From Arthrobacter castelli DSM 16402 (GTDB lineage: Bacteria > Actinomycetota > Actinomycetes > Actinomycetales > Micrococcaceae): DNA of 64,000 bases. The translations under genes were made by a program, and so were the position numbers. The stretch covers positions 186,001-250,000 of the forward strand of contig NZ_AUMN01000001.1 of assembly GCF_000430705.1 (NCBI RefSeq), given 5' to 3'. Positions 1 to 64,000 of this stretch are shown in pieces (position 1 is the first letter of the stretch; each line of letters opens with the position of its first letter). Below the pieces are notes generated by a model that saw only the letters and a list, made by a program, of their open reading frames with translations, made no database searches and was not told where the DNA came from.

Positions 1-1
1 T

Positions 2-223
2 GCCGGCGAGGTCGGTCTGTCGCAGCAAACGACATCACACCATCTGGGCGTGCTTCGTGACGCAGGCTTGGCGGTCGGGACCCGGGACGGGACGCGCCAT
101 CTGTTCGCCGTCAAAACTGACGGGCTCGCTGCCGTCCGAAGCTATTTGGACGACTTTTGGCCTGCGAAATTGTCGGCGCTGAAATCGGCTGTCGAATCGC
201 GTCAGGGGAGCGGCCGTGGCTGA
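2..223 (+). CDS. ArsR-family transcriptional regulator (partial, 5' end outside window)
   Basis: The last 73 codons of a small winged-helix regulator enter from the left edge. The visible part holds the recognition-helix segment SQQTTSHHLGVLRDAGL followed by the wing VGTRDGTRHLFAV, the usual ArsR pattern. The C-terminal part (SYLDDFW) resembles ArsR regulators that pair with SRPBCC/AHSA1 proteins. Its stop overlaps the GTG start of the next gene by 8 bases, so the two are probably co-transcribed. Inducer and operator are not visible. ArsR membership is well supported; the ligand is unknown. Confidence 0.8.
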   Translation, partial: AGEVGLSQQTTSHHLGVLRDAGLAVGTRDGTRHLFAVKTDGLAAVRSYLDDFWPAKLSALKSAVESRQGSGRG

Positions 224-650
224 GTATGCGACATCGATCGAAATCGACGCGGAGCCAGCCACGGTTTTCGACTACCTGGTCACTGAGGCGGGCATGACGG
301 GGTGGATGGGCCAGCATGCTGACCTCGACCCGCGTCCGGGCGGGGGTTTCGCCGTCGATATCGCCGGGTATGCGATCCGAGGCCAGTATCTTCACGTCGA
401 ACGGCCCACTCGCGTGGTCGTCTCATGGGGCGTCGCAGGCAGCACCGGCCTGCCGTCCGGTACGTCCACGGTCGAGTTCACCCTCACGTCCACTGAAGGC
501 GGCACCCGCGTCGACCTGCTCCATTCAGACCTTCCCGAGACCGAATTGGAAGGTCATGCGGATGGGTGGGTCCACTTTCTGGTCCGGTTGAGCGTTGCCG
601 CACCAGGAGGCGACCCCGGACCAGACGATTGGCGCCCTATCGACGACTAA
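216..650 (+). CDS. SRPBCC (AHSA1-like) domain protein
   Basis: A 144-residue single-domain protein of the START/Bet v1-like superfamily. The start TSIEIDAEPATVFDYL, the internal GWMGQHADLDPRPGGGF and the late GWVHFLVRL are the signature positions of AHSA1-type SRPBCC proteins, which form a hydrophobic ligand cavity. It starts with GTG and overlaps the ArsR regulator, the common actinobacterial ArsR-SRPBCC pair. Substrate and role are unknown. A function in a small-molecule response is inferred from the pairing only. Confidence 0.8.
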   Translation: MAEYATSIEIDAEPATVFDYLVTEAGMTGWMGQHADLDPRPGGGFAVDIAGYAIRGQYLHVERPTRVVVSWGVAGSTGLPSGTSTVEFTLTSTEGGTRVDLLHSDLPETELEGHADGWVHFLVRLSVAAPGGDPGPDDWRPIDD

Positions 651-684
651 GCCGGTCTAAACCAGCAATGTGAAGGAGTGAACC

Positions 685-1044
685 ATGGCACAGCGAACCG
701 CTCTCGCGATCGTGCAGGACTACCACCGCGCTTGGACGGGCGGCGCCGTCGACCGGGCGATGGCGTGGGTGGCCGACGACATCGTCTGCCGCGCTCCGGG
801 GGAAGACCTCACCGGCAAAGAGGCGTATCGCCGGTTTCTGGCAGGTTTCGCCCCCGCTCTGACCGGCCTGGCCGACATTGCGACCTTTGTCGATGGCGAC
901 CGTGTTGCGCTGTTTTACTACCCGCAGACGGCCACGACCACCACGGCTGTCGCTGCTGAATGCTTCACAGTCCGGGACGAAAAGATCGTCGAGAACGTGC
1001 TGATTTTCGACCGGCTCTCCTATGGGCCGCCAAGTGACACCTGA
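685..1044 (+). CDS. SnoaL/NTF2-like small protein
   Basis: A 119-residue protein with the cone-shaped NTF2/SnoaL-like fold pattern: an N-terminal helix with YHRAWTGG, then VADDIVCRAPGEDLTGKEAYRRFLAGF, then strands ending in CFTVRDEKIVENVLIFDRLSY. The ATG has a GGAG ribosome site 7 bases upstream. Members of the family include cyclases, dehydratases and many proteins of unknown function, and no catalytic residue assignment is possible here. It lies just downstream of the SRPBCC gene and may share its transcript. Confidence 0.75.
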   Translation: MAQRTALAIVQDYHRAWTGGAVDRAMAWVADDIVCRAPGEDLTGKEAYRRFLAGFAPALTGLADIATFVDGDRVALFYYPQTATTTTAVAAECFTVRDEKIVENVLIFDRLSYGPPSDT

Positions 1045-1051
1045 GCGGGGT

Positions 1052-1405
1052 ATGACAGTGAAGCAGGGACAAGCAGCGCTGGTCGAACGTCTGCGCGCAT
1101 CGCTGGCGGACGAACCGTCGACGCGTGAGGTCTCGATGTTCGGTGGCCGGTCATTCATGGTCAACGACAAGATGATCGTCAGCGCGCAGGGAAACGGAGA
1201 TCTACTGGTCCGCGTGGCCCCTGAACGGGACGGGGACTTAATTGAGAGCACTGGAGCTTCACGGGCCGAGATGGGAGCCGGCCGGTCCATGGGCCAAGGC
1301 TGGATATCCGTCGGCGCGGATTCGATCACCAGCGAAGAGCAACTGTCCTACTGGGTCGGCGTCACTCTGGAATACAACCAGCGGGCCGGACCGGGCAGTA
1401 GCTGA
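1052..1405 (+). CDS. TfoX N-terminal-domain protein
   Basis: A protein of about 117 residues similar to the TfoX N-terminal domain family. The key segment is REVSMFGGRSFMVNDKMIVSA, followed by a beta-rich part ending SYWVGVTLEYNQ. An in-frame ATG at 1022 lies inside the preceding gene; the ATG at 1052 has GAGCGGGG upstream and lies 8 bases after the previous stop, so I prefer it. In enterics, TfoX controls competence; actinobacterial stand-alone N-domain proteins have no defined function. Family call is good, role unknown. Confidence 0.75.
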   Translation: MTVKQGQAALVERLRASLADEPSTREVSMFGGRSFMVNDKMIVSAQGNGDLLVRVAPERDGDLIESTGASRAEMGAGRSMGQGWISVGADSITSEEQLSYWVGVTLEYNQRAGPGSS

Positions 1406-1421
1406 GCAGTTTTCGTGATTC

Positions 1422-2513
1422 CTACGGACCGAACGTTGCGTCGATCAGGGAATCAGCCAGGGTGTGGATTACCTCCCGCCCCTGCAGGGCCTCAAGCCAT
1501 TCGGCCGGCAGCACATGGTCGCCGTATCTGGTGCCCAGCAGGTTGCCGGCGATGGAACCGGCAGCGTCGCATTTGCCGTCGTGATGGATGGCGGTTCCGA
1601 CACCGTAACGGAACCGCGTGCCGGCTTCTTCCGCATCTGTGGCGTGGCCGCCCACCGTCTCGGCGTCTGCCGCTTCGGCGCTGAGCGCCGCATAGAGCCC
1701 GATGCCCAGGACGTCGACTGCCGAGGTTCCGCCCTCGAACTGCGGTGCCAAATCTTCGGGAGCCACCGGCGGACCGCCGGCCAGTTCGACGACGGCGGCA
1801 AGCATCCTCACCACCTCCTGTTTGGCATCATGTTCAGCCCGTAACCGGGCGAGAACTGTTGCGGCAGCCCCGGCCAGGCTGCCGCCGTCGTGCATCAGGT
1901 GGTGGACAATCAGGCTGAATGCCTCAGCGCCGTGTATCGCGGAGGGATGGCCATGGGTTAACGCCGCCGTGTCGCGGCTGAGCTTGGAGACTGTCTCGGC
2001 ACCGACGTAGGGGAGCAGCCCGAATGGGGCGGACCGCACGACGGCGCCGGCGCCGCGGGCCTGCGGATTCACCGGGCGGGCGCGGGTCCCCATGTCGCCG
2101 GAGGCCAGCCCGGTCAAACACGCTTGATCGGGTTCCCCGCGGCGTTGCATCACCGGGTGCTGGTCGAGCCACTGCGCGGGTGGCGCGGGAGCGCCGTCGG
2201 GTACTGGAACCCCCTGCAACCGCAACCAGCGCAGGTAGGCCAGCCACACGCAGGCAGTTTCGTCTGCCGGGACGCCGTCGTTGGCCCACCGGACGGCTTC
2301 CAGCAAACCATCGACGCTGTAGAGACTGAGTTGGGTTTCATCAGTGAAGCGGATTTCGGAAGCCGGGGAGAACGCGGCTGGACCAGCGGGGCCGAAATAG
2401 TTCCGGGCGTACTCTGCATTCATTGTTTCGACCGGGCTGCCCAAAGCATCTCCCAGCGCGCCGCCGAGCAGGCAGCCATGGATCCGGGAGGGCAGCGAGG
2501 GGGCGCGGGGCAT
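1422..2513 (-). CDS. ADP-ribosylglycohydrolase-family protein
   Basis: A 363-residue protein of the DraG/ARH family, which removes ADP-ribose from proteins or small molecules using two Mg ions. The diagnostic N-terminal GGALGDALG (residues 17-25) and a later TDETQ (57-61) are present. The latter matches the metal-binding TDDT motif with a conservative Asp-to-Glu change. Near the C-terminus GSIAGNLLGTRYG also matches the family. There is no ribosome site: TAGCCT lies 6 bases before the ATG (2520-2525), suggesting a leaderless message. The target is unknown; no partner ADP-ribosyltransferase is seen nearby. Confidence 0.85.
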   Translation of the reverse strand: MPRAPSLPSRIHGCLLGGALGDALGSPVETMNAEYARNYFGPAGPAAFSPASEIRFTDETQLSLYSVDGLLEAVRWANDGVPADETACVWLAYLRWLRLQGVPVPDGAPAPPAQWLDQHPVMQRRGEPDQACLTGLASGDMGTRARPVNPQARGAGAVVRSAPFGLLPYVGAETVSKLSRDTAALTHGHPSAIHGAEAFSLIVHHLMHDGGSLAGAAATVLARLRAEHDAKQEVVRMLAAVVELAGGPPVAPEDLAPQFEGGTSAVDVLGIGLYAALSAEAADAETVGGHATDAEEAGTRFRYGVGTAIHHDGKCDAAGSIAGNLLGTRYGDHVLPAEWLEALQGREVIHTLADSLIDATFGP

Positions 2514-2702
2514 GGTTTCAGGCTACCAATCCCGGCATTGCCGGTGACAGGCGATAAACTTTGTCCAGTGTGACTTTTGATGGCTGTTTCAGGCCCGTAA
2601 TCGCCGTTGGCGAATCCCGCGCCGGGAATGAAAGCATGGTCATCGACGCCGCGTCGATTCGGCGCCTGTGAAGATTCCGACGAGAAATTGGACGTACGAC
2701 AA

Positions 2703-3845
2703 ATGGCAGAGAAGCATCCCGGCACGTCGGCCGCGCCCGCGGTCTCCTCGACCGGCCCAGTCGGCTCAGTCGGCGCTGCAGAGAGCGACCCCTTGGTCCG
2801 ACACCAGAAGAAGTACGGTGTGTTGAGCCGTTCCGCGGCCGAAGCGTTTGGCGCCTTTGTGCTGGTGCTGGGCGGCGTTGCCGTGTCAATGTTCGGAAGC
2901 CAGGCGGGCATACCCGGCGCGCTGGCGTTCGGCCTGTTGTTCATCGCAGGCATTATCGCCGTCGGCCACATATCGGGCGGACACTTCAATCCGGCGTTGA
3001 CGCTCGGTTTCGCGGTGGCCGGCAGGCTGTCCTGGAAGGACGTGCTGCCCTACATCGTCGGCCAGGTGATCGGCGGCGCCGCGGCCATGGGCCTGTTGTG
3101 GGTGGTGCTCAGCGGCGGACCGCAACAGATCGCCCAGCAGATGGGGGCCCTTTTCGGCTCAGTATCTCCCGGATTCGGCGAAAATTCCCCGAGCCAGTTC
3201 CCGCTGACCAGCGTGCTGCTGCTTCAGGTGATCCTGACGGCGGTGCTGGCAGGCGTGTACCTCACCGCAACCAGCGGGCGCGCCAATAAGGCGTTGGCCC
3301 CGTTCGCGGCCGGCCTGACCTACGCGGTGGTGCTGCAGGTGAGCCTGCCGGTCAGCGGCGGGGGAGTAAACCCGGCACGGTCGACGGCGACTGTGGTGTT
3401 TGCCGACGCCGCCGCGGCCGGGCAGCTGTGGTTGTTCTGGGTGGCGCCGCTGGCCGGTGCCGCAATCGCCGGGCTGCTGTACCGCAGCTTTGAACCGGCT
3501 CCATCCGATCAGGCCGACGCCGGCCGAACAACTGCCACGGGTGGCACGGCCGCGGATAGCGCAGATAGCGCCGATAGTGCCGGCGCCGACGCTGGTACGG
3601 ACCGTGCAGATGCCGATAAGGCCGGTCAAGACGCTGACCAGCGGGATGCGGATGTCGGTTCGGATGACGCCGGTTCGGATGACGCCGGTACGGATAGCGC
3701 CGGTGCGAATGGCCGGAGCGCCGCGACCGGCTCTGATGACTCGGATGCGGACGCCGCAGAGCCCCGCGCCGGCGGGCGGCATGCTGAGCCGGGCGATGAA
3801 GACGAGGCCCGGAACTTCTTCGACGGCCCCGGCGGCCGGAAGTAG
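2703..3845 (+). CDS. Aquaporin (MIP family) with long acidic C-terminal tail
   Basis: A channel for water or small neutral solutes. Six membrane segments and both NPA loops are present (GGHFNPALTLG and GGGVNPARS). The C-terminal ~120 residues after RSFEPAPS are a low-complexity Asp/Ala/Ser-rich tail that ends RNFFDGPGGRK, probably cytoplasmic. The tail contains a short tandem DNA repeat (SDDAG units near 3657-3690). The frame is open upstream to a TTG at 2607, but the ATG at 2703 gives a conventional N-terminus; neither has a strong ribosome site. Water versus glycerol selectivity cannot be settled by eye. A strong terminator follows. Confidence 0.85.
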   Translation: MAEKHPGTSAAPAVSSTGPVGSVGAAESDPLVRHQKKYGVLSRSAAEAFGAFVLVLGGVAVSMFGSQAGIPGALAFGLLFIAGIIAVGHISGGHFNPALTLGFAVAGRLSWKDVLPYIVGQVIGGAAAMGLLWVVLSGGPQQIAQQMGALFGSVSPGFGENSPSQFPLTSVLLLQVILTAVLAGVYLTATSGRANKALAPFAAGLTYAVVLQVSLPVSGGGVNPARSTATVVFADAAAAGQLWLFWVAPLAGAAIAGLLYRSFEPAPSDQADAGRTTATGGTAADSADSADSAGADAGTDRADADKAGQDADQRDADVGSDDAGSDDAGTDSAGANGRSAATGSDDSDADAAEPRAGGRHAEPGDEDEARNFFDGPGGRK

Positions 3846-3868
3846 CCCGGCCGGCTCGATGTTTTCTC

Positions 3869-3907
3869 CGCCGGTACTCCCGACATGGGAGTGCCGGCGG
3901 CGTTTTT
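3869..3907 (+). terminator. Rho-independent terminator after the aquaporin gene
   Basis: A 13-bp stem (3869-3881 with 3887-3899, one G-T wobble) closes a 5-base loop and is followed by TTTTT at 3903-3907. It separates the aquaporin gene from sbcD. Confidence 0.9.
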
Positions 3908-3934
3908 GTCGGTACCGGGAACTAGGTTAAAAGT

Positions 3935-5098
3935 ATGCGGATACTACACACTTCGGATTGGCACCTGGGACGGTCGTTCCATGGGGTCGGCATGCTCGAC
4001 GCCCAACGCCGGTTCGTCGATCAGCTGGTGACCACCGTGATCGACGAAGAGATCGACGTCGTACTGATAGCCGGCGATGTCTACGACCGAGCCTTGCCCG
4101 CCGTCGATGTGGTCAATCTGCTCGACGACGCTCTGGTCCGCATCACCGCGGCCGGTGCCCGAGTGGTGCTGAGCAGCGGCAACCACGACTCCGCGGCGCG
4201 CCTGGGCTTCGCCAGTCGGCTGCTGGAATCAGGCGGTGTGCACTTGCGCACCAGGATCGGGGAACTCGATTCGCCTGTTTTGATCGACGACGCCGGGGTG
4301 GAACTGGCTATCTACGGTATTCCCTATCTGGAGCCCAGGCTGGCCGCCGGAGAGCTGGATGCCGAGGCCACCACTCATGCCGCGGTGATCGAGGCCGCTA
4401 TGGGCAGAATCCGCGCGGACCTTGAGCAGCGTGGCGGAGAAGCCGGGGGGCCGCTGTCCATCGTGCTCGCCCATACCTTCGCCAGTGGCGGTATCACGGC
4501 AGACAGCGAACGGGACCTGGCGATTGGCGGGGTGGGGGCCGTTCCACTGGATGCGTTTGACGACATCGACTACGTGGCGCTGGGCCACTTGCACGGCCGT
4601 CAGCAGCTCAGCAAGTCAGTGCGCTATGCCGGGTCCCCGCTGCCGTATTCATTTTCGGAAGCAGGCCAGGCCAAGGGCGGCTGGCTGATCGAGGCCGGAC
4701 CATCCGGGATCAAAAGTGTCGAGCCGGTCCACTGGCCTGCCGAACGCCAGCTGGCGGTGCTGCGCGGGAATCTGGAAGATCTGCTGACCCAGGATAGCCA
4801 CACGTCGGCGGAGGACTCGTACTGCCAGATCACCCTGACAGACGCCGAACGTCCGAAGAATGCGATGGAACGGGTCCGTTCCCGCTTTCCACATACCCTG
4901 GTGCTCGGCTTTGACCCGGAAGGCGGGTCAACGGACGGGTATGAGACGTACGGAGCCCGGATTGCCAAGGCGCGGGGCGACCTCGAGATCAGCTGCGGAT
5001 TCGTCGAACATGTCCGCGGCCGTGCCGTCGAAGAAGGCGAGCGGGAGCTGTTGGCTGCTGCCTTGGACCGGGTGCGTGAAGAAGAGCTGAGCCGATGA
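3935..5098 (+). CDS. sbcD: SbcCD nuclease subunit D
   Basis: The Mn-dependent nuclease subunit (Mre11 homologue) of the SbcCD complex, which opens hairpins and processes DNA ends. All phosphoesterase motifs are visible: SDWHLGRSFHG at the N-terminus, then GDVYDRA, GNHDSAARL, and GHLHGRQ. The length of 387 residues is normal. No ribosome site precedes the ATG. TAGGTT lies 6 bases upstream (3923-3928), which fits a leaderless transcript starting at the ATG. The stop overlaps the sbcC start (ATGA). Confidence 0.97.
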   Translation: MRILHTSDWHLGRSFHGVGMLDAQRRFVDQLVTTVIDEEIDVVLIAGDVYDRALPAVDVVNLLDDALVRITAAGARVVLSSGNHDSAARLGFASRLLESGGVHLRTRIGELDSPVLIDDAGVELAIYGIPYLEPRLAAGELDAEATTHAAVIEAAMGRIRADLEQRGGEAGGPLSIVLAHTFASGGITADSERDLAIGGVGAVPLDAFDDIDYVALGHLHGRQQLSKSVRYAGSPLPYSFSEAGQAKGGWLIEAGPSGIKSVEPVHWPAERQLAVLRGNLEDLLTQDSHTSAEDSYCQITLTDAERPKNAMERVRSRFPHTLVLGFDPEGGSTDGYETYGARIAKARGDLEISCGFVEHVRGRAVEEGERELLAAALDRVREEELSR

Positions 5099-8000
5099 GG
5101 ATCAGCAGACTCGAAATCCAGGCGTTCGGCCCGTTTGCCGGCCGCGAGGTCATTGACTTCGATGACCTCAGTTCCCACGGGCTGTTCCTGCTCAACGGCC
5201 CCACCGGCGCCGGGAAAACCAGCGTGTTGGACGCCGTGTGCTTCGCGCTCTACGGATCCGTTCCCGGCGCCCGGCAGGACGGCAAGAGGCTGCGCAGCGA
5301 TCATGCAGACCCGGCCACCCCGCCGGAGGTGCTGTGCCGGTTCACCGCCAGCGGGCGGAGCTTCGAAGTGGTCCGCAGCCCGGCCTGGCAGCGTCCCTCG
5401 GCACGTGCCGCCAAGGGGACGACCCCCGAACAGGCCAAGACGCTGCTGCGCGAACTGGTGGACGGTTCCTGGGAGGCCAAGTCCACCCGCAATGACGAAG
5501 CAGCGCAGGAAATCACAGACTTGCTGGGAATGAACGCCAAGCAATTCACCCGGGTGGTGATGCTGCCGCAGGGCCAATTCGCCGCGTTCCTCCGCTCGGA
5601 TGCCAAAGATCGTCAGGATTTGCTTCAGCAACTTTTTGGCACGGAGCGGTTTACATCGGTCGAGCGACAACTTCTGGACGATGCGGCTGTGGCGGGGGAG
5701 CGACTCCGGGACGCCGAATCCGACATCGAACTGATCGCGGGCAAGGCCGCAGATGAAGCGGCCAAACACCTGGACCGCGAGGACGTGTCGCCCGGCTCGG
5801 AGCAGAGCCAGTTGGAGGGCTGGCTGGTCGGCATCGAAGAGCTGGTCGACAACGCATCCCAGGCCGCCGCCACGGCACGCTCCCGCGCCGAGACAGCCCG
5901 TACGGAGCACCGGAAGCTGACCGATCGGCTGGAACGGTTCCGGAAGCTGCAGGTTGCTCGTGAGGCCGAAACATCGTTGGATAAGCAGGCGGCCGCCCAT
6001 GCAGACCGGAGGGAACGGCAGCAGTGGCACCGCGCCGCCGAACTGCTGCACACCCGGATCCAGGCCATGCGCAGTGCCACGGCCTCGCTGGAAGAATGTA
6101 CGGCCGCGACTCAGTGGCAGCGGCAGGCTGTGATCGATCACCCGCTGACAGCGACAGCGTTTACCGGAAACGAACCCTTGTCCGCCTCGGATGCGATCGT
6201 GGAGAATATTGAGGCTGCCAAGGCCGAGATCGACGCCCGCCTGGCCGTCCTCGAGTCGCAGATCCCCAAGGAAAGGGAACTACAGGACAAGGAAAACCGG
6301 TTGTCCGCCTTGGGCGCTCAGGAATCTGAGCTGGCCTCCGCGGCGGATCAGGTGAGCCGGCAGAGCACCGACCTGGATGAGAACATCGCCGCCGTGGCCG
6401 CACGAGCGGACGAAAAACGCGAACGTGCCGGCACGGTCGACCAGGCTGCTGCCGAAAAGGAACGCACTAGAGCAGTGGTCGCGGCGATCGCCGAACGGAA
6501 CCGCCTGCTGCAGCAGGACGAAGAGCTGTCCGGCCGCCACCAACGGCTGCGCCGGCAACAGCTGGATGCCAAGGAACGCTGGCTGGAGCTGTTGCGGAGC
6601 CGGCTGGAACATGCCGCCGGGGAAATGGCACGGCGGCTTGAGGAGGATTCGCCCTGCCCGGTGTGCGGCTCGACCGAACACCCCCAACCCTCGGAAGTTC
6701 CCGAAGCCGTCCGTGACTCGGACCAGCAGGAAGAAGAAGCCCGGCAGCAACAGGAGCAAGCGGACTCCCGGGTGCAGGAAGCGGACCAGGATCTGCAGGC
6801 GGTCCGGCAACAACTGGCGGTGCTGGCATCCCAGGGCGGGGATGCGGATCCAACCGCGGCTGAGGCAGAGGCGGCCGCCGCAGCATCCACCGCCGCGGAG
6901 GCGGCCGAAGCGGCCCGGCAGCAGCAAGAGCTTGCAGGGAAGCTGGAAGCCCTGCGTGCCGAATCGACGGCACTGAACACCCGCAGCCAAGAGATCTCCG
7001 GCGAGCTGACCCAGCTTCGGGCTGATGCCAAATCGTTGCAGGAAACGGTTGCCACCTTGGCCGAGGAGATTCGCGCCGCAAAGGACGGCCATGAGACCTT
7101 GCAGAAGCGGGTCGCGGCACTGCAGGAGTGCAGCCGGCTGATGGGCCAATACCTGGAGGGGATGCGGAAAGAAGACACCGCACGGAAACATCTGGACGCG
7201 GTGGCTGCCGACGTGGATGAAGCGGTTGCCGAATCCGTGTTTGATTCAGTCACCGCGGCCGGGCAGGCGCTGCTGTCCCACCAGGAAGCTGGGGCCCTGG
7301 ATAGCCGGATCCAGGACTACGAGGCCGAGCAGCACCGGGTGCGCGCCGCGCTCTGCGAGGAAAGCGTCGTGCTCGCGGCTCAGGAGCAGGAGGCGGGGGT
7401 GACCGCGCCCGGGGAGGCCGAAGTATCCCGCCAGGGCGCTGCGGCGGAAGACACCGCCGCCACTGCCGAAGAAGCCGTCGTGGCCCACCGGATGGTGCAG
7501 TCATCGCTGGAACACCTGAAGCGGTTGCACGAGGAGCTGGCAGCCGCGCTGGAGACGGCCGGCCCGGTCCGTGAGCACAGCCGGCAGCTCCGTGAGCTGG
7601 CAGACCTGGTGCGGGGGACAGGGGAGAACAGCTACCGGATGACGTTGAGTACGTACGTGCTGGCCGCCCGGCTTGAGCAGGTTGCAATTTCTGCCACGGA
7701 GCGGCTGGCCACCATGACGTCCGACCGGTACAGCCTGGTGTACGACGATTCCAGGGCCGCCCGCAACGCAAAATCCGGGCTGGGCCTGCAGGTGGTGGAT
7801 GAATGGACAGGTCAGGCGCGGGATACTTCCACCTTGTCCGGTGGCGAATCGTTTATGGCCTCGTTGGCGCTGGCACTGGGTCTCGCCGATGTGGTGCAGC
7901 AGGAATCCGGGGGAGTGGATATTGAAACGCTCTTTGTTGATGAAGGATTCGGCAGCCTGGATGAAGAAGCACTGGAGCAGGTGATGGATGCCCTCGAAGG

Positions 8001-8139
8001 GCTTCGCGACGGGGGCCGTGTGGTCGGGCTGGTCAGCCACGTTCCTGAAATGAAGCAGCGGATTCCCGCTCAACTCCAGATTGTGAAGGGCCGTAATGGT
8101 TCGACGGTGCAGGTGCGGCAGTTGGAACCGGTCGGGTAA
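5095..8139 (+). CDS. sbcC: SbcCD ATPase subunit C (SMC-like)
   Basis: The 1014-residue Rad50-like ATPase partner of SbcD. Walker A GPTGAGKT is at residues 35-42. Two long coiled-coil arms flank a zinc-hook CPVC near residue 520. The C-terminal half carries LSGGE near residue 914 and FVDEGFGSLDEE (Walker B region) near 947. Length and domain order are normal. It is translationally coupled to sbcD through a 4-base overlap. The last 22 bases, including the stop codon, are exactly duplicated immediately downstream. Confidence 0.97.
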   Translation: MRISRLEIQAFGPFAGREVIDFDDLSSHGLFLLNGPTGAGKTSVLDAVCFALYGSVPGARQDGKRLRSDHADPATPPEVLCRFTASGRSFEVVRSPAWQRPSARAAKGTTPEQAKTLLRELVDGSWEAKSTRNDEAAQEITDLLGMNAKQFTRVVMLPQGQFAAFLRSDAKDRQDLLQQLFGTERFTSVERQLLDDAAVAGERLRDAESDIELIAGKAADEAAKHLDREDVSPGSEQSQLEGWLVGIEELVDNASQAAATARSRAETARTEHRKLTDRLERFRKLQVAREAETSLDKQAAAHADRRERQQWHRAAELLHTRIQAMRSATASLEECTAATQWQRQAVIDHPLTATAFTGNEPLSASDAIVENIEAAKAEIDARLAVLESQIPKERELQDKENRLSALGAQESELASAADQVSRQSTDLDENIAAVAARADEKRERAGTVDQAAAEKERTRAVVAAIAERNRLLQQDEELSGRHQRLRRQQLDAKERWLELLRSRLEHAAGEMARRLEEDSPCPVCGSTEHPQPSEVPEAVRDSDQQEEEARQQQEQADSRVQEADQDLQAVRQQLAVLASQGGDADPTAAEAEAAAAASTAAEAAEAARQQQELAGKLEALRAESTALNTRSQEISGELTQLRADAKSLQETVATLAEEIRAAKDGHETLQKRVAALQECSRLMGQYLEGMRKEDTARKHLDAVAADVDEAVAESVFDSVTAAGQALLSHQEAGALDSRIQDYEAEQHRVRAALCEESVVLAAQEQEAGVTAPGEAEVSRQGAAAEDTAATAEEAVVAHRMVQSSLEHLKRLHEELAAALETAGPVREHSRQLRELADLVRGTGENSYRMTLSTYVLAARLEQVAISATERLATMTSDRYSLVYDDSRAARNAKSGLGLQVVDEWTGQARDTSTLSGGESFMASLALALGLADVVQQESGGVDIETLFVDEGFGSLDEEALEQVMDALEGLRDGGRVVGLVSHVPEMKQRIPAQLQIVKGRNGSTVQVRQLEPVG

Positions 8140-8161
8140 GCAGTTGGAACCGGTCGGGTAA
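8118..8161. repeat. 22-bp perfect tandem duplication across the sbcC stop
   Basis: Bases 8118-8139 (the last codons of sbcC including TAA) are repeated exactly at 8140-8161. The second copy is non-coding and ends 50 bases before the following MFS start. This looks like a recent slippage duplication. Confidence 0.95.
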
Positions 8162-8211
8162 GCGGTAGAATGGTCGTGTTATCCGGGTCGTGCGCATCGG
8201 GTGGAGGGACG

Positions 8212-9537
8212 ATGCGCGTACCAGAGCGAACCGGAAAAACCTTCATGAACTCCGCCCCGCAAGCACAGGCACCACCAGCGACCGAAGAGAACACACGCAG
8301 CCCGCTGGGCCGGTTCGGCCGGCTCCCCCAACTCGCCGGCGGCGGCTTCCTGCCGCTGGGATTGTTCGCCCGGCTGCCACTGGCGATGCTCACCGTGGGA
8401 GCACTGGCTCTGGTGCAGGCAGCCACCCAGTCCTACGCTATCGGCGGCTACGCGGCCGGCGCGGTGGGAATTGGGTCGGCAGCAGGCGCGCCGGTTTTCG
8501 GTTACCTCGCCGACAGGACCGGACAACGCCCGGTGCTGCTGGTGGCAGCCGCCGCCAACACCCTGGCCATCTGCGGGCTGATCGCCACGACGTATCTGGT
8601 ACCGGGTTCCGGAACAGGCTCGCTGCTGCTGATCCTCGCTTCGGCGCTGGTGATGGGAGCCACCTGCCCGCAGGTCGGTCCGCTCGCGAGGGTGCGGTGG
8701 ATGGCCCTGACTGACAGGGCCGGCGGGCAGCGTGACCTGGACACGGCCCTGTCTTACGAGAGCACTGCGGACGAACTCACCTTCGTACTGGGGCCAGCGC
8801 TGGTCGGCTTGCTGGCCAGCATCCTTGCACCTTGGCTGCCGCTGGCACTTGCAGCACTGATCACCATTACCCTGGTGTCGGCATTCGCCGTCCACCGCAC
8901 GCACCATGTCGTTGCCGCCATACCGCGGAAGACGGTCTCCGCCCACCGCAGCGACCCTGCGGCCCGGCAGCTTACCAACTGGTGGCCGATCAGTATTCCG
9001 GTGCTGGGCATGATCTGCATGGGCACATTCTTCGGCTCCACCCAGACCGCCCTCTTCGCCTTCGCCGGGGCCGGTTCGGGCACCGCGGCGGCAGGCGGCC
9101 TCCTGTATGCGGCGATGGGCCTGAGCTCGGCCGCCGCCGCGCTGTCCGTTGCGTACTGGCCAGTCACGTTTTCGCACCCGGCACGCTGGACCACAGCGGC
9201 CGCCGCCATGGTGGCGCTGACCCTGCTGCTGGTGCTGCCGCAGGCTGCCCCTGCCATGCTCTTGGCGCTGTTCGTGCTGGGCTTTTCCGTCGGACCGACT
9301 ATGGTGACGATTTTCAGCGTGGCCGGAGACATCGCTCCACGGAACCGGCTGGGAACCGTGATGACCCTGCTGGCCAGCGGCACGGTTGCCGGCACTGCGA
9401 TTGGCTCGGCCATTGGTGGCGGTATCGCCGAGCGTGCCGGTTATACGGCGGCGTTCGCAGTGCCGACGTCGGCCGCGGCACTACTGCTGGCGCTGGGAAT
9501 CATCACGATGATCACCCACCGCCGCCAGGTGCCGTAG
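8212..9537 (+). CDS. MFS transporter (12-TM drug/solute type)
   Basis: A roughly 441-residue major facilitator with about 12 hydrophobic helices. Helix 2-3 carries the loop YLADRTGQRPV, the DHA1-like motif A region. The N-terminal ~40 residues are hydrophilic. Upstream in-frame ATG at 8170 is possible, but the ATG at 8212 has GGAGGG 4 bases upstream and is preferred. It sits directly behind sbcC with no terminator between and convergent to iclR. The substrate cannot be inferred. Confidence 0.85.
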   Translation: MRVPERTGKTFMNSAPQAQAPPATEENTRSPLGRFGRLPQLAGGGFLPLGLFARLPLAMLTVGALALVQAATQSYAIGGYAAGAVGIGSAAGAPVFGYLADRTGQRPVLLVAAAANTLAICGLIATTYLVPGSGTGSLLLILASALVMGATCPQVGPLARVRWMALTDRAGGQRDLDTALSYESTADELTFVLGPALVGLLASILAPWLPLALAALITITLVSAFAVHRTHHVVAAIPRKTVSAHRSDPAARQLTNWWPISIPVLGMICMGTFFGSTQTALFAFAGAGSGTAAAGGLLYAAMGLSSAAAALSVAYWPVTFSHPARWTTAAAAMVALTLLLVLPQAAPAMLLALFVLGFSVGPTMVTIFSVAGDIAPRNRLGTVMTLLASGTVAGTAIGSAIGGGIAERAGYTAAFAVPTSAAALLLALGIITMITHRRQVP

Positions 9538-9554
9538 CTCGGTGCAGCTGTGAA

Positions 9555-10280
9555 TCAGTGCAGCTGAGCGGCGATTTCGGCGGCACTGGCGAGCAGCCGG
9601 GAGCCGATCGGGTCCGTGTCTCTCGTGCCTCGGATATAAATGACGGCGATGGCCGCCGGCAACTGTCCGGGAACCTGGATCGGCACGGCCACCGATGATA
9701 CGCCTGCTATCACTTCATCGTGGCTGACCGCGTAGCCCCGGCCGGCGGCCTCGACAGCCTCCTGTCGGTAGGGCAAGCCGGGCGCGATCTGGTTCCACTG
9801 GCCCTCAGTGAGCGCAGATTGGATGGCAATGCCCGGTGCTCCGGCGCTGAATTGGTGCCGCGTTCCCGGTCGCTGCGCCAGCGTGGTCTCGGAGTGGCGC
9901 GGCTCCACCGTCATCAGCGTGACACAGTCATGCCGGTCCCACTCGGCGATGAACGCCGTCATCTGCAGGCTGTTGGCGACGTCGGTCAGCTCAGGAAGAG
10001 CCGCCGTCTGCAGATCCCGCGAGACCCCCCGGGCCAGCGCGGCCAGGCCCGGTCCGGCCTGTACCAGCCCTCCTTCGGTGCGCATCAGCAGGGAATGATC
10101 CTCCAAGGTCCGCAGGATCCGGTAGGCAATGGAACGATGCACCCCCAAGGCCGATGACAGCTCTGCGATGCTCATCGGCGCCTGGGCGTCGGCGAGGATC
10201 TCCAAGGCCCGGATACCCCGCGAAAGCGTTTGGGAATGCTTCGAGCCGCGCGGACTCTGGACAGGTTCCACCGTTGTCAT
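9555..10280 (-). CDS. IclR-family transcriptional regulator
   Basis: A 241-residue regulator with an N-terminal helix-turn-helix (SRGIRALEILADAQAPMSIAELSSALGVHRSIAYRILRTLE region) and a C-terminal IclR effector domain. The frame continues upstream, but the ATG at 10280 has a perfect AGGAGG and is the clear start. It lies 34 bases downstream of mobA on the same strand. IclR proteins commonly control aromatic catabolism, so it probably senses 3-hydroxybenzoate or a product and controls mobA and the divergent transporter gene. That assignment is inference from position. Confidence 0.9.
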   Translation of the reverse strand: MTTVEPVQSPRGSKHSQTLSRGIRALEILADAQAPMSIAELSSALGVHRSIAYRILRTLEDHSLLMRTEGGLVQAGPGLAALARGVSRDLQTAALPELTDVANSLQMTAFIAEWDRHDCVTLMTVEPRHSETTLAQRPGTRHQFSAGAPGIAIQSALTEGQWNQIAPGLPYRQEAVEAAGRGYAVSHDEVIAGVSSVAVPIQVPGQLPAAIAVIYIRGTRDTDPIGSRLLASAAEIAAQLH

Positions 10281-10314
10281 AAGTACCTCCTGATGATCGT
10301 GGGCAATGACCCCG

Positions 10315-12240
10315 TCAGGAGGGGGTGGATCCGGCAGCTTGGCCCACGGCCGGGCGGGACTGCAGGATCGGCGCGAAGAAAGCGGCAAGCTCGTCGGTCG
10401 CGGTCAACGGCAGCACATGTGCGACATACTGATCCGGACGGACGACGACGACGGCGCCGTCGCGGCTGAGCCCCCGGGCATCGAAGATGTCGTCGTCGGG
10501 CAGAGCGCCGTAGACCTTTTCCAGGTTGGTGAGCTGGAAGGGGCCGACCTGCGGCTTGAACACCGTGGGGACGGCGTTAATGTCCACATTTGTGTGGTCC
10601 TGCTGGTAGACGACCTTCACATCGAACCACGCGTCGCGGTCGGCGTCGGAGGGAGTGGCCGCCAGCGGAGATTCCGCCGACGTGTCGAGCCATTCGGCGA
10701 AGTCCGCGGCACGGGAGGGAGCGCCGGCGGCGGGTTCGTCGGCGAAGACGTAGATGCGCCAGCGCCCGTCCGCCCTCGCCTGGTGGCCGATGTGCTTCGG
10801 GTTGGTGTCGCACACCCGCACCGCGGTGGCTGACTTGAAGCGCTTGCCGATCGGGAACCCGGTCGCCAGGTCCTGATGCGTCGGACCGGCGGTGAGCATG
10901 GACGGCGCGTACTCGGTCATGAATCCGGCCGGGAATTCGGCGGTGCGCACGTAGAAGTCCTCGAGTTCGGACGGATCGTCGAACTCTTCGGGCTTCATCG
11001 CCATCATTGTCGACCATTCCTTATCAAAGTCAATGAGATCCTTCGCGACCACCTGCCGCTCGGCGGAGTAGGTGGACAGCAGTGACTCGGGGGCACGGCC
11101 GTCGAGCACATGTCCGAGCTTCCAGCCCAGATTGAAGGCGTCCTGTATGGAGACGTTCATGCCCTGGCCGGCCTTGGCACTGTGGGTGTGGCAGGCGTCG
11201 CCGGCGATGAACACACGGGGAGTGCGGGTGCCGATGTCCTCCGGCAGCACATCGTCGAACCGGTCGGTCAGCCGGTGCCCCACCTCGTAGACGCTGTGCC
11301 ACGCGACGCTGCGGACATCGAGCGAATAGGGATGGATGATCGCATTGGCGTGGGCGATGATCTCGTCAATGGTCGTACTGCGGATGGCGCGCTTGTTATC
11401 CGCGTCCACTTCGCCGAGGTCGACATACATGCGGAATAGGTAGCCGCCTTCGCGCGGGATCAGCAGGATGGACCCGCCCGAGCCGGACTGGATGGCGCAC
11501 TTAGTGCGGATGTCGGGGAAGTCCGTGTTGGCCAGCACGTCCATCACGCCCCACGCGTGGTTGGCCTGGTTGCCCGCCATGGTGCAGCCGATCGACTCGC
11601 GGACCTTGCTGCGTGCACCGTCGCCACCGAGCACGTACTTGGCCCGGATGGTGCGCTGCTGCCCCTCGTTGTCGCCTGCCGTGCCGGCAAGCTGCACTGT
11701 GACCGGGTGATCGCCTTCGTCAGCGACCTCCAGTGACCGAAGCTCGTAGCCGAAGTCCGGCTTCATCCGGGCGGGGGAGTTGGCCATGAACTGGGCGAAG
11801 TGGTCCAGCACCCGGGCCTGATTCACAATCAGGTGCGGGAATTCGCTGATGTTGCCGGTCTCGTCGTCGACGGCGCGGCCGGAGCGGACGATCCTGGACG
11901 GGTCCTCGTCGTCGGGCTTCCAGAAGTTCATCTCGGTGATCCAGTACGCCTCTGCGGTGAGTTCGGCGGCGAAGTCGAACGCCTGGAATGTCTCCACGGA
12001 TCTGGCCTGGATGCCGTCGGCCTGGCCGATTTCCAGCCGTCCGCCGCGCCGATCGATGACGCGGGTCGTCACATTCGGGAACTGGGCGAGCTGGGCGGCG
12101 GTCACCATGCCGGCAGGTCCGGTGCCGACAATCAGCACATCAACCTCGTCGGGCAGGTCTTCGGGGCGGTCAATGCCGACGCCGGCCGCCGGCTCGACCT
12201 TCGGGTCGCCGGATACGTAACCGTGGTGGTGGAACTGCAC
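10315..12240 (-). CDS. mobA: 3-hydroxybenzoate 4-monooxygenase-like FAD hydroxylase
   Basis: A 641-residue class A flavin monooxygenase. Seen: an FAD-binding GTGPAG at residues 39-44, the second FAD motif RVFIAGDACHTHSAKAGQGMN, and a C-terminal thioredoxin-like domain typical of phenol/3-hydroxybenzoate hydroxylases. The N-terminus MQFHHHGYVSGDP and the length match MobA-type enzymes that turn 3-hydroxybenzoate into protocatechuate with NADPH and oxygen. A longer frame begins at 12318, but the GTG at 12240 has GAGGA upstream. iclR follows and an MHS-family transporter diverges. Phenol 2-monooxygenase is the main alternative. Confidence 0.82.
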   Translation of the reverse strand: MQFHHHGYVSGDPKVEPAAGVGIDRPEDLPDEVDVLIVGTGPAGMVTAAQLAQFPNVTTRVIDRRGGRLEIGQADGIQARSVETFQAFDFAAELTAEAYWITEMNFWKPDDEDPSRIVRSGRAVDDETGNISEFPHLIVNQARVLDHFAQFMANSPARMKPDFGYELRSLEVADEGDHPVTVQLAGTAGDNEGQQRTIRAKYVLGGDGARSKVRESIGCTMAGNQANHAWGVMDVLANTDFPDIRTKCAIQSGSGGSILLIPREGGYLFRMYVDLGEVDADNKRAIRSTTIDEIIAHANAIIHPYSLDVRSVAWHSVYEVGHRLTDRFDDVLPEDIGTRTPRVFIAGDACHTHSAKAGQGMNVSIQDAFNLGWKLGHVLDGRAPESLLSTYSAERQVVAKDLIDFDKEWSTMMAMKPEEFDDPSELEDFYVRTAEFPAGFMTEYAPSMLTAGPTHQDLATGFPIGKRFKSATAVRVCDTNPKHIGHQARADGRWRIYVFADEPAAGAPSRAADFAEWLDTSAESPLAATPSDADRDAWFDVKVVYQQDHTNVDINAVPTVFKPQVGPFQLTNLEKVYGALPDDDIFDARGLSRDGAVVVVRPDQYVAHVLPLTATDELAAFFAPILQSRPAVGQAAGSTPS

Positions 12241-12486
12241 GGGTTTTCCTCGCTTCGCTGTATCGCCTGTCGTGGGTGCGTGTTCGCTATTAGAATTCGT
12301 CTTTCTATTATTGAACAATCGCTGGTGAAGACTATACGATGCATATGATCTGGGTTACAAGCGCGCCCCGGGCTGTGCCTGAGTTCACCAGCATGTATTA
12401 TGTGCTGAGTCACACTGACTGACCGTTCTTTCAGTAATTCAGTTGGTTGTGAAGACCATTCTGCTCCCCAATCAATGGAGTTTTCC
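12241..12486. promoter_or_regulatory. Divergent promoter region of mobA and the MHS transporter
   Basis: A 246-bp, locally AT-rich spacer between two divergently transcribed genes. It is the only place for the promoters of both units and probably for the IclR operator. No clean palindrome could be singled out by eye, so no operator is assigned. Confidence 0.6.
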
Positions 12487-13824
12487 ATGTCATCGTCATC
12501 CGCCGTCGGGGGACGGCAGCGCATGTCGGCAGAGGACCGCAAGGTCGTTGCCGGAACAATGGTCGGTACCACCATCGAGTGGTACGACTTCTTCATCTAC
12601 GCCCAGGCTGCCGGGCTTATCTTTGCCAGCATCTACTTCAAACCCCTGGAGGAATACGGGCTCGCCCAGCTGGTGTCCTGGGCCTCTCTAGGTATCAGCT
12701 TCTTCTTCCGCCCGCTGGGTGCGGTCGTGGGCGGCCACCTCGGCGACCGCATCGGCCGGAAGGCGACGCTGGTGCTGACCCTGGTCATGATGGGATCGGC
12801 GACCGCGCTGATCGGCCTGATTCCCACCTACGGGCAAATCGGTCTTGCCGCTCCGATTCTGTTGATCGTGCTGCGCATCATTCAGGGCTTCTCCGCCGGC
12901 GGCGAGTGGGGCGGCGCCGCCCTGATGGCCGTCGAGCACGCACCGTTGAAGAAACGCGGATTCTGGGGCGCCTACCCGCAAATCGGGGTGCCGGTGGGCA
13001 TGATTCTGGCGACGCTGGTGATCCTGCTGCTTCGCGGGGCCCTGACCCAGGAGCAGTTCCTGGCCTGGGGCTGGAGGATCCCGTTCCTGTTCTCCGTCGT
13101 GCTGATCGTGATCGGGTACATCATCCGGTCCCGGGTGGCGGAAAGCCCGGTGTTCAAGGAGATGCAGGAGCGCAAGAAGGAGTCCTCGGCTCCTCTGGGG
13201 CAACTGTTCCGCCAGCACAAGAGGCCGCTTTTGCTCACGGCGCTGATCTTCATCGCCAACAATGCCGCCGGCTATCTGTTGATCGCCTACTTCTCGACCT
13301 ATGCGCAGCGCGAAGTCGGGATGGAGCCGACGTCGGTGCTGGCCGCCACCCTCGTCGGAGCCTTTAGCTGGCTGGTCTTCACCATGTACGGCGGGGTGCT
13401 CTCGGACAGGATCGGCCGGGTGCGGTGCCAGCAGATTGGTTACGGAATCATCTTCGTGTGGATGATCCCGCTGTTCCTGATGATCGACGCGAACAACATC
13501 TGGCTGTACGCGCTGGCCCTGATCGTGCTGGCTGCGGGCCTGGGCATATCGTACGGTCCGATGTCGGCAATGTTCGCCGAACTCTTCCCGGTGGGCGTGC
13601 GCTATTCGGGAATATCGATCGGCTATGCCATGGGTGCCGTCTTCGGCGGGGCATTTGCGCCACTGATCGCCGATGCGCTGCTGGGCACCACCGGCTGGTC
13701 CGGCTCCATCGCGCTCTACATTATGGTCCTGGCGCTCATCTCCGGGATCGCCGCCATGGTGGCGGGGGAGACAAAGGGCAACAACCTGCGGGTGGAGGAA
13801 GTCCACCCGCACGCCGGGCGCTAA
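12487..13824 (+). CDS. MFS transporter, metabolite:H+ symporter (MHS) family; probable aromatic acid uptake
   Basis: A 445-residue 12-TM symporter. The N-terminus VAGTMVGTTIEWYDFFIYA and the motif GGHLGDRIGRKATL are typical of the MHS family (shikimate, proline/betaine and aromatic acid carriers). The ATG at 12487 has GGAG 6 bases upstream; the ATG at 12475 does not. It is divergent from the mobA gene, and the pairing suggests 3-hydroxybenzoate as substrate. The family is clear; the substrate is inference. Confidence 0.85.
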   Translation: MSSSSAVGGRQRMSAEDRKVVAGTMVGTTIEWYDFFIYAQAAGLIFASIYFKPLEEYGLAQLVSWASLGISFFFRPLGAVVGGHLGDRIGRKATLVLTLVMMGSATALIGLIPTYGQIGLAAPILLIVLRIIQGFSAGGEWGGAALMAVEHAPLKKRGFWGAYPQIGVPVGMILATLVILLLRGALTQEQFLAWGWRIPFLFSVVLIVIGYIIRSRVAESPVFKEMQERKKESSAPLGQLFRQHKRPLLLTALIFIANNAAGYLLIAYFSTYAQREVGMEPTSVLAATLVGAFSWLVFTMYGGVLSDRIGRVRCQQIGYGIIFVWMIPLFLMIDANNIWLYALALIVLAAGLGISYGPMSAMFAELFPVGVRYSGISIGYAMGAVFGGAFAPLIADALLGTTGWSGSIALYIMVLALISGIAAMVAGETKGNNLRVEEVHPHAGR

Positions 13825-13863
13825 GCCGTTCCACCCACGTGCCGGGTGCGTGACTTTGGGCTG

Positions 13864-13879
13864 TACCCCGGACGGGGTA
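13864..13879. promoter_or_regulatory. Inverted repeat overlapping the promoter of the 14-TM exporter
   Basis: TACCCCG and CGGGGTA form perfect 7-bp arms separated by GA. The right arm overlaps a -10-like TAGAAA (13878-13883) that sits 7 bases before the GTG start at 13891. A repressor site is plausible; the binding protein is unknown. Confidence 0.5.
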
Positions 13880-13890
13880 GAAATAGACAC

Positions 13891-15348
13891 GTGAGCATCG
13901 ACGATAATCCGGCCCCAGGAACGCAGCACCCGGCACGCTGGCGGGTGCTTTCTGTTCTGCTGGTGACTATCTTCATGTCGCTGGTTGGAGTGAGCATCGT
14001 CAATGTTGCGCTCCCGTCGATCCAGGAAGGACTTGGAGCAAGCCGTTCGGACATCCAATGGGTGTTGTCCGGGTACGCCTTGACCTTCGGCATCGTGCTG
14101 GTGGCAGCCGGACGCGCGGGCGATATTTTCGGCCGGGGACCGATCTTTATTGCAGGTGTCGTAATATTCACCGTCTCTTCGGTCGCTGCGGGGCTGGCAC
14201 CCGACCCGGTGTCGTTGAACATTGCCCGCTTCGTTCAGGGCATTGGATCCGGACTGCTCAACCCGCAGGCAATCGGAATGATCCAGCACTATTTCCAGGG
14301 CGTGGAGCGGGGTAAGGCATTTGGCTATTTCGGCACCGTCGTGGGCTTGTCAGTGGCGGTCGGCCCGCTGCTGGGAGGTTTGCTGATCGAACTCGGCGGA
14401 CCGGAGAACGGATGGCGCTGGACCTTCCTGGTCAATCTTCCCGTTGGCATCACCGCCGTGGTCCTCGCACTGCGCTGGTTCCCCCGGCCGCTGCGGAACC
14501 GGCGTACACCGGATGCGGCACGATTGCGTTCGAAGGACTTCGATCCCATTGGCGCATTGCTGTTGGGCCTGGCGGTGCTGACGGTGCTGCTGCCATTCGT
14601 GGAAACCCGGGGATCAGCGTGGGTGTGGGCGCTGTTGCCGGTCAGCGCAATGCTCGTCGTGTTGTGGATGCTATGGGAGCGTCGCTATAAGGCGTCCGGG
14701 TACAGCCCCATGGTCGACCTGGCGATCTTCCGGACGTCCAGCTTCACCAACGGCGCCTTATTGATCAGCCTGTACTTCACCGGTATGACGAGCATTTTCG
14801 TCCTGGTTGCCTTGTATATGCAGCAGGGGCAGGGATACTCCGCGCTGGCCGCCGGGACAGTGGGACTTCCCAGTGCCATCCTGGGGGCTGTCGCGGCCAA
14901 CTGGGGAGGAAGGGTTGTACTGCGTTACGGACGCACGCTGGTGATCGCCGGCATGCTGTGCGCCTTGGCCGGTCTGGCGCTGAGCATACTGGTCATCCAG
15001 CTGTCTGCTGCCGGCATGGCAAGTGAGTGGTGGCTGTTGGCGAGCCTCGGTCTGGTGGGTGTCGGCCAGGGGGCAGTGGTGACCCCCAACCAGACGTTGA
15101 CGCTCGCTGAGGTGCCGCTGCAATATGCGGGAAGCTCCGGCGGCATCATGCAGACCGGCCAACGTATCGGGACCTCCGTCGGCATCGCCATGATCACCGC
15201 GGTGGCTTTCGCCGTGCTGGGCATGAGTAATTGGGCTGCGGCAATCACGGCCGGGTTCGTCGTCATCGGCCTGATCATCCTGCTGGCCCTGGCGGTGGCT
15301 TTCCATGACCTGCACCGCAGGCAGCGGCACAACGCGGCGGTGGTCTAA
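13891..15348 (+). CDS. DHA2-family (EmrB/QacA-like) MFS exporter
   Basis: A 485-residue, 14-TM proton-driven exporter. LLVTIFMSLVGVSIVNVALP in helix 1 and WVLSGYALTFGIVLVAAGRA with the loop GDIFGRGP are the family's marks. The frame is open to 13846 but the GTG at 13891 lies 7 bases after a -10-like TAGAAA, fitting a leaderless start. Its TAA overlaps the ATG of the next gene by one base (TAATG), so the two small membrane genes behind it are probably co-expressed. Substrate unknown. Confidence 0.85.
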   Translation: MSIDDNPAPGTQHPARWRVLSVLLVTIFMSLVGVSIVNVALPSIQEGLGASRSDIQWVLSGYALTFGIVLVAAGRAGDIFGRGPIFIAGVVIFTVSSVAAGLAPDPVSLNIARFVQGIGSGLLNPQAIGMIQHYFQGVERGKAFGYFGTVVGLSVAVGPLLGGLLIELGGPENGWRWTFLVNLPVGITAVVLALRWFPRPLRNRRTPDAARLRSKDFDPIGALLLGLAVLTVLLPFVETRGSAWVWALLPVSAMLVVLWMLWERRYKASGYSPMVDLAIFRTSSFTNGALLISLYFTGMTSIFVLVALYMQQGQGYSALAAGTVGLPSAILGAVAANWGGRVVLRYGRTLVIAGMLCALAGLALSILVIQLSAAGMASEWWLLASLGLVGVGQGAVVTPNQTLTLAEVPLQYAGSSGGIMQTGQRIGTSVGIAMITAVAFAVLGMSNWAAAITAGFVVIGLIILLALAVAFHDLHRRQRHNAAVV

Positions 15349-15812
15349 TGGAACGTCCGACCCGATGGCACCGGGTATCCATTCTGGTGGCGTTCCTGCC
15401 GGTGGCTGCGGCCGCGGCAGTGGGAGTATTCGCAGATTTCCTGCTGCAATCCTCCGGCGGGGCGGCCTTGCTGGCCGGGCTGGCCTGTGTGTTGGTCGTT
15501 GCGCTGATTGTGCTGGATGTGCCTGCCGCGATAGACGCCGTCGAAGGCAATACTTTCAGCGAGCTGCTGCGCCAGGGCGGCCGTCAGATGGCCGTCATAC
15601 CGTGGACGCTCGGTATCTTTGCCGGCCGCTGGTTCCACCCGTTCGACGGTCTCGACGTGCTCGGCGCTGACGGGAAGGTGGTGCTGCTGGCGGTGACGTT
15701 CGTGGTGGTGGTTGGCACTCACCTCTGCCGGCAATATATCCGCCCCGTCCCGTCCTGGCTGATCGTGGTCGGCGGGCTGATCTCCGGCGCCCTGTTGTGG
15801 CCGGTCGGGTGA
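15348..15812 (+). CDS. Small integral membrane protein (paralogue 1)
   Basis: A 154-residue protein with about four hydrophobic helices and no recognised catalytic motif. Mid-protein ELLRQGGRQ, a Trp-Gly-rich helix GIFAGRWFHP, and the final GGLISGALLWPVG align with the next gene (ELLRATAVA, GLLIGHWYGP, GAVAGAVLWPV). The two are therefore paralogues. It is translationally coupled to the DHA2 exporter and could be an accessory membrane factor. I do not recognise the family. Confidence 0.7.
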   Translation: MERPTRWHRVSILVAFLPVAAAAAVGVFADFLLQSSGGAALLAGLACVLVVALIVLDVPAAIDAVEGNTFSELLRQGGRQMAVIPWTLGIFAGRWFHPFDGLDVLGADGKVVLLAVTFVVVVGTHLCRQYIRPVPSWLIVVGGLISGALLWPVG

Positions 15813-15822
15813 AGGGGGACCC

Positions 15823-16215
15823 ATGGCAATGACACGGGCTACGATGACGACGATCGGCCTTGCCCTGGGGCCGCTGCTGTTGCTGCTGCTGGACGTCATC
15901 GTCACCCAAACCATTCCCGGAGGCGTGTTCAATGACTTTTTTGAGCTGCTCCGTGCCACCGCAGTGGCTGCCTGGCCGGTGGGACTGCTGATTGGTCACT
16001 GGTACGGACCTCGCAGCCTGACGAGGCTGGTGCCCAGTCCCTTGAGGTACATCATCCTGATTGGCGGGTCGCTGGCGGTGATGGGATTGTCGCTGTTGTT
16101 CCTCGGAACGCCGGGAGCTTCGGACATCGTATCCACGGCGGCTCTGTGCACGGGAGCAGTGGCCGGAGCAGTGCTGTGGCCTGTCCAGGACCCGTCCCGC
16201 AGGGACGGTCAATGA
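15823..16215 (+). CDS. Small integral membrane protein (paralogue 2)
   Basis: A 130-residue protein with about four hydrophobic helices, related to the preceding gene through ELLR, GxWxxP and the C-terminal LWPV block. A possible ribosome site (GGGGGACCC) precedes the ATG by a few bases and the gene starts 10 bases after its paralogue. The pair plus the DHA2 exporter form a likely three-gene operon. Function unknown. Confidence 0.7.
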   Translation: MAMTRATMTTIGLALGPLLLLLLDVIVTQTIPGGVFNDFFELLRATAVAAWPVGLLIGHWYGPRSLTRLVPSPLRYIILIGGSLAVMGLSLLFLGTPGASDIVSTAALCTGAVAGAVLWPVQDPSRRDGQ

Positions 16216-16249
16216 TGCAGGCGGGCCGCAGAATCCGGGTAACCCGAGG

Positions 16250-17188
16250 TCAGGTGCTGATGACCTCACGCGCGGTGCCCGGTCTTCCGGCTCGTGCAGT
16301 GGAGGCGTTGGCGGGCGCACAGGACAGGACTGCGAGCACCAAGGCGATAACGCCCAATCCGACCCAGCCAATGGTGGTGAGGCGTTCGCCAACGATGGTC
16401 ACTGCAAGGATCGCGGCGATAGCGGGTTCACTCATGGTGATAGTCGTGGCGGTGCTGGCAGTGATACGCGTCAACCCGTAGCCGAACAGAAGGTACCCCA
16501 GAAACATCGGAATCAGAGCCATGTACACCGAGACCATAAACGCATCGGAAGTGACGGTCAGTTGTGCACCTTTGAGGAGGAGGACCGGAAGCAGCAGGAG
16601 GGCACCCGTGCCGAACACTGCGCCCATTGAGGCAGCCCGGCCGATGCCTCGATTCATCAGGCGATGGGCTGCCCACGAGTAGCCGGCATAGCTGGTTCCG
16701 GCGACGAGGCCGAGGATGATTCCACCAATAGTCGACCCGAAATCGCCAGTGGCGAAGGTCATCTTCGAATAGCAGAGAAGGGCACTGCCGACGATCCCGA
16801 GGGCGACGGCGATCAACCACCACCGGCTGAGCGGGACGTGCTGCACACATCGTTCCAAGACCCCTGACGCAAGCGGGGCTGAGGCGAGCGACACCACTGT
16901 GCCGACCGCCACGCCGGCCAGATGCATCGAGCTGTAAAACGTGAGTGGGTAAATCGCCACCGCTAACCCGCCGGAACAGACCAACGGCAGGTTGGCACGC
17001 AGTTGTCCGCCGGCCCGGCGCAATGCCGGGAGAGCGACGAGTGCCTGCAGGGCGCCTCCGACGCCCAAGGCGGCGGCTCCGATCGCCAATGGTCCAGCCT
17101 CGGGAGCGAAACTGGCGGCGGTGCCAGTAGTGCCCCACAAAATCGAAGCGACTGTGATCGCACCGATGGCGATCAACTGTTGCCTCAC
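16250..17188 (-). CDS. EamA-family (DMT) transporter
   Basis: A 312-residue protein with ten predicted helices arranged as two EamA repeats. ILWGTTGTAA in helix 1 and TITMSEPAIAAILAVTIVGERLTTIGWVG in helices 9-10 are the usual EamA marks. Such proteins export amino acids or other metabolites. It is translationally coupled (ATGA) to the upstream tetR gene, so it is probably under that regulator's control. Substrate unknown. Confidence 0.9.
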   Translation of the reverse strand: MRQQLIAIGAITVASILWGTTGTAASFAPEAGPLAIGAAALGVGGALQALVALPALRRAGGQLRANLPLVCSGGLAVAIYPLTFYSSMHLAGVAVGTVVSLASAPLASGVLERCVQHVPLSRWWLIAVALGIVGSALLCYSKMTFATGDFGSTIGGIILGLVAGTSYAGYSWAAHRLMNRGIGRAASMGAVFGTGALLLLPVLLLKGAQLTVTSDAFMVSVYMALIPMFLGYLLFGYGLTRITASTATTITMSEPAIAAILAVTIVGERLTTIGWVGLGVIALVLAVLSCAPANASTARAGRPGTAREVIST

Positions 17189-17766
17189 GCAGCATCCACC
17201 AGCGAGGTGGCAATCATCCGGGCGCGCATTAGCCGCTGTGACGATCCTTCAAGACCGGCACGGGACACCGCCCCTTCGAGGAGGAAGGCCATCTGCTCGG
17301 CAAGAACCGCGGCCTCCCGGTTGCCAAGGAGCCCGGCCAGATGATCGGTCAGGATCGCCTCGACCACTTCCTTGTGTTGACGAACAGCCACGCGCCCCGC
17401 CGCACCAACAGGCAGTTCAGCAGCGGCGTTGAGCAGCCCACAGCCGCGAAACCCGTGGGTGTGAGCCTTTTCAGCATGATCGATGTATGCGTCAAACACC
17501 GCCTGCACTCGGTCGCGGGCGGTCTGCGCGGCCGTCAGGCGCCGCTCATATAGCTCCATCCATTCCTGATGCCGGGCTTGGATGTAGGCCAGCATCAAGT
17601 CGTCCTTGGACGTGAAATTGTTGTACAGGCTCTTCCGTGCCACGCCGGCCCTCGCAGTGATCGCATCGATGCCCGTGCCCACCATCCCGTGGGCATAGAA
17701 CAAGTCCGCAGCGGCCTCCAGCAGCCGTTCACGCGCCGGACGCTCCCGACTGATTACTTCATCCAT
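17185..17766 (-). CDS. TetR-family repressor
   Basis: A 193-residue regulator. The N-terminal helix-turn-helix region (residues ~10-55) reads AADLFYAHGMVGTGIDAITA then RAGVARKSLYNNFTSKDDLM, the TetR signature. The C-terminus is a helical ligand domain. The open frame extends to 17823, but that would place the perfect operator-like palindrome (17784-17805) inside the gene; starts at 17766 or 17778 are therefore preferred. It forms an operon with the EamA transporter and likely represses it. Confidence 0.88.
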   Translation of the reverse strand: MDEVISRERPARERLLEAAADLFYAHGMVGTGIDAITARAGVARKSLYNNFTSKDDLMLAYIQARHQEWMELYERRLTAAQTARDRVQAVFDAYIDHAEKAHTHGFRGCGLLNAAAELPVGAAGRVAVRQHKEVVEAILTDHLAGLLGNREAAVLAEQMAFLLEGAVSRAGLEGSSQRLMRARMIATSLVDAA

Positions 17767-17783
17767 CGAACACCTCATACTTG

Positions 17784-17805
17784 GTAGGTAGACCAGTCTA
17801 CCTAC
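17784..17805. promoter_or_regulatory. TetR operator (perfect 22-bp inverted repeat)
   Basis: Arms GTAGGTAGAC (17784-17793) and GTCTACCTAC (17796-17805) are exact complements around a CA centre. It sits directly upstream of tetR and overlaps a possible -10 (TAGACT on the minus strand). Autoregulation of the tetR-eamA operon is likely. Confidence 0.85.
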
Positions 17806-17870
17806 TACGGTAAGGCACGCCAATTTCAGGCCGTTTCTGTCATCTGTGGCATGATTCAGATCGAACGGCG

Positions 17871-18788
17871 CTATTTCCGCAGCGGGGAGCCGATGGAACG
17901 GAAGAGGAGTTTCAGCTGGTCCCGCCTCCTCATGCCGCTGTAGACAATGAAGTCATCGGTGGCGTGGACGCCGGGATTGTCGACGCATTCGGCTGCCAGT
18001 TTCCGGAGCGCCTGCAGCTGCGGAACGCTCATGGTCAGCGGCCGCTCATCCGGATGCCGGCGTGCCCCGAGCGGATAATCTGCACCGGGCTTGCGGGGCA
18101 GTTCGATGTGGCAGCCCAGGAGGTGGCTCACGGGGTGGTGGGCAGCCAGATCGACGAGCTTGTCGATTGTTGAGGCGAAGGCGCCCATGTCGGGGGCATA
18201 AAGCCGTCCCGGATATACGGTGTCGCCGGTCAGCAGCAGGCCGGTCCACGGGTCGTAAAACGTAACCGCGGCCGCCTGGTGGCCAGGAGACGGAATCACC
18301 AACAACTCCCGACTGCCCAGGTCCAGGGTGGCAGTTCCGGCGGGCCATTGCGCGAAACCGAAATACTCAACAACGGAATCCAGCTCACCGGGCACCACGG
18401 TTGTCCGGGGCCGCTCGATGAACTCGTCGTCGCCGGCGGTATGGTCTCCGTGACCGTGCGAATGGGCAACCAGCAGCTCGTAATTTTCACGCGGATGGGC
18501 GGTGAGCCAGTCGTCGATCAACGTGTCGACGACGGACCGCAGCTGCGAGGCGGCCGGCCCCTTGGCGGCACCGGTATCAAGCAGCAGTGCCCTCGATGCC
18601 CCGAACAGCAGGAAGATGAAGGGCCCTTCGGGGCTGAGGCGCAGGCTTTGCCGGATAACGAAGGTGTGCGCCTCCAGCTGATGGGTTTGGTACGACGGCT
18701 CGTCCGGGTCCGTCCCGTCGATCCACTGCACGTCAAGATTGAGCTCGGCGGGCATAGCGGCGGTGGAATCCGGGTCAGGGTCGGCCAT
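17871..18788 (-). CDS. MBL-fold metallo-hydrolase
   Basis: A 305-residue metallo-beta-lactamase-fold protein. The zinc motif HSHGHGDH, a later metal ligand in PSPGHQAAAV and the bridging Asp in LLLTGDTVYPGRLY are all present, so the active site looks intact. The frame extends to 19082, but the ATG at 18788 is preceded 7 bases upstream by TAGGCT (18796-18801 on the other strand), a leaderless-style promoter. Upstream, the fpg gene diverges. The substrate is unknown; thioesters, lactones and glyoxalase-like substrates are possible. Confidence 0.85.
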   Translation of the reverse strand: MADPDPDSTAAMPAELNLDVQWIDGTDPDEPSYQTHQLEAHTFVIRQSLRLSPEGPFIFLLFGASRALLLDTGAAKGPAASQLRSVVDTLIDDWLTAHPRENYELLVAHSHGHGDHTAGDDEFIERPRTTVVPGELDSVVEYFGFAQWPAGTATLDLGSRELLVIPSPGHQAAAVTFYDPWTGLLLTGDTVYPGRLYAPDMGAFASTIDKLVDLAAHHPVSHLLGCHIELPRKPGADYPLGARRHPDERPLTMSVPQLQALRKLAAECVDNPGVHATDDFIVYSGMRRRDQLKLLFRSIGSPLRK

Positions 18789-18891
18789 AGGGAGGAGCCT
18801 ACGGTCAATGCTGCCGCATGTCGATAGGGTGCGGTGGCTGAAAGGCTGCGGTCTATCCAGCGGGGTGGGGCGCTGCTGGTACCTTAAGGGG

Positions 18892-19773
18892 ATGCCCGAG
18901 ATGCCCGAAGTGGCCGGACTCGTCGAATTCCTGCGCCGCAAACTGGTACCCGATGACGGCGAGCCCGCCGTACTGTCCGACGTCGAGATAGTTTCCTTTT
19001 CTGTGCTGAAGACGGCCGGCGTGCCGGTTGAGTCGTTGCGCGGACTGGAGGTGGCCGCCGTCGAGCGCTGGGGAAAGTTCATTGCCGTGCAGGCAGGGAA
19101 GTTCTATCTGGTGATCCATTTGGCCAGGGCGGGATGGTTGCGCTGGTCTGAGGAGTTCAAACCGGGGCGACTGCGGCCGGGCAAGGGGGTGATTGCGCTG
19201 CGGGTGCGATGTTCGACGTCGGCCGCCCCCGAGGCCGGATTCGATGTCACCGAGGCGGGCACCAAAAAATCCGTGGCTGCGTATCTGGTGGAGTCGCTGG
19301 ACCAGGTCCCCGGTGTGGCCAGGCTTGGCCCGGATGCGCTGGAGCTGGACCGCGACGCATTTGGCGCGATCATCGTCGGGCACCGGGGCCAGGTCAAGGG
19401 GCTGTTGCGGGACCAATCCGTCATTGCCGGAATCGGCAACGCCTACAGCGACGAGATTCTGCATGCGGCACGCTTATCTCCGTTCACACTGGTCACGTCC
19501 CTCGATGACGAACAGGTGACGACCCTCTACTCGAGCATGCAGGAGCTGCTGCGATCCGCCCTCGAAGCGGCATCGGGGCGCCCGGCCGCCGAACTCAAGG
19601 ATGCCAAGCGGCGGAATATGCGTGTCCATGGCAGGGCCGGTGAGAGCTGCCCGGAGTGTGGCGATACCGTGCGGGAGGTGTCCTTCGCGGATTCCGCGCT
19701 GCAGTATTGCCCGACCTGCCAGACCGGCGGCAAACCATTGGCTGACCGGCGCACCTCGAAATTTCTCAAATAG
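18892..19773 (+). CDS. Fpg/Nei-family DNA glycosylase
   Basis: A 293-residue base-excision repair enzyme that removes oxidised bases. The N-terminus MPEMPEV gives the catalytic Pro2 and Glu3. IAGIGNAYSDEILHAARLSPF is the helix-two-turn-helix, and a C-terminal zinc finger CPECGD...YCPTCQ is intact. The ATG at 18892 (AAGGGG just upstream, TACCTT 6 bases upstream) is fixed by the need for Pro at position 2; the longer frame from 18739 would destroy this. Fpg (MutM) versus Nei subgroup is not settled here. Confidence 0.92.
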   Translation: MPEMPEVAGLVEFLRRKLVPDDGEPAVLSDVEIVSFSVLKTAGVPVESLRGLEVAAVERWGKFIAVQAGKFYLVIHLARAGWLRWSEEFKPGRLRPGKGVIALRVRCSTSAAPEAGFDVTEAGTKKSVAAYLVESLDQVPGVARLGPDALELDRDAFGAIIVGHRGQVKGLLRDQSVIAGIGNAYSDEILHAARLSPFTLVTSLDDEQVTTLYSSMQELLRSALEAASGRPAAELKDAKRRNMRVHGRAGESCPECGDTVREVSFADSALQYCPTCQTGGKPLADRRTSKFLK

Positions 19774-19791
19774 CACCGGCGGGCGGGCTTG

Positions 19792-20061
19792 TCAGGTGGC
19801 AAGGCTGGCCAGATCGATGGTGTGGTCCGAGTGCAGGTGGGTTACGAATATGCCCCGCAACGAGCCGACGGGCAGTCCCGCCAGGGAGAGCTGCCGTCCG
19901 ACCCCGTGGCCTGCATCCACCAGGTATGTGCTGTCGCCGACGACAATGGCGGTGGCGATGCCCGCCCGCTGTCCGGCGGTCTGGCCGGACCACCAGCGGG
20001 GGCCACCGGCTGTGCCGAGGGTGATGACCCGGGGGCGGGCGTCGGAATTGTGGGGAGGCAT
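19792..20061 (-). pseudogene. Truncated MBL-fold hydrolase remnant
   Basis: Only 89 residues remain of an arylsulfatase/RNase Z-like MBL protein. The N-terminus ITLGTAGGP, the strand STYLVDAGHGVGRQL and the first zinc motif THLHSDHTID are clear, but the frame stops right after it. All other metal ligands (normally spread over ~300 residues) are absent, because the Fpg gene begins to overlap the space. An ATG at 20061 has GAAGG 6 bases upstream. It is most likely a decayed gene cut by a deletion next to fpg. Confidence 0.75.
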
Positions 20062-20254
20062 ATGCACCCTTCGTCTCAATGGTTATGGTGTGCGTCACGT
20101 CTGTCACCATCATGAATACGAACCGAACACCTGTAAAACTGTTAAAACTATGCTTCAATATCAGGTCTGCTTATATAGGAGCGGCAGTGACGGCGATGAC
20201 GGGGCGGACGGCGGAGACGGGGTCGGGATTGTGCAAACCTGCATTTAAACGAAA

Positions 20255-20308
20255 CAGCAGAAGATGTGCGCCGGGCTGCAGGGTTTGCCGGGCGCACATC
20301 TTCTGCTG
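20255..20308 (-). terminator. Terminator of the homoprotocatechuate operon
   Basis: Perfect 18-bp arms (20255-20272 and 20291-20308) enclose an 18-base loop. Read on the minus strand the hairpin follows the hpaD stop by about 35 bases and continues into a T-rich stretch (TGTTTCGTTT). No gene is seen between this hairpin and the remnant at 20061, apart from an unsupported 40-codon frame. Confidence 0.8.
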
Positions 20309-20343
20309 AGGGGTGCTTCGGTGGGTACTGGAGTTAGCCTCCT

Positions 20344-21417
20344 TTAGAGCTGCTCGCCGACCTTGAAGCCGCGCTCTTCGCCCGGCTCACGCGTGTAGGA
20401 GAAGCCATCGGCGCCAACCGTGACGTCCATCTCCCGCGATTCGCTCCGCTCGAGAACCGGCTGCGGATTTCCGTCCAGGTCCAGCACCAGTGAGGCGTCG
20501 GTGTACCAGCTGGGAACCACCGGATTGCCCCACCAGTCGCGGCGCTGGTTGTCGTGGACGTCCCAGGTGATCGTCGGATTGTCCGGGTCGCCGGTGTAGT
20601 AGTCCTGCGTGTAGATCTCGATCCGGTGGCCGTCCGGGTCGAGAATGTACAGGTAGAACGCATTGGAGACGCCGTGCCGGCCCGGTCCGCGCTCGATCCG
20701 GTCGGAGATGCGCAGTGCACCCATCTTGTCGCAGATCTGGATGATGTTGTGCTTCTCGTGGGTGGCGAAGGCCGCATGGTGCATCCGCGGGCCGTCGCCG
20801 CCGGTCAGCGCCGTATCGTGCACGGTCTGCTTGCGATACATCCAGGCCGCATAAGTGACGCCGTCGCTGTCCTTGATGTCCTCGGAGACCTTGAACCCCA
20901 GGTCCTCGAGGTACTTACGGCCCTTGGGTACGTCCGGGGTTACCTGGTTGAAGTGATCCAGGCGCACCAGTTCGCCGGCACTGTAAATGTCGTACCGCTG
21001 GGTCAGCCGCTCCACGTGGTCGACCTCGTGGAAGAACTCGTAGGGGAACCCGAGGGGGTCCTCCACGCGCACGGAGTCGCCGACGCCCTTGCTGAACCCC
21101 TCGGTGCGGCGTTCAGTGCGGCACCCGAGCTCCTGGTAGTACGCCTCGGCCTGGTCCACGTCCTGTGGAGTCCGGACGCGGTAGGAGAAGGCGGCGACGG
21201 CGGCAATCGGCCCGGCGCGCAGCACCAGGTTGTGGTGGATGAACTCCTCGAAGGAGCGCAGGTAGATCGCGTTCTCGTCTTCGGTCGTCACATGCAGGCC
21301 CAGCAGGCCCACGTAGAACTCCCTGGACTTGGCCAGATCGGTGACGACGATATCCATGTACGCGGACCGGACAATATCCGGCGGCGCGATGGTGGGGGTG
21401 GGGATGGAATCACTCAT
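20344..21417 (-). CDS. hpaD: Homoprotocatechuate (3,4-dihydroxyphenylacetate) 2,3-dioxygenase
   Basis: A 357-residue extradiol ring-cleavage enzyme of the vicinal oxygen chelate type, which opens homoprotocatechuate to 5-carboxymethyl-2-hydroxymuconate semialdehyde. The metal ligands fall at His155, His214 and Glu267, and the second-sphere residues Asn157, His200 and Tyr257 are present, the same numbering as in the structurally known Brevibacterium fuscum enzyme. Fe versus Mn cannot be told from sequence. It is last in a five-gene operon; a 160-bp gap holding a palindromic repeat separates it from hpaE. Confidence 0.96.
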   Translation of the reverse strand: MSDSIPTPTIAPPDIVRSAYMDIVVTDLAKSREFYVGLLGLHVTTEDENAIYLRSFEEFIHHNLVLRAGPIAAVAAFSYRVRTPQDVDQAEAYYQELGCRTERRTEGFSKGVGDSVRVEDPLGFPYEFFHEVDHVERLTQRYDIYSAGELVRLDHFNQVTPDVPKGRKYLEDLGFKVSEDIKDSDGVTYAAWMYRKQTVHDTALTGGDGPRMHHAAFATHEKHNIIQICDKMGALRISDRIERGPGRHGVSNAFYLYILDPDGHRIEIYTQDYYTGDPDNPTITWDVHDNQRRDWWGNPVVPSWYTDASLVLDLDGNPQPVLERSESREMDVTVGADGFSYTREPGEERGFKVGEQL

Positions 21418-21445
21418 GGTGTGCTCTTTTCTCTGCTGGGCTCTC

Positions 21446-21566
21446 CGGGTCTCCGCGCGGGTCTCGGTGCGCTCGTTCCTCGCTTACTCGACCGCCGGTG
21501 CGTTGGTCGAGTAAGGCGCTCCGCGCCGCATCGAGACCGGGCTGGAGTGGTCGACCACCGGTGGAT
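21446..21566. repeat. Palindromic dispersed repeat, intergenic copy (hpaE-hpaD)
   Basis: An internally symmetrical element. CTTACTCGACC (21483-21493) pairs with GGTCGAGTAAG (21505-21515); outer GGTCTCGxTGCG arms also match partly. Parts such as GGCGCTCCGCGCCGC and GGTCGACCACCGG recur at 31010-31160 and 32584-32662. It lies within the operon transcript. Confidence 0.85.
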
Positions 21567-21578
21567 TATTGACCGAGG

Positions 21579-23117
21579 TCAGGCGCCGAACTTCGGGGTG
21601 TGCACGTCGCCGAGGGTGATGTGCACGGCCTGCTGGTCGGTGTAGAAGTCGATGGAACGGTAGCCGCCCTCGTGGCCCAGGCCGGAGGCCTTCACCCCGC
21701 CGAAGGGGGAACGCAGGTCGCGCACGTTGTGGCTGTTCAACCACACCATGCCGGCCTCCACCGACTGCGCGAAGTTGTGCCCGCGCTTCAGGTCGTTTGT
21801 CCAGATGTAGGCAGCCAGCCCGTACTTGGTGTTGTTGGCCAGTTCCAGGGCCTCTTCGTCGGTGTCGAACGGGGTGATTGCCACGACGGGACCGAAGATT
21901 TCCTCCTGGAAGATCCGCGCGTCGGGGGCAACATCGGCGAAGACCGTCGGGGCCACGTAGGAGCCGTTCTCCTGGCCGGCCGGCAGGTTCTCCGGGCGGC
22001 CGCCACCAGCGAGCAGTTTGCCTTCGCTCTTGCCCATCTCGACGTAGGACATCACCTTGTCGTAGTGCTCGGGATGCACCAGCGCGCCGACTTGCGTATC
22101 GGGATCGTGCGGGTCGCCGACCACAATGTTCTTCGCACGGGCCGCATACCTCTCGCAGAACTTGTCGTAGATACTGCGGTGGACCAGGATCCTCGAACCG
22201 GCGGTGCAGCGCTCGCCGTTCAGCGAGAAAACACCGAACAGGGTGGAGTCGATGGCGGCATCGAAGTCCGCGTCGTCGAACACCACGGCCGGTGACTTGC
22301 CGCCCAGCTCCATGGACATGCCCTTCAGGCCCTCGGCGCAGTTGCGGAAGATCGTCTGGCCGGTGGTTGATTCGCCGGTGAACGAGATCAGCGGCACGTC
22401 CGGGTGCTTGACCAACGCATCGCCGGCGGTCTCGCCAAAGCCGTTGACCAGGTTGAACACCCCCTCGGGCAGTCCCGCGTCTTCGAAGATCTGCGCCCAC
22501 AGCGAGGCCGACAGCGGGGTGAACTCGGCGGGCTTGAGCACCACCGTGCAGCCGGATGCGATGGCCGGAGCCAGCTTCCAGGATTCGAGCATGAACGGGG
22601 TGTTCCACGGGGTGATCAGCCCGGCAACGCCGATTGGTTTGCGCTTGACGTAGTTCATTTGCGAGCCGGGGACGTTGAAGGCGTTGTCGTGCTGGGCGAC
22701 GATCAGGTCGGCGAAGAACCGGAAGTTTTCCGCCGCACGCCGTGCCTGGCCACGGGCCTGGGTGATCGGCAGGCCGGTGTCGAAGGTCTCCATCTCCGCC
22801 AGCCGGTCCTCCTGGGCGACGACGGCGTCGGCGATCTTGTACAGCACGTTGGCCCGCTCGCGCGGTTTCATCGTCGGCCACGGGCCGTTGGCGAAGGCAT
22901 CCTTGGCCGCTGCCGTGGCGGCGTCGACGTCGGCCTGCTGGCCGGACGCGGCGGTGCAGTAGGGCTGGTTGGTGACCGGGTCGAGGATGTCGAAGGTGCC
23001 GCCGTCGGCCGAATCAACGAACTTACCGGCGATGTAGTGCTTCAGGTTGGTCGGCAGGTTGTCGGGGACAAAGTGTTCCGTTGCTGTCTGCGCGGTCTGA
23101 GTCGTATTCTGTGTCAT
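21579..23117 (-). CDS. hpaE: 5-carboxymethyl-2-hydroxymuconate semialdehyde dehydrogenase
   Basis: A 512-residue NAD-dependent aldehyde dehydrogenase, the second step of homoprotocatechuate meta-cleavage. Seen: NAD-binding GFGETAGDALV and FTGESTTGQ, the catalytic Glu in MELGGKSP and catalytic Cys in GERCTAGSR. FRFFADLIVAQHDNAFNVPG and the position beside hpaD select the HpaE subfamily over general ALDHs. ATG with GGAG upstream. Member of the leftward hpa operon. Confidence 0.94.
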   Translation of the reverse strand: MTQNTTQTAQTATEHFVPDNLPTNLKHYIAGKFVDSADGGTFDILDPVTNQPYCTAASGQQADVDAATAAAKDAFANGPWPTMKPRERANVLYKIADAVVAQEDRLAEMETFDTGLPITQARGQARRAAENFRFFADLIVAQHDNAFNVPGSQMNYVKRKPIGVAGLITPWNTPFMLESWKLAPAIASGCTVVLKPAEFTPLSASLWAQIFEDAGLPEGVFNLVNGFGETAGDALVKHPDVPLISFTGESTTGQTIFRNCAEGLKGMSMELGGKSPAVVFDDADFDAAIDSTLFGVFSLNGERCTAGSRILVHRSIYDKFCERYAARAKNIVVGDPHDPDTQVGALVHPEHYDKVMSYVEMGKSEGKLLAGGGRPENLPAGQENGSYVAPTVFADVAPDARIFQEEIFGPVVAITPFDTDEEALELANNTKYGLAAYIWTNDLKRGHNFAQSVEAGMVWLNSHNVRDLRSPFGGVKASGLGHEGGYRSIDFYTDQQAVHITLGDVHTPKFGA

Positions 23118-23144
23118 GCCACTCTCCTTACGTGGTGCCGGTGA

Positions 23145-24092
23145 TTACTTGGTGATCTGGAAGCCGTCGACGCTGGTCATGTACTCGGCGCCTTCGTCGA
23201 GCAGCGCCTTGATCTTGCGCTGGCCCGCATCGGTGGGGGCGACCAGCGGCAGGCGGACGTGCTCGGAGGCGATCAGGCCGCGCTGGGCCATCACCAACTT
23301 CGACGGCGCCGGATTGGTCTCTGCGAACAGCAGGTCCACCAGCGGGTGCACGCCGTAGTGGATCTCGCGGGCCTTGGCGAAGTCGCCGGCCTCCCAGGCG
23401 TCGTACATGTCGGCCACTGCCTTCGGTGCCATGTTGCCCAGGGCGGAGATGAAGCCGACGCCGCCGAGGGCCATCAGCGGCAGGCACAGCAGTTCGATGC
23501 CGGACCAGACCATGAGCTCAGGGCCGGCGGCGTGCATCACCCGGGAGAAGTGCTCAAAGTCCTTGGTGGTCTCCTTGATGCCGACGATGTTGTCGAAGTC
23601 CTTGAACAACCGGGCGACGGTTTCCGGGGAAATGTCGACGGCGGTGCGGGTGGGCACGTTGTAGATCACCAGCGGCATCTGCGGGAATTCGCGGGCCACG
23701 GTGGCGAACCACTGGTACAGCGCCTCCTGCGTGGGCTTGGCGTAGTACGGGGTGATGATCATGGCCGCGTCGGCGCCGGCGTCGACGGCGGCGGCGGTCA
23801 GTTCCAGCGTCTCGGACATCTTGGCGGTGCCGGTTCCGGGCATCAGCGGTGCCTGGTCGCCGATTTCGTCGGCGGCGGTGCGGATGGCCGCGGCGCGTTC
23901 TTCGACGGACTGCGCGCCCGGCTCGCTGGTGGAGCCGCCTATGGTGATGCCGTCGGTGCCGTTGGCCAGCTGCCAGCGGATCATGTTCCGCAGGCTGTCA
24001 TGGTCGACCTCGCCGGAGTCGGTGAACGGAGTGAACAGGGCGGCCAGCGCGCCCTTCAGGTGGGTCTGCGGATCGTTGCGGAATTTCATCAT
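23145..24092 (-). CDS. DapA-like class I aldolase/lyase of the homoprotocatechuate operon
   Basis: A 315-residue TIM-barrel protein of the dihydrodipicolinate synthase / N-acetylneuraminate lyase family. The Schiff-base Lys is in IVGIKETTKD and the catalytic Tyr in VIYNVPTRTA; GGSTSEPG replaces the DapA GTTGE loop. These enzymes add or release pyruvate. In this operon the pathway ends with cleavage of 4-hydroxy-2-oxoheptanedioate to pyruvate and succinate semialdehyde, and the usual HpaI aldolase gene is absent, so this gene is a good candidate for that step. That role is inference. It overlaps gntR by ATGA. Confidence 0.85.
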   Translation of the reverse strand: MMKFRNDPQTHLKGALAALFTPFTDSGEVDHDSLRNMIRWQLANGTDGITIGGSTSEPGAQSVEERAAAIRTAADEIGDQAPLMPGTGTAKMSETLELTAAAVDAGADAAMIITPYYAKPTQEALYQWFATVAREFPQMPLVIYNVPTRTAVDISPETVARLFKDFDNIVGIKETTKDFEHFSRVMHAAGPELMVWSGIELLCLPLMALGGVGFISALGNMAPKAVADMYDAWEAGDFAKAREIHYGVHPLVDLLFAETNPAPSKLVMAQRGLIASEHVRLPLVAPTDAGQRKIKALLDEGAEYMTSVDGFQITK

Positions 24093-24775
24093 GCTCCTTC
24101 GACGGATGTTTCGGCGTGGTTCAAATAGGCGGTCAGGGTGGCCGCGCGGTGGTTCCGTGCGGCGCGTTCTATGGTGTCGACGTCGGCGTCGGACTCGATC
24201 AGCTGCAGCAGCTCTTCATGTTCGGCCACCGATTCGCGGGCCCGGCCCGGTACGTAGTTGAAGGTGGAGGCGCGGATGGTGTTCAGCCGGTCCCATCCGC
24301 GGTGCACCAGGTCAAGGATGTGTGGATTGGGGCAGTGGGTGAACAGCACCGAGTGGAATTCGAGGTTCAGCGAGGTGAATCGCACCGGATCGAAATGATC
24401 CAGGCAGTCGCGCATCTGTTCATTGATGCGGCGGGCGGCGGCGATATCGGCGTCGCTGACCAGCGGGGCCGACAGCGCGGTGGCCGCTCCCTCGACGATG
24501 CTCAACGTCTGCATGGTGTGCAGATACTCGCCGGTGTCGATGCCCGCCACAGTGGCGCCGATATTTCGCTCAAACGTCACCAGCCCTTCGGCTTCGAGCC
24601 GGCGGATCGCCTCGCGGACGGGCACCACGCTGACGTTGAGGTCCTTGGCGATCCGCCCGAGCACCAGGCGGTAGCCGGCACCGTAGCTGCCGTCGGCGAT
24701 TTTGGCCTTGATCGCGTCATAGGCCCGCTCCGACTTGCTGCCCGGTGCCGGTTCCACATTCGCCGCGAGGCTCAT
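24089..24775 (-). CDS. GntR/FadR-family (FCD) regulator of the homoprotocatechuate operon
   Basis: A 228-residue regulator: N-terminal winged helix (RIAKDLNVSVVPVREAIRRLEAEGLV) and C-terminal all-helical FCD ligand domain with metal-type His positions (NLEFHSVLF, VAEHEEL, RNHRAATL). The frame runs back to 25021, but that part is antisense-like; the ATG at 24775 overlaps the upstream stop (ATGA) and is the true start. It sits inside the operon, and a FadR-type palindrome ATCGTATACGAT lies upstream of the first gene, implying autoregulation. Confidence 0.92.
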   Translation of the reverse strand: MSLAANVEPAPGSKSERAYDAIKAKIADGSYGAGYRLVLGRIAKDLNVSVVPVREAIRRLEAEGLVTFERNIGATVAGIDTGEYLHTMQTLSIVEGAATALSAPLVSDADIAAARRINEQMRDCLDHFDPVRFTSLNLEFHSVLFTHCPNPHILDLVHRGWDRLNTIRASTFNYVPGRARESVAEHEELLQLIESDADVDTIERAARNHRAATLTAYLNHAETSVEGA

Positions 24776-26217
24776 GAGCCGTCCCACTGTTGGTACGTGT
24801 TCTTCCAGTCGGCGTTCATCGGGTAGAGCCCGTCGACGCTGTGTCCGGCCGCGACCTTTTCGGCGATGAACGTTTCCTGGCGTTCCTGCTCGACGGAGTC
24901 GTCGGCGAGTTCTTCGGCAATGGCCGGCGGGATCACCAGTACGCCGTCGGAGTCTCCGACGATGATGTCGCCGGGCTGCACGGTGGCGCCGCCGCAGCCG
25001 ATGGTGGCGTCGATATCCCATGGGATGTGCTTGCGGCCGAGCACGGCCGGGTGGGCGCTGGCGAAGAAGGTGGGCATGTCCAGTTCGGCGACGGCTTCGA
25101 CGTCGCGCACGCCGCCGTCGGTGATCACCGCGGAAGCCCCATTGACCTGGGCACGCAGCGCGAGGATGTCTCCGATGGTGCCACAGCTCTTATCCCCGCG
25201 GGCCTCCATCACCAGCACATCGCCGTCGGTCAGCGAGTCGATGACCCGCTTCTGGGCGTTGAATCCGGCGCCGTGGGCCTTGAACAGGTCTTCGCGGTTG
25301 GGCATGTAGCGCAGGGTGCGGGCCTGGCCCACGATGCGCTGCTGCGGACGCGTGGACTGCAGGCCGTCGATGCTGACATTGTTCAGGCCGCGTTTGCGCA
25401 GCTGCGAGCTCAGGGTCGCCGTGGCGACCGAGGCGAGCTTGTCCTTCAAGGCAGCCGTCAACACCGGTTCCGGCTGCGGGACCTGGCCGGCTCCGTAGGC
25501 AGCCTCACGTTCGGAGTCGTTGACCTTGGGACCGGCGCCGAAGGAAGCCAGCGGCACCTCGGACTGGGTCACGGTGGTGGAAAGCCGGCCGGTGGACAAC
25601 GATGCGGCGGGGGAGTCGACTTCAACTTCGACGACGTCGCCGGGCTGGGCCACGGATGCTCCGGTCGGGGTGCCGGTCAGGATCATGTCGCCGGGCTCGA
25701 GGGTGAGCAGCTGCGACAGGTCCGCGACCAGCCGGGCGAAGGGGAAGAGCAGCGTGTCGGTGGTGTCGTCCTGCACCACCGCATCATTAACCCAGGTGCG
25801 CACCCGCAGCGAGGCGGGGTCGACGTCGGCGGCGGGGATCAGGCCCGGGCCGACGGGGGTGAAACCGTCGCCGCCCTTCGACCGCAAATTGGAGCCCTTG
25901 TCCGCGTAGCGCAGGTCATAGACGCCGAGGTCGTTGCTGGCGGTCACGTACCCGACGTGGCCCCAGGCGTCCTCGAGGCTCACCCGGCGCGCGCGGGTGC
26001 CGATCACCAGTGCAACTTCGCCTTCGTAGGCGAGCAGTTCACAGCCGGCGGGGCGTTCCACGGTGCCGCCGGACAAGCTCAGCGACGAGCCGGGCTTGAG
26101 GAAGTAGGAGGGCTGCTCCGGCGTCCGGCCCCGCTCCGCCGCACGGCTCGGATAATTGATGTGGACGGCAATGACCTTACCGGCGTCGGAAATGGTCTGC
26201 GCGGACACCTGCTCCAT
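24772..26217 (-). CDS. hpaG: FAH-RraA fusion protein, likely isomerase/decarboxylase of the homoprotocatechuate pathway
   Basis: A 481-residue fusion. Residues ~1-230 are a fumarylacetoacetate hydrolase domain with YEGEVALVIG, KGGDGFTPVGP and LTGTPTGAS, the pattern of HpaG-type decarboxylase/isomerases. Residues ~250-470 are an RraA/HMG-aldolase-like domain with GDVLVMEARG, the active-site-type ITDGGVRD and PGDIIVGDSDGVLVIP. Classical HpaG is two FAH domains; here the second half is RraA-like and could supply decarboxylation or aldol cleavage. It is the first gene of the operon. The symbol is by context; domain roles need testing. Confidence 0.88.
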   Translation of the reverse strand: MEQVSAQTISDAGKVIAVHINYPSRAAERGRTPEQPSYFLKPGSSLSLSGGTVERPAGCELLAYEGEVALVIGTRARRVSLEDAWGHVGYVTASNDLGVYDLRYADKGSNLRSKGGDGFTPVGPGLIPAADVDPASLRVRTWVNDAVVQDDTTDTLLFPFARLVADLSQLLTLEPGDMILTGTPTGASVAQPGDVVEVEVDSPAASLSTGRLSTTVTQSEVPLASFGAGPKVNDSEREAAYGAGQVPQPEPVLTAALKDKLASVATATLSSQLRKRGLNNVSIDGLQSTRPQQRIVGQARTLRYMPNREDLFKAHGAGFNAQKRVIDSLTDGDVLVMEARGDKSCGTIGDILALRAQVNGASAVITDGGVRDVEAVAELDMPTFFASAHPAVLGRKHIPWDIDATIGCGGATVQPGDIIVGDSDGVLVIPPAIAEELADDSVEQERQETFIAEKVAAGHSVDGLYPMNADWKNTYQQWDGS

Positions 26218-26248
26218 ATGTTCCCTGCTTCCGTTGGTGATGTATAAA

Positions 26249-26260
26249 ATCGTATACGAT
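26249..26260. promoter_or_regulatory. GntR operator upstream of the homoprotocatechuate operon
   Basis: ATCGTATACGAT is a perfect 12-bp palindrome 32 bases upstream of the fusion gene's ATG. It matches the GTATAC-centred sites bound by FadR/FCD-type GntR regulators, one of which is encoded in this operon. Confidence 0.8.
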
Positions 26261-26386
26261 CAGTTAACCGTGTGCGGGCGGTCACGTCAAGGGCCCGCGC
26301 GATGGAGTTGAGGCGGATTTCTTTCATGAAGGGAGGGCCGGCGCCGACGGCTGGCGTGGCATAGCGAGGCGCGGATCAACGGGTGA

Positions 26387-26686
26387 TTAGTAGAGGTCGA
26401 ACGCAGTGCAGATCGCTTCGCCCAGTTGAAGTTCCTGGTGGGGCAGGAAGTACCCGATTTTTCGGCGCAGCGTGGAGGCCGGGACGGTGGTGAGATTGTC
26501 GCAGCTGACGACGCTTTCATGGTCCAAGCCGTTATCGCGCCCAACAGGTACCTCGGTCGACAGTCCGCGGATGGTGCTCGTGATTGGGGCGACCGTGACC
26601 CGCGTCAGATGCGGGCGCACCAACTCGCGGGTAAGGATGAGCACGGGTCGCATCTTGTCGAGTTGGGCCATATGGATTGGCCGCAT
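26387..26686 (-). CDS. MazF/PemK-type toxin
   Basis: A 99-residue type II toxin, presumably an mRNA endonuclease. HMAQLDKMRPVLILTRE at the N-terminus, then VTVAPITSTIRGLSTEVPVG and the CDNLTTVPASTLRRKIGYF block match the MazF/PemK beta-barrel family. Its ATG overlaps the antitoxin stop by one base (TGATG), so synthesis is coupled. The toxin appears intact. Confidence 0.92.
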   Translation of the reverse strand: MRPIHMAQLDKMRPVLILTRELVRPHLTRVTVAPITSTIRGLSTEVPVGRDNGLDHESVVSCDNLTTVPASTLRRKIGYFLPHQELQLGEAICTAFDLY

Positions 26687-26925
26687 CAGTCGAGGTCTTC
26701 CATCGGGGTTGCAACGGCGAAATCGGCCAGCGCATCCAGGTCGTCAACATCGCCCTTCGTGCGCGCCAGGATGGCGGCATCGCGGGCTGCGATCTCGTTT
26801 CGGCGTTCCCGTTCCACCGCATGGGCGACTGCTGCGGCTCTGCTCGGAGCCCGCCCGTGTGTGACAAGACTGTCAAGAAAGGCGACCAGATCCTCGGGCA
26901 ACCGCACGGCTATCTGCTTACTCAT
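26686..26925 (-). CDS. Ribbon-helix-helix antitoxin
   Basis: A 79-residue protein starting MSKQIAVRLPEDLVAFLDSL, a ribbon-helix-helix DNA-binding N-terminus, followed by an acidic C-terminus (GDVDDLDALADFAVATPMEDLD) fit to bind the toxin. TATCAT (minus strand, 26932-26937) lies 6 bases before the ATG, so the message is probably leaderless. Two direct ATACC blocks overlap this promoter and could be the autoregulatory site. First gene of the pair. Confidence 0.9.
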   Translation of the reverse strand: MSKQIAVRLPEDLVAFLDSLVTHGRAPSRAAAVAHAVERERRNEIAARDAAILARTKGDVDDLDALADFAVATPMEDLD

Positions 26926-27080
26926 ACCATAATGATACCGGATTGGGATGCACGCTTATGCATGCTAAAGACGCAGCGGAGCCGTGTAGATTCGGCGGAG
27001 GGGAACCGCTGGTATAAATACAACCATTCCCGGATGGTTCCATCCCCGGTGTCCAGTCGGTGGCGATGTCCGCAGGGTGC

Positions 27081-27398
27081 TCATGAGGGTATCCCGTTGG
27101 CGATGTTCTCTAACGCTTTGACGTGTTGATCGAAGACTTTCTTTCCTTCCTGGGTGATTGTGATCCAGGTGAGGCGTCGAGCATCAGCTCGCGTTCGGGA
27201 CGCTTCCTTTGTCACGGCTGCATACCCGGCTTCTACAAGGATTTTCAGGTTCTTCGACAGGTGCGCGTCGGTGATTTCCATGGTTGTTCGAAGCACGTGG
27301 AACTCGATTCGATCCACCCGGTGGAGTATCCCGCAAATCCTCAGCCGCACAGGCGAATGAACAATATCGTCAAAGGCCGGTCCTGCGTCTGCAGTCAC
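27081..27398 (-). CDS. Winged-helix (MarR/ArsR-like) transcriptional regulator
   Basis: A 105-residue stand-alone winged helix of the HTH_34 type: DIVHSPVRLRICGIL, then MEITDAHLSKNLKILVEAGYAAVTKEA as the recognition region and wing with ARRLTWITITQEGKKVFDQHV. Its ATG overlaps the stop of the membrane gene (ATGA). Such regulators often sit with a small membrane protein gene as here. The likely target is the inverted repeat at the start of its own operon; that is inference. Confidence 0.88.
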   Translation of the reverse strand: MTADAGPAFDDIVHSPVRLRICGILHRVDRIEFHVLRTTMEITDAHLSKNLKILVEAGYAAVTKEASRTRADARRLTWITITQEGKKVFDQHVKALENIANGIPS

Positions 27399-27877
27399 GG
27401 ACGCGCCCCGGTGCGTTCGCCGAGTTCGCGGCGTAAATGCCGATCATACCGGGGGCCCAGCAATGCGACAGCCAGGAACGCACCCATAGCGGGGAGCAGA
27501 GCCCACCAGGTCGGGATATCGAAGATGTTGATGCTCAATGATGCGAGCATCAACACCACGACTATGCCGGCCAGGCTGAAGCCGATGGTCCGGGTTCCCT
27601 TGCCTGCCGGCCCGGAAATCCTGACGCCGTGCAGGCGAGCGTGAATGGACGGCACAGTCACGGCGGCGATGACGACGATCGCCATCAGGATGCTCGCCAT
27701 CGTGCCGTCCAGAGCCGGAGCCGTCACCAAAAGCACGGTGATCAGCCCCAGCGCGGGGTAATACCACCACGGCGTGACCATACGTCCGGCCAGCCGGGAC
27801 CGGTCCGCGTCGAGCCCCGCGAGTGATTCCCGGGCCGCAGCAGGGGAGATCCTGTTGGATTCTGAGTCGCTTGCCAT
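27395..27877 (-). CDS. Four-helix membrane protein paired with the winged-helix regulator
   Basis: About 160 residues: a polar N-terminus (MASDSESNRISPAAARESLA) and four hydrophobic helices (WWYYPALGLITVLLVTAPAL; ILMAIVVIAAVTVPSI; TIGFSLAGIVVVLMLASL; WWALLPAMGAFLAVALLG), then a basic tail. The frame is open to 28162, but the ATG at 27877 lies 9 bases after TATAGA inside the inverted repeat. Operon with the regulator gene. No family assigned. Confidence 0.75.
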   Translation of the reverse strand: MASDSESNRISPAAARESLAGLDADRSRLAGRMVTPWWYYPALGLITVLLVTAPALDGTMASILMAIVVIAAVTVPSIHARLHGVRISGPAGKGTRTIGFSLAGIVVVLMLASLSINIFDIPTWWALLPAMGAFLAVALLGPRYDRHLRRELGERTGARP

Positions 27878-27922
27878 TACGGCAAGTCTATAAATGGCTT
27901 GCCGTAATGGCAAGCGACTCAG
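27862..27922. promoter_or_regulatory. Perfect 25-bp inverted repeat forming a divergent promoter and two start codons
   Basis: Arms 27862-27886 and 27898-27922 are exact complements with an 11-base spacer (TCTATAAATGG). Each arm contains an ATG and the codons for MASDS of the gene it faces, and each also contains the smaller palindrome CTTGCC-N5-GGCAAG. TATA-like -10 sequences lie in the spacer for both directions. A binding site for the neighbouring winged-helix regulator is plausible. Confidence 0.85.
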
Positions 27923-28047
27923 GTGCCCCTGTGGAAGCCAGAGCCTTGTCCCGGTCGCGTACACTGGCAACACACATCGACAAGGGCAACAAGGGTGGAG
28001 TCTGGACGAAGAGTCCGGACGAGCAGGCAGGAAGAATCGAAGAGTGA
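27907..28047 (+). CDS. Small hypothetical protein (46 residues)
   Basis: A 46-codon frame starting MASDSGAPVEARALSRSRTL and ending DEQAGRIEE, hydrophilic, no known motif. Support comes from context: it starts in the right arm of the 25-bp inverted repeat just as the opposite gene does, and its TGA overlaps the GTG of the next gene (GTGA). It may be a translated leader that couples the downstream membrane gene rather than a functional protein. Confidence 0.45.
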   Translation: MASDSGAPVEARALSRSRTLATHIDKGNKGGVWTKSPDEQAGRIEE

Positions 28048-28289
28048 GCTCAATACCCGTTGGTCGCCAACAGCGAACCATCACTGACCCGTACCAGCCC
28101 ATGGGGGTTATCGGACTCATCGTGGCGTTCTTTCTCCCGCCCGTCGGTTTACCGGTCAGCATTGTGGCGAAGCGGTGGTCCGCGCAAGAAGGTTTCTACA
28201 ACCAGTGGGCCATGTATGGCATATACATCGGAACCGGTATGTTGCTCGCTTGGCTGGTTGTTCCTGTAGGCACGGCGCTCGGCTACTAA
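28044..28289 (+). CDS. Small two-helix membrane protein
   Basis: About 81 residues, starting at a GTG (GAAGAA upstream) that overlaps the previous stop. After a polar N-terminus with DPYQPMGVIGL, two hydrophobic helices follow (IGLIVAFFLPPVGLPVSIVA and IYIGTGMLLAWLVVPVGTAL). The sequence resembles DUF4190-like small membrane proteins in layout only. Function unknown; divergent from the regulator/membrane operon. Confidence 0.6.
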   Translation: MSSIPVGRQQRTITDPYQPMGVIGLIVAFFLPPVGLPVSIVAKRWSAQEGFYNQWAMYGIYIGTGMLLAWLVVPVGTALGY

Positions 28290-28379
28290 GCTTGCCGGCC
28301 TGGGCCGGCGCTGCGCTCAACCAGTGAGCTTCACTTCACGACAGGAAGCGACGCGGTCACACTGAACGCATGAACCTGG

Positions 28380-29354
28380 TCAGGGGGAAAATGCCGTACC
28401 GATGCTCGGTGCCCGGTTCGGTGGGCTGGGGATATGCACGTTTCCGGTCGAGTTGCCGCCGGTGTGCGGGTCGTCCGGGTGATCCGGTGACGGCCTGGCA
28501 CTGCCGGCATGGAGGTTCGGTTCCTCATCGTGGGGCAGCGTCCAGTCGCGCAGGGTCAATGCCACGGTGTGGGCTTCGGGGCGTTGCTGCGGGTCCCGAT
28601 GTGTCATCCGTTCCAGCAAATCGCACCAGCCGGGTCCCAGGGCGGAAGGAATCAGGGGGTCGCGCAGCAGCCGCGCAACTGCTGCTTCCACCACTGGACC
28701 GGGGAATGCCTTTTCCCCGGTGAGGCACTCGAGGAGCACCAGTCCCAGTGAATAGATGTCGGATGGGGGTGCAACCTGCACGCCTTCGGCCTGTTCGGGG
28801 CTGAGGTAGTTGGCAGTGCCCAGTGCCGCTCCTTGTGCCGTGGCCAGCGTGGACTCCATTACCTTGGCAATACCGAAGTCCGTCAGCTTGGCCGTCAGCC
28901 GGGTGTCCTGTTCGTCCTCGCCTGAAATCAGGATGTTCGCGGGCTTGACGTCGCGGTGGATGACCCCGTTGTGATGGATGTAGTTCAAGGCATCGGCCAG
29001 ATCGGCGCCCAATTCCGCGATGGTTACCGGGTCCAACTGTCCGGACTTGAGCCATTTGCGCAGGTCCTGGCCGTCAACCAGTTCCATCACGAGATAACTG
29101 GCGATGGCGCCGTCGTCGTCGGTGTGCAGGCCCGCGTCATGGAGGGTGACCAGCCCGGGATGATTCAGCGTGGCGAGCAGCTGCATTTCGGTGTGCTGGC
29201 GCCGGTAATCGTCGTCATCGGCTGTGGCGGGGGCGAACATCTTCACCGCCACATCCCTGCCCAGGGACTCGTCGGCGGCGTGGTACACCGTGGCGCCTCC
29301 GCCGGTGCCCAAAAGATCGTGCGCGCGATATCGCCCACCCAGTAACAAATCCAC
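28380..29354 (-). CDS. Serine/threonine protein kinase, soluble
   Basis: A 324-residue Hanks-type kinase. Gly-rich loop GTGGGATVY (16-24), catalytic Lys38 (VAVKMF), HRDVKPAN (133-140) and DFG (159-161) are intact. After the kinase core (to ~275) a short polar His/Pro/Asp-rich tail follows; there is no membrane helix and no PASTA or sensor domain, unlike PknB. It starts at GTG with GAGG upstream. The substrate is unknown; downstream lie the small genes at 28 kb, upstream the oxoacid dehydrogenase operon with a 233-bp gap holding no evident gene. Confidence 0.9.
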   Translation of the reverse strand: MDLLLGGRYRAHDLLGTGGGATVYHAADESLGRDVAVKMFAPATADDDDYRRQHTEMQLLATLNHPGLVTLHDAGLHTDDDGAIASYLVMELVDGQDLRKWLKSGQLDPVTIAELGADLADALNYIHHNGVIHRDVKPANILISGEDEQDTRLTAKLTDFGIAKVMESTLATAQGAALGTANYLSPEQAEGVQVAPPSDIYSLGLVLLECLTGEKAFPGPVVEAAVARLLRDPLIPSALGPGWCDLLERMTHRDPQQRPEAHTVALTLRDWTLPHDEEPNLHAGSARPSPDHPDDPHTGGNSTGNVHIPSPPNRAPSIGTAFSP

Positions 29355-29587
29355 GAGACCTCTGGCCCTTTAATAACGCTAAGTGTACTGATAACTACGG
29401 CTATCCTAGCGCAGCTGCCATGGCATACGCGTCTCAGGACCCTAACGATTCCATTGCAGAGGTGTTACCGATGTGACTGCCCTGGGGTTGAACGCCGTTG
29501 CGGTTCGAGACCGGAATAACCGAAGGGCGTCCACTGTCTTGGAACGGCCCGCATACCAGTATAACGTGGTCCGGCGGTTACTGCGCG

Positions 29588-30232
29588 CTACTGCCTGGCC
29601 AGTGTCGAGCCGAACCAACCGGTGGCCCGGCGAGCCACTTCCTCCAGCGCGCCGGGTTCTTCGAACAGATGCGTAGCGCCATCGACGATCGACAGCTCCG
29701 GCTCCACGGGCATCCGACCGGCGGCGGCTTCGTTGAACAGGATCACCTGATGGTCCCGGCCGCCAACCAGCAGCAGCGCCGGCGCTTGGGTCCTTTCCAG
29801 GGCATCTCCCGTCAGGTCGGGGCGCCCGCCCCTGGAGACCACGGATTTCACCAGATCCGGGCGGTCCGCGGCGGTGCGCAGTGCGGCAGCCGCCCCCGTG
29901 CTCGCACCGAAAAGCCCGATCGGCAGACCACCAACCTCCGGAAGCCGTGGGGCCTGGTCCACCACGTCAGTCAGCCGCCCGCCGAGCAGGTCGATGTCGA
30001 AGCGCAATGACGCGTCCAGTCCGTCACGGCGTTCCTCAGCGGCTGTCAGCAGGTCGAACAGCAGCGTGGCGAAACCGGCCTGCTGGAGTTGTTCGGCGAC
30101 GAAGACATTGCGCGGGCTGCGCCTGCTGCTGCCGCTGCCATGGGCAAACACCACCAGGCCGTTTGCGTCTGGAACCGGATGCAGGTCGGCAGCCAATTCC
30201 ACTTGGTCCACCTGCAAGGAAAGCGTGTCCAT
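29588..30232 (-). CDS. Dienelactone-hydrolase-like alpha/beta hydrolase
   Basis: A 214-residue compact hydrolase. VFAHGSGSSRRSPRN forms the oxyanion-hole region, GLFGASTGAAAAL the Ser nucleophile elbow, GGRDHQVI the acid turn and GATHLFEEPG the His region. The size fits the dienelactone hydrolase family. It follows the oxoacid-dehydrogenase-associated hydrolase by 57 bases on the same strand and may be in the same transcript. Substrate unknown. Confidence 0.82.
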   Translation of the reverse strand: MDTLSLQVDQVELAADLHPVPDANGLVVFAHGSGSSRRSPRNVFVAEQLQQAGFATLLFDLLTAAEERRDGLDASLRFDIDLLGGRLTDVVDQAPRLPEVGGLPIGLFGASTGAAAALRTAADRPDLVKSVVSRGGRPDLTGDALERTQAPALLLVGGRDHQVILFNEAAAGRMPVEPELSIVDGATHLFEEPGALEEVARRATGWFGSTLARQ

Positions 30233-30289
30233 CGAAAACCTCCCGTCTGTTCCCGTCAGGTCCCGGCGCGGATTCCGGCTCCGTCCCGG

Positions 30290-31267
30290 CTAATCTCCAG
30301 CGGCGAGGAAATCGACCGCTGCGTTCTTGAAGGTCCGCGATGTCACCGCATTGGTGTGGGAGCGGGCCGGCAGCACCAGCGTCCGCGCGTTCGCGCTCAA
30401 TCCGGCAAGCCGGGGCATGGTCTCGGCCAACTCGTCCTTCTCCCCGGCCACCAGCAGCATCGGCATGTGGGGCACCGCCTCGGCGGGTACGAATGGCTCG
30501 GTTTTGATCGCCTGAATCATGCTCAGCAGCGAAAAAATATCGTTGGTCGGCACCAGTTGGGCCATCTTCAACAGGCTGTAGCTGCGCTCATCGGCCATTG
30601 CAGTGCCGTCAGCCAGATACTGCTGGGCGGCCGCCAGGTCGAAGTCCGCCAGCGGATCATCCGTGGACGGACCGCCGAGGACCATCCGGTGCACCAACTC
30701 GGGCTGGGTGGCGCCAAACTCCCAAGCCAGCCGGGAGCCAAGCGAGTATCCGATGATGTCCACCCCCGACGTCGGATCATCATCGGCCACGGGGGAGACG
30801 TGAGCGTCGTAGAGTACCTGCAGAATGTCGGCACGCATCCGGCTGGGCGTATATGCGTCCAGGTCTTCGGGCGAAGCGCTGTGTCCGTGGCCGGGAAGGT
30901 CGACACTGATCACCCGCCGGCCGGCGCCGGTCAGTGCGGTCAGCCATCCGGCGTCGTGCCAGTTCAGTTTCGACGACGACGCGAACCCATGCAGCAGCAG
31001 TACCGGGCGGGTCTCCGGGCGGGTCTCCGCGCGCTCGCTGGCGCTCGCTTGGTCGACCACCGGGGCGCGCTCGCGATCTCGATGCGCTCGTTCCTCGCTT
31101 ACTCGATCACCGACCGCCGGTGGTCGACCAAGGCGCTCCGCGCCGCGCGGAGACCCGGCAGGCTCGTGGAATTCCACGTGCAGTCCGGCCTGCCTGCCCT
31201 CCACTGTTTGGGTCGACTCGGCGCTCACCGTGGTCGGCTCTCCGCCGGCGGACTCCTGTGCCGTCAT
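30290..31267 (-). CDS. Alpha/beta hydrolase, split-AcoC-like partner of the lipoyl protein
   Basis: A 325-residue protein. From ~92 on it is an alpha/beta hydrolase: PVLLLHGFASSSKLNW, nucleophile elbow GYSLGS and late His in ARSHTNAV. In acetoin dehydrogenase E2 (AcoC) such a domain is fused behind a lipoyl domain; here the lipoyl gene ends 3 bases upstream as a separate frame. Residues ~40-90 (GSPRGAERLGRPPAV...RAETRPETRP) are encoded by a palindromic repeat inserted in frame just before the first core strand. GAGG precedes the ATG. Enzymatic role unproven. Confidence 0.8.
   Translation of the reverse strand: MTAQESAGGEPTTVSAESTQTVEGRQAGLHVEFHEPAGSPRGAERLGRPPAVGDRVSEERAHRDRERAPVVDQASASERAETRPETRPVLLLHGFASSSKLNWHDAGWLTALTGAGRRVISVDLPGHGHSASPEDLDAYTPSRMRADILQVLYDAHVSPVADDDPTSGVDIIGYSLGSRLAWEFGATQPELVHRMVLGGPSTDDPLADFDLAAAQQYLADGTAMADERSYSLLKMAQLVPTNDIFSLLSMIQAIKTEPFVPAEAVPHMPMLLVAGEKDELAETMPRLAGLSANARTLVLPARSHTNAVTSRTFKNAAVDFLAAGD
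31010..31160. repeat. Palindromic dispersed repeat, in-frame copy inside the hydrolase gene
   Basis: About 150 bp with perfect 13-bp outer arms (31021-31033 and 31144-31156) and inner complementary CCGGTGGTCGACC/GGTCGACCACCGG segments. It shares a stretch of over 40 bases with the E1-beta copy at 32584-32662 and is read as protein in the same frame (PVVDQ...RAETR). Confidence 0.85.
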
Positions 31268-31270
31268 CGC

Positions 31271-31603
31271 CTAGTCCTCGTCGTCGGGCAGTGCGCTGAG
31301 CCGTACCCGGCGCTTAGGCGCTTCCTCGGCCGGGACGGTCCCGACGATGCCGGCGGTGTCATCGGCCACTTCGAAGACGATCAGCGGCTCTCCCACGTTG
31401 ATCGTTTCCCCAGGTTCACCGTGAGTCTTGACCACCTTGCCGGCCTGCGGGGACGGCAGCTCGACGGAGGATTTGGACGTTTCAACCTCCACCAGGGGCT
31501 GGTTCCGCTCGACCTGGTCGCCGGCCGACACCAGCCACTCCAGCACGGTCGCCTCGATCAGGCCCTCGCCGAGGTCGGGAAGGGGGAAGGAAAGTTCAGC
31601 CAC
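31271..31603 (-). CDS. Stand-alone lipoyl-domain protein (E2-like carrier)
   Basis: A 110-residue protein consisting of one biotin/lipoyl domain: ELSFPLPDLGEG at the start, ETSK with lipoylated Lys44, and PGETINVGEPL. An E2 component would continue into an E3-binding domain and a ~230-residue acyltransferase core, both absent; a short acidic/basic tail ends it at PDDED. The GTG at 31603 overlaps the E1-beta stop by 8 bases; the frame's upstream part is not needed. It probably carries the acyl group from the E1 encoded next to it. Confidence 0.88.
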   Translation of the reverse strand: MAELSFPLPDLGEGLIEATVLEWLVSAGDQVERNQPLVEVETSKSSVELPSPQAGKVVKTHGEPGETINVGEPLIVFEVADDTAGIVGTVPAEEAPKRRVRLSALPDDED

Positions 31604-32696
31604 GGCGATACTCCAATACTCGCTGGACCCCGAAGAGGATCCGATCAATGTTGGGAATGTACTCGTCTTCGAGATCACCTGAAGGGTACGGTACATCGAA
31701 ACCGGTAACCCGCTCAACGGGGGCCTTCAGGGTCTTGAAGCACTGTTCAGTAACGGTCGAAGCCACCTCGGCACCGAGTCCGGAAGTCCGGGGTGCTTCA
31801 TGGACGACGACGGCGCGCCGCGTCCTGGACACGGACGCCGCCAGGGCTGAAGCGTCGATGGGCTTGAGCCAGCGCATGTCCAGCACTTCCAGCTCGACAC
31901 CGTCTTCGGCGGCCAGCTCGGCCACCTGCAGGCAGCGGGACACCATCGCCCCCCACGCCACCAGGGTGGCGTGCTTGCCTTCGCGGACGACGGCGGCACC
32001 TGTGCGGGTGCCTGCGTTGTCCAGGTCGACGGTGCCCTTCTGCCAGTAGCGCGACTTCGGCTCCATGAACATCACAGGGTCCGGCCGCGTGGCGGCGTAC
32101 TTGAGCTGGTGGTACGCCTCATGCGGGCTCGACGGCGACACCACCTTCAGCCCGGGCACGTGCGCGAACAGAGCCTCGAGGGATTCGCCGTGATGCTCGG
32201 GTGCGCGGATGCCTCCGAAGCTGGGAACGCGCAGGGTGATGGGCATTGGCATGGTCCCGCGGCTGCGGTAGTTCATCCGCCCGATTTGGGAAATGATCTG
32301 GTTGGTGGCGGGGTAGGCAAACCCGTCGAACTGGACCTCCGGAATGGAATGCCAGCCGGCCATGGCCAGACCCACCGACATGCCCAGGATGCCGGATTCG
32401 GCCAGTGGGGTGTCGAACACCCGGTCCGCGCCGAACTTCTGCTGCAGCCCGTCGGTGATCCGGAAGACGCCACCGAGCCGGCCGACGTCCTCACCAAAGA
32501 CCAGCGTCTTCGGGTTCTCCTCCAGGGTCTCGGTCAACGCCCGGTTCAGCGCCTGCTGCATGGACATGGTGACCGTGTTGCCCGGGGTCTCCGCGCGGGT
32601 CTCCGCGCGGGTCTCCGCGCGGCGCGGAGCGCCTTGGTCGACCACCGGTGGTGGAGACCCAGCCGGCTGGATGTCTTCGGCTACCTCGTTAGACAT
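31596..32696 (-). CDS. 2-oxoacid (or acetoin) dehydrogenase E1 component, beta subunit
   Basis: A 366-residue E1-beta. The core begins at ~44 (MSMQQALNRALTETL) and includes GEDVGRLGG, the DRVFDTPLAE block and C-terminal transketolase domain with DMRWLKPID and VVVHEA. The first 43 residues include a repeat-encoded GSPPPVVDQGAPRRAETRAE segment not expected in the family. The ATG at 32696 has GAGGAG 7 bases upstream and overlaps the E1-alpha stop, so translation does read through the repeat. Pyruvate, branched-chain and acetoin substrates are all possible. Confidence 0.88.
   Translation of the reverse strand: MSNEVAEDIQPAGSPPPVVDQGAPRRAETRAETRAETPGNTVTMSMQQALNRALTETLEENPKTLVFGEDVGRLGGVFRITDGLQQKFGADRVFDTPLAESGILGMSVGLAMAGWHSIPEVQFDGFAYPATNQIISQIGRMNYRSRGTMPMPITLRVPSFGGIRAPEHHGESLEALFAHVPGLKVVSPSSPHEAYHQLKYAATRPDPVMFMEPKSRYWQKGTVDLDNAGTRTGAAVVREGKHATLVAWGAMVSRCLQVAELAAEDGVELEVLDMRWLKPIDASALAASVSRTRRAVVVHEAPRTSGLGAEVASTVTEQCFKTLKAPVERVTGFDVPYPSGDLEDEYIPNIDRILFGVQRVLEYRRG
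32584..32662. repeat. Palindromic dispersed repeat, in-frame copy near the E1-beta start
   Basis: Three exact tandem 12-bp units GGGTCTCCGCGC (32585-32620), which encode AETR on the minus strand, adjoin GGCGCGGAGCGCC and GGTCGACCACCGGTGG. Gain or loss of a unit keeps frame. Confidence 0.9.
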
Positions 32697-33702
32697 GTTC
32701 GGACTCCTCTCGCCACTGCCGTGCCTGCTCGTGAAGGGCCGGCGTCGATTCCTGGAAAACGTACTCGAACATCTCCGACCCCGGCCGGGAGCCGAGTGCC
32801 TCAATGCCCGCCCGAATCTGTTCCGCTTCGGCCTTGGCGTCTTCGACCGCCCGGGTGAAGAAGGGTTCGTCGGCCACGCCGTCGGCCTCCAGCCGCTTCC
32901 GCAGCCGAGTCACCGGGTCCTCGCCGGCGTCGTCCCGTTCCTGATCCAAGGTGCGGTAACGGCCCGGGTCATCGCTGGTCGAGTGCGGGCCGCGGCGGTA
33001 AGTCATCGCTTCAACCACCATGGGACCCTTGCCGGCGCGGGCGTGTTCGAAGGCGCGGGAGGTTGCTTCGGCGACGGCGACGACGTCGTCCCCGTCCACC
33101 TGCACCGACTCCATGCCGTAGCCGGCGGCGCGGGCCGCGACGGAGCCGCCGGCTACCTGCCGCTCGGTTGGCACGGAGATGGCCCACCCATTGTTCTGCA
33201 CGAAGAACACCACCGGTGCGGCCATCACAGCGGCGAAATTCATTGCCTCGTGGACGTCGCCCTGGGAGCTGGCCCCGTCGCCAAAGTAGGTCATGGCCAC
33301 CGGGTACGTGCCGTCGTCGTCCGGGCCGTTGAGCCGGGCACCATGGGCCCAGCCGACCGCATGCAGCACCGAGCCGCCGACGACGGCCTGAATCGGGGCC
33401 AGCCGGGTCTCGACCGGGTTGTACATGCCGCCGTGCCAGGTGGCCTTGTGGGTGGACATGTACTCGACCATGTCCACGCCCATCGCCCGGGCCACGCCCA
33501 TTTCGCGGTAGGTGGGAAAGACGAAGTCCCGCGAGGTGTCCACGACATAGCCGCTACCCACCTGGGCCGCCTCCTGGCCCAGTTCCGGTGCGTAGGCCGG
33601 AAGCAGGCCCTGGCGCTGCCACGAGACGGCCGCCTGGTCCACGTGCCTGACAGAGACCATCAACCGGTACAGCTCTTTGAGCGTTTCGTTGCTGAAATTC
33701 AT
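32689..33702 (-). CDS. 2-oxoacid (or acetoin) dehydrogenase E1 component, alpha subunit
   Basis: A 337-residue thiamine-diphosphate E1-alpha. The ThDP motif starts GDGASSQGDVHEAMNFAA and ends VQNN; FPTYREMG and HGGMYNP are active-site regions, and YRRGPHSTSDDPGRYR is the phosphorylation-loop-like segment of branched-chain/pyruvate E1. The ATG at 33702 has GGAG upstream and overlaps the permease stop by ATGA. The longer frame to 34794 is antisense-like. Substrate choice between branched-chain oxoacid, pyruvate and acetoin remains open. Confidence 0.9.
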   Translation of the reverse strand: MNFSNETLKELYRLMVSVRHVDQAAVSWQRQGLLPAYAPELGQEAAQVGSGYVVDTSRDFVFPTYREMGVARAMGVDMVEYMSTHKATWHGGMYNPVETRLAPIQAVVGGSVLHAVGWAHGARLNGPDDDGTYPVAMTYFGDGASSQGDVHEAMNFAAVMAAPVVFFVQNNGWAISVPTERQVAGGSVAARAAGYGMESVQVDGDDVVAVAEATSRAFEHARAGKGPMVVEAMTYRRGPHSTSDDPGRYRTLDQERDDAGEDPVTRLRKRLEADGVADEPFFTRAVEDAKAEAEQIRAGIEALGSRPGSEMFEYVFQESTPALHEQARQWREESEHV

Positions 33703-35123
33703 GCTGACTCCTTCACAAGGTGGTCGACGGCGGAACGCCGGTCCCGCATCCAGCTCACCAGCGCGATCACCGCGGTCAGTGCGGCGGTCGCCAGCAGCTG
33801 GGTCCTGGCTGCGGGGTCGAACAGGGCCAGTGCCACGATGCCGGCCAGGATCGCCAGCGCAGCGTAGGACAGGTAGGGGAAGGCCCACATTTTCAGGGGC
33901 AGGTGCGCATCCGGGTCGCGGTCGGCGCGGCGTCGCAGGATGATCTGCGAAATGATCGACGACCCCCAGATCAGCAGGATGGTGGAGCCGACGGCGTTGA
34001 GCAGGATGTTCAGCACGGTCTCCGGCCACAGGTAGTTCAGCACGACGGCGATAAAGCCGAACCCGACCGAGGCCAGCACGGCCGTTTGCGGCACGCCCTT
34101 GGAGGACAACTTCGACAGGCGGGCCGAAGCGCGGCCGCGTTCGCTCAATGAATAGATCATCCGGGAGGCGCCGTAGAGGTTGGCGTTCAGTGCCGACAGC
34201 AGCGCAATGGCAATGACCACGCCCATGGCGGTCTGCATTCCGGGCAGTCCGGCGAAGGTCAGCACGGCGACGAAGGGGCTGGCGCCCAGTTGCTCGGAGT
34301 TCCAGGGCAGCACGGTGATCATGATGATGACTGAGCCGATGTAGAACACCAGGATCCGCCACAGCACCGTGCGGATGGCCTTGCCCACGTTGCGCTCGGG
34401 GTCTTCGGTTTCCGCCGCGGCAACAGTTACGATCTCGGTGCCGCCAAAGGCGAAGATCACCACCAACAGCCCGGCGGCGATGCCGCTGAGGCCGTTGGGC
34501 ATGAAGCCGCCGTGTTCGAAGAGATTGCTCAGGCCGGGGGAGTCGGCGGTGGGCAGCAAACCGAACAGCAGCGCGGCGCCGACGGCGAGGAAGACCACGA
34601 TGGCGGCGACCTTGAGGATCGCGAACCAGAATTCCATCTCGCCGAACTTGGAGACGCCGAACAAGTTGATGGCGGTGAAGCCGGCGATGAACACCAGAGC
34701 CAGCACCCATTGGGGCAGCACCGGCCACATCGAGTTCAGGATGGCTGCCGCGGCGGTGGCCTCGGCGGCAACCACCACGACCAGCTGGATCCACCAGAGC
34801 CAGCCGACGGTGGAACCGGCGGTGCGGCCCATGGCCTTTTCGGCGTACACCGAGAACGCGCCGCTGTTCGGGTTGGCGGCGGCCATCTCGCCGAGCATCC
34901 GCATCACCAGGATCACCAGTGTGCTGGCCACGATGAGGGAGAGCAGCACGGCCGGTCCGGCGGCGGCAATCCCGGCACCGGTGCCGACGAAGAGCCCGGT
35001 GCCGATGGCGCTGCCCAGGCTCATCATCACCAGGTGGCGGGATTTCATCTTCCGTCCCAGGCCGGGCTCGTTGCCGGCGGGGGATCCGTGGTCCGTGGTT
35101 TGTTGCTGCGGGGTGGCTGTCAC
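33699..35123 (-). CDS. APC-superfamily amino acid permease (AAT/GABA permease type)
   Basis: A 474-residue, 12-TM carrier. KMKSRHLVMMSLGSAIGTGLFVGTG is the family's helix 1 signature and FGGTEIVTVAAAETEDPERN the helix 6-7 signature. The frame has a TTG at 35162; the GTG at 35123 has GGAG upstream and is preferred. It is the first gene of the E1-alpha/beta operon and faces an Lrp regulator, so import of an amino acid whose oxoacid feeds the dehydrogenase is a reasonable idea. Confidence 0.9.
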   Translation of the reverse strand: MTATPQQQTTDHGSPAGNEPGLGRKMKSRHLVMMSLGSAIGTGLFVGTGAGIAAAGPAVLLSLIVASTLVILVMRMLGEMAAANPNSGAFSVYAEKAMGRTAGSTVGWLWWIQLVVVVAAEATAAAAILNSMWPVLPQWVLALVFIAGFTAINLFGVSKFGEMEFWFAILKVAAIVVFLAVGAALLFGLLPTADSPGLSNLFEHGGFMPNGLSGIAAGLLVVIFAFGGTEIVTVAAAETEDPERNVGKAIRTVLWRILVFYIGSVIIMITVLPWNSEQLGASPFVAVLTFAGLPGMQTAMGVVIAIALLSALNANLYGASRMIYSLSERGRASARLSKLSSKGVPQTAVLASVGFGFIAVVLNYLWPETVLNILLNAVGSTILLIWGSSIISQIILRRRADRDPDAHLPLKMWAFPYLSYAALAILAGIVALALFDPAARTQLLATAALTAVIALVSWMRDRRSAVDHLVKESA

Positions 35124-35162
35124 CTTTGAAAGCTCCGTAGGTTGGCGTACAGGAAACTGCAA

Positions 35163-35345
35163 TCTTGCGAAGTTGGAAACGCGATCTACGCTGTGACGCT
35201 ATTCACCTGACGAGGTGTGTGCAATCTCGTCACCAAAATTTGAGCACAATGTGCACTATGGTGGCGTAGGGCACACTTTGGATGTGCAAAATGTAAAGCG
35301 ATCGACGGTGCGGGCCTGCACACCCGCCGGGACAAGGAGCCTCGG
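35163..35345. promoter_or_regulatory. Divergent promoter region with repeated GCACA/TGTGC half-sites (Lrp-type)
   Basis: The 183-bp spacer contains the palindrome GCACAATGTGC (35244-35254), a second pair GCACA...TGTGC (35271-35275 and 35283-35287) and a TGTGTGC near 35215. Spaced half-sites fit Lrp/AsnC binding between a regulator gene and its target. Confidence 0.6.
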
Positions 35346-35816
35346 ATGGAACTGGATGAATTGGACCGCCGGATCCTGACACTGTTCACCGAACAGCCCC
35401 GGATCCCGGTGTTGGAGGCTTCGCGGATTCTCTCCGTGGCCCGGGCGACGGTCCAGGCGCGTCTGGACCGGATGACGAAGGGCGGCGTGATCAGTGGTTG
35501 GGGGCCGAAAATCGATCCGTCCAGCCTGGGCTATCCGGTGATGGCTTTTTGCTCATTGACCATCGAGCAGGACAGCGGGCACGACGTCGTGGCCGACAAG
35601 TTGGCCTCCATCCCGGAGGTGCAGGAGGTCCATACCGTCTCCGGCGGCAGTGATTTGCTGGTGAAAGTGGTTGCCCGCTCCAATCCGGATCTGCAGCGCG
35701 TCATCGACAGCATCGTCGCCACCCGGATGGTCGTGAGATCCTCGTCCACGCTCGTCTTGAATACCCACTTCCAGGATCGGTCACTGCCCCTGGTGCAAAC
35801 CACCCGGATGCCCTGA
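35346..35816 (+). CDS. Lrp/AsnC-family regulator
   Basis: A 156-residue regulator: N-terminal LDELDRRILTLFTEQPRIPVLEASRILSVARATVQARLDRM helix-turn-helix and a C-terminal RAM domain (VHTVSGGSDLLVKVVAR). AAGGAG precedes the ATG. It is divergent from the permease/E1 operon, the arrangement known for BkdR, the Lrp-type activator of branched-chain oxoacid dehydrogenase in Pseudomonas. Control of that operon is likely; the effector amino acid is unknown. Confidence 0.92.
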   Translation: MELDELDRRILTLFTEQPRIPVLEASRILSVARATVQARLDRMTKGGVISGWGPKIDPSSLGYPVMAFCSLTIEQDSGHDVVADKLASIPEVQEVHTVSGGSDLLVKVVARSNPDLQRVIDSIVATRMVVRSSSTLVLNTHFQDRSLPLVQTTRMP

Positions 35817-35932
35817 ATCCCTGAGGCAGACATTGCGCCGAAGCCTCTCCACGTTGAACTCACTCGCGCCGAGAACGGGTGCATTTCGTTCGGAGCAGGC
35901 CTCCGAAAGACTGACGGAGCGGGGAGGGCCGG

Positions 35933-36244
35933 TCAGTTGCCGTCGTCGTCCTGGTTGTCGTTGCCGCCGCCCTGGTCGTCATTCGCATCATCTTGACCAT
36001 CCTGATCGTCCTGGCCGTCGCCGTCGTTCTGGTCGCCAGCGCCATCGTCGCCGCCATCCTGATCGTCCTGGCTGTCGTCGCCGCCATCCTGATCGTCATC
36101 GCCGTCCTGCTGGTTGGTTTCCTGCTGCTGCTCCACCTGGTCGCCCGAGCCGTCCTCGTTCTCCGTGTTGTTGTCGCAGCCGACCAGGAACAGGGCGCTT
36201 AAGGCGACGATGGCGGCCAGTTTCCGCAAGTTTTGGGTCTCCAT
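35933..36244 (-). CDS. Acidic low-complexity lipoprotein
   Basis: A 103-residue secreted lipoprotein: signal peptide NLRKLAAIVALSALFLVGC with the lipid-attached Cys at residue 23, then only an Asp/Asn/Gly/Gln-rich stretch (DDQDGGDDG-like units). No folded domain is visible. The upstream frame to 36328 is not needed, because AAGGAG precedes the ATG at 36244. Possible cation binding at the cell surface is speculation. Confidence 0.75.
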   Translation of the reverse strand: METQNLRKLAAIVALSALFLVGCDNNTENEDGSGDQVEQQQETNQQDGDDDQDGGDDSQDDQDGGDDGAGDQNDGDGQDDQDGQDDANDDQGGGNDNQDDDGN

Positions 36245-36446
36245 TGGAATTGCTCCTTGTCTTCGTCGGAATGCGTATTCAGGCGTTCCGTTTTCTCTCC
36301 AGCTTCCTCCACCGAGCGTAGGCGTCATATATGAGAGCTAAATGAGACGGTGCCTGCCTGGCGGGAGCCCGGGTCGGCCGGTGCGATGATCGCGGGCGTC
36401 ATATTTCACCCCTTCGATTGGTGCAGATGCCCCGGCGGGTCTAGAA

Positions 36447-36459
36447 TGACTTAAAGTCA
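36447..36459. promoter_or_regulatory. Candidate NrtR operator
   Basis: TGACTTAAAGTCA is a perfect palindrome around a central A, located about 60 bases before the nrtR GTG. A repressor site for the NAD biosynthesis operon is expected here; the match to a specific NrtR consensus is not verified. Confidence 0.6.
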
Positions 36460-36517
36460 AGATGACCTTTACATGATCAGACGACACGGACGACTCAGAG
36501 CGACCCGGGGAGACGGT

Positions 36518-37276
36518 GTGTACACCAACGCAGCCAATGTCACGGAACGGCAGTTCGTGCCGCCGTCGTTGGCTATTTCCACGGTGATTTTCGCGCTGCG
36601 GCCCAGCGTGACCTCCGGCCGGCCGACGCTGTGGCTGCCCCTGGTGCGCCGGATCCGCCAACCATACCGGGGTAAATGGGCGCTGCCCGGGGGCCCGCTG
36701 GCCAGAAGCGAATCGCTGGTGGAAGCGGCCGGGCGGAACCTGAAAGAAACCACGCAGCTGGAGCCGGGCTACCTCGAGCAGCTGTACTGCTTCGGCGCCG
36801 TCGACCGTTCCCCGGCCGAGCGCGTGGTCAGCATTGTGTACTGGGCGCTGGTCCAGGCCGAGGCGGCGGCCATGGCAGAAGAAACCGACAATGTGCGCTG
36901 GTTCCGGGCGGACGGACTGGAGGAATTGGCCTTCGACCACAACGAAATTGTCGAGTACGCCTTATGGCGGCTGCGGAACAAGATGGAATACGGCTCTATT
37001 GCCTACCACTTCCTGGGTGACCGCTTCACGCTGGCGCAGTTGCGCGAGGTGTACGAGGCGGTGCTTGATAAACGCCTGGACCCGGCGAATTTCCGCCGGC
37101 AACTGCGCGGTGCCCGCGATATTGAACCCACCGACGAATACCTTCAGGGCGGCCGCCATCGACCGCCACGCTTATACCGCTACAGGCCGGAACCGGCCGC
37201 TGCCGCCGGCAGTGGCGGTGCTGACCATCAAACACAGAGTAATGGAGTGAAGCATGTCCGTAGCGACCAGCATTGA
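36518..37276 (+). CDS. nrtR: NrtR-type NUDIX transcriptional regulator of NAD biosynthesis
   Basis: About 252 residues: an N-terminal NUDIX-like domain (RKWALPGGPL-type segment GKWALPGGPLARSESLVEAA) that has lost the canonical REUXEE pyrophosphatase box, then a winged helix (YHFLGDRFTLAQLREVYEAV). This two-domain layout is diagnostic for NrtR, which senses ADP-ribose-type metabolites. The frame begins at 36473 but the GTG at 36518 has GGGGAG upstream. The end overlaps nadA by 23 bases. It is expected to repress the nad genes behind it. Confidence 0.92.
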   Translation: MYTNAANVTERQFVPPSLAISTVIFALRPSVTSGRPTLWLPLVRRIRQPYRGKWALPGGPLARSESLVEAAGRNLKETTQLEPGYLEQLYCFGAVDRSPAERVVSIVYWALVQAEAAAMAEETDNVRWFRADGLEELAFDHNEIVEYALWRLRNKMEYGSIAYHFLGDRFTLAQLREVYEAVLDKRLDPANFRRQLRGARDIEPTDEYLQGGRHRPPRLYRYRPEPAAAAGSGGADHQTQSNGVKHVRSDQH

Positions 37277-38540
37277 ACTGATCACCCGTGAAGCGGCCGA
37301 ACAGGCGAACACCGGCACATCCACGTGCAGCGATGACCTGGCCAAAGGCCCGTGGGCCTTCGATCTGCCCGGCGAGCCATCCTACGGTCCCGGGGCCTCG
37401 ATGGACGACACCGCGCCGTCGTCGACGCCGGTTCAGGGCCAGTTGCCGGATGAATACCGTCAGGCTCCGCAGGAGGAGCTCGACGCGCGGATCACGGCTG
37501 CCAAGGAGAAATTGGGCGAGAAGTTGATGATCCTCGGGCACTTCTACCAGCGGGATGAGGTGGTGCAGTACGCGGACTTCGTGGGTGATTCCTTCCAGCT
37601 GGCCAAGGCCGCCCGGGACAAGCCCGAGGCTGAGGCGATTGTGTTCTGCGGCGTGCACTTCATGGCCGAGACGGCGGACCTGTTGTCCGCCCCGGAGCAG
37701 AAGGTGATCCTGCCGAACCTCGCGGCGGGATGTTCGATGGCGGATATGGCCGACATCGACTCGGTCACCGAATGCTGGGAGGAGCTGGAGGAACTCTTCG
37801 GCACCGAGCCCGACGAGGACGGTCGGATGCCGGTGATGCCGGTGACGTATATGAATTCCTCGGCCGCGCTGAAGGGTTTCTGCGGCGAACACGGTGGGAT
37901 TGTCTGCACCTCGTCCAACGCCGCGACGGTGCTGGACTGGGCGTTCGAGCGGGCGCAGCGGGTGCTGTTCTTCCCGGATCAGCACCTGGGCCGCAACACC
38001 GCCAAGGCGATGGGCATACCGCTGGAGCAGATGCCGATGTGGAGCCCCCGCAAGCCCTTCGGCGGCTCGGACGAGCAGACGCTGAACGACTCCAAGGTCA
38101 TCCTGTGGCACGGGTTCTGCTCGGTGCACAAGCGGTTCAACGTCAAGCAGATCGAGAAGGCCAGAGAGGACTACCCGGATGTGCGGGTGATCGTGCACCC
38201 CGAATGCCCGATGCCGGTGGTGGACGCCGCGGACGAATCGGGATCGACCGACTACATCCGCAAGGCGATCGCCGCGGCGACCGAGCCGACCACGTTTGCG
38301 ATCGGCACCGAGATCAACCTGGTGAACCGGCTGGCGGCCGAGTACCCGCAGCACACCATTTTCTGCCTGGATCCGGTGATCTGCCCCTGCTCGACCATGT
38401 ACCGGATCCACCCGGGCTATCTCGCCTGGGTGCTGGAGGGGCTGGTCGACGGCGAGGTGCGGAACCAGATCACCGTGCCCGGTGATGTCTCCGCCCCGGC
38501 CACGGTCGCACTGGAGCGGATGCTGGCGGCGAAGCCATGA
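37254..38540 (+). CDS. nadA: Quinolinate synthase
   Basis: A 428-residue [4Fe-4S] enzyme that condenses iminoaspartate with dihydroxyacetone phosphate. The three-fold NadA layout is clear: GHFYQRDEVV, CGVHFMAETA, AAGCSMAD, TSSNAATVL, FPDQHLGRNTA, HPECPMPV and DPVICPCSTMYRI carrying cluster Cys residues. The first ~65 residues are a poorly conserved extension usual in actinobacteria. ATG with GGAG upstream. Overlaps nadB by ATGA. Confidence 0.97.
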   Translation: MSVATSIELITREAAEQANTGTSTCSDDLAKGPWAFDLPGEPSYGPGASMDDTAPSSTPVQGQLPDEYRQAPQEELDARITAAKEKLGEKLMILGHFYQRDEVVQYADFVGDSFQLAKAARDKPEAEAIVFCGVHFMAETADLLSAPEQKVILPNLAAGCSMADMADIDSVTECWEELEELFGTEPDEDGRMPVMPVTYMNSSAALKGFCGEHGGIVCTSSNAATVLDWAFERAQRVLFFPDQHLGRNTAKAMGIPLEQMPMWSPRKPFGGSDEQTLNDSKVILWHGFCSVHKRFNVKQIEKAREDYPDVRVIVHPECPMPVVDAADESGSTDYIRKAIAAATEPTTFAIGTEINLVNRLAAEYPQHTIFCLDPVICPCSTMYRIHPGYLAWVLEGLVDGEVRNQITVPGDVSAPATVALERMLAAKP

Positions 38541-40084
38541 CCACCGCCGTCGTCGGCTCCGGCGCGGCCGGACTGTACGCTTCATTGATCGCCGCTGAAC
38601 GCGGCGCCGAAGTGGTGCTGATCAGCAAGGCGTCCCTGTCCGACAGCAACACCTCCTGTGCGCAGGGTGGAATTTCGGCCGTGCTGCACCCGGAACGGGC
38701 CGCGGCCGGTGACACTGTCGCCGCCCACCGCGGCGACACGATGCGCGCCGGTGCCGGGCTGAATGCCCCGGAAGCCGTTGACCTGCTGTGTTCGGCGGCC
38801 GCGGACGACATCGACCAACTACGCCGGTTCGGGGTCGGTTTCGACGGGTCCACCTTCGGCCAAGGACAGTTCTATGCGCTGGGGCTGGAAGCGGCGCACT
38901 CTGCCCCCCGGATCCTGCACGCCGGCGGCGATGCCACCGGCGCGAGCCTGGTGGCCGCGCTCACCGCAGCCGTCAGGGCCTCTGATGCCGTGACGGTGTT
39001 CGAACACACCCGGCTGAACGGCATCCGCTGCACCGACGGTGCGGTATCCGGCGTCACTGTCGAACGCGATGGCGCGGTGCAAACCATAGCTGCCGGTGCC
39101 GTCGTCCTCGCCACCGGGGGAGCAGGGCAGCTGTTCGAACACACCACCAACCCGGCCGTGGCCACCGCAGACGGGCTGGCCGCCGCCTGGCGGGCCGGCG
39201 CCGCGGTCAGCGACCTGGAGTTCTTCCAGTTCCACCCCACCTGGCTCGACGTTCCCGGTGGCTTCATGATCTCCGAGGCCGTCCGCGGCGAAGGGGCGGT
39301 GCTGCGCGACGGCGACGGGCACCGGTTCATGGCGGATATCCATCCGGACGCCGAACTGGCCCCGCGGGACGTGGTGGCCCGCGGGATCGCCCGGCGGCTG
39401 CAGGCCCTGGGGCCCGATGGGGAACAACCCGCGGTTTTCCTGGATGCCACCGGCATCGCCGCCCGCCACGGTAGCGGGTTCCTCGCCCGCCGGTTCCCCA
39501 CCCTGGACCGCCGCACCCGCGAGCACGGATTCGACTGGGACACCCAATGGCTGCCGGTTAAACCCGCCGCGCATTACTGGATGGGCGGCATCACCACCGA
39601 TCTGTGGGGCCGCACCTCGGTGCCCGGGCTTTACGCGGCGGGCGAGGCTGCATGCACGGGAGTGCACGGGGCCAACCGGCTGGCGTCCAACTCGTTGCTC
39701 GAAGCGCTGGTGTTCGCCCGGCGTACGGTCGAGCACATCACCTCCGGCGGCCCCGGGCCGTGGCCGGAGTTCGACGCCGAACCGCTGCGCCTTCCGGCCG
39801 AGGCGGACGGCGAGCCGTTCACTCGTGTGGAGCTTCAACGGCTGATGTCGGCCAACGCGGCGTTAACGCGCGACGACGGTTCCCTCGCCGTAGCGGCCAA
39901 ACAGTTGGCGCAGTGGCACCGTTCCCCGGCAGGCCCGCAGGACAGGGAAGACGCCAACCTGCTGCTGGCGGCGCGGCTGCTGGTCGCCGCCGCCCGGCAA
40001 CGGGCGGATTCGGTGGGTGCGCACTATCGGTCCGACTACCCGAAACCGGGACGCGTCCGCCATCTCACATTTGCGGCACGATGA
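38537..40084 (+). CDS. nadB: L-aspartate oxidase
   Basis: A 515-residue FAD enzyme oxidising aspartate to iminoaspartate for NadA. VVGSGAAGLYASLIAAERGA is the FAD site, SNTSCAQGGISAV the flavoprotein signature, and HPTWLD, PVKPAAHYWMGGITTD and GEAACTGVHGANRLASNSLLEALVF the substrate and FAD regions. Length is normal. Middle gene of the nad operon. Confidence 0.97.
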   Translation: MTTAVVGSGAAGLYASLIAAERGAEVVLISKASLSDSNTSCAQGGISAVLHPERAAAGDTVAAHRGDTMRAGAGLNAPEAVDLLCSAAADDIDQLRRFGVGFDGSTFGQGQFYALGLEAAHSAPRILHAGGDATGASLVAALTAAVRASDAVTVFEHTRLNGIRCTDGAVSGVTVERDGAVQTIAAGAVVLATGGAGQLFEHTTNPAVATADGLAAAWRAGAAVSDLEFFQFHPTWLDVPGGFMISEAVRGEGAVLRDGDGHRFMADIHPDAELAPRDVVARGIARRLQALGPDGEQPAVFLDATGIAARHGSGFLARRFPTLDRRTREHGFDWDTQWLPVKPAAHYWMGGITTDLWGRTSVPGLYAAGEAACTGVHGANRLASNSLLEALVFARRTVEHITSGGPGPWPEFDAEPLRLPAEADGEPFTRVELQRLMSANAALTRDDGSLAVAAKQLAQWHRSPAGPQDREDANLLLAARLLVAAARQRADSVGAHYRSDYPKPGRVRHLTFAAR

Positions 40085-40130
40085 CGCACCCCCGTCCGGC
40101 AGCATGACCGGAGATATTCCAGGAGGAACT

Positions 40131-41093
40131 TTGGCAGAGCAAACGACCGCAGCCTCTCCGCTGGCGGAACCGGCCGCTGATGGCGCAGGGGCAGGAAGCG
40201 TCCTGGCGGTGGACCCGGTGGACCCGGCCGGCATCCTGCCCCTTGACGAGCGGACACTGAACACCGTGGTGGAGGCGGCGCTCGCCGAAGACGCGCCCTG
40301 GGGTGACATCACCACCACGGCGCTGGTCCCCGACGGCGTGCGTGCTACGGCCGGGCTGTCCGCCAGGGAGGCCGGTGTGCTCGCCGGCAGCGCAGTGTTT
40401 GCCGCCGCCATGCGGCTGACGGATCCGGCCATCACCGTCCGGTTCCACGTGGCGGACGGCGGGCGCTTCGGCGCCGGAACGCAGTTGGCCACGGTCTCCG
40501 GGCCCGCCCGTTCCGTGCTGACCGCCGAGCGGGTGGGGTTGAACCTGCTGCAGCGGATGAGCGGGATCGCCACCACCACTGCCGGGTATGTGGCGGCCGC
40601 CGGCGCCAATGCGAGGATCGCCGACACCCGCAAAACCACGCCCGGGCTGCGGGCCGTGGAACGGTACGCGGTGCGCTGCGGCGGCGGACACAACCACCGC
40701 TTCGGACTCTCGGATGCGGTGATGGCCAAAGACAATCATCTTGCGGTGCTGACCCGGAACGGATCCGGCGACCTGACCACGGCGCTGCGCCAGGCCAAGG
40801 CCAAGTTGCCGCACACCGTCTGCTTCGAGGTGGAGGTCGACCGGCTGGACCAGATCGAAGCGGTGGCCGCAGCCGGCGTCGACGTCATCATGCTGGACAA
40901 CTTCACCACCGATGAACTCGTCGAAGGCGTGCAGCTGGTGGCGGGCCGGGCGGTCGTGGAGGCCAGCGGATCCGTCAACCTGGAGACCGTCGGGGCCATA
41001 GCGCGCACCGGCGTCGATGTCGTCTCGGTCGGCGCCCTGACCCACAGCGTCCGCTCCCTGGACCTTGGCCTGGACATCGACGTCGAACTGTAG
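40131..41093 (+). CDS. nadC: Nicotinate-nucleotide diphosphorylase (carboxylating)
   Basis: About 320 residues; converts quinolinate and PRPP to nicotinate mononucleotide. AEDAPWGDITTTAL, LNLLQRMSGIAT, ADTRKTTPGLRAVERYAVRCGGGHNHR and the C-terminal VDVIMLDNF, VEASGSVNLETV blocks are the family marks. The TTG at 40131 has AGGAGG 4 bases upstream; an ATG at 40104 is possible. The N-terminus is ~35 residues longer than usual. Confidence 0.95.
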   Translation: MAEQTTAASPLAEPAADGAGAGSVLAVDPVDPAGILPLDERTLNTVVEAALAEDAPWGDITTTALVPDGVRATAGLSAREAGVLAGSAVFAAAMRLTDPAITVRFHVADGGRFGAGTQLATVSGPARSVLTAERVGLNLLQRMSGIATTTAGYVAAAGANARIADTRKTTPGLRAVERYAVRCGGGHNHRFGLSDAVMAKDNHLAVLTRNGSGDLTTALRQAKAKLPHTVCFEVEVDRLDQIEAVAAAGVDVIMLDNFTTDELVEGVQLVAGRAVVEASGSVNLETVGAIARTGVDVVSVGALTHSVRSLDLGLDIDVEL

Positions 41094-41099
41094 GACATC

Positions 41100-42239
41100 A
41101 TGCTGTATCTTGACGCTGCCGCCACAACACCGGTCCGCCGGGAGGTGCTGGAGGCGATGTGGCCGTACCTGACCGGCCAATTCGGCAACCCGTCGAGCCA
41201 CCACACGGTGGGGGAGGCCGCCGCCGCCGGACTGGACGCGGCCCGGAAGGACGTGGCCAAGGTGCTCGGGTGCCGGCCCGGCGAGGTTGTCTTCACCTCC
41301 GGCGGCACCGAGGCCGACAACCAGGCCATCAAGGGCATCGCCCTGGCCAGCGACGGCCCGAAGCACATCGTCACCACCGCCATCGAACATCCGGCCGTGG
41401 ACGAATCCTGCGACTACCTGGCCCGCCACCACGGCTTCCGGATCACCCGGGTTCCGGTCGACGGCGGCGGGCTGGTCGATACTGGAAAGTTCGCCGATGC
41501 TCTGGGCGAGGGGGCGGCGCTGTGCACGGTGATGTATGCGAACAACGAGGTCGGGACGGTCCAGCCGATCGCCGAGCTGGCTGCGTTGGCTAAAGAGCAT
41601 GGCGTTCCGTTTCATACCGATGCGGTGCAGGCTGCCGGGTGGGAAACGGTCAACGTGAAGGCGCTGGGGGTGGACGCCCTGAGCCTGGCCGGGCACAAAC
41701 TTGGGGCTCCCAAGGGCTGCGGCGCGTTGTATCTGCGGGGGAGGCTGCGCACCGAGCCGCTGGTCCACGGCGGCGGACAGCAGCGCGGCCGGCGCTCCGG
41801 TACCGAAAACGTTGCCGGCGCGGTGGCGATGGCGAGCGCGTTGACCCTGGCCGAGCAGCAGCGGCCACAGGTTGCACAGCCGGTGGCGGAGCTGCGGGAC
41901 CGGTTCATTGCCAGGGTGCTGGACGGCGTCGACGGCGCCATCCTCACCGGCCATCCCACCCGGCGGCTGTCATCCATCGCATCGTTCTGCTTTCCCGGCA
42001 CCAGCGGCGAATCGGTGCTGCTGGAACTGGAACGGCTCGGCTACGTTTCCTCCAGCGGGTCAGCGTGTGCGGCGGGATCGGATGAGCCATCGCCTGTGCT
42101 GACGGCCCTGGGCATCGACGCGGAGGTGGCACAAACCGCCGTGCGCTTCAGCTTCACCGCGTCCATCACCGACGCCGAACTCGACGCCGCGGCGGAAGCG
42201 GCCGTCGCCTCGGTCGCCACCATGCACCGGCTGGGTTAG
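41100..42239 (+). CDS. Cysteine desulfurase (NifS/IscS-like) of the nad operon
   Basis: A 379-residue PLP enzyme. LDAAATTPVRREVLEAM, GTEADNQAIKG, HTDAVQAAG, the PLP Lys in SLAGHKLGAPKGCG and the active Cys in VSSSGSACAAGS are present. A cysteine desulfurase behind nadABC commonly serves the NadA iron-sulfur cluster, so that role is inferred; general sulfur supply is the alternative. Starts 7 bases after nadC. Confidence 0.92.
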   Translation: MLYLDAAATTPVRREVLEAMWPYLTGQFGNPSSHHTVGEAAAAGLDAARKDVAKVLGCRPGEVVFTSGGTEADNQAIKGIALASDGPKHIVTTAIEHPAVDESCDYLARHHGFRITRVPVDGGGLVDTGKFADALGEGAALCTVMYANNEVGTVQPIAELAALAKEHGVPFHTDAVQAAGWETVNVKALGVDALSLAGHKLGAPKGCGALYLRGRLRTEPLVHGGGQQRGRRSGTENVAGAVAMASALTLAEQQRPQVAQPVAELRDRFIARVLDGVDGAILTGHPTRRLSSIASFCFPGTSGESVLLELERLGYVSSSGSACAAGSDEPSPVLTALGIDAEVAQTAVRFSFTASITDAELDAAAEAAVASVATMHRLG

Positions 42240-42608
42240 CCGCACGTGCGGTGACCCGCCGGCGGGGCCGGCCGTCCGCTTCACGTGCAGGAACCGGCCC
42301 GACCGCCGCACCTGCGGGGACTGGCCACTTTGCCCGGCAGGGTGTCCCTTTTCCCGGCGAGGGCCCCGCCATAGCGAGTTCGGGCTGACCAACGGACGGA
42401 ACAGGGGATAACACCAAGGACGGGCTGGTCCGGCGTGTCGTGTGTGGAATGCGGCGTGTCGCGGGGTGGAGGACCACGTTAGTGTTAATCCCTGTTCGAA
42501 GGGCGTTCCAAACCGGCGGGTCCGGCTCTCACAGCGACGTGGCCACCCGGCAGCGCGGCAAACCGGCGGTAGCGGCGGTGGCCCCGACGATGTAGTCGAC
42601 CGCGCGGG
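42240..42608. other. 369-bp intergenic region, no gene seen
   Basis: Lies between the cysteine desulfurase and a convergent SDR gene. It contains two perfect 12-bp palindromes close to the desulfurase stop (CCGCACGTGCGG at about 42240-42251 and CCCGCCGGCGGG shortly after), which may aid termination though no T-run follows. CGGCGTGTCG occurs twice (42431, 42452). No conserved RNA or coding frame is convincing. Confidence 0.6.
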
Positions 42609-43535
42609 TCACCCGCCGTCGGACAGTGCGGATAGCCCGTCGTATTGCACGCCCGTCATCTCTTCGCTGTGCTCCCACAGCCGGCGGCCGGTTTCTTCGT
42701 CGAGTACCTGCTGTACCGGTGCGGACAAGGTGACACGCCCGCGCAACCCGCCTGCGCCGTCGGGCCCGTAAAAATCCCCGCCGTGGACGTGAGGGGACGC
42801 GGCCGCATACAGGATAGGCAACGCTCCGGCCGATACCGGCTGGCCAATGAGCTGGACCAGGGATGCCATCATCTCTGCAGTGATCCTCCCGCCGCCGGTG
42901 AACAGGCCGGTGCGGGACAGACCCGGGTGGGCCGCCGCGACGGTGACAGTGTCCCCGTTGGCCGCGAGCCGCCGGTTCAACTCCACGGTGTAATAGAGAT
43001 TCGCGATCTTGCTCTGGCCGTAGGCGCCCCACCGCCGGTAACGCCGGGCGCTGTTCATGTCGTCGAAGTCGATCGAACCGCGTCGGTGGGCGAGGCTGGA
43101 GACGGTCACCACCCTGGCGTCCGCCGATTCGCGCAGCTGTGCCAGCAGCAGGCCGCCGAGCGCGAAATGTCCCAGATGGTTGATGCCGAGCTGTTGCTCA
43201 AATCCGTCCTCGGTGCGTCTCAGGTTGGTGGCCATCACCCCGGCGTTATTAACCAGGATGTCGAGCGGCCCGTGCCAGGCTCCGGCGAAGCTGCGCACGG
43301 ACTGCAAGCTGGCCAAGTCCAGTTGGCCGGTGGTGCACACCGCCGAACCTGTCGCCTCGGCCACGTGCTCGAGCGCCCGCTGCCCGCGCTCGGGATTCCT
43401 GCAGGCCAGCATCACCGATGCGCCTTTGGCAGCCAGCGCCAGCGAGGTCTGCAGGCCCAGGCCGCTGTTGGCGCCTGTGACAATGGCGCGCTTTCCGGTC
43501 AGATCCGGAATGCCTTCGGGGGTGAACGTGTGCAT
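42609..43535 (-). CDS. Short-chain dehydrogenase/reductase
   Basis: A 308-residue SDR similar to retinol-dehydrogenase-like actinobacterial oxidoreductases. TGANSGLGLQT is the NAD(P) loop, DILVNNAGVM follows, and Ser (VSSLAH) with YGQSK supply the catalytic Ser-Tyr-Lys. The ATG at 43535 has AGGAG upstream; the longer frame to 43565 lacks one. Substrate unknown; it is convergent with the nad operon. Confidence 0.9.
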   Translation of the reverse strand: MHTFTPEGIPDLTGKRAIVTGANSGLGLQTSLALAAKGASVMLACRNPERGQRALEHVAEATGSAVCTTGQLDLASLQSVRSFAGAWHGPLDILVNNAGVMATNLRRTEDGFEQQLGINHLGHFALGGLLLAQLRESADARVVTVSSLAHRRGSIDFDDMNSARRYRRWGAYGQSKIANLYYTVELNRRLAANGDTVTVAAAHPGLSRTGLFTGGGRITAEMMASLVQLIGQPVSAGALPILYAAASPHVHGGDFYGPDGAGGLRGRVTLSAPVQQVLDEETGRRLWEHSEEMTGVQYDGLSALSDGG

Positions 43536-43650
43536 CGATTCTCCTGATGAGCTCGTCTCCAGCATAGGCCGATACGCTGGACGGAGGGCGCATTAACGTC
43601 CGCCGCATACTGATTCCTGTGTGCGTCAGTCAGCATCAAGGAGCCTGCCG

Positions 43651-44454
43651 ATGGAACGCAACGTCTCCGCCCACCTGTCCTTCACCACTTCGAAGCACAC
43701 GTCGATCGCCATGGCCGTCGCGGTGGCGCGCCTGGGCGGTTACCAGCGAATTGACGAGACCATGGATGTCAGGGTCGACGACGAACCGGCCGAAATGAGC
43801 GAGCTGGCGGATGTGCATGGGGGCAGGATGCATACCCTCAAGCTGGACCAACCGGCGTCGGTCACCGTCGATTACACCGCACGGGTGGTCGGAAGCGCGG
43901 AGCCCGGCCCCGACGCTGAGATGGACCGGATCCGCTATGTACGGCCCAGCCGGTACTGCGAATCCGACAAGCTGCTGCCGTTCGCCTACGCGCAGTTCAA
44001 GGGACTGTCCGGGGCGGACCTGGTCCTCGCCTTGCGGCGGTGGGTGCACGAGGAATTCAGCTATGTGGCGGGTTCCTCACGGCCGACGGACGGGGCGGTG
44101 GAAACGTACCTGCAGCGCCGGGGTGTCTGCCGCGACTACGCGCATGTGGTGATTTCGGTGCTGCGGGCCCGCGACATCCCGGCACGGCTGGCGGCGGTCT
44201 ACGCGCCCGGACTGAGTCCGATGGACTTCCACGCCGTGGTGGAGGCGTACGTGGATGGAACCTGGCAGGCCATCGATGCGACGGGTATGGCTCCGCGCGA
44301 GTCGATGGTGCGGATCAGCACCGGCCGCGACGGCGCCGACACGGCGTTCCTGTCCACCGTCGGCGGCGGGCTGACCTTGAAGCAGATGCGCGTCAACGCC
44401 ACCGTGGACCAGCTGCCATCCGACGACGGCGGGGAACTGGTCCGGTTGCGTTAG
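43651..44454 (+). CDS. Transglutaminase-like cysteine protein
   Basis: A 267-residue protein: an N-terminal beta domain (to ~95) and a transglutaminase/protease core with the triad Cys160 (RGVCRDYAHV), His194 (MDFHAVVEAY) and Asp209 (AIDATG). The family includes proteases and amidases; no partner in an ATP-grasp cluster is present. The ATG has AAGGAG upstream. The target is unknown. Confidence 0.88.
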   Translation: MERNVSAHLSFTTSKHTSIAMAVAVARLGGYQRIDETMDVRVDDEPAEMSELADVHGGRMHTLKLDQPASVTVDYTARVVGSAEPGPDAEMDRIRYVRPSRYCESDKLLPFAYAQFKGLSGADLVLALRRWVHEEFSYVAGSSRPTDGAVETYLQRRGVCRDYAHVVISVLRARDIPARLAAVYAPGLSPMDFHAVVEAYVDGTWQAIDATGMAPRESMVRISTGRDGADTAFLSTVGGGLTLKQMRVNATVDQLPSDDGGELVRLR

Positions 44455-44479
44455 GCACGACGGTGGGGGGAACCGGGTC

Positions 44480-44634
44480 GCCGAGGTAACACCCCGACAC
44501 CGAGGTAGCGCCTGAGCCGTGAGGTGGCGCCCCAACGCCGAGGTAGCGCCTGAGCCGTGAGGTAGCGGGTTGCAACCCGCTGACTCACGGGAAAGCAGCT
44601 ACCTCGGCGTCACGGGAAGGCAGTTACCTCGGGG
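44480..44634. repeat. Repeat block with nested inverted repeats between convergent genes
   Basis: Two 30-bp direct copies at 44500-44529 and 44538-44567 (one mismatch, 38-bp period) run into a cruciform. CGCCGAGGTAGC (44536-44547) pairs with GCTACCTCGGCG (44598-44609), CCGTGAG pairs with CTCACGG, and the centre is the perfect palindrome AGCGGGTTGCAACCCGCT (44564-44581). A bidirectional terminator is likely. Confidence 0.85.
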
Positions 44635-44646
44635 TCGGGACCGGGG

Positions 44647-45183
44647 TTAGTCGCCGATGCTGGCCCGAAGTTTCATCGTCAACGCCTCGAGTTGCGCCAG
44701 TTCATCCTGGCTCAAGGCGCCGCCCACGATCCGCCCGATGGCACGTACATGTTCGCGGCCGATGCTCTTCTGCAGCGCGGCGCCTGCTTCGGTCAACCCG
44801 AGGAGCACGCCTCGATGATCCTCGGGTGCCTGCTTGCGCTCCACCAGGGCCTTGGCTTCGAGCCGTTCGACCATCCGGCTCAGGCTCGGCTGGCTCATCA
44901 GCAACTTGGAGTTCAAGTCGTTCAGGCGCAGCCATCCGGTCGGGCAGCGTGAAAGGTTGAACAGCACGTCATATTCCCGCATGGCCAGGTTTTTGAACGC
45001 GGAGTCGGCCTGCAGCAGCCGCATCACCGACACCTGGGCACGGAAGAGCGACTCCCACGCGTCGGTGGCGGCGCGCAGATGGTCGGTTGATGGGGCCTCC
45101 GACCGGGCAGTATCCCCGGCCGGAGCATCCTGGCGCGTTCCGTCGTCGTTGGCTTTAGCTGGTGACTTGCTGCTGGTTGGCAC
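44647..45183 (-). CDS. MarR-family regulator
   Basis: About 178 residues: winged helix with MREYDVLFNLSRCPTGWLRLNDLNSKLLMSQPSLSRMVERLEAKALVERKQAPEDHRGV, the MarR pattern with the DxR wing. The frame is open to 45225 with no good ribosome site; a GTG at 45183 overlapping the upstream gene's end by 29 bases is preferred but not certain. It is the second gene of an operon with a luciferase-like oxidoreductase and probably controls it. Confidence 0.85.
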   Translation of the reverse strand: MPTSSKSPAKANDDGTRQDAPAGDTARSEAPSTDHLRAATDAWESLFRAQVSVMRLLQADSAFKNLAMREYDVLFNLSRCPTGWLRLNDLNSKLLMSQPSLSRMVERLEAKALVERKQAPEDHRGVLLGLTEAGAALQKSIGREHVRAIGRIVGGALSQDELAQLEALTMKLRASIGD

Positions 45184-46249
45184 GTTCGGCCTTTCTGGTT
45201 TCAAAGGTGGGTGCGTCGGGCACATGAGCCGGCTTCCGGTCTGCGAATTCCTTCCGGAGCGTCGGCAGCACTTCTTCGCCGAACAGGTCCAGCTGCTCCA
45301 GCACAGTCTTCAACGGCAACCCGGCGTGGTCGACCAGGAAGAGCTGGCGCTGATAATCGCCGAAGTACTCCCGGAAGGTCAGCGTCTTCTCGATGACCTC
45401 CTGGGGGCTGCCGACCGTCAGCGGGGTTTGCGCGGTGAAGTCCTCCATGGAAGGTCCGCCGCCGTAGACCGGTGCGTTGTCGAAGTACGGACGGAACTCC
45501 CGGACGGCGTCCTGGGAATTCTTCCGCATGAAGAACTGACCGCCCAGCCCCACGATGGCCTGGTCCGCCGCGCCGTGGCCGTAGTGTTCGTAGCGCTCGC
45601 GGTAGAGGCGGATGAGCTGCATGTAGTGTTCCTTCGGCCAGAAAATGTTGTTGGCGAAGAACCCGTCGCCGTAATACGCGGCCTGCTCGGCGATCTGCGG
45701 GCTGCGGATGGAGCCGTGCCAGACGAACGGCGGCACATCGTCGAGGGGCCGCGGCGTGGACATGAAGCCCTGCAGTGGTGTGCGGTGCTTGCCCTGCCAG
45801 TTCACCACGTCCTCGTCCCACAGCCGCCGCAGCAGGTGGTAGTTCTCCACGGCCAGCTCAATGCCCTTCTGGATGTCCTTGCCGAACCAGGGATAGACCG
45901 GGGGAGTGTTGCCGCGGCCCATCACCAGATCCACCCGACCGTCGGCGAGGTGCTGGAGCATGGCGTAGTCCTCGGCGATCTTCACCGGGTCGTTGGTGGT
46001 GATCAGCGTGGTGGCGGTGGAGAGGATGATCCGCTCGGTCTGCGCCGCGATGTAGCCCAGCAGGGTGGTCGGGGAGCTGGCGAAGAACGGCGGATTGTGG
46101 TGCTCGCCGGTGGCATAGACGTCCATGCCGATCTCTTCGACCTTCCTGGCGATGGCGACGGCGGACTTAATCCGCTCCTGCTCGGTAGGGGTCTTCCCGG
46201 TGGTGGGATCCCGGGTGATATCGGAAACTGAAAATACGCCGATCTGCAT
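45155..46249 (-). CDS. Luciferase-like monooxygenase (LLM class flavin-dependent oxidoreductase)
   Basis: A 364-residue TIM-barrel flavin enzyme. MQIGVFSVSDITRDPTTGKT, IGMDVYATGEHHNPPF and DLVMGRGNTPPVYPWFGKD resemble the CE1758-type FMN-dependent LLM subgroup. F420 use is less likely but not excluded. The ATG at 46249 has AGGA upstream; the frame to 46351 is not needed. Substrate unknown. It leads an operon with the marR gene. Confidence 0.88.
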   Translation of the reverse strand: MQIGVFSVSDITRDPTTGKTPTEQERIKSAVAIARKVEEIGMDVYATGEHHNPPFFASSPTTLLGYIAAQTERIILSTATTLITTNDPVKIAEDYAMLQHLADGRVDLVMGRGNTPPVYPWFGKDIQKGIELAVENYHLLRRLWDEDVVNWQGKHRTPLQGFMSTPRPLDDVPPFVWHGSIRSPQIAEQAAYYGDGFFANNIFWPKEHYMQLIRLYRERYEHYGHGAADQAIVGLGGQFFMRKNSQDAVREFRPYFDNAPVYGGGPSMEDFTAQTPLTVGSPQEVIEKTLTFREYFGDYQRQLFLVDHAGLPLKTVLEQLDLFGEEVLPTLRKEFADRKPAHVPDAPTFETRKAERANQQQVTS

Positions 46250-46290
46250 GGAAGTCCTTTCAATGCCCGGCCGTGCCACCGGGAAAGTGT

Positions 46291-46302
46291 ATGCGTTTGC
46301 AT
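46291..46302. promoter_or_regulatory. Candidate MarR operator
   Basis: ATGC-GTTT-GCAT, an inverted repeat with 4-base arms, lies 42 bases upstream of the luciferase-like gene. The wider context TGTATGCGTTTGCATC fits a MarR-type site. Binding by the MarR encoded in the operon is inference. Confidence 0.45.
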
Positions 46303-46359
46303 CTAATCCAACAGTACCCTGCCGTTGTTTGTTCCCGCCATCGTCCGGCAATGTTCCCG

Positions 46360-46656
46360 CTACGCGTCATCGCTGGCGATAATTCGTCTCCGTGCCGTGA
46401 GCAGCTCCAGCTCCGGCCGGTAGGCAACAAATTGTTCGACGGCGTCGAGCACCTCAACGGCGTGGGCACGGCTCGCTGCCACCAGACCGGCACCGACCAC
46501 GGACCGGCGGTACAGATCCTGGGCATCAACTTCAGCCACCGATACCGAATACTTCCGGCGCACGTCACTGATGATCGGACGTATCACCGACCGTTTGCCC
46601 TTCAGGGAGTGGACGTCGCCCAGCAGCACGTCCAGCTCAATCCATCCGATCCACAT
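46360..46656 (-). CDS. DUF503 family protein
   Basis: A 98-residue protein with the DUF503 signature: WIGWIELDVLLGDVHSLKGKRSVIRPI, then VAEVDAQDLYRRSVVGAGLVA. Members are often near rbfA and translation factors, but here it stands alone next to a phosphoribosyltransferase. The ATG at 46656 has GGGAG upstream. Function unknown. Confidence 0.9.
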   Translation of the reverse strand: MWIGWIELDVLLGDVHSLKGKRSVIRPIISDVRRKYSVSVAEVDAQDLYRRSVVGAGLVAASRAHAVEVLDAVEQFVAYRPELELLTARRRIIASDDA

Positions 46657-46766
46657 GCGTGCTCCCAGCCGACCTCCATGGGCAATCAATCCTTCGTCCA
46701 CTATACAAAGTCCCCTTACGACCGGGTACGGTGAAGATGTGACCACCTGCACCAAGGAGGTGCGTG

Positions 46767-47438
46767 ATGCCGCGTTTCCACGACCGGAAGCAGGCCGGCA
46801 TTGAGCTGGCCGCGGAGCTGAAGAATGTGTTGTCCGGCACGTCGGACGAATCCAACGACCGCCCGCTGGTCCTGGCCTTGCCTCGGGGCGGATTGCCGGT
46901 GGCGGCCGAGGCGGCCGAGCTGCTGAACGCCGAACTCGATGTCCTGGTGGTGCGCAAGGTCGGCGTGCCGGCGCATCCGGAATTGGCCATGGGCGCGCTG
47001 GCCATGCTGGCCGGTTCCGTTGAAACGGTGCGCAATGAGACGGTGTTGCAGCAGTTGCCCGGCGCCGGTGATCCTGGCGGCGAGTTCGACACAGTTGCCG
47101 CCGGGGAACGGGACGAACTGGAGCGCCGCAATGAACTGTACCGGCAGGGCAGACCGCCGGTGCGGGTGGACGGACGCACCGTGATCATCATCGACGACGG
47201 GCTGGCCACCGGGTCCACCATGAAGGCGGCCTTGACCGCTGCCCGCCGGTTCAAGCCTCACCGCCTGGTCGCCGCGGTTCCGGTCGGGGCCCGGCAGACC
47301 TGTATCGAGCTGGAGGAACTGGCGGACGACGTCGTTGGCATCTTCGTCACGGACGCGCTGGGTTCGGTGGGATCCGCCTACCGCGACTTTGGCCAGACCA
47401 GCAACGAGGAAGTCCAGGTAATCTTAAGCCGCCATTAG
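46767..47438 (+). CDS. Phosphoribosyltransferase family protein
   Basis: A 223-residue protein with the PRTase PRPP-binding motif VIIIDDGLATGST (139-151) and the early RKVGVPAHPELAMGA block found in the subgroup annotated as predicted phosphoribosyltransferases, often fused to dienelactone hydrolase domains; here the domain is single. The ATG has AGGAGG 6 bases upstream. The base substrate is unknown. Confidence 0.88.
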   Translation: MPRFHDRKQAGIELAAELKNVLSGTSDESNDRPLVLALPRGGLPVAAEAAELLNAELDVLVVRKVGVPAHPELAMGALAMLAGSVETVRNETVLQQLPGAGDPGGEFDTVAAGERDELERRNELYRQGRPPVRVDGRTVIIIDDGLATGSTMKAALTAARRFKPHRLVAAVPVGARQTCIELEELADDVVGIFVTDALGSVGSAYRDFGQTSNEEVQVILSRH

Positions 47439-47458
47439 CTGCTTGGCGGCGCGGAACA

Positions 47459-48964
47459 CTACAGTTGCAGGGTTTTGGCCGTCTCGGCCATGATCTCCCG
47501 GGCCAACTCCGGATTCTCATTCAGCCGGATGCCGTAGCCGGGAATCATGTCCTTCAGCTTCGGTTCCCAGGACTCGAACTGTGCCGGGAAGCACCGCTTG
47601 AGCATGCCGAACATGATCGGCGCTGCGGTGGAAGCGCCGGGGGAGGCTCCCAGCAACGCGCCGATAGAGCCATCGGCGGCGGTGATCATCTCGGTGCCGA
47701 ATTGCAGCACGCCGCCCTTCCTGGGGTCCTTCTTGATCACCTGGACGCGCTGGCCGGCGGTGATCAGTTCCCAGTCGCCGGACTTGGCTTCCGGGTAGAA
47801 ATCGCGCAGGCTCTCGTCCTTCGACGCGCGGCTCTTGAGCACCTCGCTGATCAGGTACTTGGTCAGTCCCAGGTTGTCCTTGCCGGCCGCCAGCATCGGG
47901 ATCATGTTGGACGGGCGCAGCGACATTGGCAGGTCCATCAACGAGCCCCGCTTGAGGAACTTGGTGGAGAAACCGGCGTACGGGCCGAAGAGCAGTGAAC
48001 GCTTTCCATTGACGTAGCGAGTATCCAGGTGCGGCACCGACATCGGTGGGGCGCCGACGGATGCCTGACCGTAGACCTTTGCCAGGTGCTGGTCGACGAT
48101 GTCGCTGTTGGTGCAGCGCATGAATTGACCGGCGACAGGGAAGCCCCCGAAGCCCTTGCCTTCTTCGATGCCGGTGCGCTGCAGCAGGTGCAATGCGCCG
48201 CCTCCGGCACCGATGAAGACGAACCGGGCGCGCACCGTATATTTCTCCCCGGTGGCGCGGTCCTCGACCGAGACTTCCCACCGGCCGTCGCTGCCGCGTT
48301 CCACGTCGGTGACATCAGTGCCGAAGTTCAGGCCGACGTCGTTCTTCTCCAGATAGCCGATCAGCTCGCGGGTCAGTGCCCCGAAGTCAATGTCGGTGCC
48401 GCCCGGCACGCGGGAGGCCGCGACGCGCTGTGAGCTGTCCCGGCCCGACATCAGCAGCGGTGCCCAGTCGGAGACCGTGGCGGGATCCTCGGTGTGTTCG
48501 ATGCCCTCGAACAGCGGCTGCGGCTTCAGCGCCTCGTAGCGGCGGCGCAGGTACTCGGCGCCGTCGTCGCCCCACACGAAACTCATGTGGGGCAGCGGGT
48601 TGATGAACTTTTTGGGGGACCCGATGTGCCCATTGGCCACCATATGAGACCAGAACTGGCGCGAGACCTGGAACTGTTCATTGATGCCGACCGCCTTGGC
48701 CGGGTCCACGGAACCGTCGGGGCCGGCGGGGGTGTAGTTCAGCTCGCACAAGGCGGAGTGGCCGGTTCCCGCGTTGTTCCAGGGATCGGAACTTTCCATC
48801 CCGGCGCGGTCCAGTCGTTCGAAGAGCCTGATGTCCCACTCCGGCTCGAGCTGGCGGATAATTGAACCCAGCGTGGCACTCATGGTGCCTCCGCCAATGA
48901 GGACGACGTCGGCAGTGCCGGCAGGGTTTACGGAATGGGTTCTGGCAGTCAAATTCTTCTCCAT
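47459..48964 (-). CDS. mqo: Malate:quinone oxidoreductase
   Basis: A 501-residue FAD membrane-associated enzyme oxidising malate to oxaloacetate with quinone, an alternative to malate dehydrogenase in the citrate cycle. [26 protein letters not shown], the [17 protein letters not shown] active-site block and [13 protein letters not shown] near the end are characteristic. Length normal for actinobacterial Mqo. Confidence 0.97.
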
Positions 48965-49042
48965 TAGCAACGCGGCTGGCCCTTATGAGCGTACCGCGCG
49001 GTGCGGCGGAACCCTAAATCCCGCCCCGGTCCGGTCTGCACT

Positions 49043-50743
49043 CTACTCAGTCAGGACGATCTCATTGAAGACCTCGTCGAGCACCGGGCTGACGGGGTAG
49101 CTCTCGACCCTGGGCGAGAGGGCCAGCGCCGAAATCGGGAAGGCCAGCGGAACCGCCGGGACCTGCGCGCTGATCTCCGTTTCGATGTTCTGGTAAACCT
49201 TTGTCCGTTGTTCGCCGGCCGGCAAAGTACGAGCCCTGTCGATCATGCTGAACAGGTGCTCGTTGGTGAAGCCGAACTCCTCGGACTCGCTGCCGAACAG
49301 CGGCCCGACAAAATTGTCAGGATCCTGGTAACTGCCGCTCCAGCCGAGTAAATGCAGCCCGTGTGGGCTGTTCGACTGCACCTTCTGCAGGTAACCGTCA
49401 GACCACTCGATCGGGACGGGCTTGAGATTGAATCCGGCGGCGGTCAGTTGGCGGCTGAGCAGGGCATACACCCGTTCGGGCCGCGGCAGGTACGCGCGGC
49501 TGACGTCGAGCGGATAGTAGAAGGGGATCTCGCCGCCGTCGTAGCTGGACTCCTCCAACAGCTTCCGGGCCTTTTCGGGATCGTGCTCGTACTGGGCCGC
49601 CTGAGGCGCCGTGATATCGAACAGCTGCGGCAGGAAACTGCCTGCCGGTTCGGTGCCGTCGATGAAGAGGGTATCCACGAGCTGCTGCTTGTCGATTGCA
49701 TGGGCGAGCGCTTGGCGTACTTTCGGATCGTCGAGGGCCCCGAAATCCTGGTTGATGCCCATGTACAGCACCGAGAACGGGTCCCTCAACAGCACCTTCA
49801 TTCCGGCCTTGGCCAGTGGCTCGAAGGTATCGGCAGTGACCAGGTCGTACCCGTCGATCCGGCCGTCCTTGAGTGCCTCCTGCCGCAGCGCGGCGTCGGA
49901 CATGGTGGTGAAGATGATCTTGCGGATCTGCCCCCGGTCGCCCCAATAGTCCTTGTAGGACTTCAGCACGACGTCGTCGCCGGACCATGATTCGAAGGTG
50001 TACGGTCCGGTGCCCACCGGGTGCAGCCCGTACGCTGACAGCCGGTGGCCGTCGCGCTGGTGGTTCAACACGTCTGCGTGGCCGGCCTTCAACGCGGCGG
50101 GAGAGGAAATTCCGAACGCCGGCATGGTCAGCGCCGGCAGCAGTCCGGTGTAGCGCTCGTTGAGTTCCAGGGTGAATTTGTGCTCCCCCTGAACCACGCA
50201 GTCCTGGTATGCGGATAGGTCGGGCGCATTGGCAAACGCCTTGAACACTGTCTGGAACTGCAGGCTGGACCGTTCGTCCCGGACGGAGCCCGGCAGCGTG
50301 AACCAGCGTTCGAAATTGAAGCAGACGGCCTCGGCGTCGAACTCGGCGCCGTCATGGAAAGTGACGCCGTCGCGCAGTTCGAAGGTGTAGCTGCGTCCGC
50401 CATCACTTCTGGACCAGTCCGTAGCCAGCTGCGGCACGGGTTCACCGGTCACCGGGTCGACGGTGACAAGCGTTTCCAGAATCTGCCGGGTGACCCGGTA
50501 GGAGGCGTTATCGACCTCGATGGCGGGATCCAGCCCGGCCGGATCCGCAGCGGTGGCGAAAGTAAACGTGGTGTCCACCTTCGGTTCGGTGCCGGGCTCG
50601 ACGGCGGCCGCTGAGGAGGTCTGCTCCTGGACCTGCGGTGGGGGAGTATCGGGGGTGCACGCTGCGAGAGTCAACGCCGTTGCGGCCGCCGTCACAATGG
50701 CAGTCACTGCTGTCGGCGCGCGACCGCATCCGGTACGTCGCAC
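49043..50743 (-). CDS. ABC transporter substrate-binding lipoprotein (peptide/nickel type), orphan
   Basis: A 566-residue family 5 solute-binding protein. The signal peptide ends in the lipobox LAAC (Cys29); LATDWSRSDGGRSYTFELRDGVTFHDG and the late PLFGSESEEFGFTNEHL are typical. It begins with GTG. No permease or ATPase gene lies on either side, so the transporter partners must be elsewhere. Peptide, opine, nickel and sugar ligands cannot be told apart. Confidence 0.9.
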   Translation of the reverse strand: MRRTGCGRAPTAVTAIVTAAATALTLAACTPDTPPPQVQEQTSSAAAVEPGTEPKVDTTFTFATAADPAGLDPAIEVDNASYRVTRQILETLVTVDPVTGEPVPQLATDWSRSDGGRSYTFELRDGVTFHDGAEFDAEAVCFNFERWFTLPGSVRDERSSLQFQTVFKAFANAPDLSAYQDCVVQGEHKFTLELNERYTGLLPALTMPAFGISSPAALKAGHADVLNHQRDGHRLSAYGLHPVGTGPYTFESWSGDDVVLKSYKDYWGDRGQIRKIIFTTMSDAALRQEALKDGRIDGYDLVTADTFEPLAKAGMKVLLRDPFSVLYMGINQDFGALDDPKVRQALAHAIDKQQLVDTLFIDGTEPAGSFLPQLFDITAPQAAQYEHDPEKARKLLEESSYDGGEIPFYYPLDVSRAYLPRPERVYALLSRQLTAAGFNLKPVPIEWSDGYLQKVQSNSPHGLHLLGWSGSYQDPDNFVGPLFGSESEEFGFTNEHLFSMIDRARTLPAGEQRTKVYQNIETEISAQVPAVPLAFPISALALSPRVESYPVSPVLDEVFNEIVLTE

Positions 50744-50802
50744 CGCGCCACCACCCCGTTCGGCTTGGAAACTATTTTGCTCAGTTTAGGTGAAAGGGGG
50801 AG

Positions 50803-50884
50803 TGCGCGAGGCGGGACTTGAACCCGCACGTCCGAAGACACCAGAACCTAAATCTGGCGTGTATACCAATTTCACCACTCGCGC
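50803..50884 (-). tRNA. tRNA-Leu (anticodon TAG)
   Basis: Minus-strand cloverleaf with 7-bp acceptor (GCGCGAG/CTCGCGC), anticodon stem CCAGA/TCTGG around TTTAGGT (anticodon TAG), a long class II variable arm (TGTCTTCGGACG) and T-arm GCGGGTTCAAGTCCCGC. CCA is not encoded. Confidence 0.95.
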
Positions 50885-51021
50885 TCTGCAGTCCTGCGGC
50901 GCGGACCGTGCCACACACCGCGGACGAGCATAAGTCTACCCGCTGCCGTCGTCGGCCTGCTGCGGCCGGCCCGGACCGCCGTCGTCGCCCTGGTGCGGCA
51001 GTTCCCGGCCGGCACAGGGGA

Positions 51022-51492
51022 TCAGTCGAGGCCCAGGTCCCGCCGCAGCTTGTTCACATGGCCCTTGGCGCGGACGTTGTATTGTGCCAGTGCCACTTTG
51101 CCCTCGGCGTCGACCACGACGGTGGACCGGATCAGGCCCTGGGTGACCTTGCCATAGTTGTTCTTCTCCCCCCAGGCGCCCCATGCCTCCGCGACGGAAT
51201 GGTCCTCATCCGAGAGCAGCGGGAAGTTCAGCGACTGATCTTCGGTGAACTTGGCGATCTTCTTGGCCGGGTCCGGGGAGATGCCCAAAACGGTATATCC
51301 GGCCGACTTGAGGGAATTGAGGTTGTCACGGAAATCGCAGGCCTCTGTGGTGCACCCCGGTGTGGCCGCGGCGGGGTAGAAGTACACCACCACATTGCCG
51401 CCGCGGTAATCGGCGAGTGAAACCGTCCCACCCGTGGCGTCGTCGAGCGTGAAGTCCGGGGCGGTGTCCCCTGTTGAAAGTCGGTTGCTCAT
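51022..51492 (-). CDS. bcp: Thioredoxin-dependent peroxiredoxin, BCP type
   Basis: A 156-residue 2-Cys atypical peroxiredoxin: peroxidatic Cys47 and resolving Cys52 in ATPGCTTEACDFRDN. Length normal. AGGAAGGA precedes the ATG. It reduces peroxides with thioredoxin. It is divergent from a marR gene, a frequent arrangement for oxidant-responsive pairs, so the MarR may regulate it. Confidence 0.95.
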   Translation of the reverse strand: MSNRLSTGDTAPDFTLDDATGGTVSLADYRGGNVVVYFYPAAATPGCTTEACDFRDNLNSLKSAGYTVLGISPDPAKKIAKFTEDQSLNFPLLSDEDHSVAEAWGAWGEKNNYGKVTQGLIRSTVVVDAEGKVALAQYNVRAKGHVNKLRRDLGLD

Positions 51493-51545
51493 GGATCCTT
51501 CCTGGTGACCGGTGGGGCGGGTGTTGCTACAATAAAAATTGGAAA

Positions 51546-51597
51546 ATATGTAAGGTTACTTAGCAGTTCTAGCCAATTTCGCCCATATGTCAGGTTA
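51546..51597. promoter_or_regulatory. Direct repeat in the bcp-marR divergent promoter
   Basis: ATATGTAAGGTTA (51546-51558) and ATATGTCAGGTTA (51585-51597) differ by one base and lie 39 bp apart in an AT-rich spacer. The second overlaps the -10-like TATAGT (51596-51601) of marR. A regulator site is plausible. Confidence 0.5.
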
Positions 51598-51608
51598 TAG
51601 TGGCAAGT

Positions 51609-52229
51609 ATGCCAGATATGGAATTGTGGCCGACCGGCCGCCTTCTCTCAACAGCAGCGCGGCTGGTCGAGCACGCGTGGAATGAGCAACTGGCAAGCAT
51701 TGGGGTCACCCACGCGGGGGTAATAGCTCTGGAAGTGCTTGCCGGGCACGGCACGATGACTCAGGCTCAACTGGCCCAGATCGTGCATGTGCAGGCCCAA
51801 ACCATGGGTAAAACCCTCTCGCGTCTGGAAACCTATGGCCACATTGAGCGCTCACGAAGCTCCCAGGACCGGCGAAGCCACCAGGTATCCATCACCGATC
51901 ATGGACGCTCAGTGCTCGCTTCCGCACAGGAGCTTGAAACGTCACTGGTGCCGGGCGGGCAGCTCTCTTCCGACGACCTGCGAAACCGGCTTCAGTCAGT
52001 GATCAAGTCCCTGGCGGATGCGCGCTGGGACGTCGACTCGGGCAAGGGTGTGGAGGAGGCCGTCAAACCTGCGGCACCGGCCGCAGGTACTCCGCCCGAG
52101 CTGGACGACAGCGCGAAACAGAAGCTGGCCGAGGAATTGCCGCCGGCGGAGCCGGATGAACCTGCCGAACAGGACGACGGCACCTTTGGCGAGAAGCGAA
52201 ACGGAACCGACGGCACCCAGGCAGGCTGA
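51609..52229 (+). CDS. MarR-family regulator with acidic C-terminal tail
   Basis: About 206 residues. Winged helix: GHGTMTQAQLAQIVHVQAQTMGKTLSRLETYGHIERSRSSQDRRSHQVSIT, a good MarR match. After ~155 an unusual Pro/Glu/Asp-rich tail follows (PPAEPDEPAEQDDG). TATAGT lies 7 bases before the ATG at 51609, so a leaderless start is more likely than the GTG at 51600. Divergent from bcp. Confidence 0.85.
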   Translation: MPDMELWPTGRLLSTAARLVEHAWNEQLASIGVTHAGVIALEVLAGHGTMTQAQLAQIVHVQAQTMGKTLSRLETYGHIERSRSSQDRRSHQVSITDHGRSVLASAQELETSLVPGGQLSSDDLRNRLQSVIKSLADARWDVDSGKGVEEAVKPAAPAAGTPPELDDSAKQKLAEELPPAEPDEPAEQDDGTFGEKRNGTDGTQAG

Positions 52230-52464
52230 ACGTCCGGCGGCCGTTGCCCGGTGGCGATCGAATGCCTCATTTAGCCTTGGCCATCGGGATGTTCGGCCGG
52301 GAGTAAAAGTGCCCCTCCCGATGCACTAATGGGGCGTTTCGCCGCTTTTTTACTCCCTGGCGGAACGGCGAAGGCCGTGTTTGGGCGGAGTGCAACCACG
52401 ACGATGACATGCCGATCCCACGCACACATTCGTGCTGCTAACCCCCGAACGCCCGGTCGAAACG

Positions 52465-52498
52465 AAAAAACCCGCCCAACCTACCGGTCGGACGGGCT
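52465..52498 (-). terminator. Terminator of the tRNA-Lys gene
   Basis: On the minus strand CCCGTCC pairs with GGGCGGG (one G-T), with flanking A-T pairs, followed by TTTTTT. It lies directly downstream of the tRNA-Lys. Confidence 0.85.
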
Positions 52499-52502
52499 TC
52501 CC

Positions 52503-52577
52503 TGGTGCGCCCCCCGGGACTCGAACCCGGAACCCATTGATTAAGAGTCAATTGCTCTGCCATTGAGCTAGAGGCGC
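52503..52577 (-). tRNA. tRNA-Lys (anticodon CTT)
   Basis: Minus-strand cloverleaf: acceptor GCGCCTC/GGGGCGC, D-arm GCTC/GAGC, anticodon stem ATTGA/TCAAT around CTCTTAA (anticodon CTT), T-arm CCGGGTTCGAGTCCCGG; CCA is encoded (52503-52505). Confidence 0.95.
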
Positions 52578-52698
52578 ATTCCCACTCCGCGTTCCGCCGG
52601 TGATGGGCACCTGAGCGAATTGCGGCAACGACATGTAAGACTAGCAGGATTCTTCCGCCTGGGGAAAATCGGTGCGGACGCGGTGCCGTCAGGTGTGA

Positions 52699-53841
52699 TC
52701 AACGTCCCTCAACGACGATGATTCGCTCTTCGGGGCCGCCATTGGTGGCGACCCACAGCGCCCCGTCCGGGCCGGTAATGACGTCGCGAAGGCGGCCGTA
52801 GTCGTCCTGGAAATGGCTGACCGGTTGGCCCGCCCGCCCATCGAGCAGCGGAACTTCCCACAGCCGTTGGCCTCTCAGCGCTCCTATATAGGCGACGTCG
52901 TTCACGATGGCCATGCCGCTGGGGGAGGCCGTAGCGGTGGAAGGCCATACCACTTGGGCATCGATGAATCCGTCGACGCCTGGCGCGCCCGTTACCTCCG
53001 GCCAGCCGTAGTTTCCGCCGGGCCGGATCAGGTTCAGTTCATCGTCCTCAGTGGGGCCAAACTCGCTCGCCCACAACCGCCCCTCGGAATCCCAGGCGAG
53101 CCCTTGCACGTTCCGGTGCCCCAAGCTGTACACCGGATTGTCCCCGAACGGGTTCCCGGGGGCCGGATCGCCATCGGGCGTGATCCGCAGAATCTTCCCG
53201 GACAATGATTGCCGGTTCTGCGCCTGATCTTCCTGCGTCGCGTCACCAGTCGATGCGTAGAGCATCCCGTCGGGTCCGAACTTGATCCGCCCGCCGTTAT
53301 GGATCGTTGCCTTGGGAATGCCCTCCAGCAGCACCTCCTGGGTGCCGAGGCCGGGATCCTGGCCGCCGTCGTATTCCATCCGCACTATCCGGTTGTCGGA
53401 GGCGCTGGTGTAGTACGCGTACAGATATCGGTCCCGGGCGAAGGTGGGCGCGACGGCGATCCCCAGCAGGCCACCTTCTCCGCCCGGCACCACGTGCTCG
53501 ACGGTGCCCACCATCGTGACCTCGCCGTCGTCGATCCGCTTGATGGCCGCACTGTCACGTTCGGAGACCAGCACAGACCCGTCCGGCAGCAGCGCCATGG
53601 ACCACGGCGAGGTCAGCGAATCGGCGGCAGTTCCGGTGACGGCCAGCTCGCCGCCCAGCGGACCTGACGACTCAGTGTGGCGGTGCTGCGCTGACGACGA
53701 CGATCCGCTGGCCGGCGCGGACACATCAGGGGCAGGTTCGCCGGTGCCCGGGGCTGCGTTTTCGCCGGACCCGGGGGAACAGCCGGAGACGACGACGGCG
53801 GACAGCGTGACAGCTGCCAGCCAAGCCTGTCGTCGCCGCAT
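52699..53841 (-). CDS. PQQ-dependent sugar (aldose) dehydrogenase-like lipoprotein
   Basis: A 380-residue exported six-bladed beta-propeller of the soluble glucose dehydrogenase/sorbosone dehydrogenase family. Lipobox VVSGC (Cys21) follows a signal peptide. SPWSMALLPDGSVLVSER, HNGGRIKFGPDGMLYASTGD, YSLGHRNVQGLAWD and EFGPTEDDELNLIRPGGNYGWP carry the PQQ and Ca-binding positions. It may oxidise sugars outside the membrane. The gluconate kinase and permease genes nearby would use its product if it makes gluconate; that link is inference. GAGG precedes the ATG. Confidence 0.9.
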   Translation of the reverse strand: MRRRQAWLAAVTLSAVVVSGCSPGSGENAAPGTGEPAPDVSAPASGSSSSAQHRHTESSGPLGGELAVTGTAADSLTSPWSMALLPDGSVLVSERDSAAIKRIDDGEVTMVGTVEHVVPGGEGGLLGIAVAPTFARDRYLYAYYTSASDNRIVRMEYDGGQDPGLGTQEVLLEGIPKATIHNGGRIKFGPDGMLYASTGDATQEDQAQNRQSLSGKILRITPDGDPAPGNPFGDNPVYSLGHRNVQGLAWDSEGRLWASEFGPTEDDELNLIRPGGNYGWPEVTGAPGVDGFIDAQVVWPSTATASPSGMAIVNDVAYIGALRGQRLWEVPLLDGRAGQPVSHFQDDYGRLRDVITGPDGALWVATNGGPEERIIVVEGR

Positions 53842-53872
53842 CCGTATGCCTCGCTTCCGTCAGCGTCCGCCC

Positions 53873-54784
53873 TCAGCGTCCGGCGTGGCCGTCCGGGTCA
53901 CTATCGTCGCCGTCCGGACCGCCGTCCGGGTCACTATCGTCGCGGTGCCGGCCGCTGGGTGGGTGGTCTTCAGCGGATTCATCCCCGGGGTCGCCGTCAC
54001 CGAGGTTATGGGAGCCGAGGCTGTGATTGCTGTGCGTACTGTCCGGATCGCCGAGATTATGCGAACCCAGGCTGTGATGCCCTTCCTCACTGTGCGGTTC
54101 GCCGAGATTATGCGAACCCAGGCTGTGGTGACCTCCGTCCTCGGGCTCGGGCGCGCCGACATTGTGGCGTCCCAATGCGTGGTGCTCGGCACTCTGGCCG
54201 TGGGGAGGCGGCTGGTCACTGGAGGTGTCCGTGTCGCCGGTTCCAGCGGAATCCCCAGAGGCGGTTGTGTCACCGGAGATGCCGGTGCCAGCGGAGTCCT
54301 TCGGGCGGGAATCGTCGGAGCCGCTGCCGTTCACGGATCCGGCGGTGGTGGTGTGTTCGCTGCCGCGGTCGGGCGCGGTGGGCTGGTCGGTAATGTCGGA
54401 TCCGCCGCTCCGCCACCGTTCGTCGTCAGGACCCGCGGCGTTGGTGTCACCGGAGCTGTCGCGGTCCGTGACCGATCCGGTAGCGCCACTTCCCGCGCTG
54501 CCGGCTGCAGGGGTGTTGCTCGCCGGGGGCCCGGCCTCCATCACGGGGTCGTTGGCCCCGGAGCCTGGCTGGTTACCGGGGTGACGCCGACCCGGTGTCT
54601 CTCCACCGCCGGTGCCTCCGCCGGCAGCGCCTCCGCCTGCCGTGCTTTCATCTGCGCTGGCCCCACTTGCGGTATCTCCACTGGCGGTGTCTCCACCTGC
54701 TGTGGGACCGGAATTGCGTCGCAGCATCCACACCACGATCGCGATCACCACGATGATCACGAGTACCCAGATAATCAACTCCAT
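53873..54784 (-). CDS. Membrane-anchored low-complexity protein with histidine-rich repeats
   Basis: A 303-residue protein: one N-terminal membrane helix (ELIIWVLVIIVVIAIVVWML), then ~180 residues rich in Gly/Ser/Thr/Asp, then four imperfect 17-18-residue repeats with the core HHSLGSHNLG (variants HHALGRHNVG and NHSLGSHNLG) joined by acidic spacers, and an acidic DSDPDG-type end. GGAGGG precedes the ATG, which supports a real gene despite the composition. Extracellular or cytoplasmic side and function are unknown; metal binding by the His pairs is possible. Confidence 0.75.
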   Translation of the reverse strand: MELIIWVLVIIVVIAIVVWMLRRNSGPTAGGDTASGDTASGASADESTAGGGAAGGGTGGGETPGRRHPGNQPGSGANDPVMEAGPPASNTPAAGSAGSGATGSVTDRDSSGDTNAAGPDDERWRSGGSDITDQPTAPDRGSEHTTTAGSVNGSGSDDSRPKDSAGTGISGDTTASGDSAGTGDTDTSSDQPPPHGQSAEHHALGRHNVGAPEPEDGGHHSLGSHNLGEPHSEEGHHSLGSHNLGDPDSTHSNHSLGSHNLGDGDPGDESAEDHPPSGRHRDDSDPDGGPDGDDSDPDGHAGR

Positions 54785-54916
54785 GACTCAGCCCTCCGTT
54801 TGGGTGCGGGCACATACGCCCTGAATTTGAACCTACGGCCAAGCACCGCCCATGTCCAGAGTTTGTGTGCATCCTGCGTCCAATGTGGCAGGTATTGAGC
54901 CGCTAGAGTGGCTGTT

Positions 54917-55882
54917 ATGGCCTCCAATGCTTCTTCGATTCAGACAATCACGTTCCCGGACCAGCGTTTGCTCGACGCCGTGCAGCCGCTTCCGGAAGGA
55001 ATGCGCGGCGGAATCTGGGACCTTCAGAGCGAGCCCGACGGCGTCGAGCTGGGGGAGGTCGACGCGGTGATCCTGCCGTACATGGGCCCGAAGCTTTTAG
55101 ACCAGCTGAGCCGGGTGCCACACCTGAAGATGGTCCAAACGCAGACAACCGGGTACGACGGAATTCCCGAAGCCGTTGGAGAGGACGTCGCCGTGGTCAG
55201 CGCCGCCGGGGTGCACGCGGATTCGACGGCGGAAATGGCGGTGGCACTGATGCTTGCCTCGCTGCGCGGCATCGATGTGGCGGCGCGGGACCAGGTGGCG
55301 GCGCGCTGGAACCCGCAGCGCTGGACGTCGCTGGCAGACCGCAAGGTGCTGCTGGTCGGTGTCGGTGGTATCGGCGCTGGTATCGCCGCCCGTCTGGAGC
55401 CCTTCGGAGTGGAACTCACCCGGGTCGGCAGCACGGCCAGGGATGACGCCGCCGGACATGTTCACGGGACCGACGAACTGGTTGCGCTGGCGCGCCACAC
55501 AGACGTGATCGTGGTAATCACCCCCTTGTCGGAGGCCACGCACCACTTGGTCAATGCCGGTGTGCTCGCCGCGATGCCGGACGGGGCACTGGTGGTTAAC
55601 GTTGCCCGAGGCGCAGTTGTCGATTCGGATGCCCTCACGGCCGAAGTCGTATCGGGTCGGATCCGCGCCGCGATCGATGTCTTCGACCCGGAGCCGGTTC
55701 CGGAGGACCACCCGCTGTGGAAGGCCGAAGGGGCGCTGATCACCCCGCATAATGCCGGCAACAGCTCTGCCTTCTTTCCCCGCGTCGTCCGGCTGCTCCA
55801 GTCGCAGCTGGCGGCTATCGCCTCCGGCGGCAGCCCGGAGAACCTGGTACGTTCGGGTCCCTTCGCCGCTGACGGCCGCTAG
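54917..55882 (+). CDS. D-isomer-specific 2-hydroxyacid dehydrogenase
   Basis: A 321-residue NAD(P)-dependent reductase. Rossmann motif GVGGIGAG, catalytic Arg in VNVARGAVVD, Glu in FDPEPVPEDHPLW and His in ITPHNAGN are all in place. TAGAGT lies 7 bases before the ATG, suggesting a leaderless message. Glyoxylate, hydroxypyruvate or 2-ketogluconate are candidate substrates; the last would fit the gluconate neighbourhood but is unproven. Confidence 0.9.
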   Translation: MASNASSIQTITFPDQRLLDAVQPLPEGMRGGIWDLQSEPDGVELGEVDAVILPYMGPKLLDQLSRVPHLKMVQTQTTGYDGIPEAVGEDVAVVSAAGVHADSTAEMAVALMLASLRGIDVAARDQVAARWNPQRWTSLADRKVLLVGVGGIGAGIAARLEPFGVELTRVGSTARDDAAGHVHGTDELVALARHTDVIVVITPLSEATHHLVNAGVLAAMPDGALVVNVARGAVVDSDALTAEVVSGRIRAAIDVFDPEPVPEDHPLWKAEGALITPHNAGNSSAFFPRVVRLLQSQLAAIASGGSPENLVRSGPFAADGR

Positions 55883-55927
55883 ACCAGAGCCGGCCGTTAA
55901 GCATCGCCGGCCAGGCTCCGACGTCGG

Positions 55928-57322
55928 CTAGCCAAACGAGGCCAGCCCATAGACGATCCAGGCAAGGGCGAAGGCGATCAGGCCGATCAGCGTCTCCATT
56001 ACGGTCCAGGTTTTCAGCGTCGTCTTCACGTCCATGTCGAAGAACTTGCCTACCAGCCAGAACCCCGAGTCGTTGACGTGGCTGAGCATCACGGAGCCTG
56101 CGCTGAGCGCCAGTACGACGGCGATGACCTGCAGCTGGGAGTAGTCGCCCGCGGAGAGCAGCGGCTGCATGAGGGTGGCTGAAATGGTCAGTGCCACAGT
56201 GGCAGAGCCCTGCGCGACACGGATCAGGGTGGAGACGACAAAGCCGGCCAGAATCACCGGAAGTCCGATATTCTCCAGCGAGCCGGCCAGAGCCTCGCCG
56301 ACGCCGCTGGCGACCAGCACCCCGCCGAACATTCCGCCGGCGCCGGTGATCAGGATGATCGAGCAGATAGGACCAAGCGACTTATCCAGCAGGTCCTCGA
56401 GCGATTCCTTGCTGCGGCCACGGCGGATACCGAGCACAAGGCTGGCCACGAGCACTGCGATCAGCAGCGCGATGGGGGTGGCGCCCAGCGTCTGCAGGAC
56501 CCCGACCCAGATGGCGTCGCCGTTGACCACGCCGGCCGTGTCCAGGGTGTCGAGCACCGTGTTCATAGCGATCAGCACGATCGGCAGCAGCAGCATCAGG
56601 ACCACCGTGCTTGCTTTCGGCGGTTCCTTATCGAGCCGCTGCTCGCTGCCGCCGCTGATGTAATCCGGAATGGCGACGTTGATCCGCCGGCCGGCCCAGA
56701 GCCCGTAGAGGTAGCCGGCAAGGATCCACGTGGGGATGGCGACGACGAGGCCGACCAGCAGCAACAGCCCCACATTGGCGTCCAGCAGCCCTGCGGCCGC
56801 AACCGGGCCGGGGTGAGGTGGAACGAAGACGTGCATCACGGAGAAGGCGCCGGCAGTGGGCAGGCCATAGCGCAGCAGGCCTCCACCCAGCTTCCGGGCC
56901 ACCGCGAAGACGATGGGCAGCATGACCACCAGGCCGGCATCGAAGAACACCGGGAAGCCGAAAATCAATGAGGCGACGCCGAGTGCCAGCGGCGCTCGTC
57001 TCTCTCCGAACAGCCGCATCAGGCTGTCGGCCAGCGACTGCGCACCGCCGCTGACTTCGACCAGCCGGCCAAGCATCACGCCGAGGCCGACCAGCAGCGC
57101 CACACTGGCGATCGTGCCGGCAAAGCCATCGAGCAGCACGTCGGTGATGCTGCCGGCGGGTATACCGGTGACAAAGGCGGTCAGCAGGCTGACGAGGACC
57201 AGGGCAACGAAGGCGTGCATTCGCACCTTCATGATCAAAAAGAGCAGCAGCGCCACGGCTCCGGCGGCGATCAACAGCAGGGGCGCCGTGCCCATCGGCT
57301 GGGTCCAGTTCTCTACATCCAT
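55928..57322 (-). CDS. gntP: Gluconate:H+ symporter (GntP family)
   Basis: A 464-residue carrier with about 12-14 helices. SVMHVFVPPHPGPVAAAGLL, FGFPVFFDAGLVVMLPI and LSHVNDSGFWLVGKFF are highly characteristic of GntP/GntT permeases. The ATG at 57322 has AAGGAG upstream. It lies 60 bases behind the gluconate kinase gene on the same strand, forming a gluconate utilisation operon. Confidence 0.95.
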   Translation of the reverse strand: MDVENWTQPMGTAPLLLIAAGAVALLLFLIMKVRMHAFVALVLVSLLTAFVTGIPAGSITDVLLDGFAGTIASVALLVGLGVMLGRLVEVSGGAQSLADSLMRLFGERRAPLALGVASLIFGFPVFFDAGLVVMLPIVFAVARKLGGGLLRYGLPTAGAFSVMHVFVPPHPGPVAAAGLLDANVGLLLLVGLVVAIPTWILAGYLYGLWAGRRINVAIPDYISGGSEQRLDKEPPKASTVVLMLLLPIVLIAMNTVLDTLDTAGVVNGDAIWVGVLQTLGATPIALLIAVLVASLVLGIRRGRSKESLEDLLDKSLGPICSIILITGAGGMFGGVLVASGVGEALAGSLENIGLPVILAGFVVSTLIRVAQGSATVALTISATLMQPLLSAGDYSQLQVIAVVLALSAGSVMLSHVNDSGFWLVGKFFDMDVKTTLKTWTVMETLIGLIAFALAWIVYGLASFG

Positions 57323-57382
57323 GCGAGGCTCCTTTGCCCGTTCTGTTCCACTGGTTCGCCCCATTGGGGCCCGCAGCAGGGT

Positions 57383-57925
57383 CTATGGACCGGTGGGGGC
57401 CGATTCGCCGCTGAGCTTCAGGTCGTGGAGGACCTGGTCGACAATCACGTCAGGTGTATTGGTAACGTCCGCTTCGACGCCGGCCTCGTCGGATTCGAGT
57501 TCCTCCAAGGTGGCGAATTGGGATTGGAGCAGGGTTTTGGGCATGAAGTGACCGCGGCGGCTCTCCATCCGGCCGGCGATCAGATCGATGGGCCCGGTCA
57601 GCTGGATGAAGACCACGTCAGCTGTGCTTTGACGCAGCAGGTCCCGGTAGGCCCGCTTCAGTGCCGAGCAGGTGACAATAGCGTCTGCGCCTTGCTCCTG
57701 TTGCAGTGTCAGCCAATCCCGGATGGCCGCCAGCCACGGCCAGCGGTCCTCGTCCGTGAGGGGCTGGCCGCCTGTCATCTTTTCAATGTTGGCCGGTGGG
57801 TGGAAATCATCCGCCTCGGCCGTGGTCCAGCCCAGTTGTTCCCCCAGGAGTTCGGCCACAGTGGTCTTGCCGGTTCCGGAGGGTCCCATCACCACGAGTC
57901 CCATTGCTGCTCGGCTGCCTTCCAC
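57383..57925 (-). CDS. gntK: Gluconokinase
   Basis: A 180-residue P-loop kinase phosphorylating gluconate to 6-phosphogluconate. GPSGTGKT at 14-21, ADDFHPPANIEKMTGGQPLTDEDRWPWL and the CSALKRAYRDLLR segment are the GntK marks. The frame is open far upstream, but the GTG at 57925 has GGAGGGAG upstream. First gene of the gntK-gntP pair; no gntR-type regulator lies beside it. Confidence 0.95.
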   Translation of the reverse strand: MEGSRAAMGLVVMGPSGTGKTTVAELLGEQLGWTTAEADDFHPPANIEKMTGGQPLTDEDRWPWLAAIRDWLTLQQEQGADAIVTCSALKRAYRDLLRQSTADVVFIQLTGPIDLIAGRMESRRGHFMPKTLLQSQFATLEELESDEAGVEADVTNTPDVIVDQVLHDLKLSGESAPTGP

Positions 57926-58058
57926 GCTGGCTCCCTCCGTAACGATGGCACGGCACAAACTCCCACTTTGGCCAGTACCTTGATTACTATCACCGGCCGC
58001 GGTGCGTGGCAATGGGCCGGCTTGCCATGGGACAGCGGCGCCGCCAGTGCGGTGGCTG

Positions 58059-58499
58059 CTAGGACATGTCGACGAAGGCTGACATAAATGCGGTGAAATC
58101 TTTGTGGTCGTCGCGTTGGTCCACGGTGCGTTCTTCCTCGTCGCAGGGCATCTCACCTAGAGGCGACACGCCGAACCGGAAGGTCTTGCCGGTGCTTGTA
58201 CCGACTTCGTAGTCTCCGTTGGGCAGCTCGAAGGCGTGCGACAGGTTGGTCATGTTGATTTCGGTGGGATTCCCGCCCGCGGTCAGCGTCCCGGCGTTGA
58301 ATGGTGCGACGACGATCTCGGCCGGTTGCCACCGGTAGCCCACCACGTAGTATTTCGGGGGATGGCCGCCCTGGGATTCCTTCCCATGCCCACCGTTCCT
58401 CTCGTTGGCGGCATAGACCAGGTTGTAGTCCCCGTAGTTGAGGATCTGGCTGTCAAAGACCACGCGCAGGGCATCCTTGAAGCCGTCGCTGGATGTCAT
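58059..58499 (-). CDS. Hypothetical protein (146 residues)
   Basis: Soluble protein with no motif I recognise. Notable runs: ALRVVFDSQILNYGDYNLVYAA, YYVVGYRWQPAEIVVAPF and a Cys/acidic end (MPCDEEERTVDQRDD). Its ATG follows the ybaK stop by three bases, so it is likely co-transcribed. Function unknown. Confidence 0.65.
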   Translation of the reverse strand: MTSSDGFKDALRVVFDSQILNYGDYNLVYAANERNGGHGKESQGGHPPKYYVVGYRWQPAEIVVAPFNAGTLTAGGNPTEINMTNLSHAFELPNGDYEVGTSTGKTFRFGVSPLGEMPCDEEERTVDQRDDHKDFTAFMSAFVDMS

Positions 58500-58502
58500 G
58501 AG

Positions 58503-58997
58503 TTAGCAAACCTCGATCGCCCGGCCACCGGTGAGCCGAAGCAATTGCTGATAGTTGGTGTCGAAGACGGTGTTGGGATGACCTGCGGCCGCCCATATCC
58601 GGGGGTATTGCTCAAGGGCCCGGTCGACAAAGGTACGCACCGGCGAAGGGTGTCCCAGCGGAGCGACGCCTCCTATTGGTTGTCCGGTTGAGGCGCGGAC
58701 CACATCCGCGCTTGCCTGCTTAAGCCTACCTCCCAGTTCGCGGCCCACCAGTGCGGTATCCACACGGTGCACGCCGGAGGTCATGATCAACACCGGTTCG
58801 CCATCGAGGGTGAAGACCAGGGAATTGGCAATGGCTCCGACCTCGACGCCTTGTGCCTCGGCCGCCAATGCGGCGGTGTGGGCCCGTTCCGGCAGCACGG
58901 TGACAGTGGTGGGGTGGCCGGCCGCTTCCAGAGCGGCCACGACCTTGCGCACATTGGGGTGTCCGGCGGCGTCGACAGCTTCTTCTGCATGGCTCAT
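58503..58997 (-). CDS. YbaK/EbsC-family aminoacyl-tRNA deacylase
   Basis: A 164-residue trans-editing domain protein. TVTVLPERAHTAALAAEAQGVEVGAIANSLVF carries the family's early region, and GGVAPLGHP the catalytic-pocket GGxxPxGH motif. It hydrolyses mischarged tRNA, typically Cys-tRNA(Pro). TAGACT (59004-59009, minus) lies 6 bases before the ATG, indicating a leaderless start. Confidence 0.92.
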   Translation of the reverse strand: MSHAEEAVDAAGHPNVRKVVAALEAAGHPTTVTVLPERAHTAALAAEAQGVEVGAIANSLVFTLDGEPVLIMTSGVHRVDTALVGRELGGRLKQASADVVRASTGQPIGGVAPLGHPSPVRTFVDRALEQYPRIWAAAGHPNTVFDTNYQQLLRLTGGRAIEVC

Positions 58998-59011
58998 CGC
59001 ACCAGTCTATT

Positions 59012-59055
59012 AAAACGAAAGCCGGTCCCGCGCGGTGTTACCCGCGAAGACCGGC
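59012..59055 (-). terminator. Terminator of the small membrane protein gene
   Basis: GCCGGTC (59021-59027) pairs with GACCGGC (59049-59055) with further G-C pairs inside; on the minus strand it is followed by TTTCGTTTTA. Confidence 0.75.
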
Positions 59056-59104
59056 CGGCAGGTGCCCGGGGCCGCCGATATCGGCGGTACCGGGCTCGAT
59101 GGTG

Positions 59105-59284
59105 CTAGAAGCGCGGCACCAGGGTCTCGGCGGAGATCGAGGTCGCGGGCGTTGCCTCGCGGCTGTTGCTGTATACAGGGGCAGGTTGCGGCCGGCCATC
59201 CTTACGCAGGAAGGCGAAGATGCGATACACGGCGACAGCGGTCAGGACAATGGCAAACAACGGAATCAACAGTGCAGCAGTCAT
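59105..59284 (-). CDS. Small single-helix membrane protein (59 residues)
   Basis: One hydrophobic helix (MTAALLIPLFAIVLTAVAVY) then a short basic/polar tail. GGAG precedes the chosen ATG by about 10 bases; an ATG at 59293 is less likely. A terminator follows and a LysR gene diverges upstream, supporting a real transcription unit. Function unknown. Confidence 0.55.
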   Translation of the reverse strand: MTAALLIPLFAIVLTAVAVYRIFAFLRKDGRPQPAPVYSNSREATPATSISAETLVPRF

Positions 59285-59356
59285 GTGTCTCATGCTCCCG
59301 GGAGCGTTCATTTAGGACAAGCTCACAAAACTTATCTGACAGTGTAGAATTGCTTC

Positions 59357-60283
59357 ATGGATCTCCGTCGCCTGCGTATTCTCAGGGAACTGGCGGACCG
59401 AGGATCTGTGGGCGCCACTGCAGAGGCGATGAATATCACTCCCTCGGCCGTCTCGCAACAGCTTAAAGTGCTGCAGGACGAAGTATCAGTGGTGTTGGTC
59501 CGCCGGGAGGGTCGAGGGGTGAAGCTCACCGAGGCCGGGCTCGCGATGGCTGCTGCCGGCGCCGAGGTATCCACGGCGATGGAACGGGCCCAGGCGACGG
59601 TGGACTTCTACCGAAAAGGTTGGCAGACGCAGATCCGGGCTGCCTTCTTTCCCAGTTCCGCCGAGATGTTCCTGCCCGGCCTGTTGCACCGGATCAAGGA
59701 AATCCCCGGGTTGCAGTTCGACGCTTTCCACGAGGACCCGATGGTTTCGGGATTCGTTCCGTTGACGGCCGACTACGACTTCGTCGTCGCGCACGGCAGC
59801 CCCGGCGCCGACGTCTTCTCCCAGCCCGGCGTCGTCGTGGTGCCCTTATTGAAAGAACCGCTGGATGTCGCGATGCCGACCACCCACCCGCTGGCCGGCA
59901 AGGCCGGGCTCACCCCCGAGGACGTGGTCGACTACACCTGGATCGGGGTGCCCGAAGGTTTCCCCTTTGACTCTATCCTGGCCCAGGTTGAGGCCAGGAC
60001 CGGCCGCCGGGTCACCCGATCCCAGCGCTACCCGGACCTGAGGGTGATGGAGGCGCTGGTCAGTGCCGGCCACGGCCTGGCGTTCCTGCCCCGCTACACC
60101 GCGCTCGGCAGCGGCGGCCGCGGCTATGTGCTGCGCCCGCTCGAGGGCGTCAGCGCCAGCCGCAGTATCGTCGCGTTGGCCCGCCCCGACATCGCCGAGC
60201 GGACCACCATCCAACAGGTGCTCGGGTTGCTCAAGCGAGTGGCGCAGAACGTGGCCGACGACGTCGAAATGGTTGAGAGCTGA
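59357..60283 (+). CDS. LysR-family transcriptional regulator
   Basis: A 308-residue LysR protein: MDLRRLRILRELADRGSVGATAEAMNITPSAVSQQLKVL as the DNA-binding domain, then the two-lobe effector domain. TAGAAT lies 6 bases before the ATG (leaderless type). It is divergent from the small membrane protein gene, a likely target, though no sensor cue is visible. Confidence 0.92.
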   Translation: MDLRRLRILRELADRGSVGATAEAMNITPSAVSQQLKVLQDEVSVVLVRREGRGVKLTEAGLAMAAAGAEVSTAMERAQATVDFYRKGWQTQIRAAFFPSSAEMFLPGLLHRIKEIPGLQFDAFHEDPMVSGFVPLTADYDFVVAHGSPGADVFSQPGVVVVPLLKEPLDVAMPTTHPLAGKAGLTPEDVVDYTWIGVPEGFPFDSILAQVEARTGRRVTRSQRYPDLRVMEALVSAGHGLAFLPRYTALGSGGRGYVLRPLEGVSASRSIVALARPDIAERTTIQQVLGLLKRVAQNVADDVEMVES

Positions 60284-60376
60284 CTGGTCGGCCGGGGAGG
60301 TGGGTGCCTGCGCATCTTCCGGGCGTCGCAGGATATTGTTGCTCCTAACGTGACGTGAGGTCCTAGCATCTTAGTC

Positions 60377-61165
60377 ATGGACCTCGGAATCGGCGATGTC
60401 GCCCGCCGCAGCGGCCTCACGGAACGGACGCTGCGCTACTACGAAGAGCTCGGCCTGGTGACACCGGAGCGTGACCACGGGGGCCGCCGGCGCTACGACG
60501 CCGGTACGCTCGCCCGGCTCTATCGGGTGCGGCTGCTGCGCGAGCTCGCCACGCCTCTGGCCGGGATCGACCCGGACGCTGATGATCTGCCAACCCTGAC
60601 ACGGCAGCACTTGGCGGATCTCGATGATCGTCTGGCCGAATTGGCCCGCACTCGCGAACGGGTGCGGGCGCTGGAAGACCGGCTGCTCGCCGGCAGTCCG
60701 CCCGGCGACGAGGCGCTGCTCGACCTGCTCGCGGGTCTGCACTCCGACGAGCGCATGCCCACCCGCCGGATCACCCTGCTGGTCTATCGCGACATCGCGG
60801 CCGCGCACGCCTGGCTGATCGACGTGTTCGGCCTGGCGCCCGGACCGCTGGCTTTCGAGGGCGACCATGCCATACATGGTGAGATTCACGCTGGCGACGG
60901 CGTCATCTGGCTGCACCGCGAAGCGCCGGAACACCGGCTGGTGTCGCCGCTGGCCACCGACGGACTGGTCACAGCCTCGCTCGCCGTGCACGTGGACGAC
61001 GTCGACGGGCATCACGCCCGGGCGCGCGACGCCGGGGCCGAGGTGGTTTATCCGCCGGTCGATCAGCCCTACGGCTATCGCGAGTACAGCGCGCACGACC
61101 TCGAGGGGCACCTCTGGTCGTTCCAGACCCCGCTAGCAATGACCGAGGAGACGGAAGAACGATGA
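60377..61165 (+). CDS. MerR regulator fused to a VOC (glyoxalase/bleomycin resistance-like) domain
   Basis: A 262-residue two-domain protein. Residues ~1-110: MerR winged helix (GDVARRSGLTERTLRYYEELGLVTPERDHGGRRRYDA) and coiled helix. Residues ~128-255: a VOC-fold domain (VYRDIAAAHAWLIDVFGLAPG, ending YSAHDLEGHLWSFQTP). The ligand may bind the VOC domain and control transcription directly. TAGCAT lies 7 bases before the ATG. It overlaps the next gene by ATGA. Confidence 0.9.
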   Translation: MDLGIGDVARRSGLTERTLRYYEELGLVTPERDHGGRRRYDAGTLARLYRVRLLRELATPLAGIDPDADDLPTLTRQHLADLDDRLAELARTRERVRALEDRLLAGSPPGDEALLDLLAGLHSDERMPTRRITLLVYRDIAAAHAWLIDVFGLAPGPLAFEGDHAIHGEIHAGDGVIWLHREAPEHRLVSPLATDGLVTASLAVHVDDVDGHHARARDAGAEVVYPPVDQPYGYREYSAHDLEGHLWSFQTPLAMTEETEER

Positions 61166-61353
61166 GCCACATAACCCCTTATATCTGCGTCGGCGACTGC
61201 CGCGCCGCGATCGACTGGTACGTCGACGGGGTTGCCGCCCGCGTTGCCGAAGCCGGCACCAACCTCGACCGCGGCCCTGAGGACACGCCGCACGGACGGA
61301 TCGCCGTCTTCCGCGACCCCTTCGGTCACCGGTGGATGCTCAACGACGTTTAA
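61162..61353 (+). pseudogene. Internally deleted VOC-family protein
   Basis: A 63-codon frame with the first element of a glyoxalase-like domain (ITPYICVGDCRAAIDWYVD) joined directly to the last (VAEAGTNLDRGPEDTPHGRIAVFRDPFGHRWMLN). A normal member has ~120 residues, so about 60 residues of the middle appear lost in frame. It is coupled to the MerR-VOC gene by ATGA. A functional mini-protein cannot be ruled out. Confidence 0.7.
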
Positions 61354-61482
61354 GCCTGCGAACCAGGCCGATGCCCCGGATGACAGATCGATGAGATCCA
61401 CATTCGGCGGTGCAGTGTCACCTGCGCGCAACATTCAGGCGCTGATTCGAAGCCGCTGAGCGCGGCGGCGTAGGCTGTTGCC

Positions 61483-63174
61483 ATGAGCGTGGACATCAAA
61501 CCTCGGAGCCGGCAAGTAACAGACGGTATGGAGCGCGCGCCCGCACGCGGCATGCTGCGAGCTGTGGGAATGGGGGATGAGGACTTCGCCAAGCCGCAGA
61601 TCGGGGTGGCGAGTTCCTGGAACGAAATCACCCCCTGCAACCTGTCCCTCGACCGGCTGGCTCAGGGCGCCAAGGAAGGCGTCCACTCCGGCGGCGGATT
61701 CCCCATGCAATTCGGCACCATCTCGGTCTCCGACGGCATTTCCATGGGCCATGAAGGGATGCACTTCTCCCTGGTCTCCCGCGAAGTCATTACAGACTCG
61801 GTGGAAACGGTGATGGAGGCCGAACGGATCGATGGTTCGGTGTTGCTGGCCGGCTGCGACAAGTCGCTGCCCGGCATGCTGATGGCCGCGGCCCGGCTCG
61901 ACCTGGCCAGCGTCTTCCTCTACGCCGGATCGATCATGCCCGGATGGGCCAAGCTTGAAGACGGCTCCGAAAAGCAGGTCACGCTGATCGACGCCTTCGA
62001 GGCCGTCGGTGCCTGTGCCCGCGGCAAGATGAGCCGGACCGACCTGGACTCCATCGAAAAAGCCATCTGCCCGGGCGAAGGTGCCTGCGGCGGGATGTAC
62101 ACCGCCAACACCATGGCCTGCGTCGGCGAGGCGCTGGGAATGTCGCTGCCCGGATCGGCGGCACCGCCGTCGGCCGACCGCCGCCGCGACATGTTCGCCC
62201 GCAAGTCCGGCGAGGCCGTCGTCGAAATGCTCCGCCAGGGCATCACCGCCCGGGACATCATGACCCGCAAGGCGTTCGAGAACGCGATCGCCGTAGTGAT
62301 GGCATTCGGCGGCTCCACCAACGCCGTGCTGCACCTGCTCGCCATCGCCCGCGAGGCCGAGGTCGACCTCAAGCTGGAAGACTTCAACCGGATCGGGGAC
62401 AAGGTTCCCCACCTGGGCGACCTGAAGCCGTTCGGGCAGTATGTGATGACCGACGTCGACCAGGTCGGGGGAGTGCCGGTGATCATGCGCGCGCTGCTCG
62501 ACGCGGGGCTGCTGCACGGCGACGTGCTGACCGTCACCGGCAAGACGCTGGCCGAAAACCTGGAGTCCATCCATCCGCCGGACCTGGACGGCAGGATCCT
62601 GCGGTCGATGAACAACCCCATCCACCACAATGGCGGCGTGGCCGTGCTCCACGGGTCGCTGGCTCCGGAAGGGGCAGTGGTCAAGACCGCCGGATTTGAT
62701 GCCGAGGTCTTTGAGGGGCCGGCGAGGGTGTTCGAACGTGAACAGCCCGCCATGCAGGCGCTTGAAGCAGGCGACATCAACCCGGGTGACGTCATCGTGA
62801 TCCGCTATGAAGGCCCCAAGGGCGGTCCCGGCATGCGCGAGATGCTCGCCATCACCGGAGCCATCAAGGGCGCCGGGCTGGGCAAGGACGTGCTGCTGCT
62901 CACCGATGGGCGCTTCTCCGGCGGAACCACCGGCCTGTGCATCGGGCACGTGGCGCCGGAAGCGGTCGACGGCGGCCCGGTCGCGTACGTCCGCGACGGC
63001 GACAGGATCCGGGTCGATATCGCCAACCGGGATATCGACCTGCTGGTCGACGAGGGTGAATTGGCTTCCCGCCGCGTCGGATGGGAGCCGGTGCCCCACT
63101 CCTACGACAAGGGTGTGCTGGCCAAGTACTCCAAGCTGGTGCACTCGGCATCCGAGGGTGCCTACTGCGGCTGA
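61483..63174 (+). CDS. ilvD: Dihydroxy-acid dehydratase
   Basis: A 563-residue iron-sulfur enzyme of branched-chain amino acid synthesis, giving the oxoacid precursors of valine and isoleucine. Cluster Cys at 52 (TPCN), 125 (AGCDKSLPG) and 202 (GEGACGG). TAGGCT lies 6 bases before the ATG (61471-61476), suggesting a leaderless message. It is upstream of the ilvB operon but separated by a 346-bp leader region. Confidence 0.97.
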
Positions 63175-63288
63175 ACCGGCCGCCGTCGTGCGTTAGGCGG
63201 CAGTGTTGGCGCTGGTGCCACTGATGCCGCCTGACGCATAATTGTCACAACAGGTTTCGCGAACATTACGGACAACGGTGTCCGACGG

Positions 63289-63317
63289 TTGACAGCCGGG
63301 CCGGGGAGCGGAAAACT
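63289..63317 (+). promoter_or_regulatory. Promoter of the ilvB leader
   Basis: A consensus -35 TTGACA (63289-63294), 17-bp spacer, and a -10-like AAAACT (63312-63317). Transcription would begin near 63324, the A of the leader peptide start codon. Confidence 0.6.
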
Positions 63318-63323
63318 ACTGGT

Positions 63324-63368
63324 ATGCAGTTCGTTTCCGTAGTACTTCTTACCAAGCGCGTGATGTAG
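63324..63368 (+). CDS. ilv leader peptide (14 residues)
   Basis: [14 protein letters not shown] followed by TAG. Four of the 14 residues are Val and two Leu, with VV-LL in a row, typical of branched-chain amino acid attenuator peptides; a 15-residue Val-rich leader precedes ilvBN in Corynebacterium. It has no close ribosome site and would be leaderless. Base pairing of AAGCGCGT within its end (63354-63361) with ACGCGCTT (63400-63407) offers the alternative hairpins of attenuation. Confidence 0.8.
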
Positions 63369-63408
63369 GCCCAGTCCTCACACACTTGGTAACTACGTTA
63401 CGCGCTTA

Positions 63409-63442
63409 CCCCGACGCCGTCCGCTGGCCGAGGGGTTTTTTT
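63409..63442 (+). terminator. Attenuator terminator of the ilvB operon
   Basis: CCCC (63409-63412) pairs with GGGG (63432-63435) and GCC with GGC inside, followed directly by seven T (63436-63442). The stem is modest, consistent with a conditional terminator 40 bases after the leader peptide and about 80 before ilvB. Confidence 0.7.
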
Positions 63443-63520
63443 GTATCCAAGTCCGCACATGGTCCGCCGGCTTCACAAGAGACGGCAGGGCCGGTATCGA
63501 TTCCGCAAAGGAAGAGCCAG

Positions 63521-64000
63521 ATGAGTAAAGGAACGCCAGCCAGCCCCGCGCTGATGGCCGCAAAATCCCCGGTGCCGTCCGCGTCCGGAACCAAGCGGGC
63601 AGGCACCCGCCTTGCCAGCGCAGCTCACTCCGTCTCTCCTGTACCCGGGCCCAACCACACCATTGGACCGGTGGAAATGACTGGCTCACAAGCCATCGTC
63701 CGCTCACTGGAGGAACTCGGTGTCGACGATGTCTTCGGGCTGCCGGGTGGGGCGATCCTGCCCACGTATGACCCGTTGATGGACTCGGAGCGGATCAACC
63801 ACGTGCTGGTCCGCCATGAACAGGGTGCAGGACACGCCGCGCAGGGCTACGCGATGGTCACGGGCCGGACCGGTGTCGCCATTGTCACCTCCGGACCAGG
63901 CGCCACCAACCTGGTGACGGCTATTGCGGATGCGCACATGGACTCGGTGCCGATGGTGGCCATCACCGGCCAGGTGGCGAGCTCTGTGATTGGCACGGAC
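63521..64000 (+). CDS. ilvB: Acetolactate synthase large subunit (partial, 3' end outside window)
   Basis: The first 160 codons of the thiamine-diphosphate enzyme that starts branched-chain amino acid synthesis. After a polar ~50-residue N-terminus, [32 protein letters not shown] and the catalytic Glu100 in [15 protein letters not shown] are present, then [40 protein letters not shown] precedes the ATG. Expression is expected to respond to the attenuator upstream. Confidence 0.96.

Follow-up and report, generated by a model that had tools for sequence, protein, structure and literature searches.

The locus considered here raises the question of how closely similar palindromic DNA has come to lie, in one reading frame, inside two genes that encode unrelated enzymes. 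The window under study is a 64,000-nucleotide stretch (C1:186001-250000) of a 4.59 Mb genome in 49 contigs. An earlier note on this DNA had described in-frame repeat inserts at 31010-31160, in a hydrolase gene, and at 32584-32662, in a 2-oxoacid dehydrogenase E1-beta gene; both inserts are found at these positions, and the coding-strand copies of the CC form of the repeat (one of two forms described below) are read as PVVDQ..AETR in both genes. The two sites share arms of 45 nt (31113-31157 and 32608-32652) that are 98% complementary. Between genes, at 21460-21538, the window has a third site, an inverted pair of the other, GT form, with its left half at 21460-21493 (minus strand) and its right half at 21505-21538 (plus strand). 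The window also contains, at 27862-27922, an inverted repeat whose 25-bp arms match perfectly around an 11-nt loop and which is unrelated to this repeat family and, at 44483-44610, a pair of direct repeats of 38 nt (87%) next to inverted arms, likewise of 38 nt, that abut each other (82%).

The two genes and their inserts

The alpha/beta hydrolase gene (30290-31267, minus strand; Pfam Abhydrolase_1 and Abhydrolase_6) holds a 151-nt cluster of three monomers and a 12-nt tail unit. These are the tail unit CGCCCGGAGACC (31010-31021, minus strand), a 37-nt CC-form monomer in sense orientation that is read as VVDQASASERAET (31022-31058, minus strand), a 34-nt GT-form monomer, likewise sense, which has 2 mismatches and is read in a TAA-free frame as DRVSEERAHRD (31075-31108, minus strand), and a 34-nt CC-form monomer antisense to the gene, read as GSPRGAERLGRP (31122-31155, plus strand). 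An insert-free orthologue of the hydrolase is present at all 80 of the related E1-beta loci, and the protein has 325 aa here compared with 266-281 aa in the 50 of 77 relatives listed (lengths of 255-300 aa were admitted, and 3 of the 80 relatives lie outside this filter). The conserved stretches LHVExHEP and RPVLLLHGF flank the insert on either side, which places it within the fold. The location of the repeat peptide, exposed or disordered, was looked at in one AlphaFold model, that of the hydrolase (29 sequences; mean pLDDT 83), in which residues 41-80 are placed between strands 30-34 and 89-92 with block pLDDT values of 44-51, compared with 71-98 for the remaining fold from residue 81.

The E1-beta gene (31596-32696, minus strand; Pfam Transket_pyr and Transketolase_C) encodes 366 aa from its ATG, and its insert of 79 nt is made up of two 12-nt tail units, CGCGCGGAGACC (32586-32609, minus strand), one 34-nt CC-form monomer in sense orientation, read as VVDQGAPRRAET (32610-32643, minus strand), and a 25-nt mini-palindrome, TGGTCGACC..GGAGACC (32635-32659, plus strand), which forms the upstream edge of the insert and overlaps the monomer. 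The nearest named relative found for this protein is from Arthrobacter sp. H14 (91%), on which basis the family is taken to be Micrococcaceae. In a distant search of a plasmid collection with the E1 region, the 20 of 111 records listed were ordinary E1 homologues. The earlier note had also placed the start codon, with a ribosome site, ahead of the repeat. This placement is borne out by the sequence GAGAGGAG upstream of the ATG and by the overlap of the ATG with the E1-alpha stop codon (ATGTCTAA); an ATG in the E1-beta frame that overlaps the stop of an upstream frame that stays open over 150 codons or more recurs in 80 of 80 relatives, and hence the annotated start lies upstream of the insert. 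A second ATG (MSMQQALN) directly follows the repeat and may serve as an internal translation start. Between the E1-beta and hydrolase genes, at 31271-31717, the window contains only a short single-lipoyl-domain frame instead of a full E2.

A structured repeat family and its host genes

The repeat is a structured palindrome of 34-37 nt that begins with GGTCGA, followed by GT or CC and then A, continues through a hairpin and ends with GAGACC. A covariance model built from 33 aligned copies, out of 48 clean monomers, identified at least 54 copies in the genome (all E<0.01); this number may be low, since the genome searches scored 40 of 72 and 150 of 9546 candidates. A first, loose regular expression gave 639 matches, mostly chance, and was dropped in favour of stricter patterns. 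The pattern TGGTCGAN{8,38}GAGACC has 38+44 matches in the genome, a minority of these 82 being chance or overlapping readings of one copy, compared with 3+3 for the same pattern read backwards, and the repeat is therefore not a product of chance. Two outer forms, GT (GGTCGAGTA..CGAGACC) and CC (GGTCGACCA..GGAGACC), occur together with three inner hairpins, and the 54 copies comprise 24 GT, 29 CC and 1 CT. Both sides of the stem differ between the two forms, and the hairpin is kept. The CC form is free of stops in all six frames and the GT form has a TAA in the VVDQ frame. The same genome also carries tandem GGTCGAGCCTGTCGAG units ending in GAGACC (G000:C2:73089-73130; L149), a shorter palindrome with the same ends.

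Support for the hairpin comes from 24 aligned rows of 34-nt copies, 22 of them distinct. The pairing of columns 7-28 is GC in 12 and CG in 9 of the distinct copies, that of columns 12-22 is GC in 17 and CG in 5, and that of columns 15-19 is CG in 15, GC in 5 and UA in 1; five copies lack pairing at columns 13-21 and 14-20. In total 93.6% of the cells are paired, compared with 24-48% in slid controls, and the covariation score exceeds 500 of 500 shuffles, while 3 pairs have changed on both sides, which is no excess over shuffles (309 of 500 reach 3). The hairpin was defined after the copies had been seen and the copies are related by descent, and at the level of sequence the alignment shows conservation of the predicted hairpin rather than many independent events. 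The folding of single monomers has only a slight advantage over that of shuffles (z from +0.06 to -1.80 as DNA and from -0.57 to -3.50 as RNA, both strands), so that the structural claim rests on the alignment.

With genes called by a home-made 3-periodic gene caller, 26 of the 54 copies lie wholly within 16 genes, 25 lie between genes and 3 straddle gene ends, which agrees with the earlier proposal of a dispersed palindromic family inserted in frame. Within genes, 8 of the 26 copies are antisense. A second genome, from another genus of the same family (G007), contains at least 44 copies, all of those found being of the CC form, with 18 in 13 genes and 26 intergenic; all 29 host genes of the two genomes have a Pfam family match. 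The hosts here encode IleS (at two separate sites, with matches to solved isoleucine-tRNA ligases), an HrpA-type helicase with DUF3418, GcvP, PurL (AIRS domains), an alpha-amylase-family protein that we read as TreY, TilS, argininosuccinate lyase (ArgH), an amidase, a peptidase S58, a 4HBT_2 thioesterase, a Cys/Met PLP enzyme, HsdM, an FAD/2Fe-2S oxidoreductase, a MaoC-like dehydratase, the alpha/beta hydrolase and E1-beta. Three of them, viz. IleS, the HrpA-type helicase and peptidase S58, are also hosts in G007, where others include SMC, Mfd-like and Lhr-type helicases, tRNA nucleotidyltransferase, TrmD and an E2 lipoyl protein.

The comparison with orthologues that the earlier note had proposed for E1-beta and the hydrolase was carried out for these and for further hosts. 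The repeat was not found in any of the 80 E1-beta and hydrolase orthologues examined, and the exact pattern has 3 matches and 1 control match in 860,663 bases of those loci, none with the hairpin of the repeat. The earlier note would have given up its reading if unrelated genera carried the same peptide with diverged DNA; none of these 80 orthologues carries the segment. For IleS (19 usable rows, after 10 of 29 relatives' rows in wrong-strand frames were dropped) the repeat was not found in 18 rows, and the remaining row is that of G007. The G007 copy occupies the same linker in the same frame in different company, and because it is a canonical copy of the DNA repeat it represents another insertion and not a diverged ancestral peptide. 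For 13 further host genes the repeat was not found in the readable comparators from genomes G001, G009, G017 and G024, one G001 row for GcvP being uninformative (its loop is a stretch of unknown residues) and the sole comparator for HsdM carrying another repeat. Conserved sequence lies on both sides of the insert, in one open frame, in IleS, HrpA, GcvP, PurL, the TreY-like protein, the 4HBT_2 thioesterase and the hydrolase, and a solved GcvP (9uz6) is 23 residues shorter at the insert site. In the N-terminal cases (ArgH, TilS, the FAD/2Fe-2S protein and E1-beta) translation may begin from a later start.

The loops that hold the inserts seem generally permissive. Genome G001, the one genome of the same genus among those searched, has no copy at E<=0.01, and its proteins have long extensions, without a trace of the repeat, in the same loops as several inserts (L318, L319, L320 and L321). 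The possibility that such loops in G001 and G009 are decayed copies was rejected: none of 11 loops in G001 and neither the single one in G009 reached p<0.05 against codon shuffles (lowest 0.26), and they are thus not recognisable as old copies. In G024, of another genus, HsdM (G024:C1:1295800-1297200; L325) has LVEPVET repeats where the hsdM gene here holds a GT-form repeat. This run apparently stems from another palindrome family, and the peptide has the look of related palindromes of the type GGTTGAGCCTGTCGAAACC, which we take to be common in this order. Its position at the HsdM insert site suggests that the same permissive loops take up repeats of different families.

G007 and G001 were searched with 150 scored candidates per genome. 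In a sample of the family, 3 of 295 genomes carry the repeat at E<=0.001 (this genome, G007, and G111 with two copies), and in a sample of the order 6 of 396 do (this genome and five with one or two copies); the filters here were stricter (17-23 candidates per genome, recovering 23 and 17 of the 54 copies of this genome), so that per-genome counts are low and weak carriers were possibly missed. Across a phylum sample of 396 genomes, 3 have several exact matches to the GT-form pattern (22 here, 23 in G531 and 17 in G574), and 26 others have a single one. The exact CC-form pattern has 25 matches here, at least one of which is not the repeat, and at most 4 in any other genome of the phylum sample, which does not include G007. 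The repeats of G531 and G574, which belong to another family of the same order, read GGTCGAGTAG..CGAGACC and share the ends and hairpin plan; no exact match of the CC form was found in these two genomes.

Reading frame, peptide and tails

The frame shared by the two genes of the window, to which the earlier note had drawn attention, is part of a genome-wide bias and not a coincidence of two genes. Thirteen of 14 sense CC copies here, and 13 of 14 in G007, are in the VVDQ frame; counted by gene the figure is 22 of 24 (binomial p 4e-9 against one third), the 24 genes being not fully independent since three hosts occur in both genomes. The typical predicted peptide is VVDQASASERxET, with two copies beginning IVDQ or VADQ and two G007 copies ending APRGDR rather than ..ET. 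Stops alone cannot account for the bias, since the CC form can be read through in each of its three sense frames; among these, net charge is lowest in the VVDQ frame. All four sense in-gene GT copies lie outside the VVDQ frame (GT 0 of 4 compared with CC 26 of 28, p 4e-4). The two forms share their ends, so a phase preference at insertion would predict one frame for both, and selection on the product fits better. Antisense copies of the two genomes have no single frame (CC: frame 1 four times, frame 0 three times and frame 2 once; GT: frame 2 three times and frame 0 once).

The tails provide a further indication. The GAGACC-ending tail repeats that follow sense in-gene CC copies are 12, 15 or 18 nt long, multiples of three in 14 of 14 cases, compared with 7 of 18 for the tail repeats of 10-18 nt outside genes (p 4e-4); this subset was picked after the data had been seen, and the 3 gene-end copies were grouped with the intergenic ones. 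For all in-gene copies the comparison is 14 of 18 against 7 of 18 (p 0.04), and whole tails show no excess of multiples of three (10 of 13 against 8 of 14, p 0.42). The tail lengths support, without proving, that the frame is kept in genes.

Nature of the repeat and alternative explanations

These results are very probably explained by a short, structured, non-autonomous palindromic repeat of the class of REPs and Rickettsia palindromic elements (RPEs), which is kept in genes where it is in frame and tolerable. Such a repeat would spread as monomers, inverted pairs and clusters, both to spacers downstream of genes and into genes, where just those insertions that keep the frame would survive, in loops, linkers or terminal extensions. 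The in-gene copies would be translated into a hydrophilic, near-neutral peptide that, as judged from the sequences, is probably produced, tolerated and devoid of any function of its own; the frame would be set by selection and not by the insertion step, and the CC form is likely to derive from the GT form.

Precedents for such elements are known. The earlier note was right in citing Rickettsia, and the published record extends further: RPEs are described as dispersed, in frame in unrelated genes, in solvent-exposed parts and at recurrent loci (PMC10969869, PMC3767692), and in-gene palindromes are also reported in Wolbachia (PMC3767692) and in O. terrae, Thauera, Xanthomonas and others (PMC3733652). 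Like the RPEs and Wolbachia elements so described, the repeat here is a dispersed palindrome, in frame in unrelated genes and at recurrent loci; it has paired columns with two-sided changes and lies in frame in conserved genes whose orthologues are without it. Its monomer of 34-37 nt is, however, smaller than the RPE unit of about 100-150 bp, its host is a GC-rich actinobacterium, and it differs further in having stop-containing and stop-free forms and a bias to one frame in two genera. It also resembles the CGTC-tagged REPs, as described in PMC3733652 (short palindromes in pairs and clusters, also in genes, without a dedicated transposase), but CGTC is absent from the consensus of the 33 copies. 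The main text of PMC3733652 does not mention arthrobacter, actinobacteria, micrococc or six other actinobacterial genus stems. The earlier note knew of no described actinobacterial example of this family, and none came up in the literature searched, most subscription journals lying outside it; within the same bounds, no actinobacterial family of in-gene palindromes with stop-containing and stop-free forms and a one-frame bias was found. In-gene palindromes (RPEs and in-gene REPs) are thus a known kind, and the actinobacterial family, its two forms and the measured frame bias are the new part in the literature searched.

A stronger version, in which a selfish palindrome has become adapted to being translated, with hairpin, open frames and peptide under joint selection, is possible, though less likely than not. 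On this reading the CC form is able to live in essential genes because it is stop-free in six frames and its peptide is near-neutral.

That the in-gene copies are functional, the mRNA hairpin slowing ribosomes or altering mRNA stability or the peptide serving as a useful linker, is unlikely. The hairpin is conserved, three host genes are common to two genera, and intergenic copies here lie near stop codons, with 14 in tandem, 4 in convergent and 0 in divergent spacers (background 127, 29 and 38), a placement that, together with that in G007, is the one described for REPs in PMC3733652. Against this, the hosts are unrelated, their orthologues do without the repeat, in several of the insert-bearing loops G001 has other sequence, the antisense copies make up 8 of the 26 in genes here, and in G007 2 of 19 intergenic copies are in divergent spacers (9 tandem and 8 convergent; background 58, 15 and 21).

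That a RAYT (Y1) transposase moves the repeat as a GTAG-type REP is quite improbable. Size, palindromic structure, inverted pairs, placement near gene 3' ends and in-gene copies in repair and RNA-related genes agree with the account in PMC3733652, and some GT copies read GTAG at positions 7-10. The conserved ends are, however, GGTCGA and GAGACC, with no GTAG tail and no GTAG at an unpaired end, and the CC form makes up 29 of 54 copies here and 44 of 44 in G007. No match to the Y1/RAYT family PF01797 was found in this genome (G000), G001, G007, G531 or G574, and there is one in G111, where only two copies of the repeat were found. The control for this search gave matches in 5 of 14 genomes, and individual strains can lose their RAYT, according to PMC3733652.

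An artefact, in which translation begins after the repeat or the hosts are pseudogenes, is very improbable: the ATG of MSMQQALN speaks for it, and the overlap of the annotated E1-beta start with the E1-alpha stop in all 80 relatives, like the conserved sequence on both sides of the seven inserts named above, speaks against it. The view that the repeat is coding sequence spread among proteins by gene conversion, suggested by near-identical peptides in unrelated proteins, can hardly be right, being largely refuted by the intergenic copies (25 of 54 here and 26 of 44 in G007), and both orientations occur in genes.

The preferred reading, a non-autonomous palindrome retained where it is in frame and tolerable, would extend in-gene palindromic elements to free-living actinobacteria, in which genetics and proteomics can be carried out without a eukaryotic host. 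The GT form, with a stop in the favoured frame, and the CC form, with none, together amount to a natural experiment in which selection is told apart from insertion preference, and the family would offer a testable route by which non-coding DNA may become protein sequence in enzymes such as IleS.
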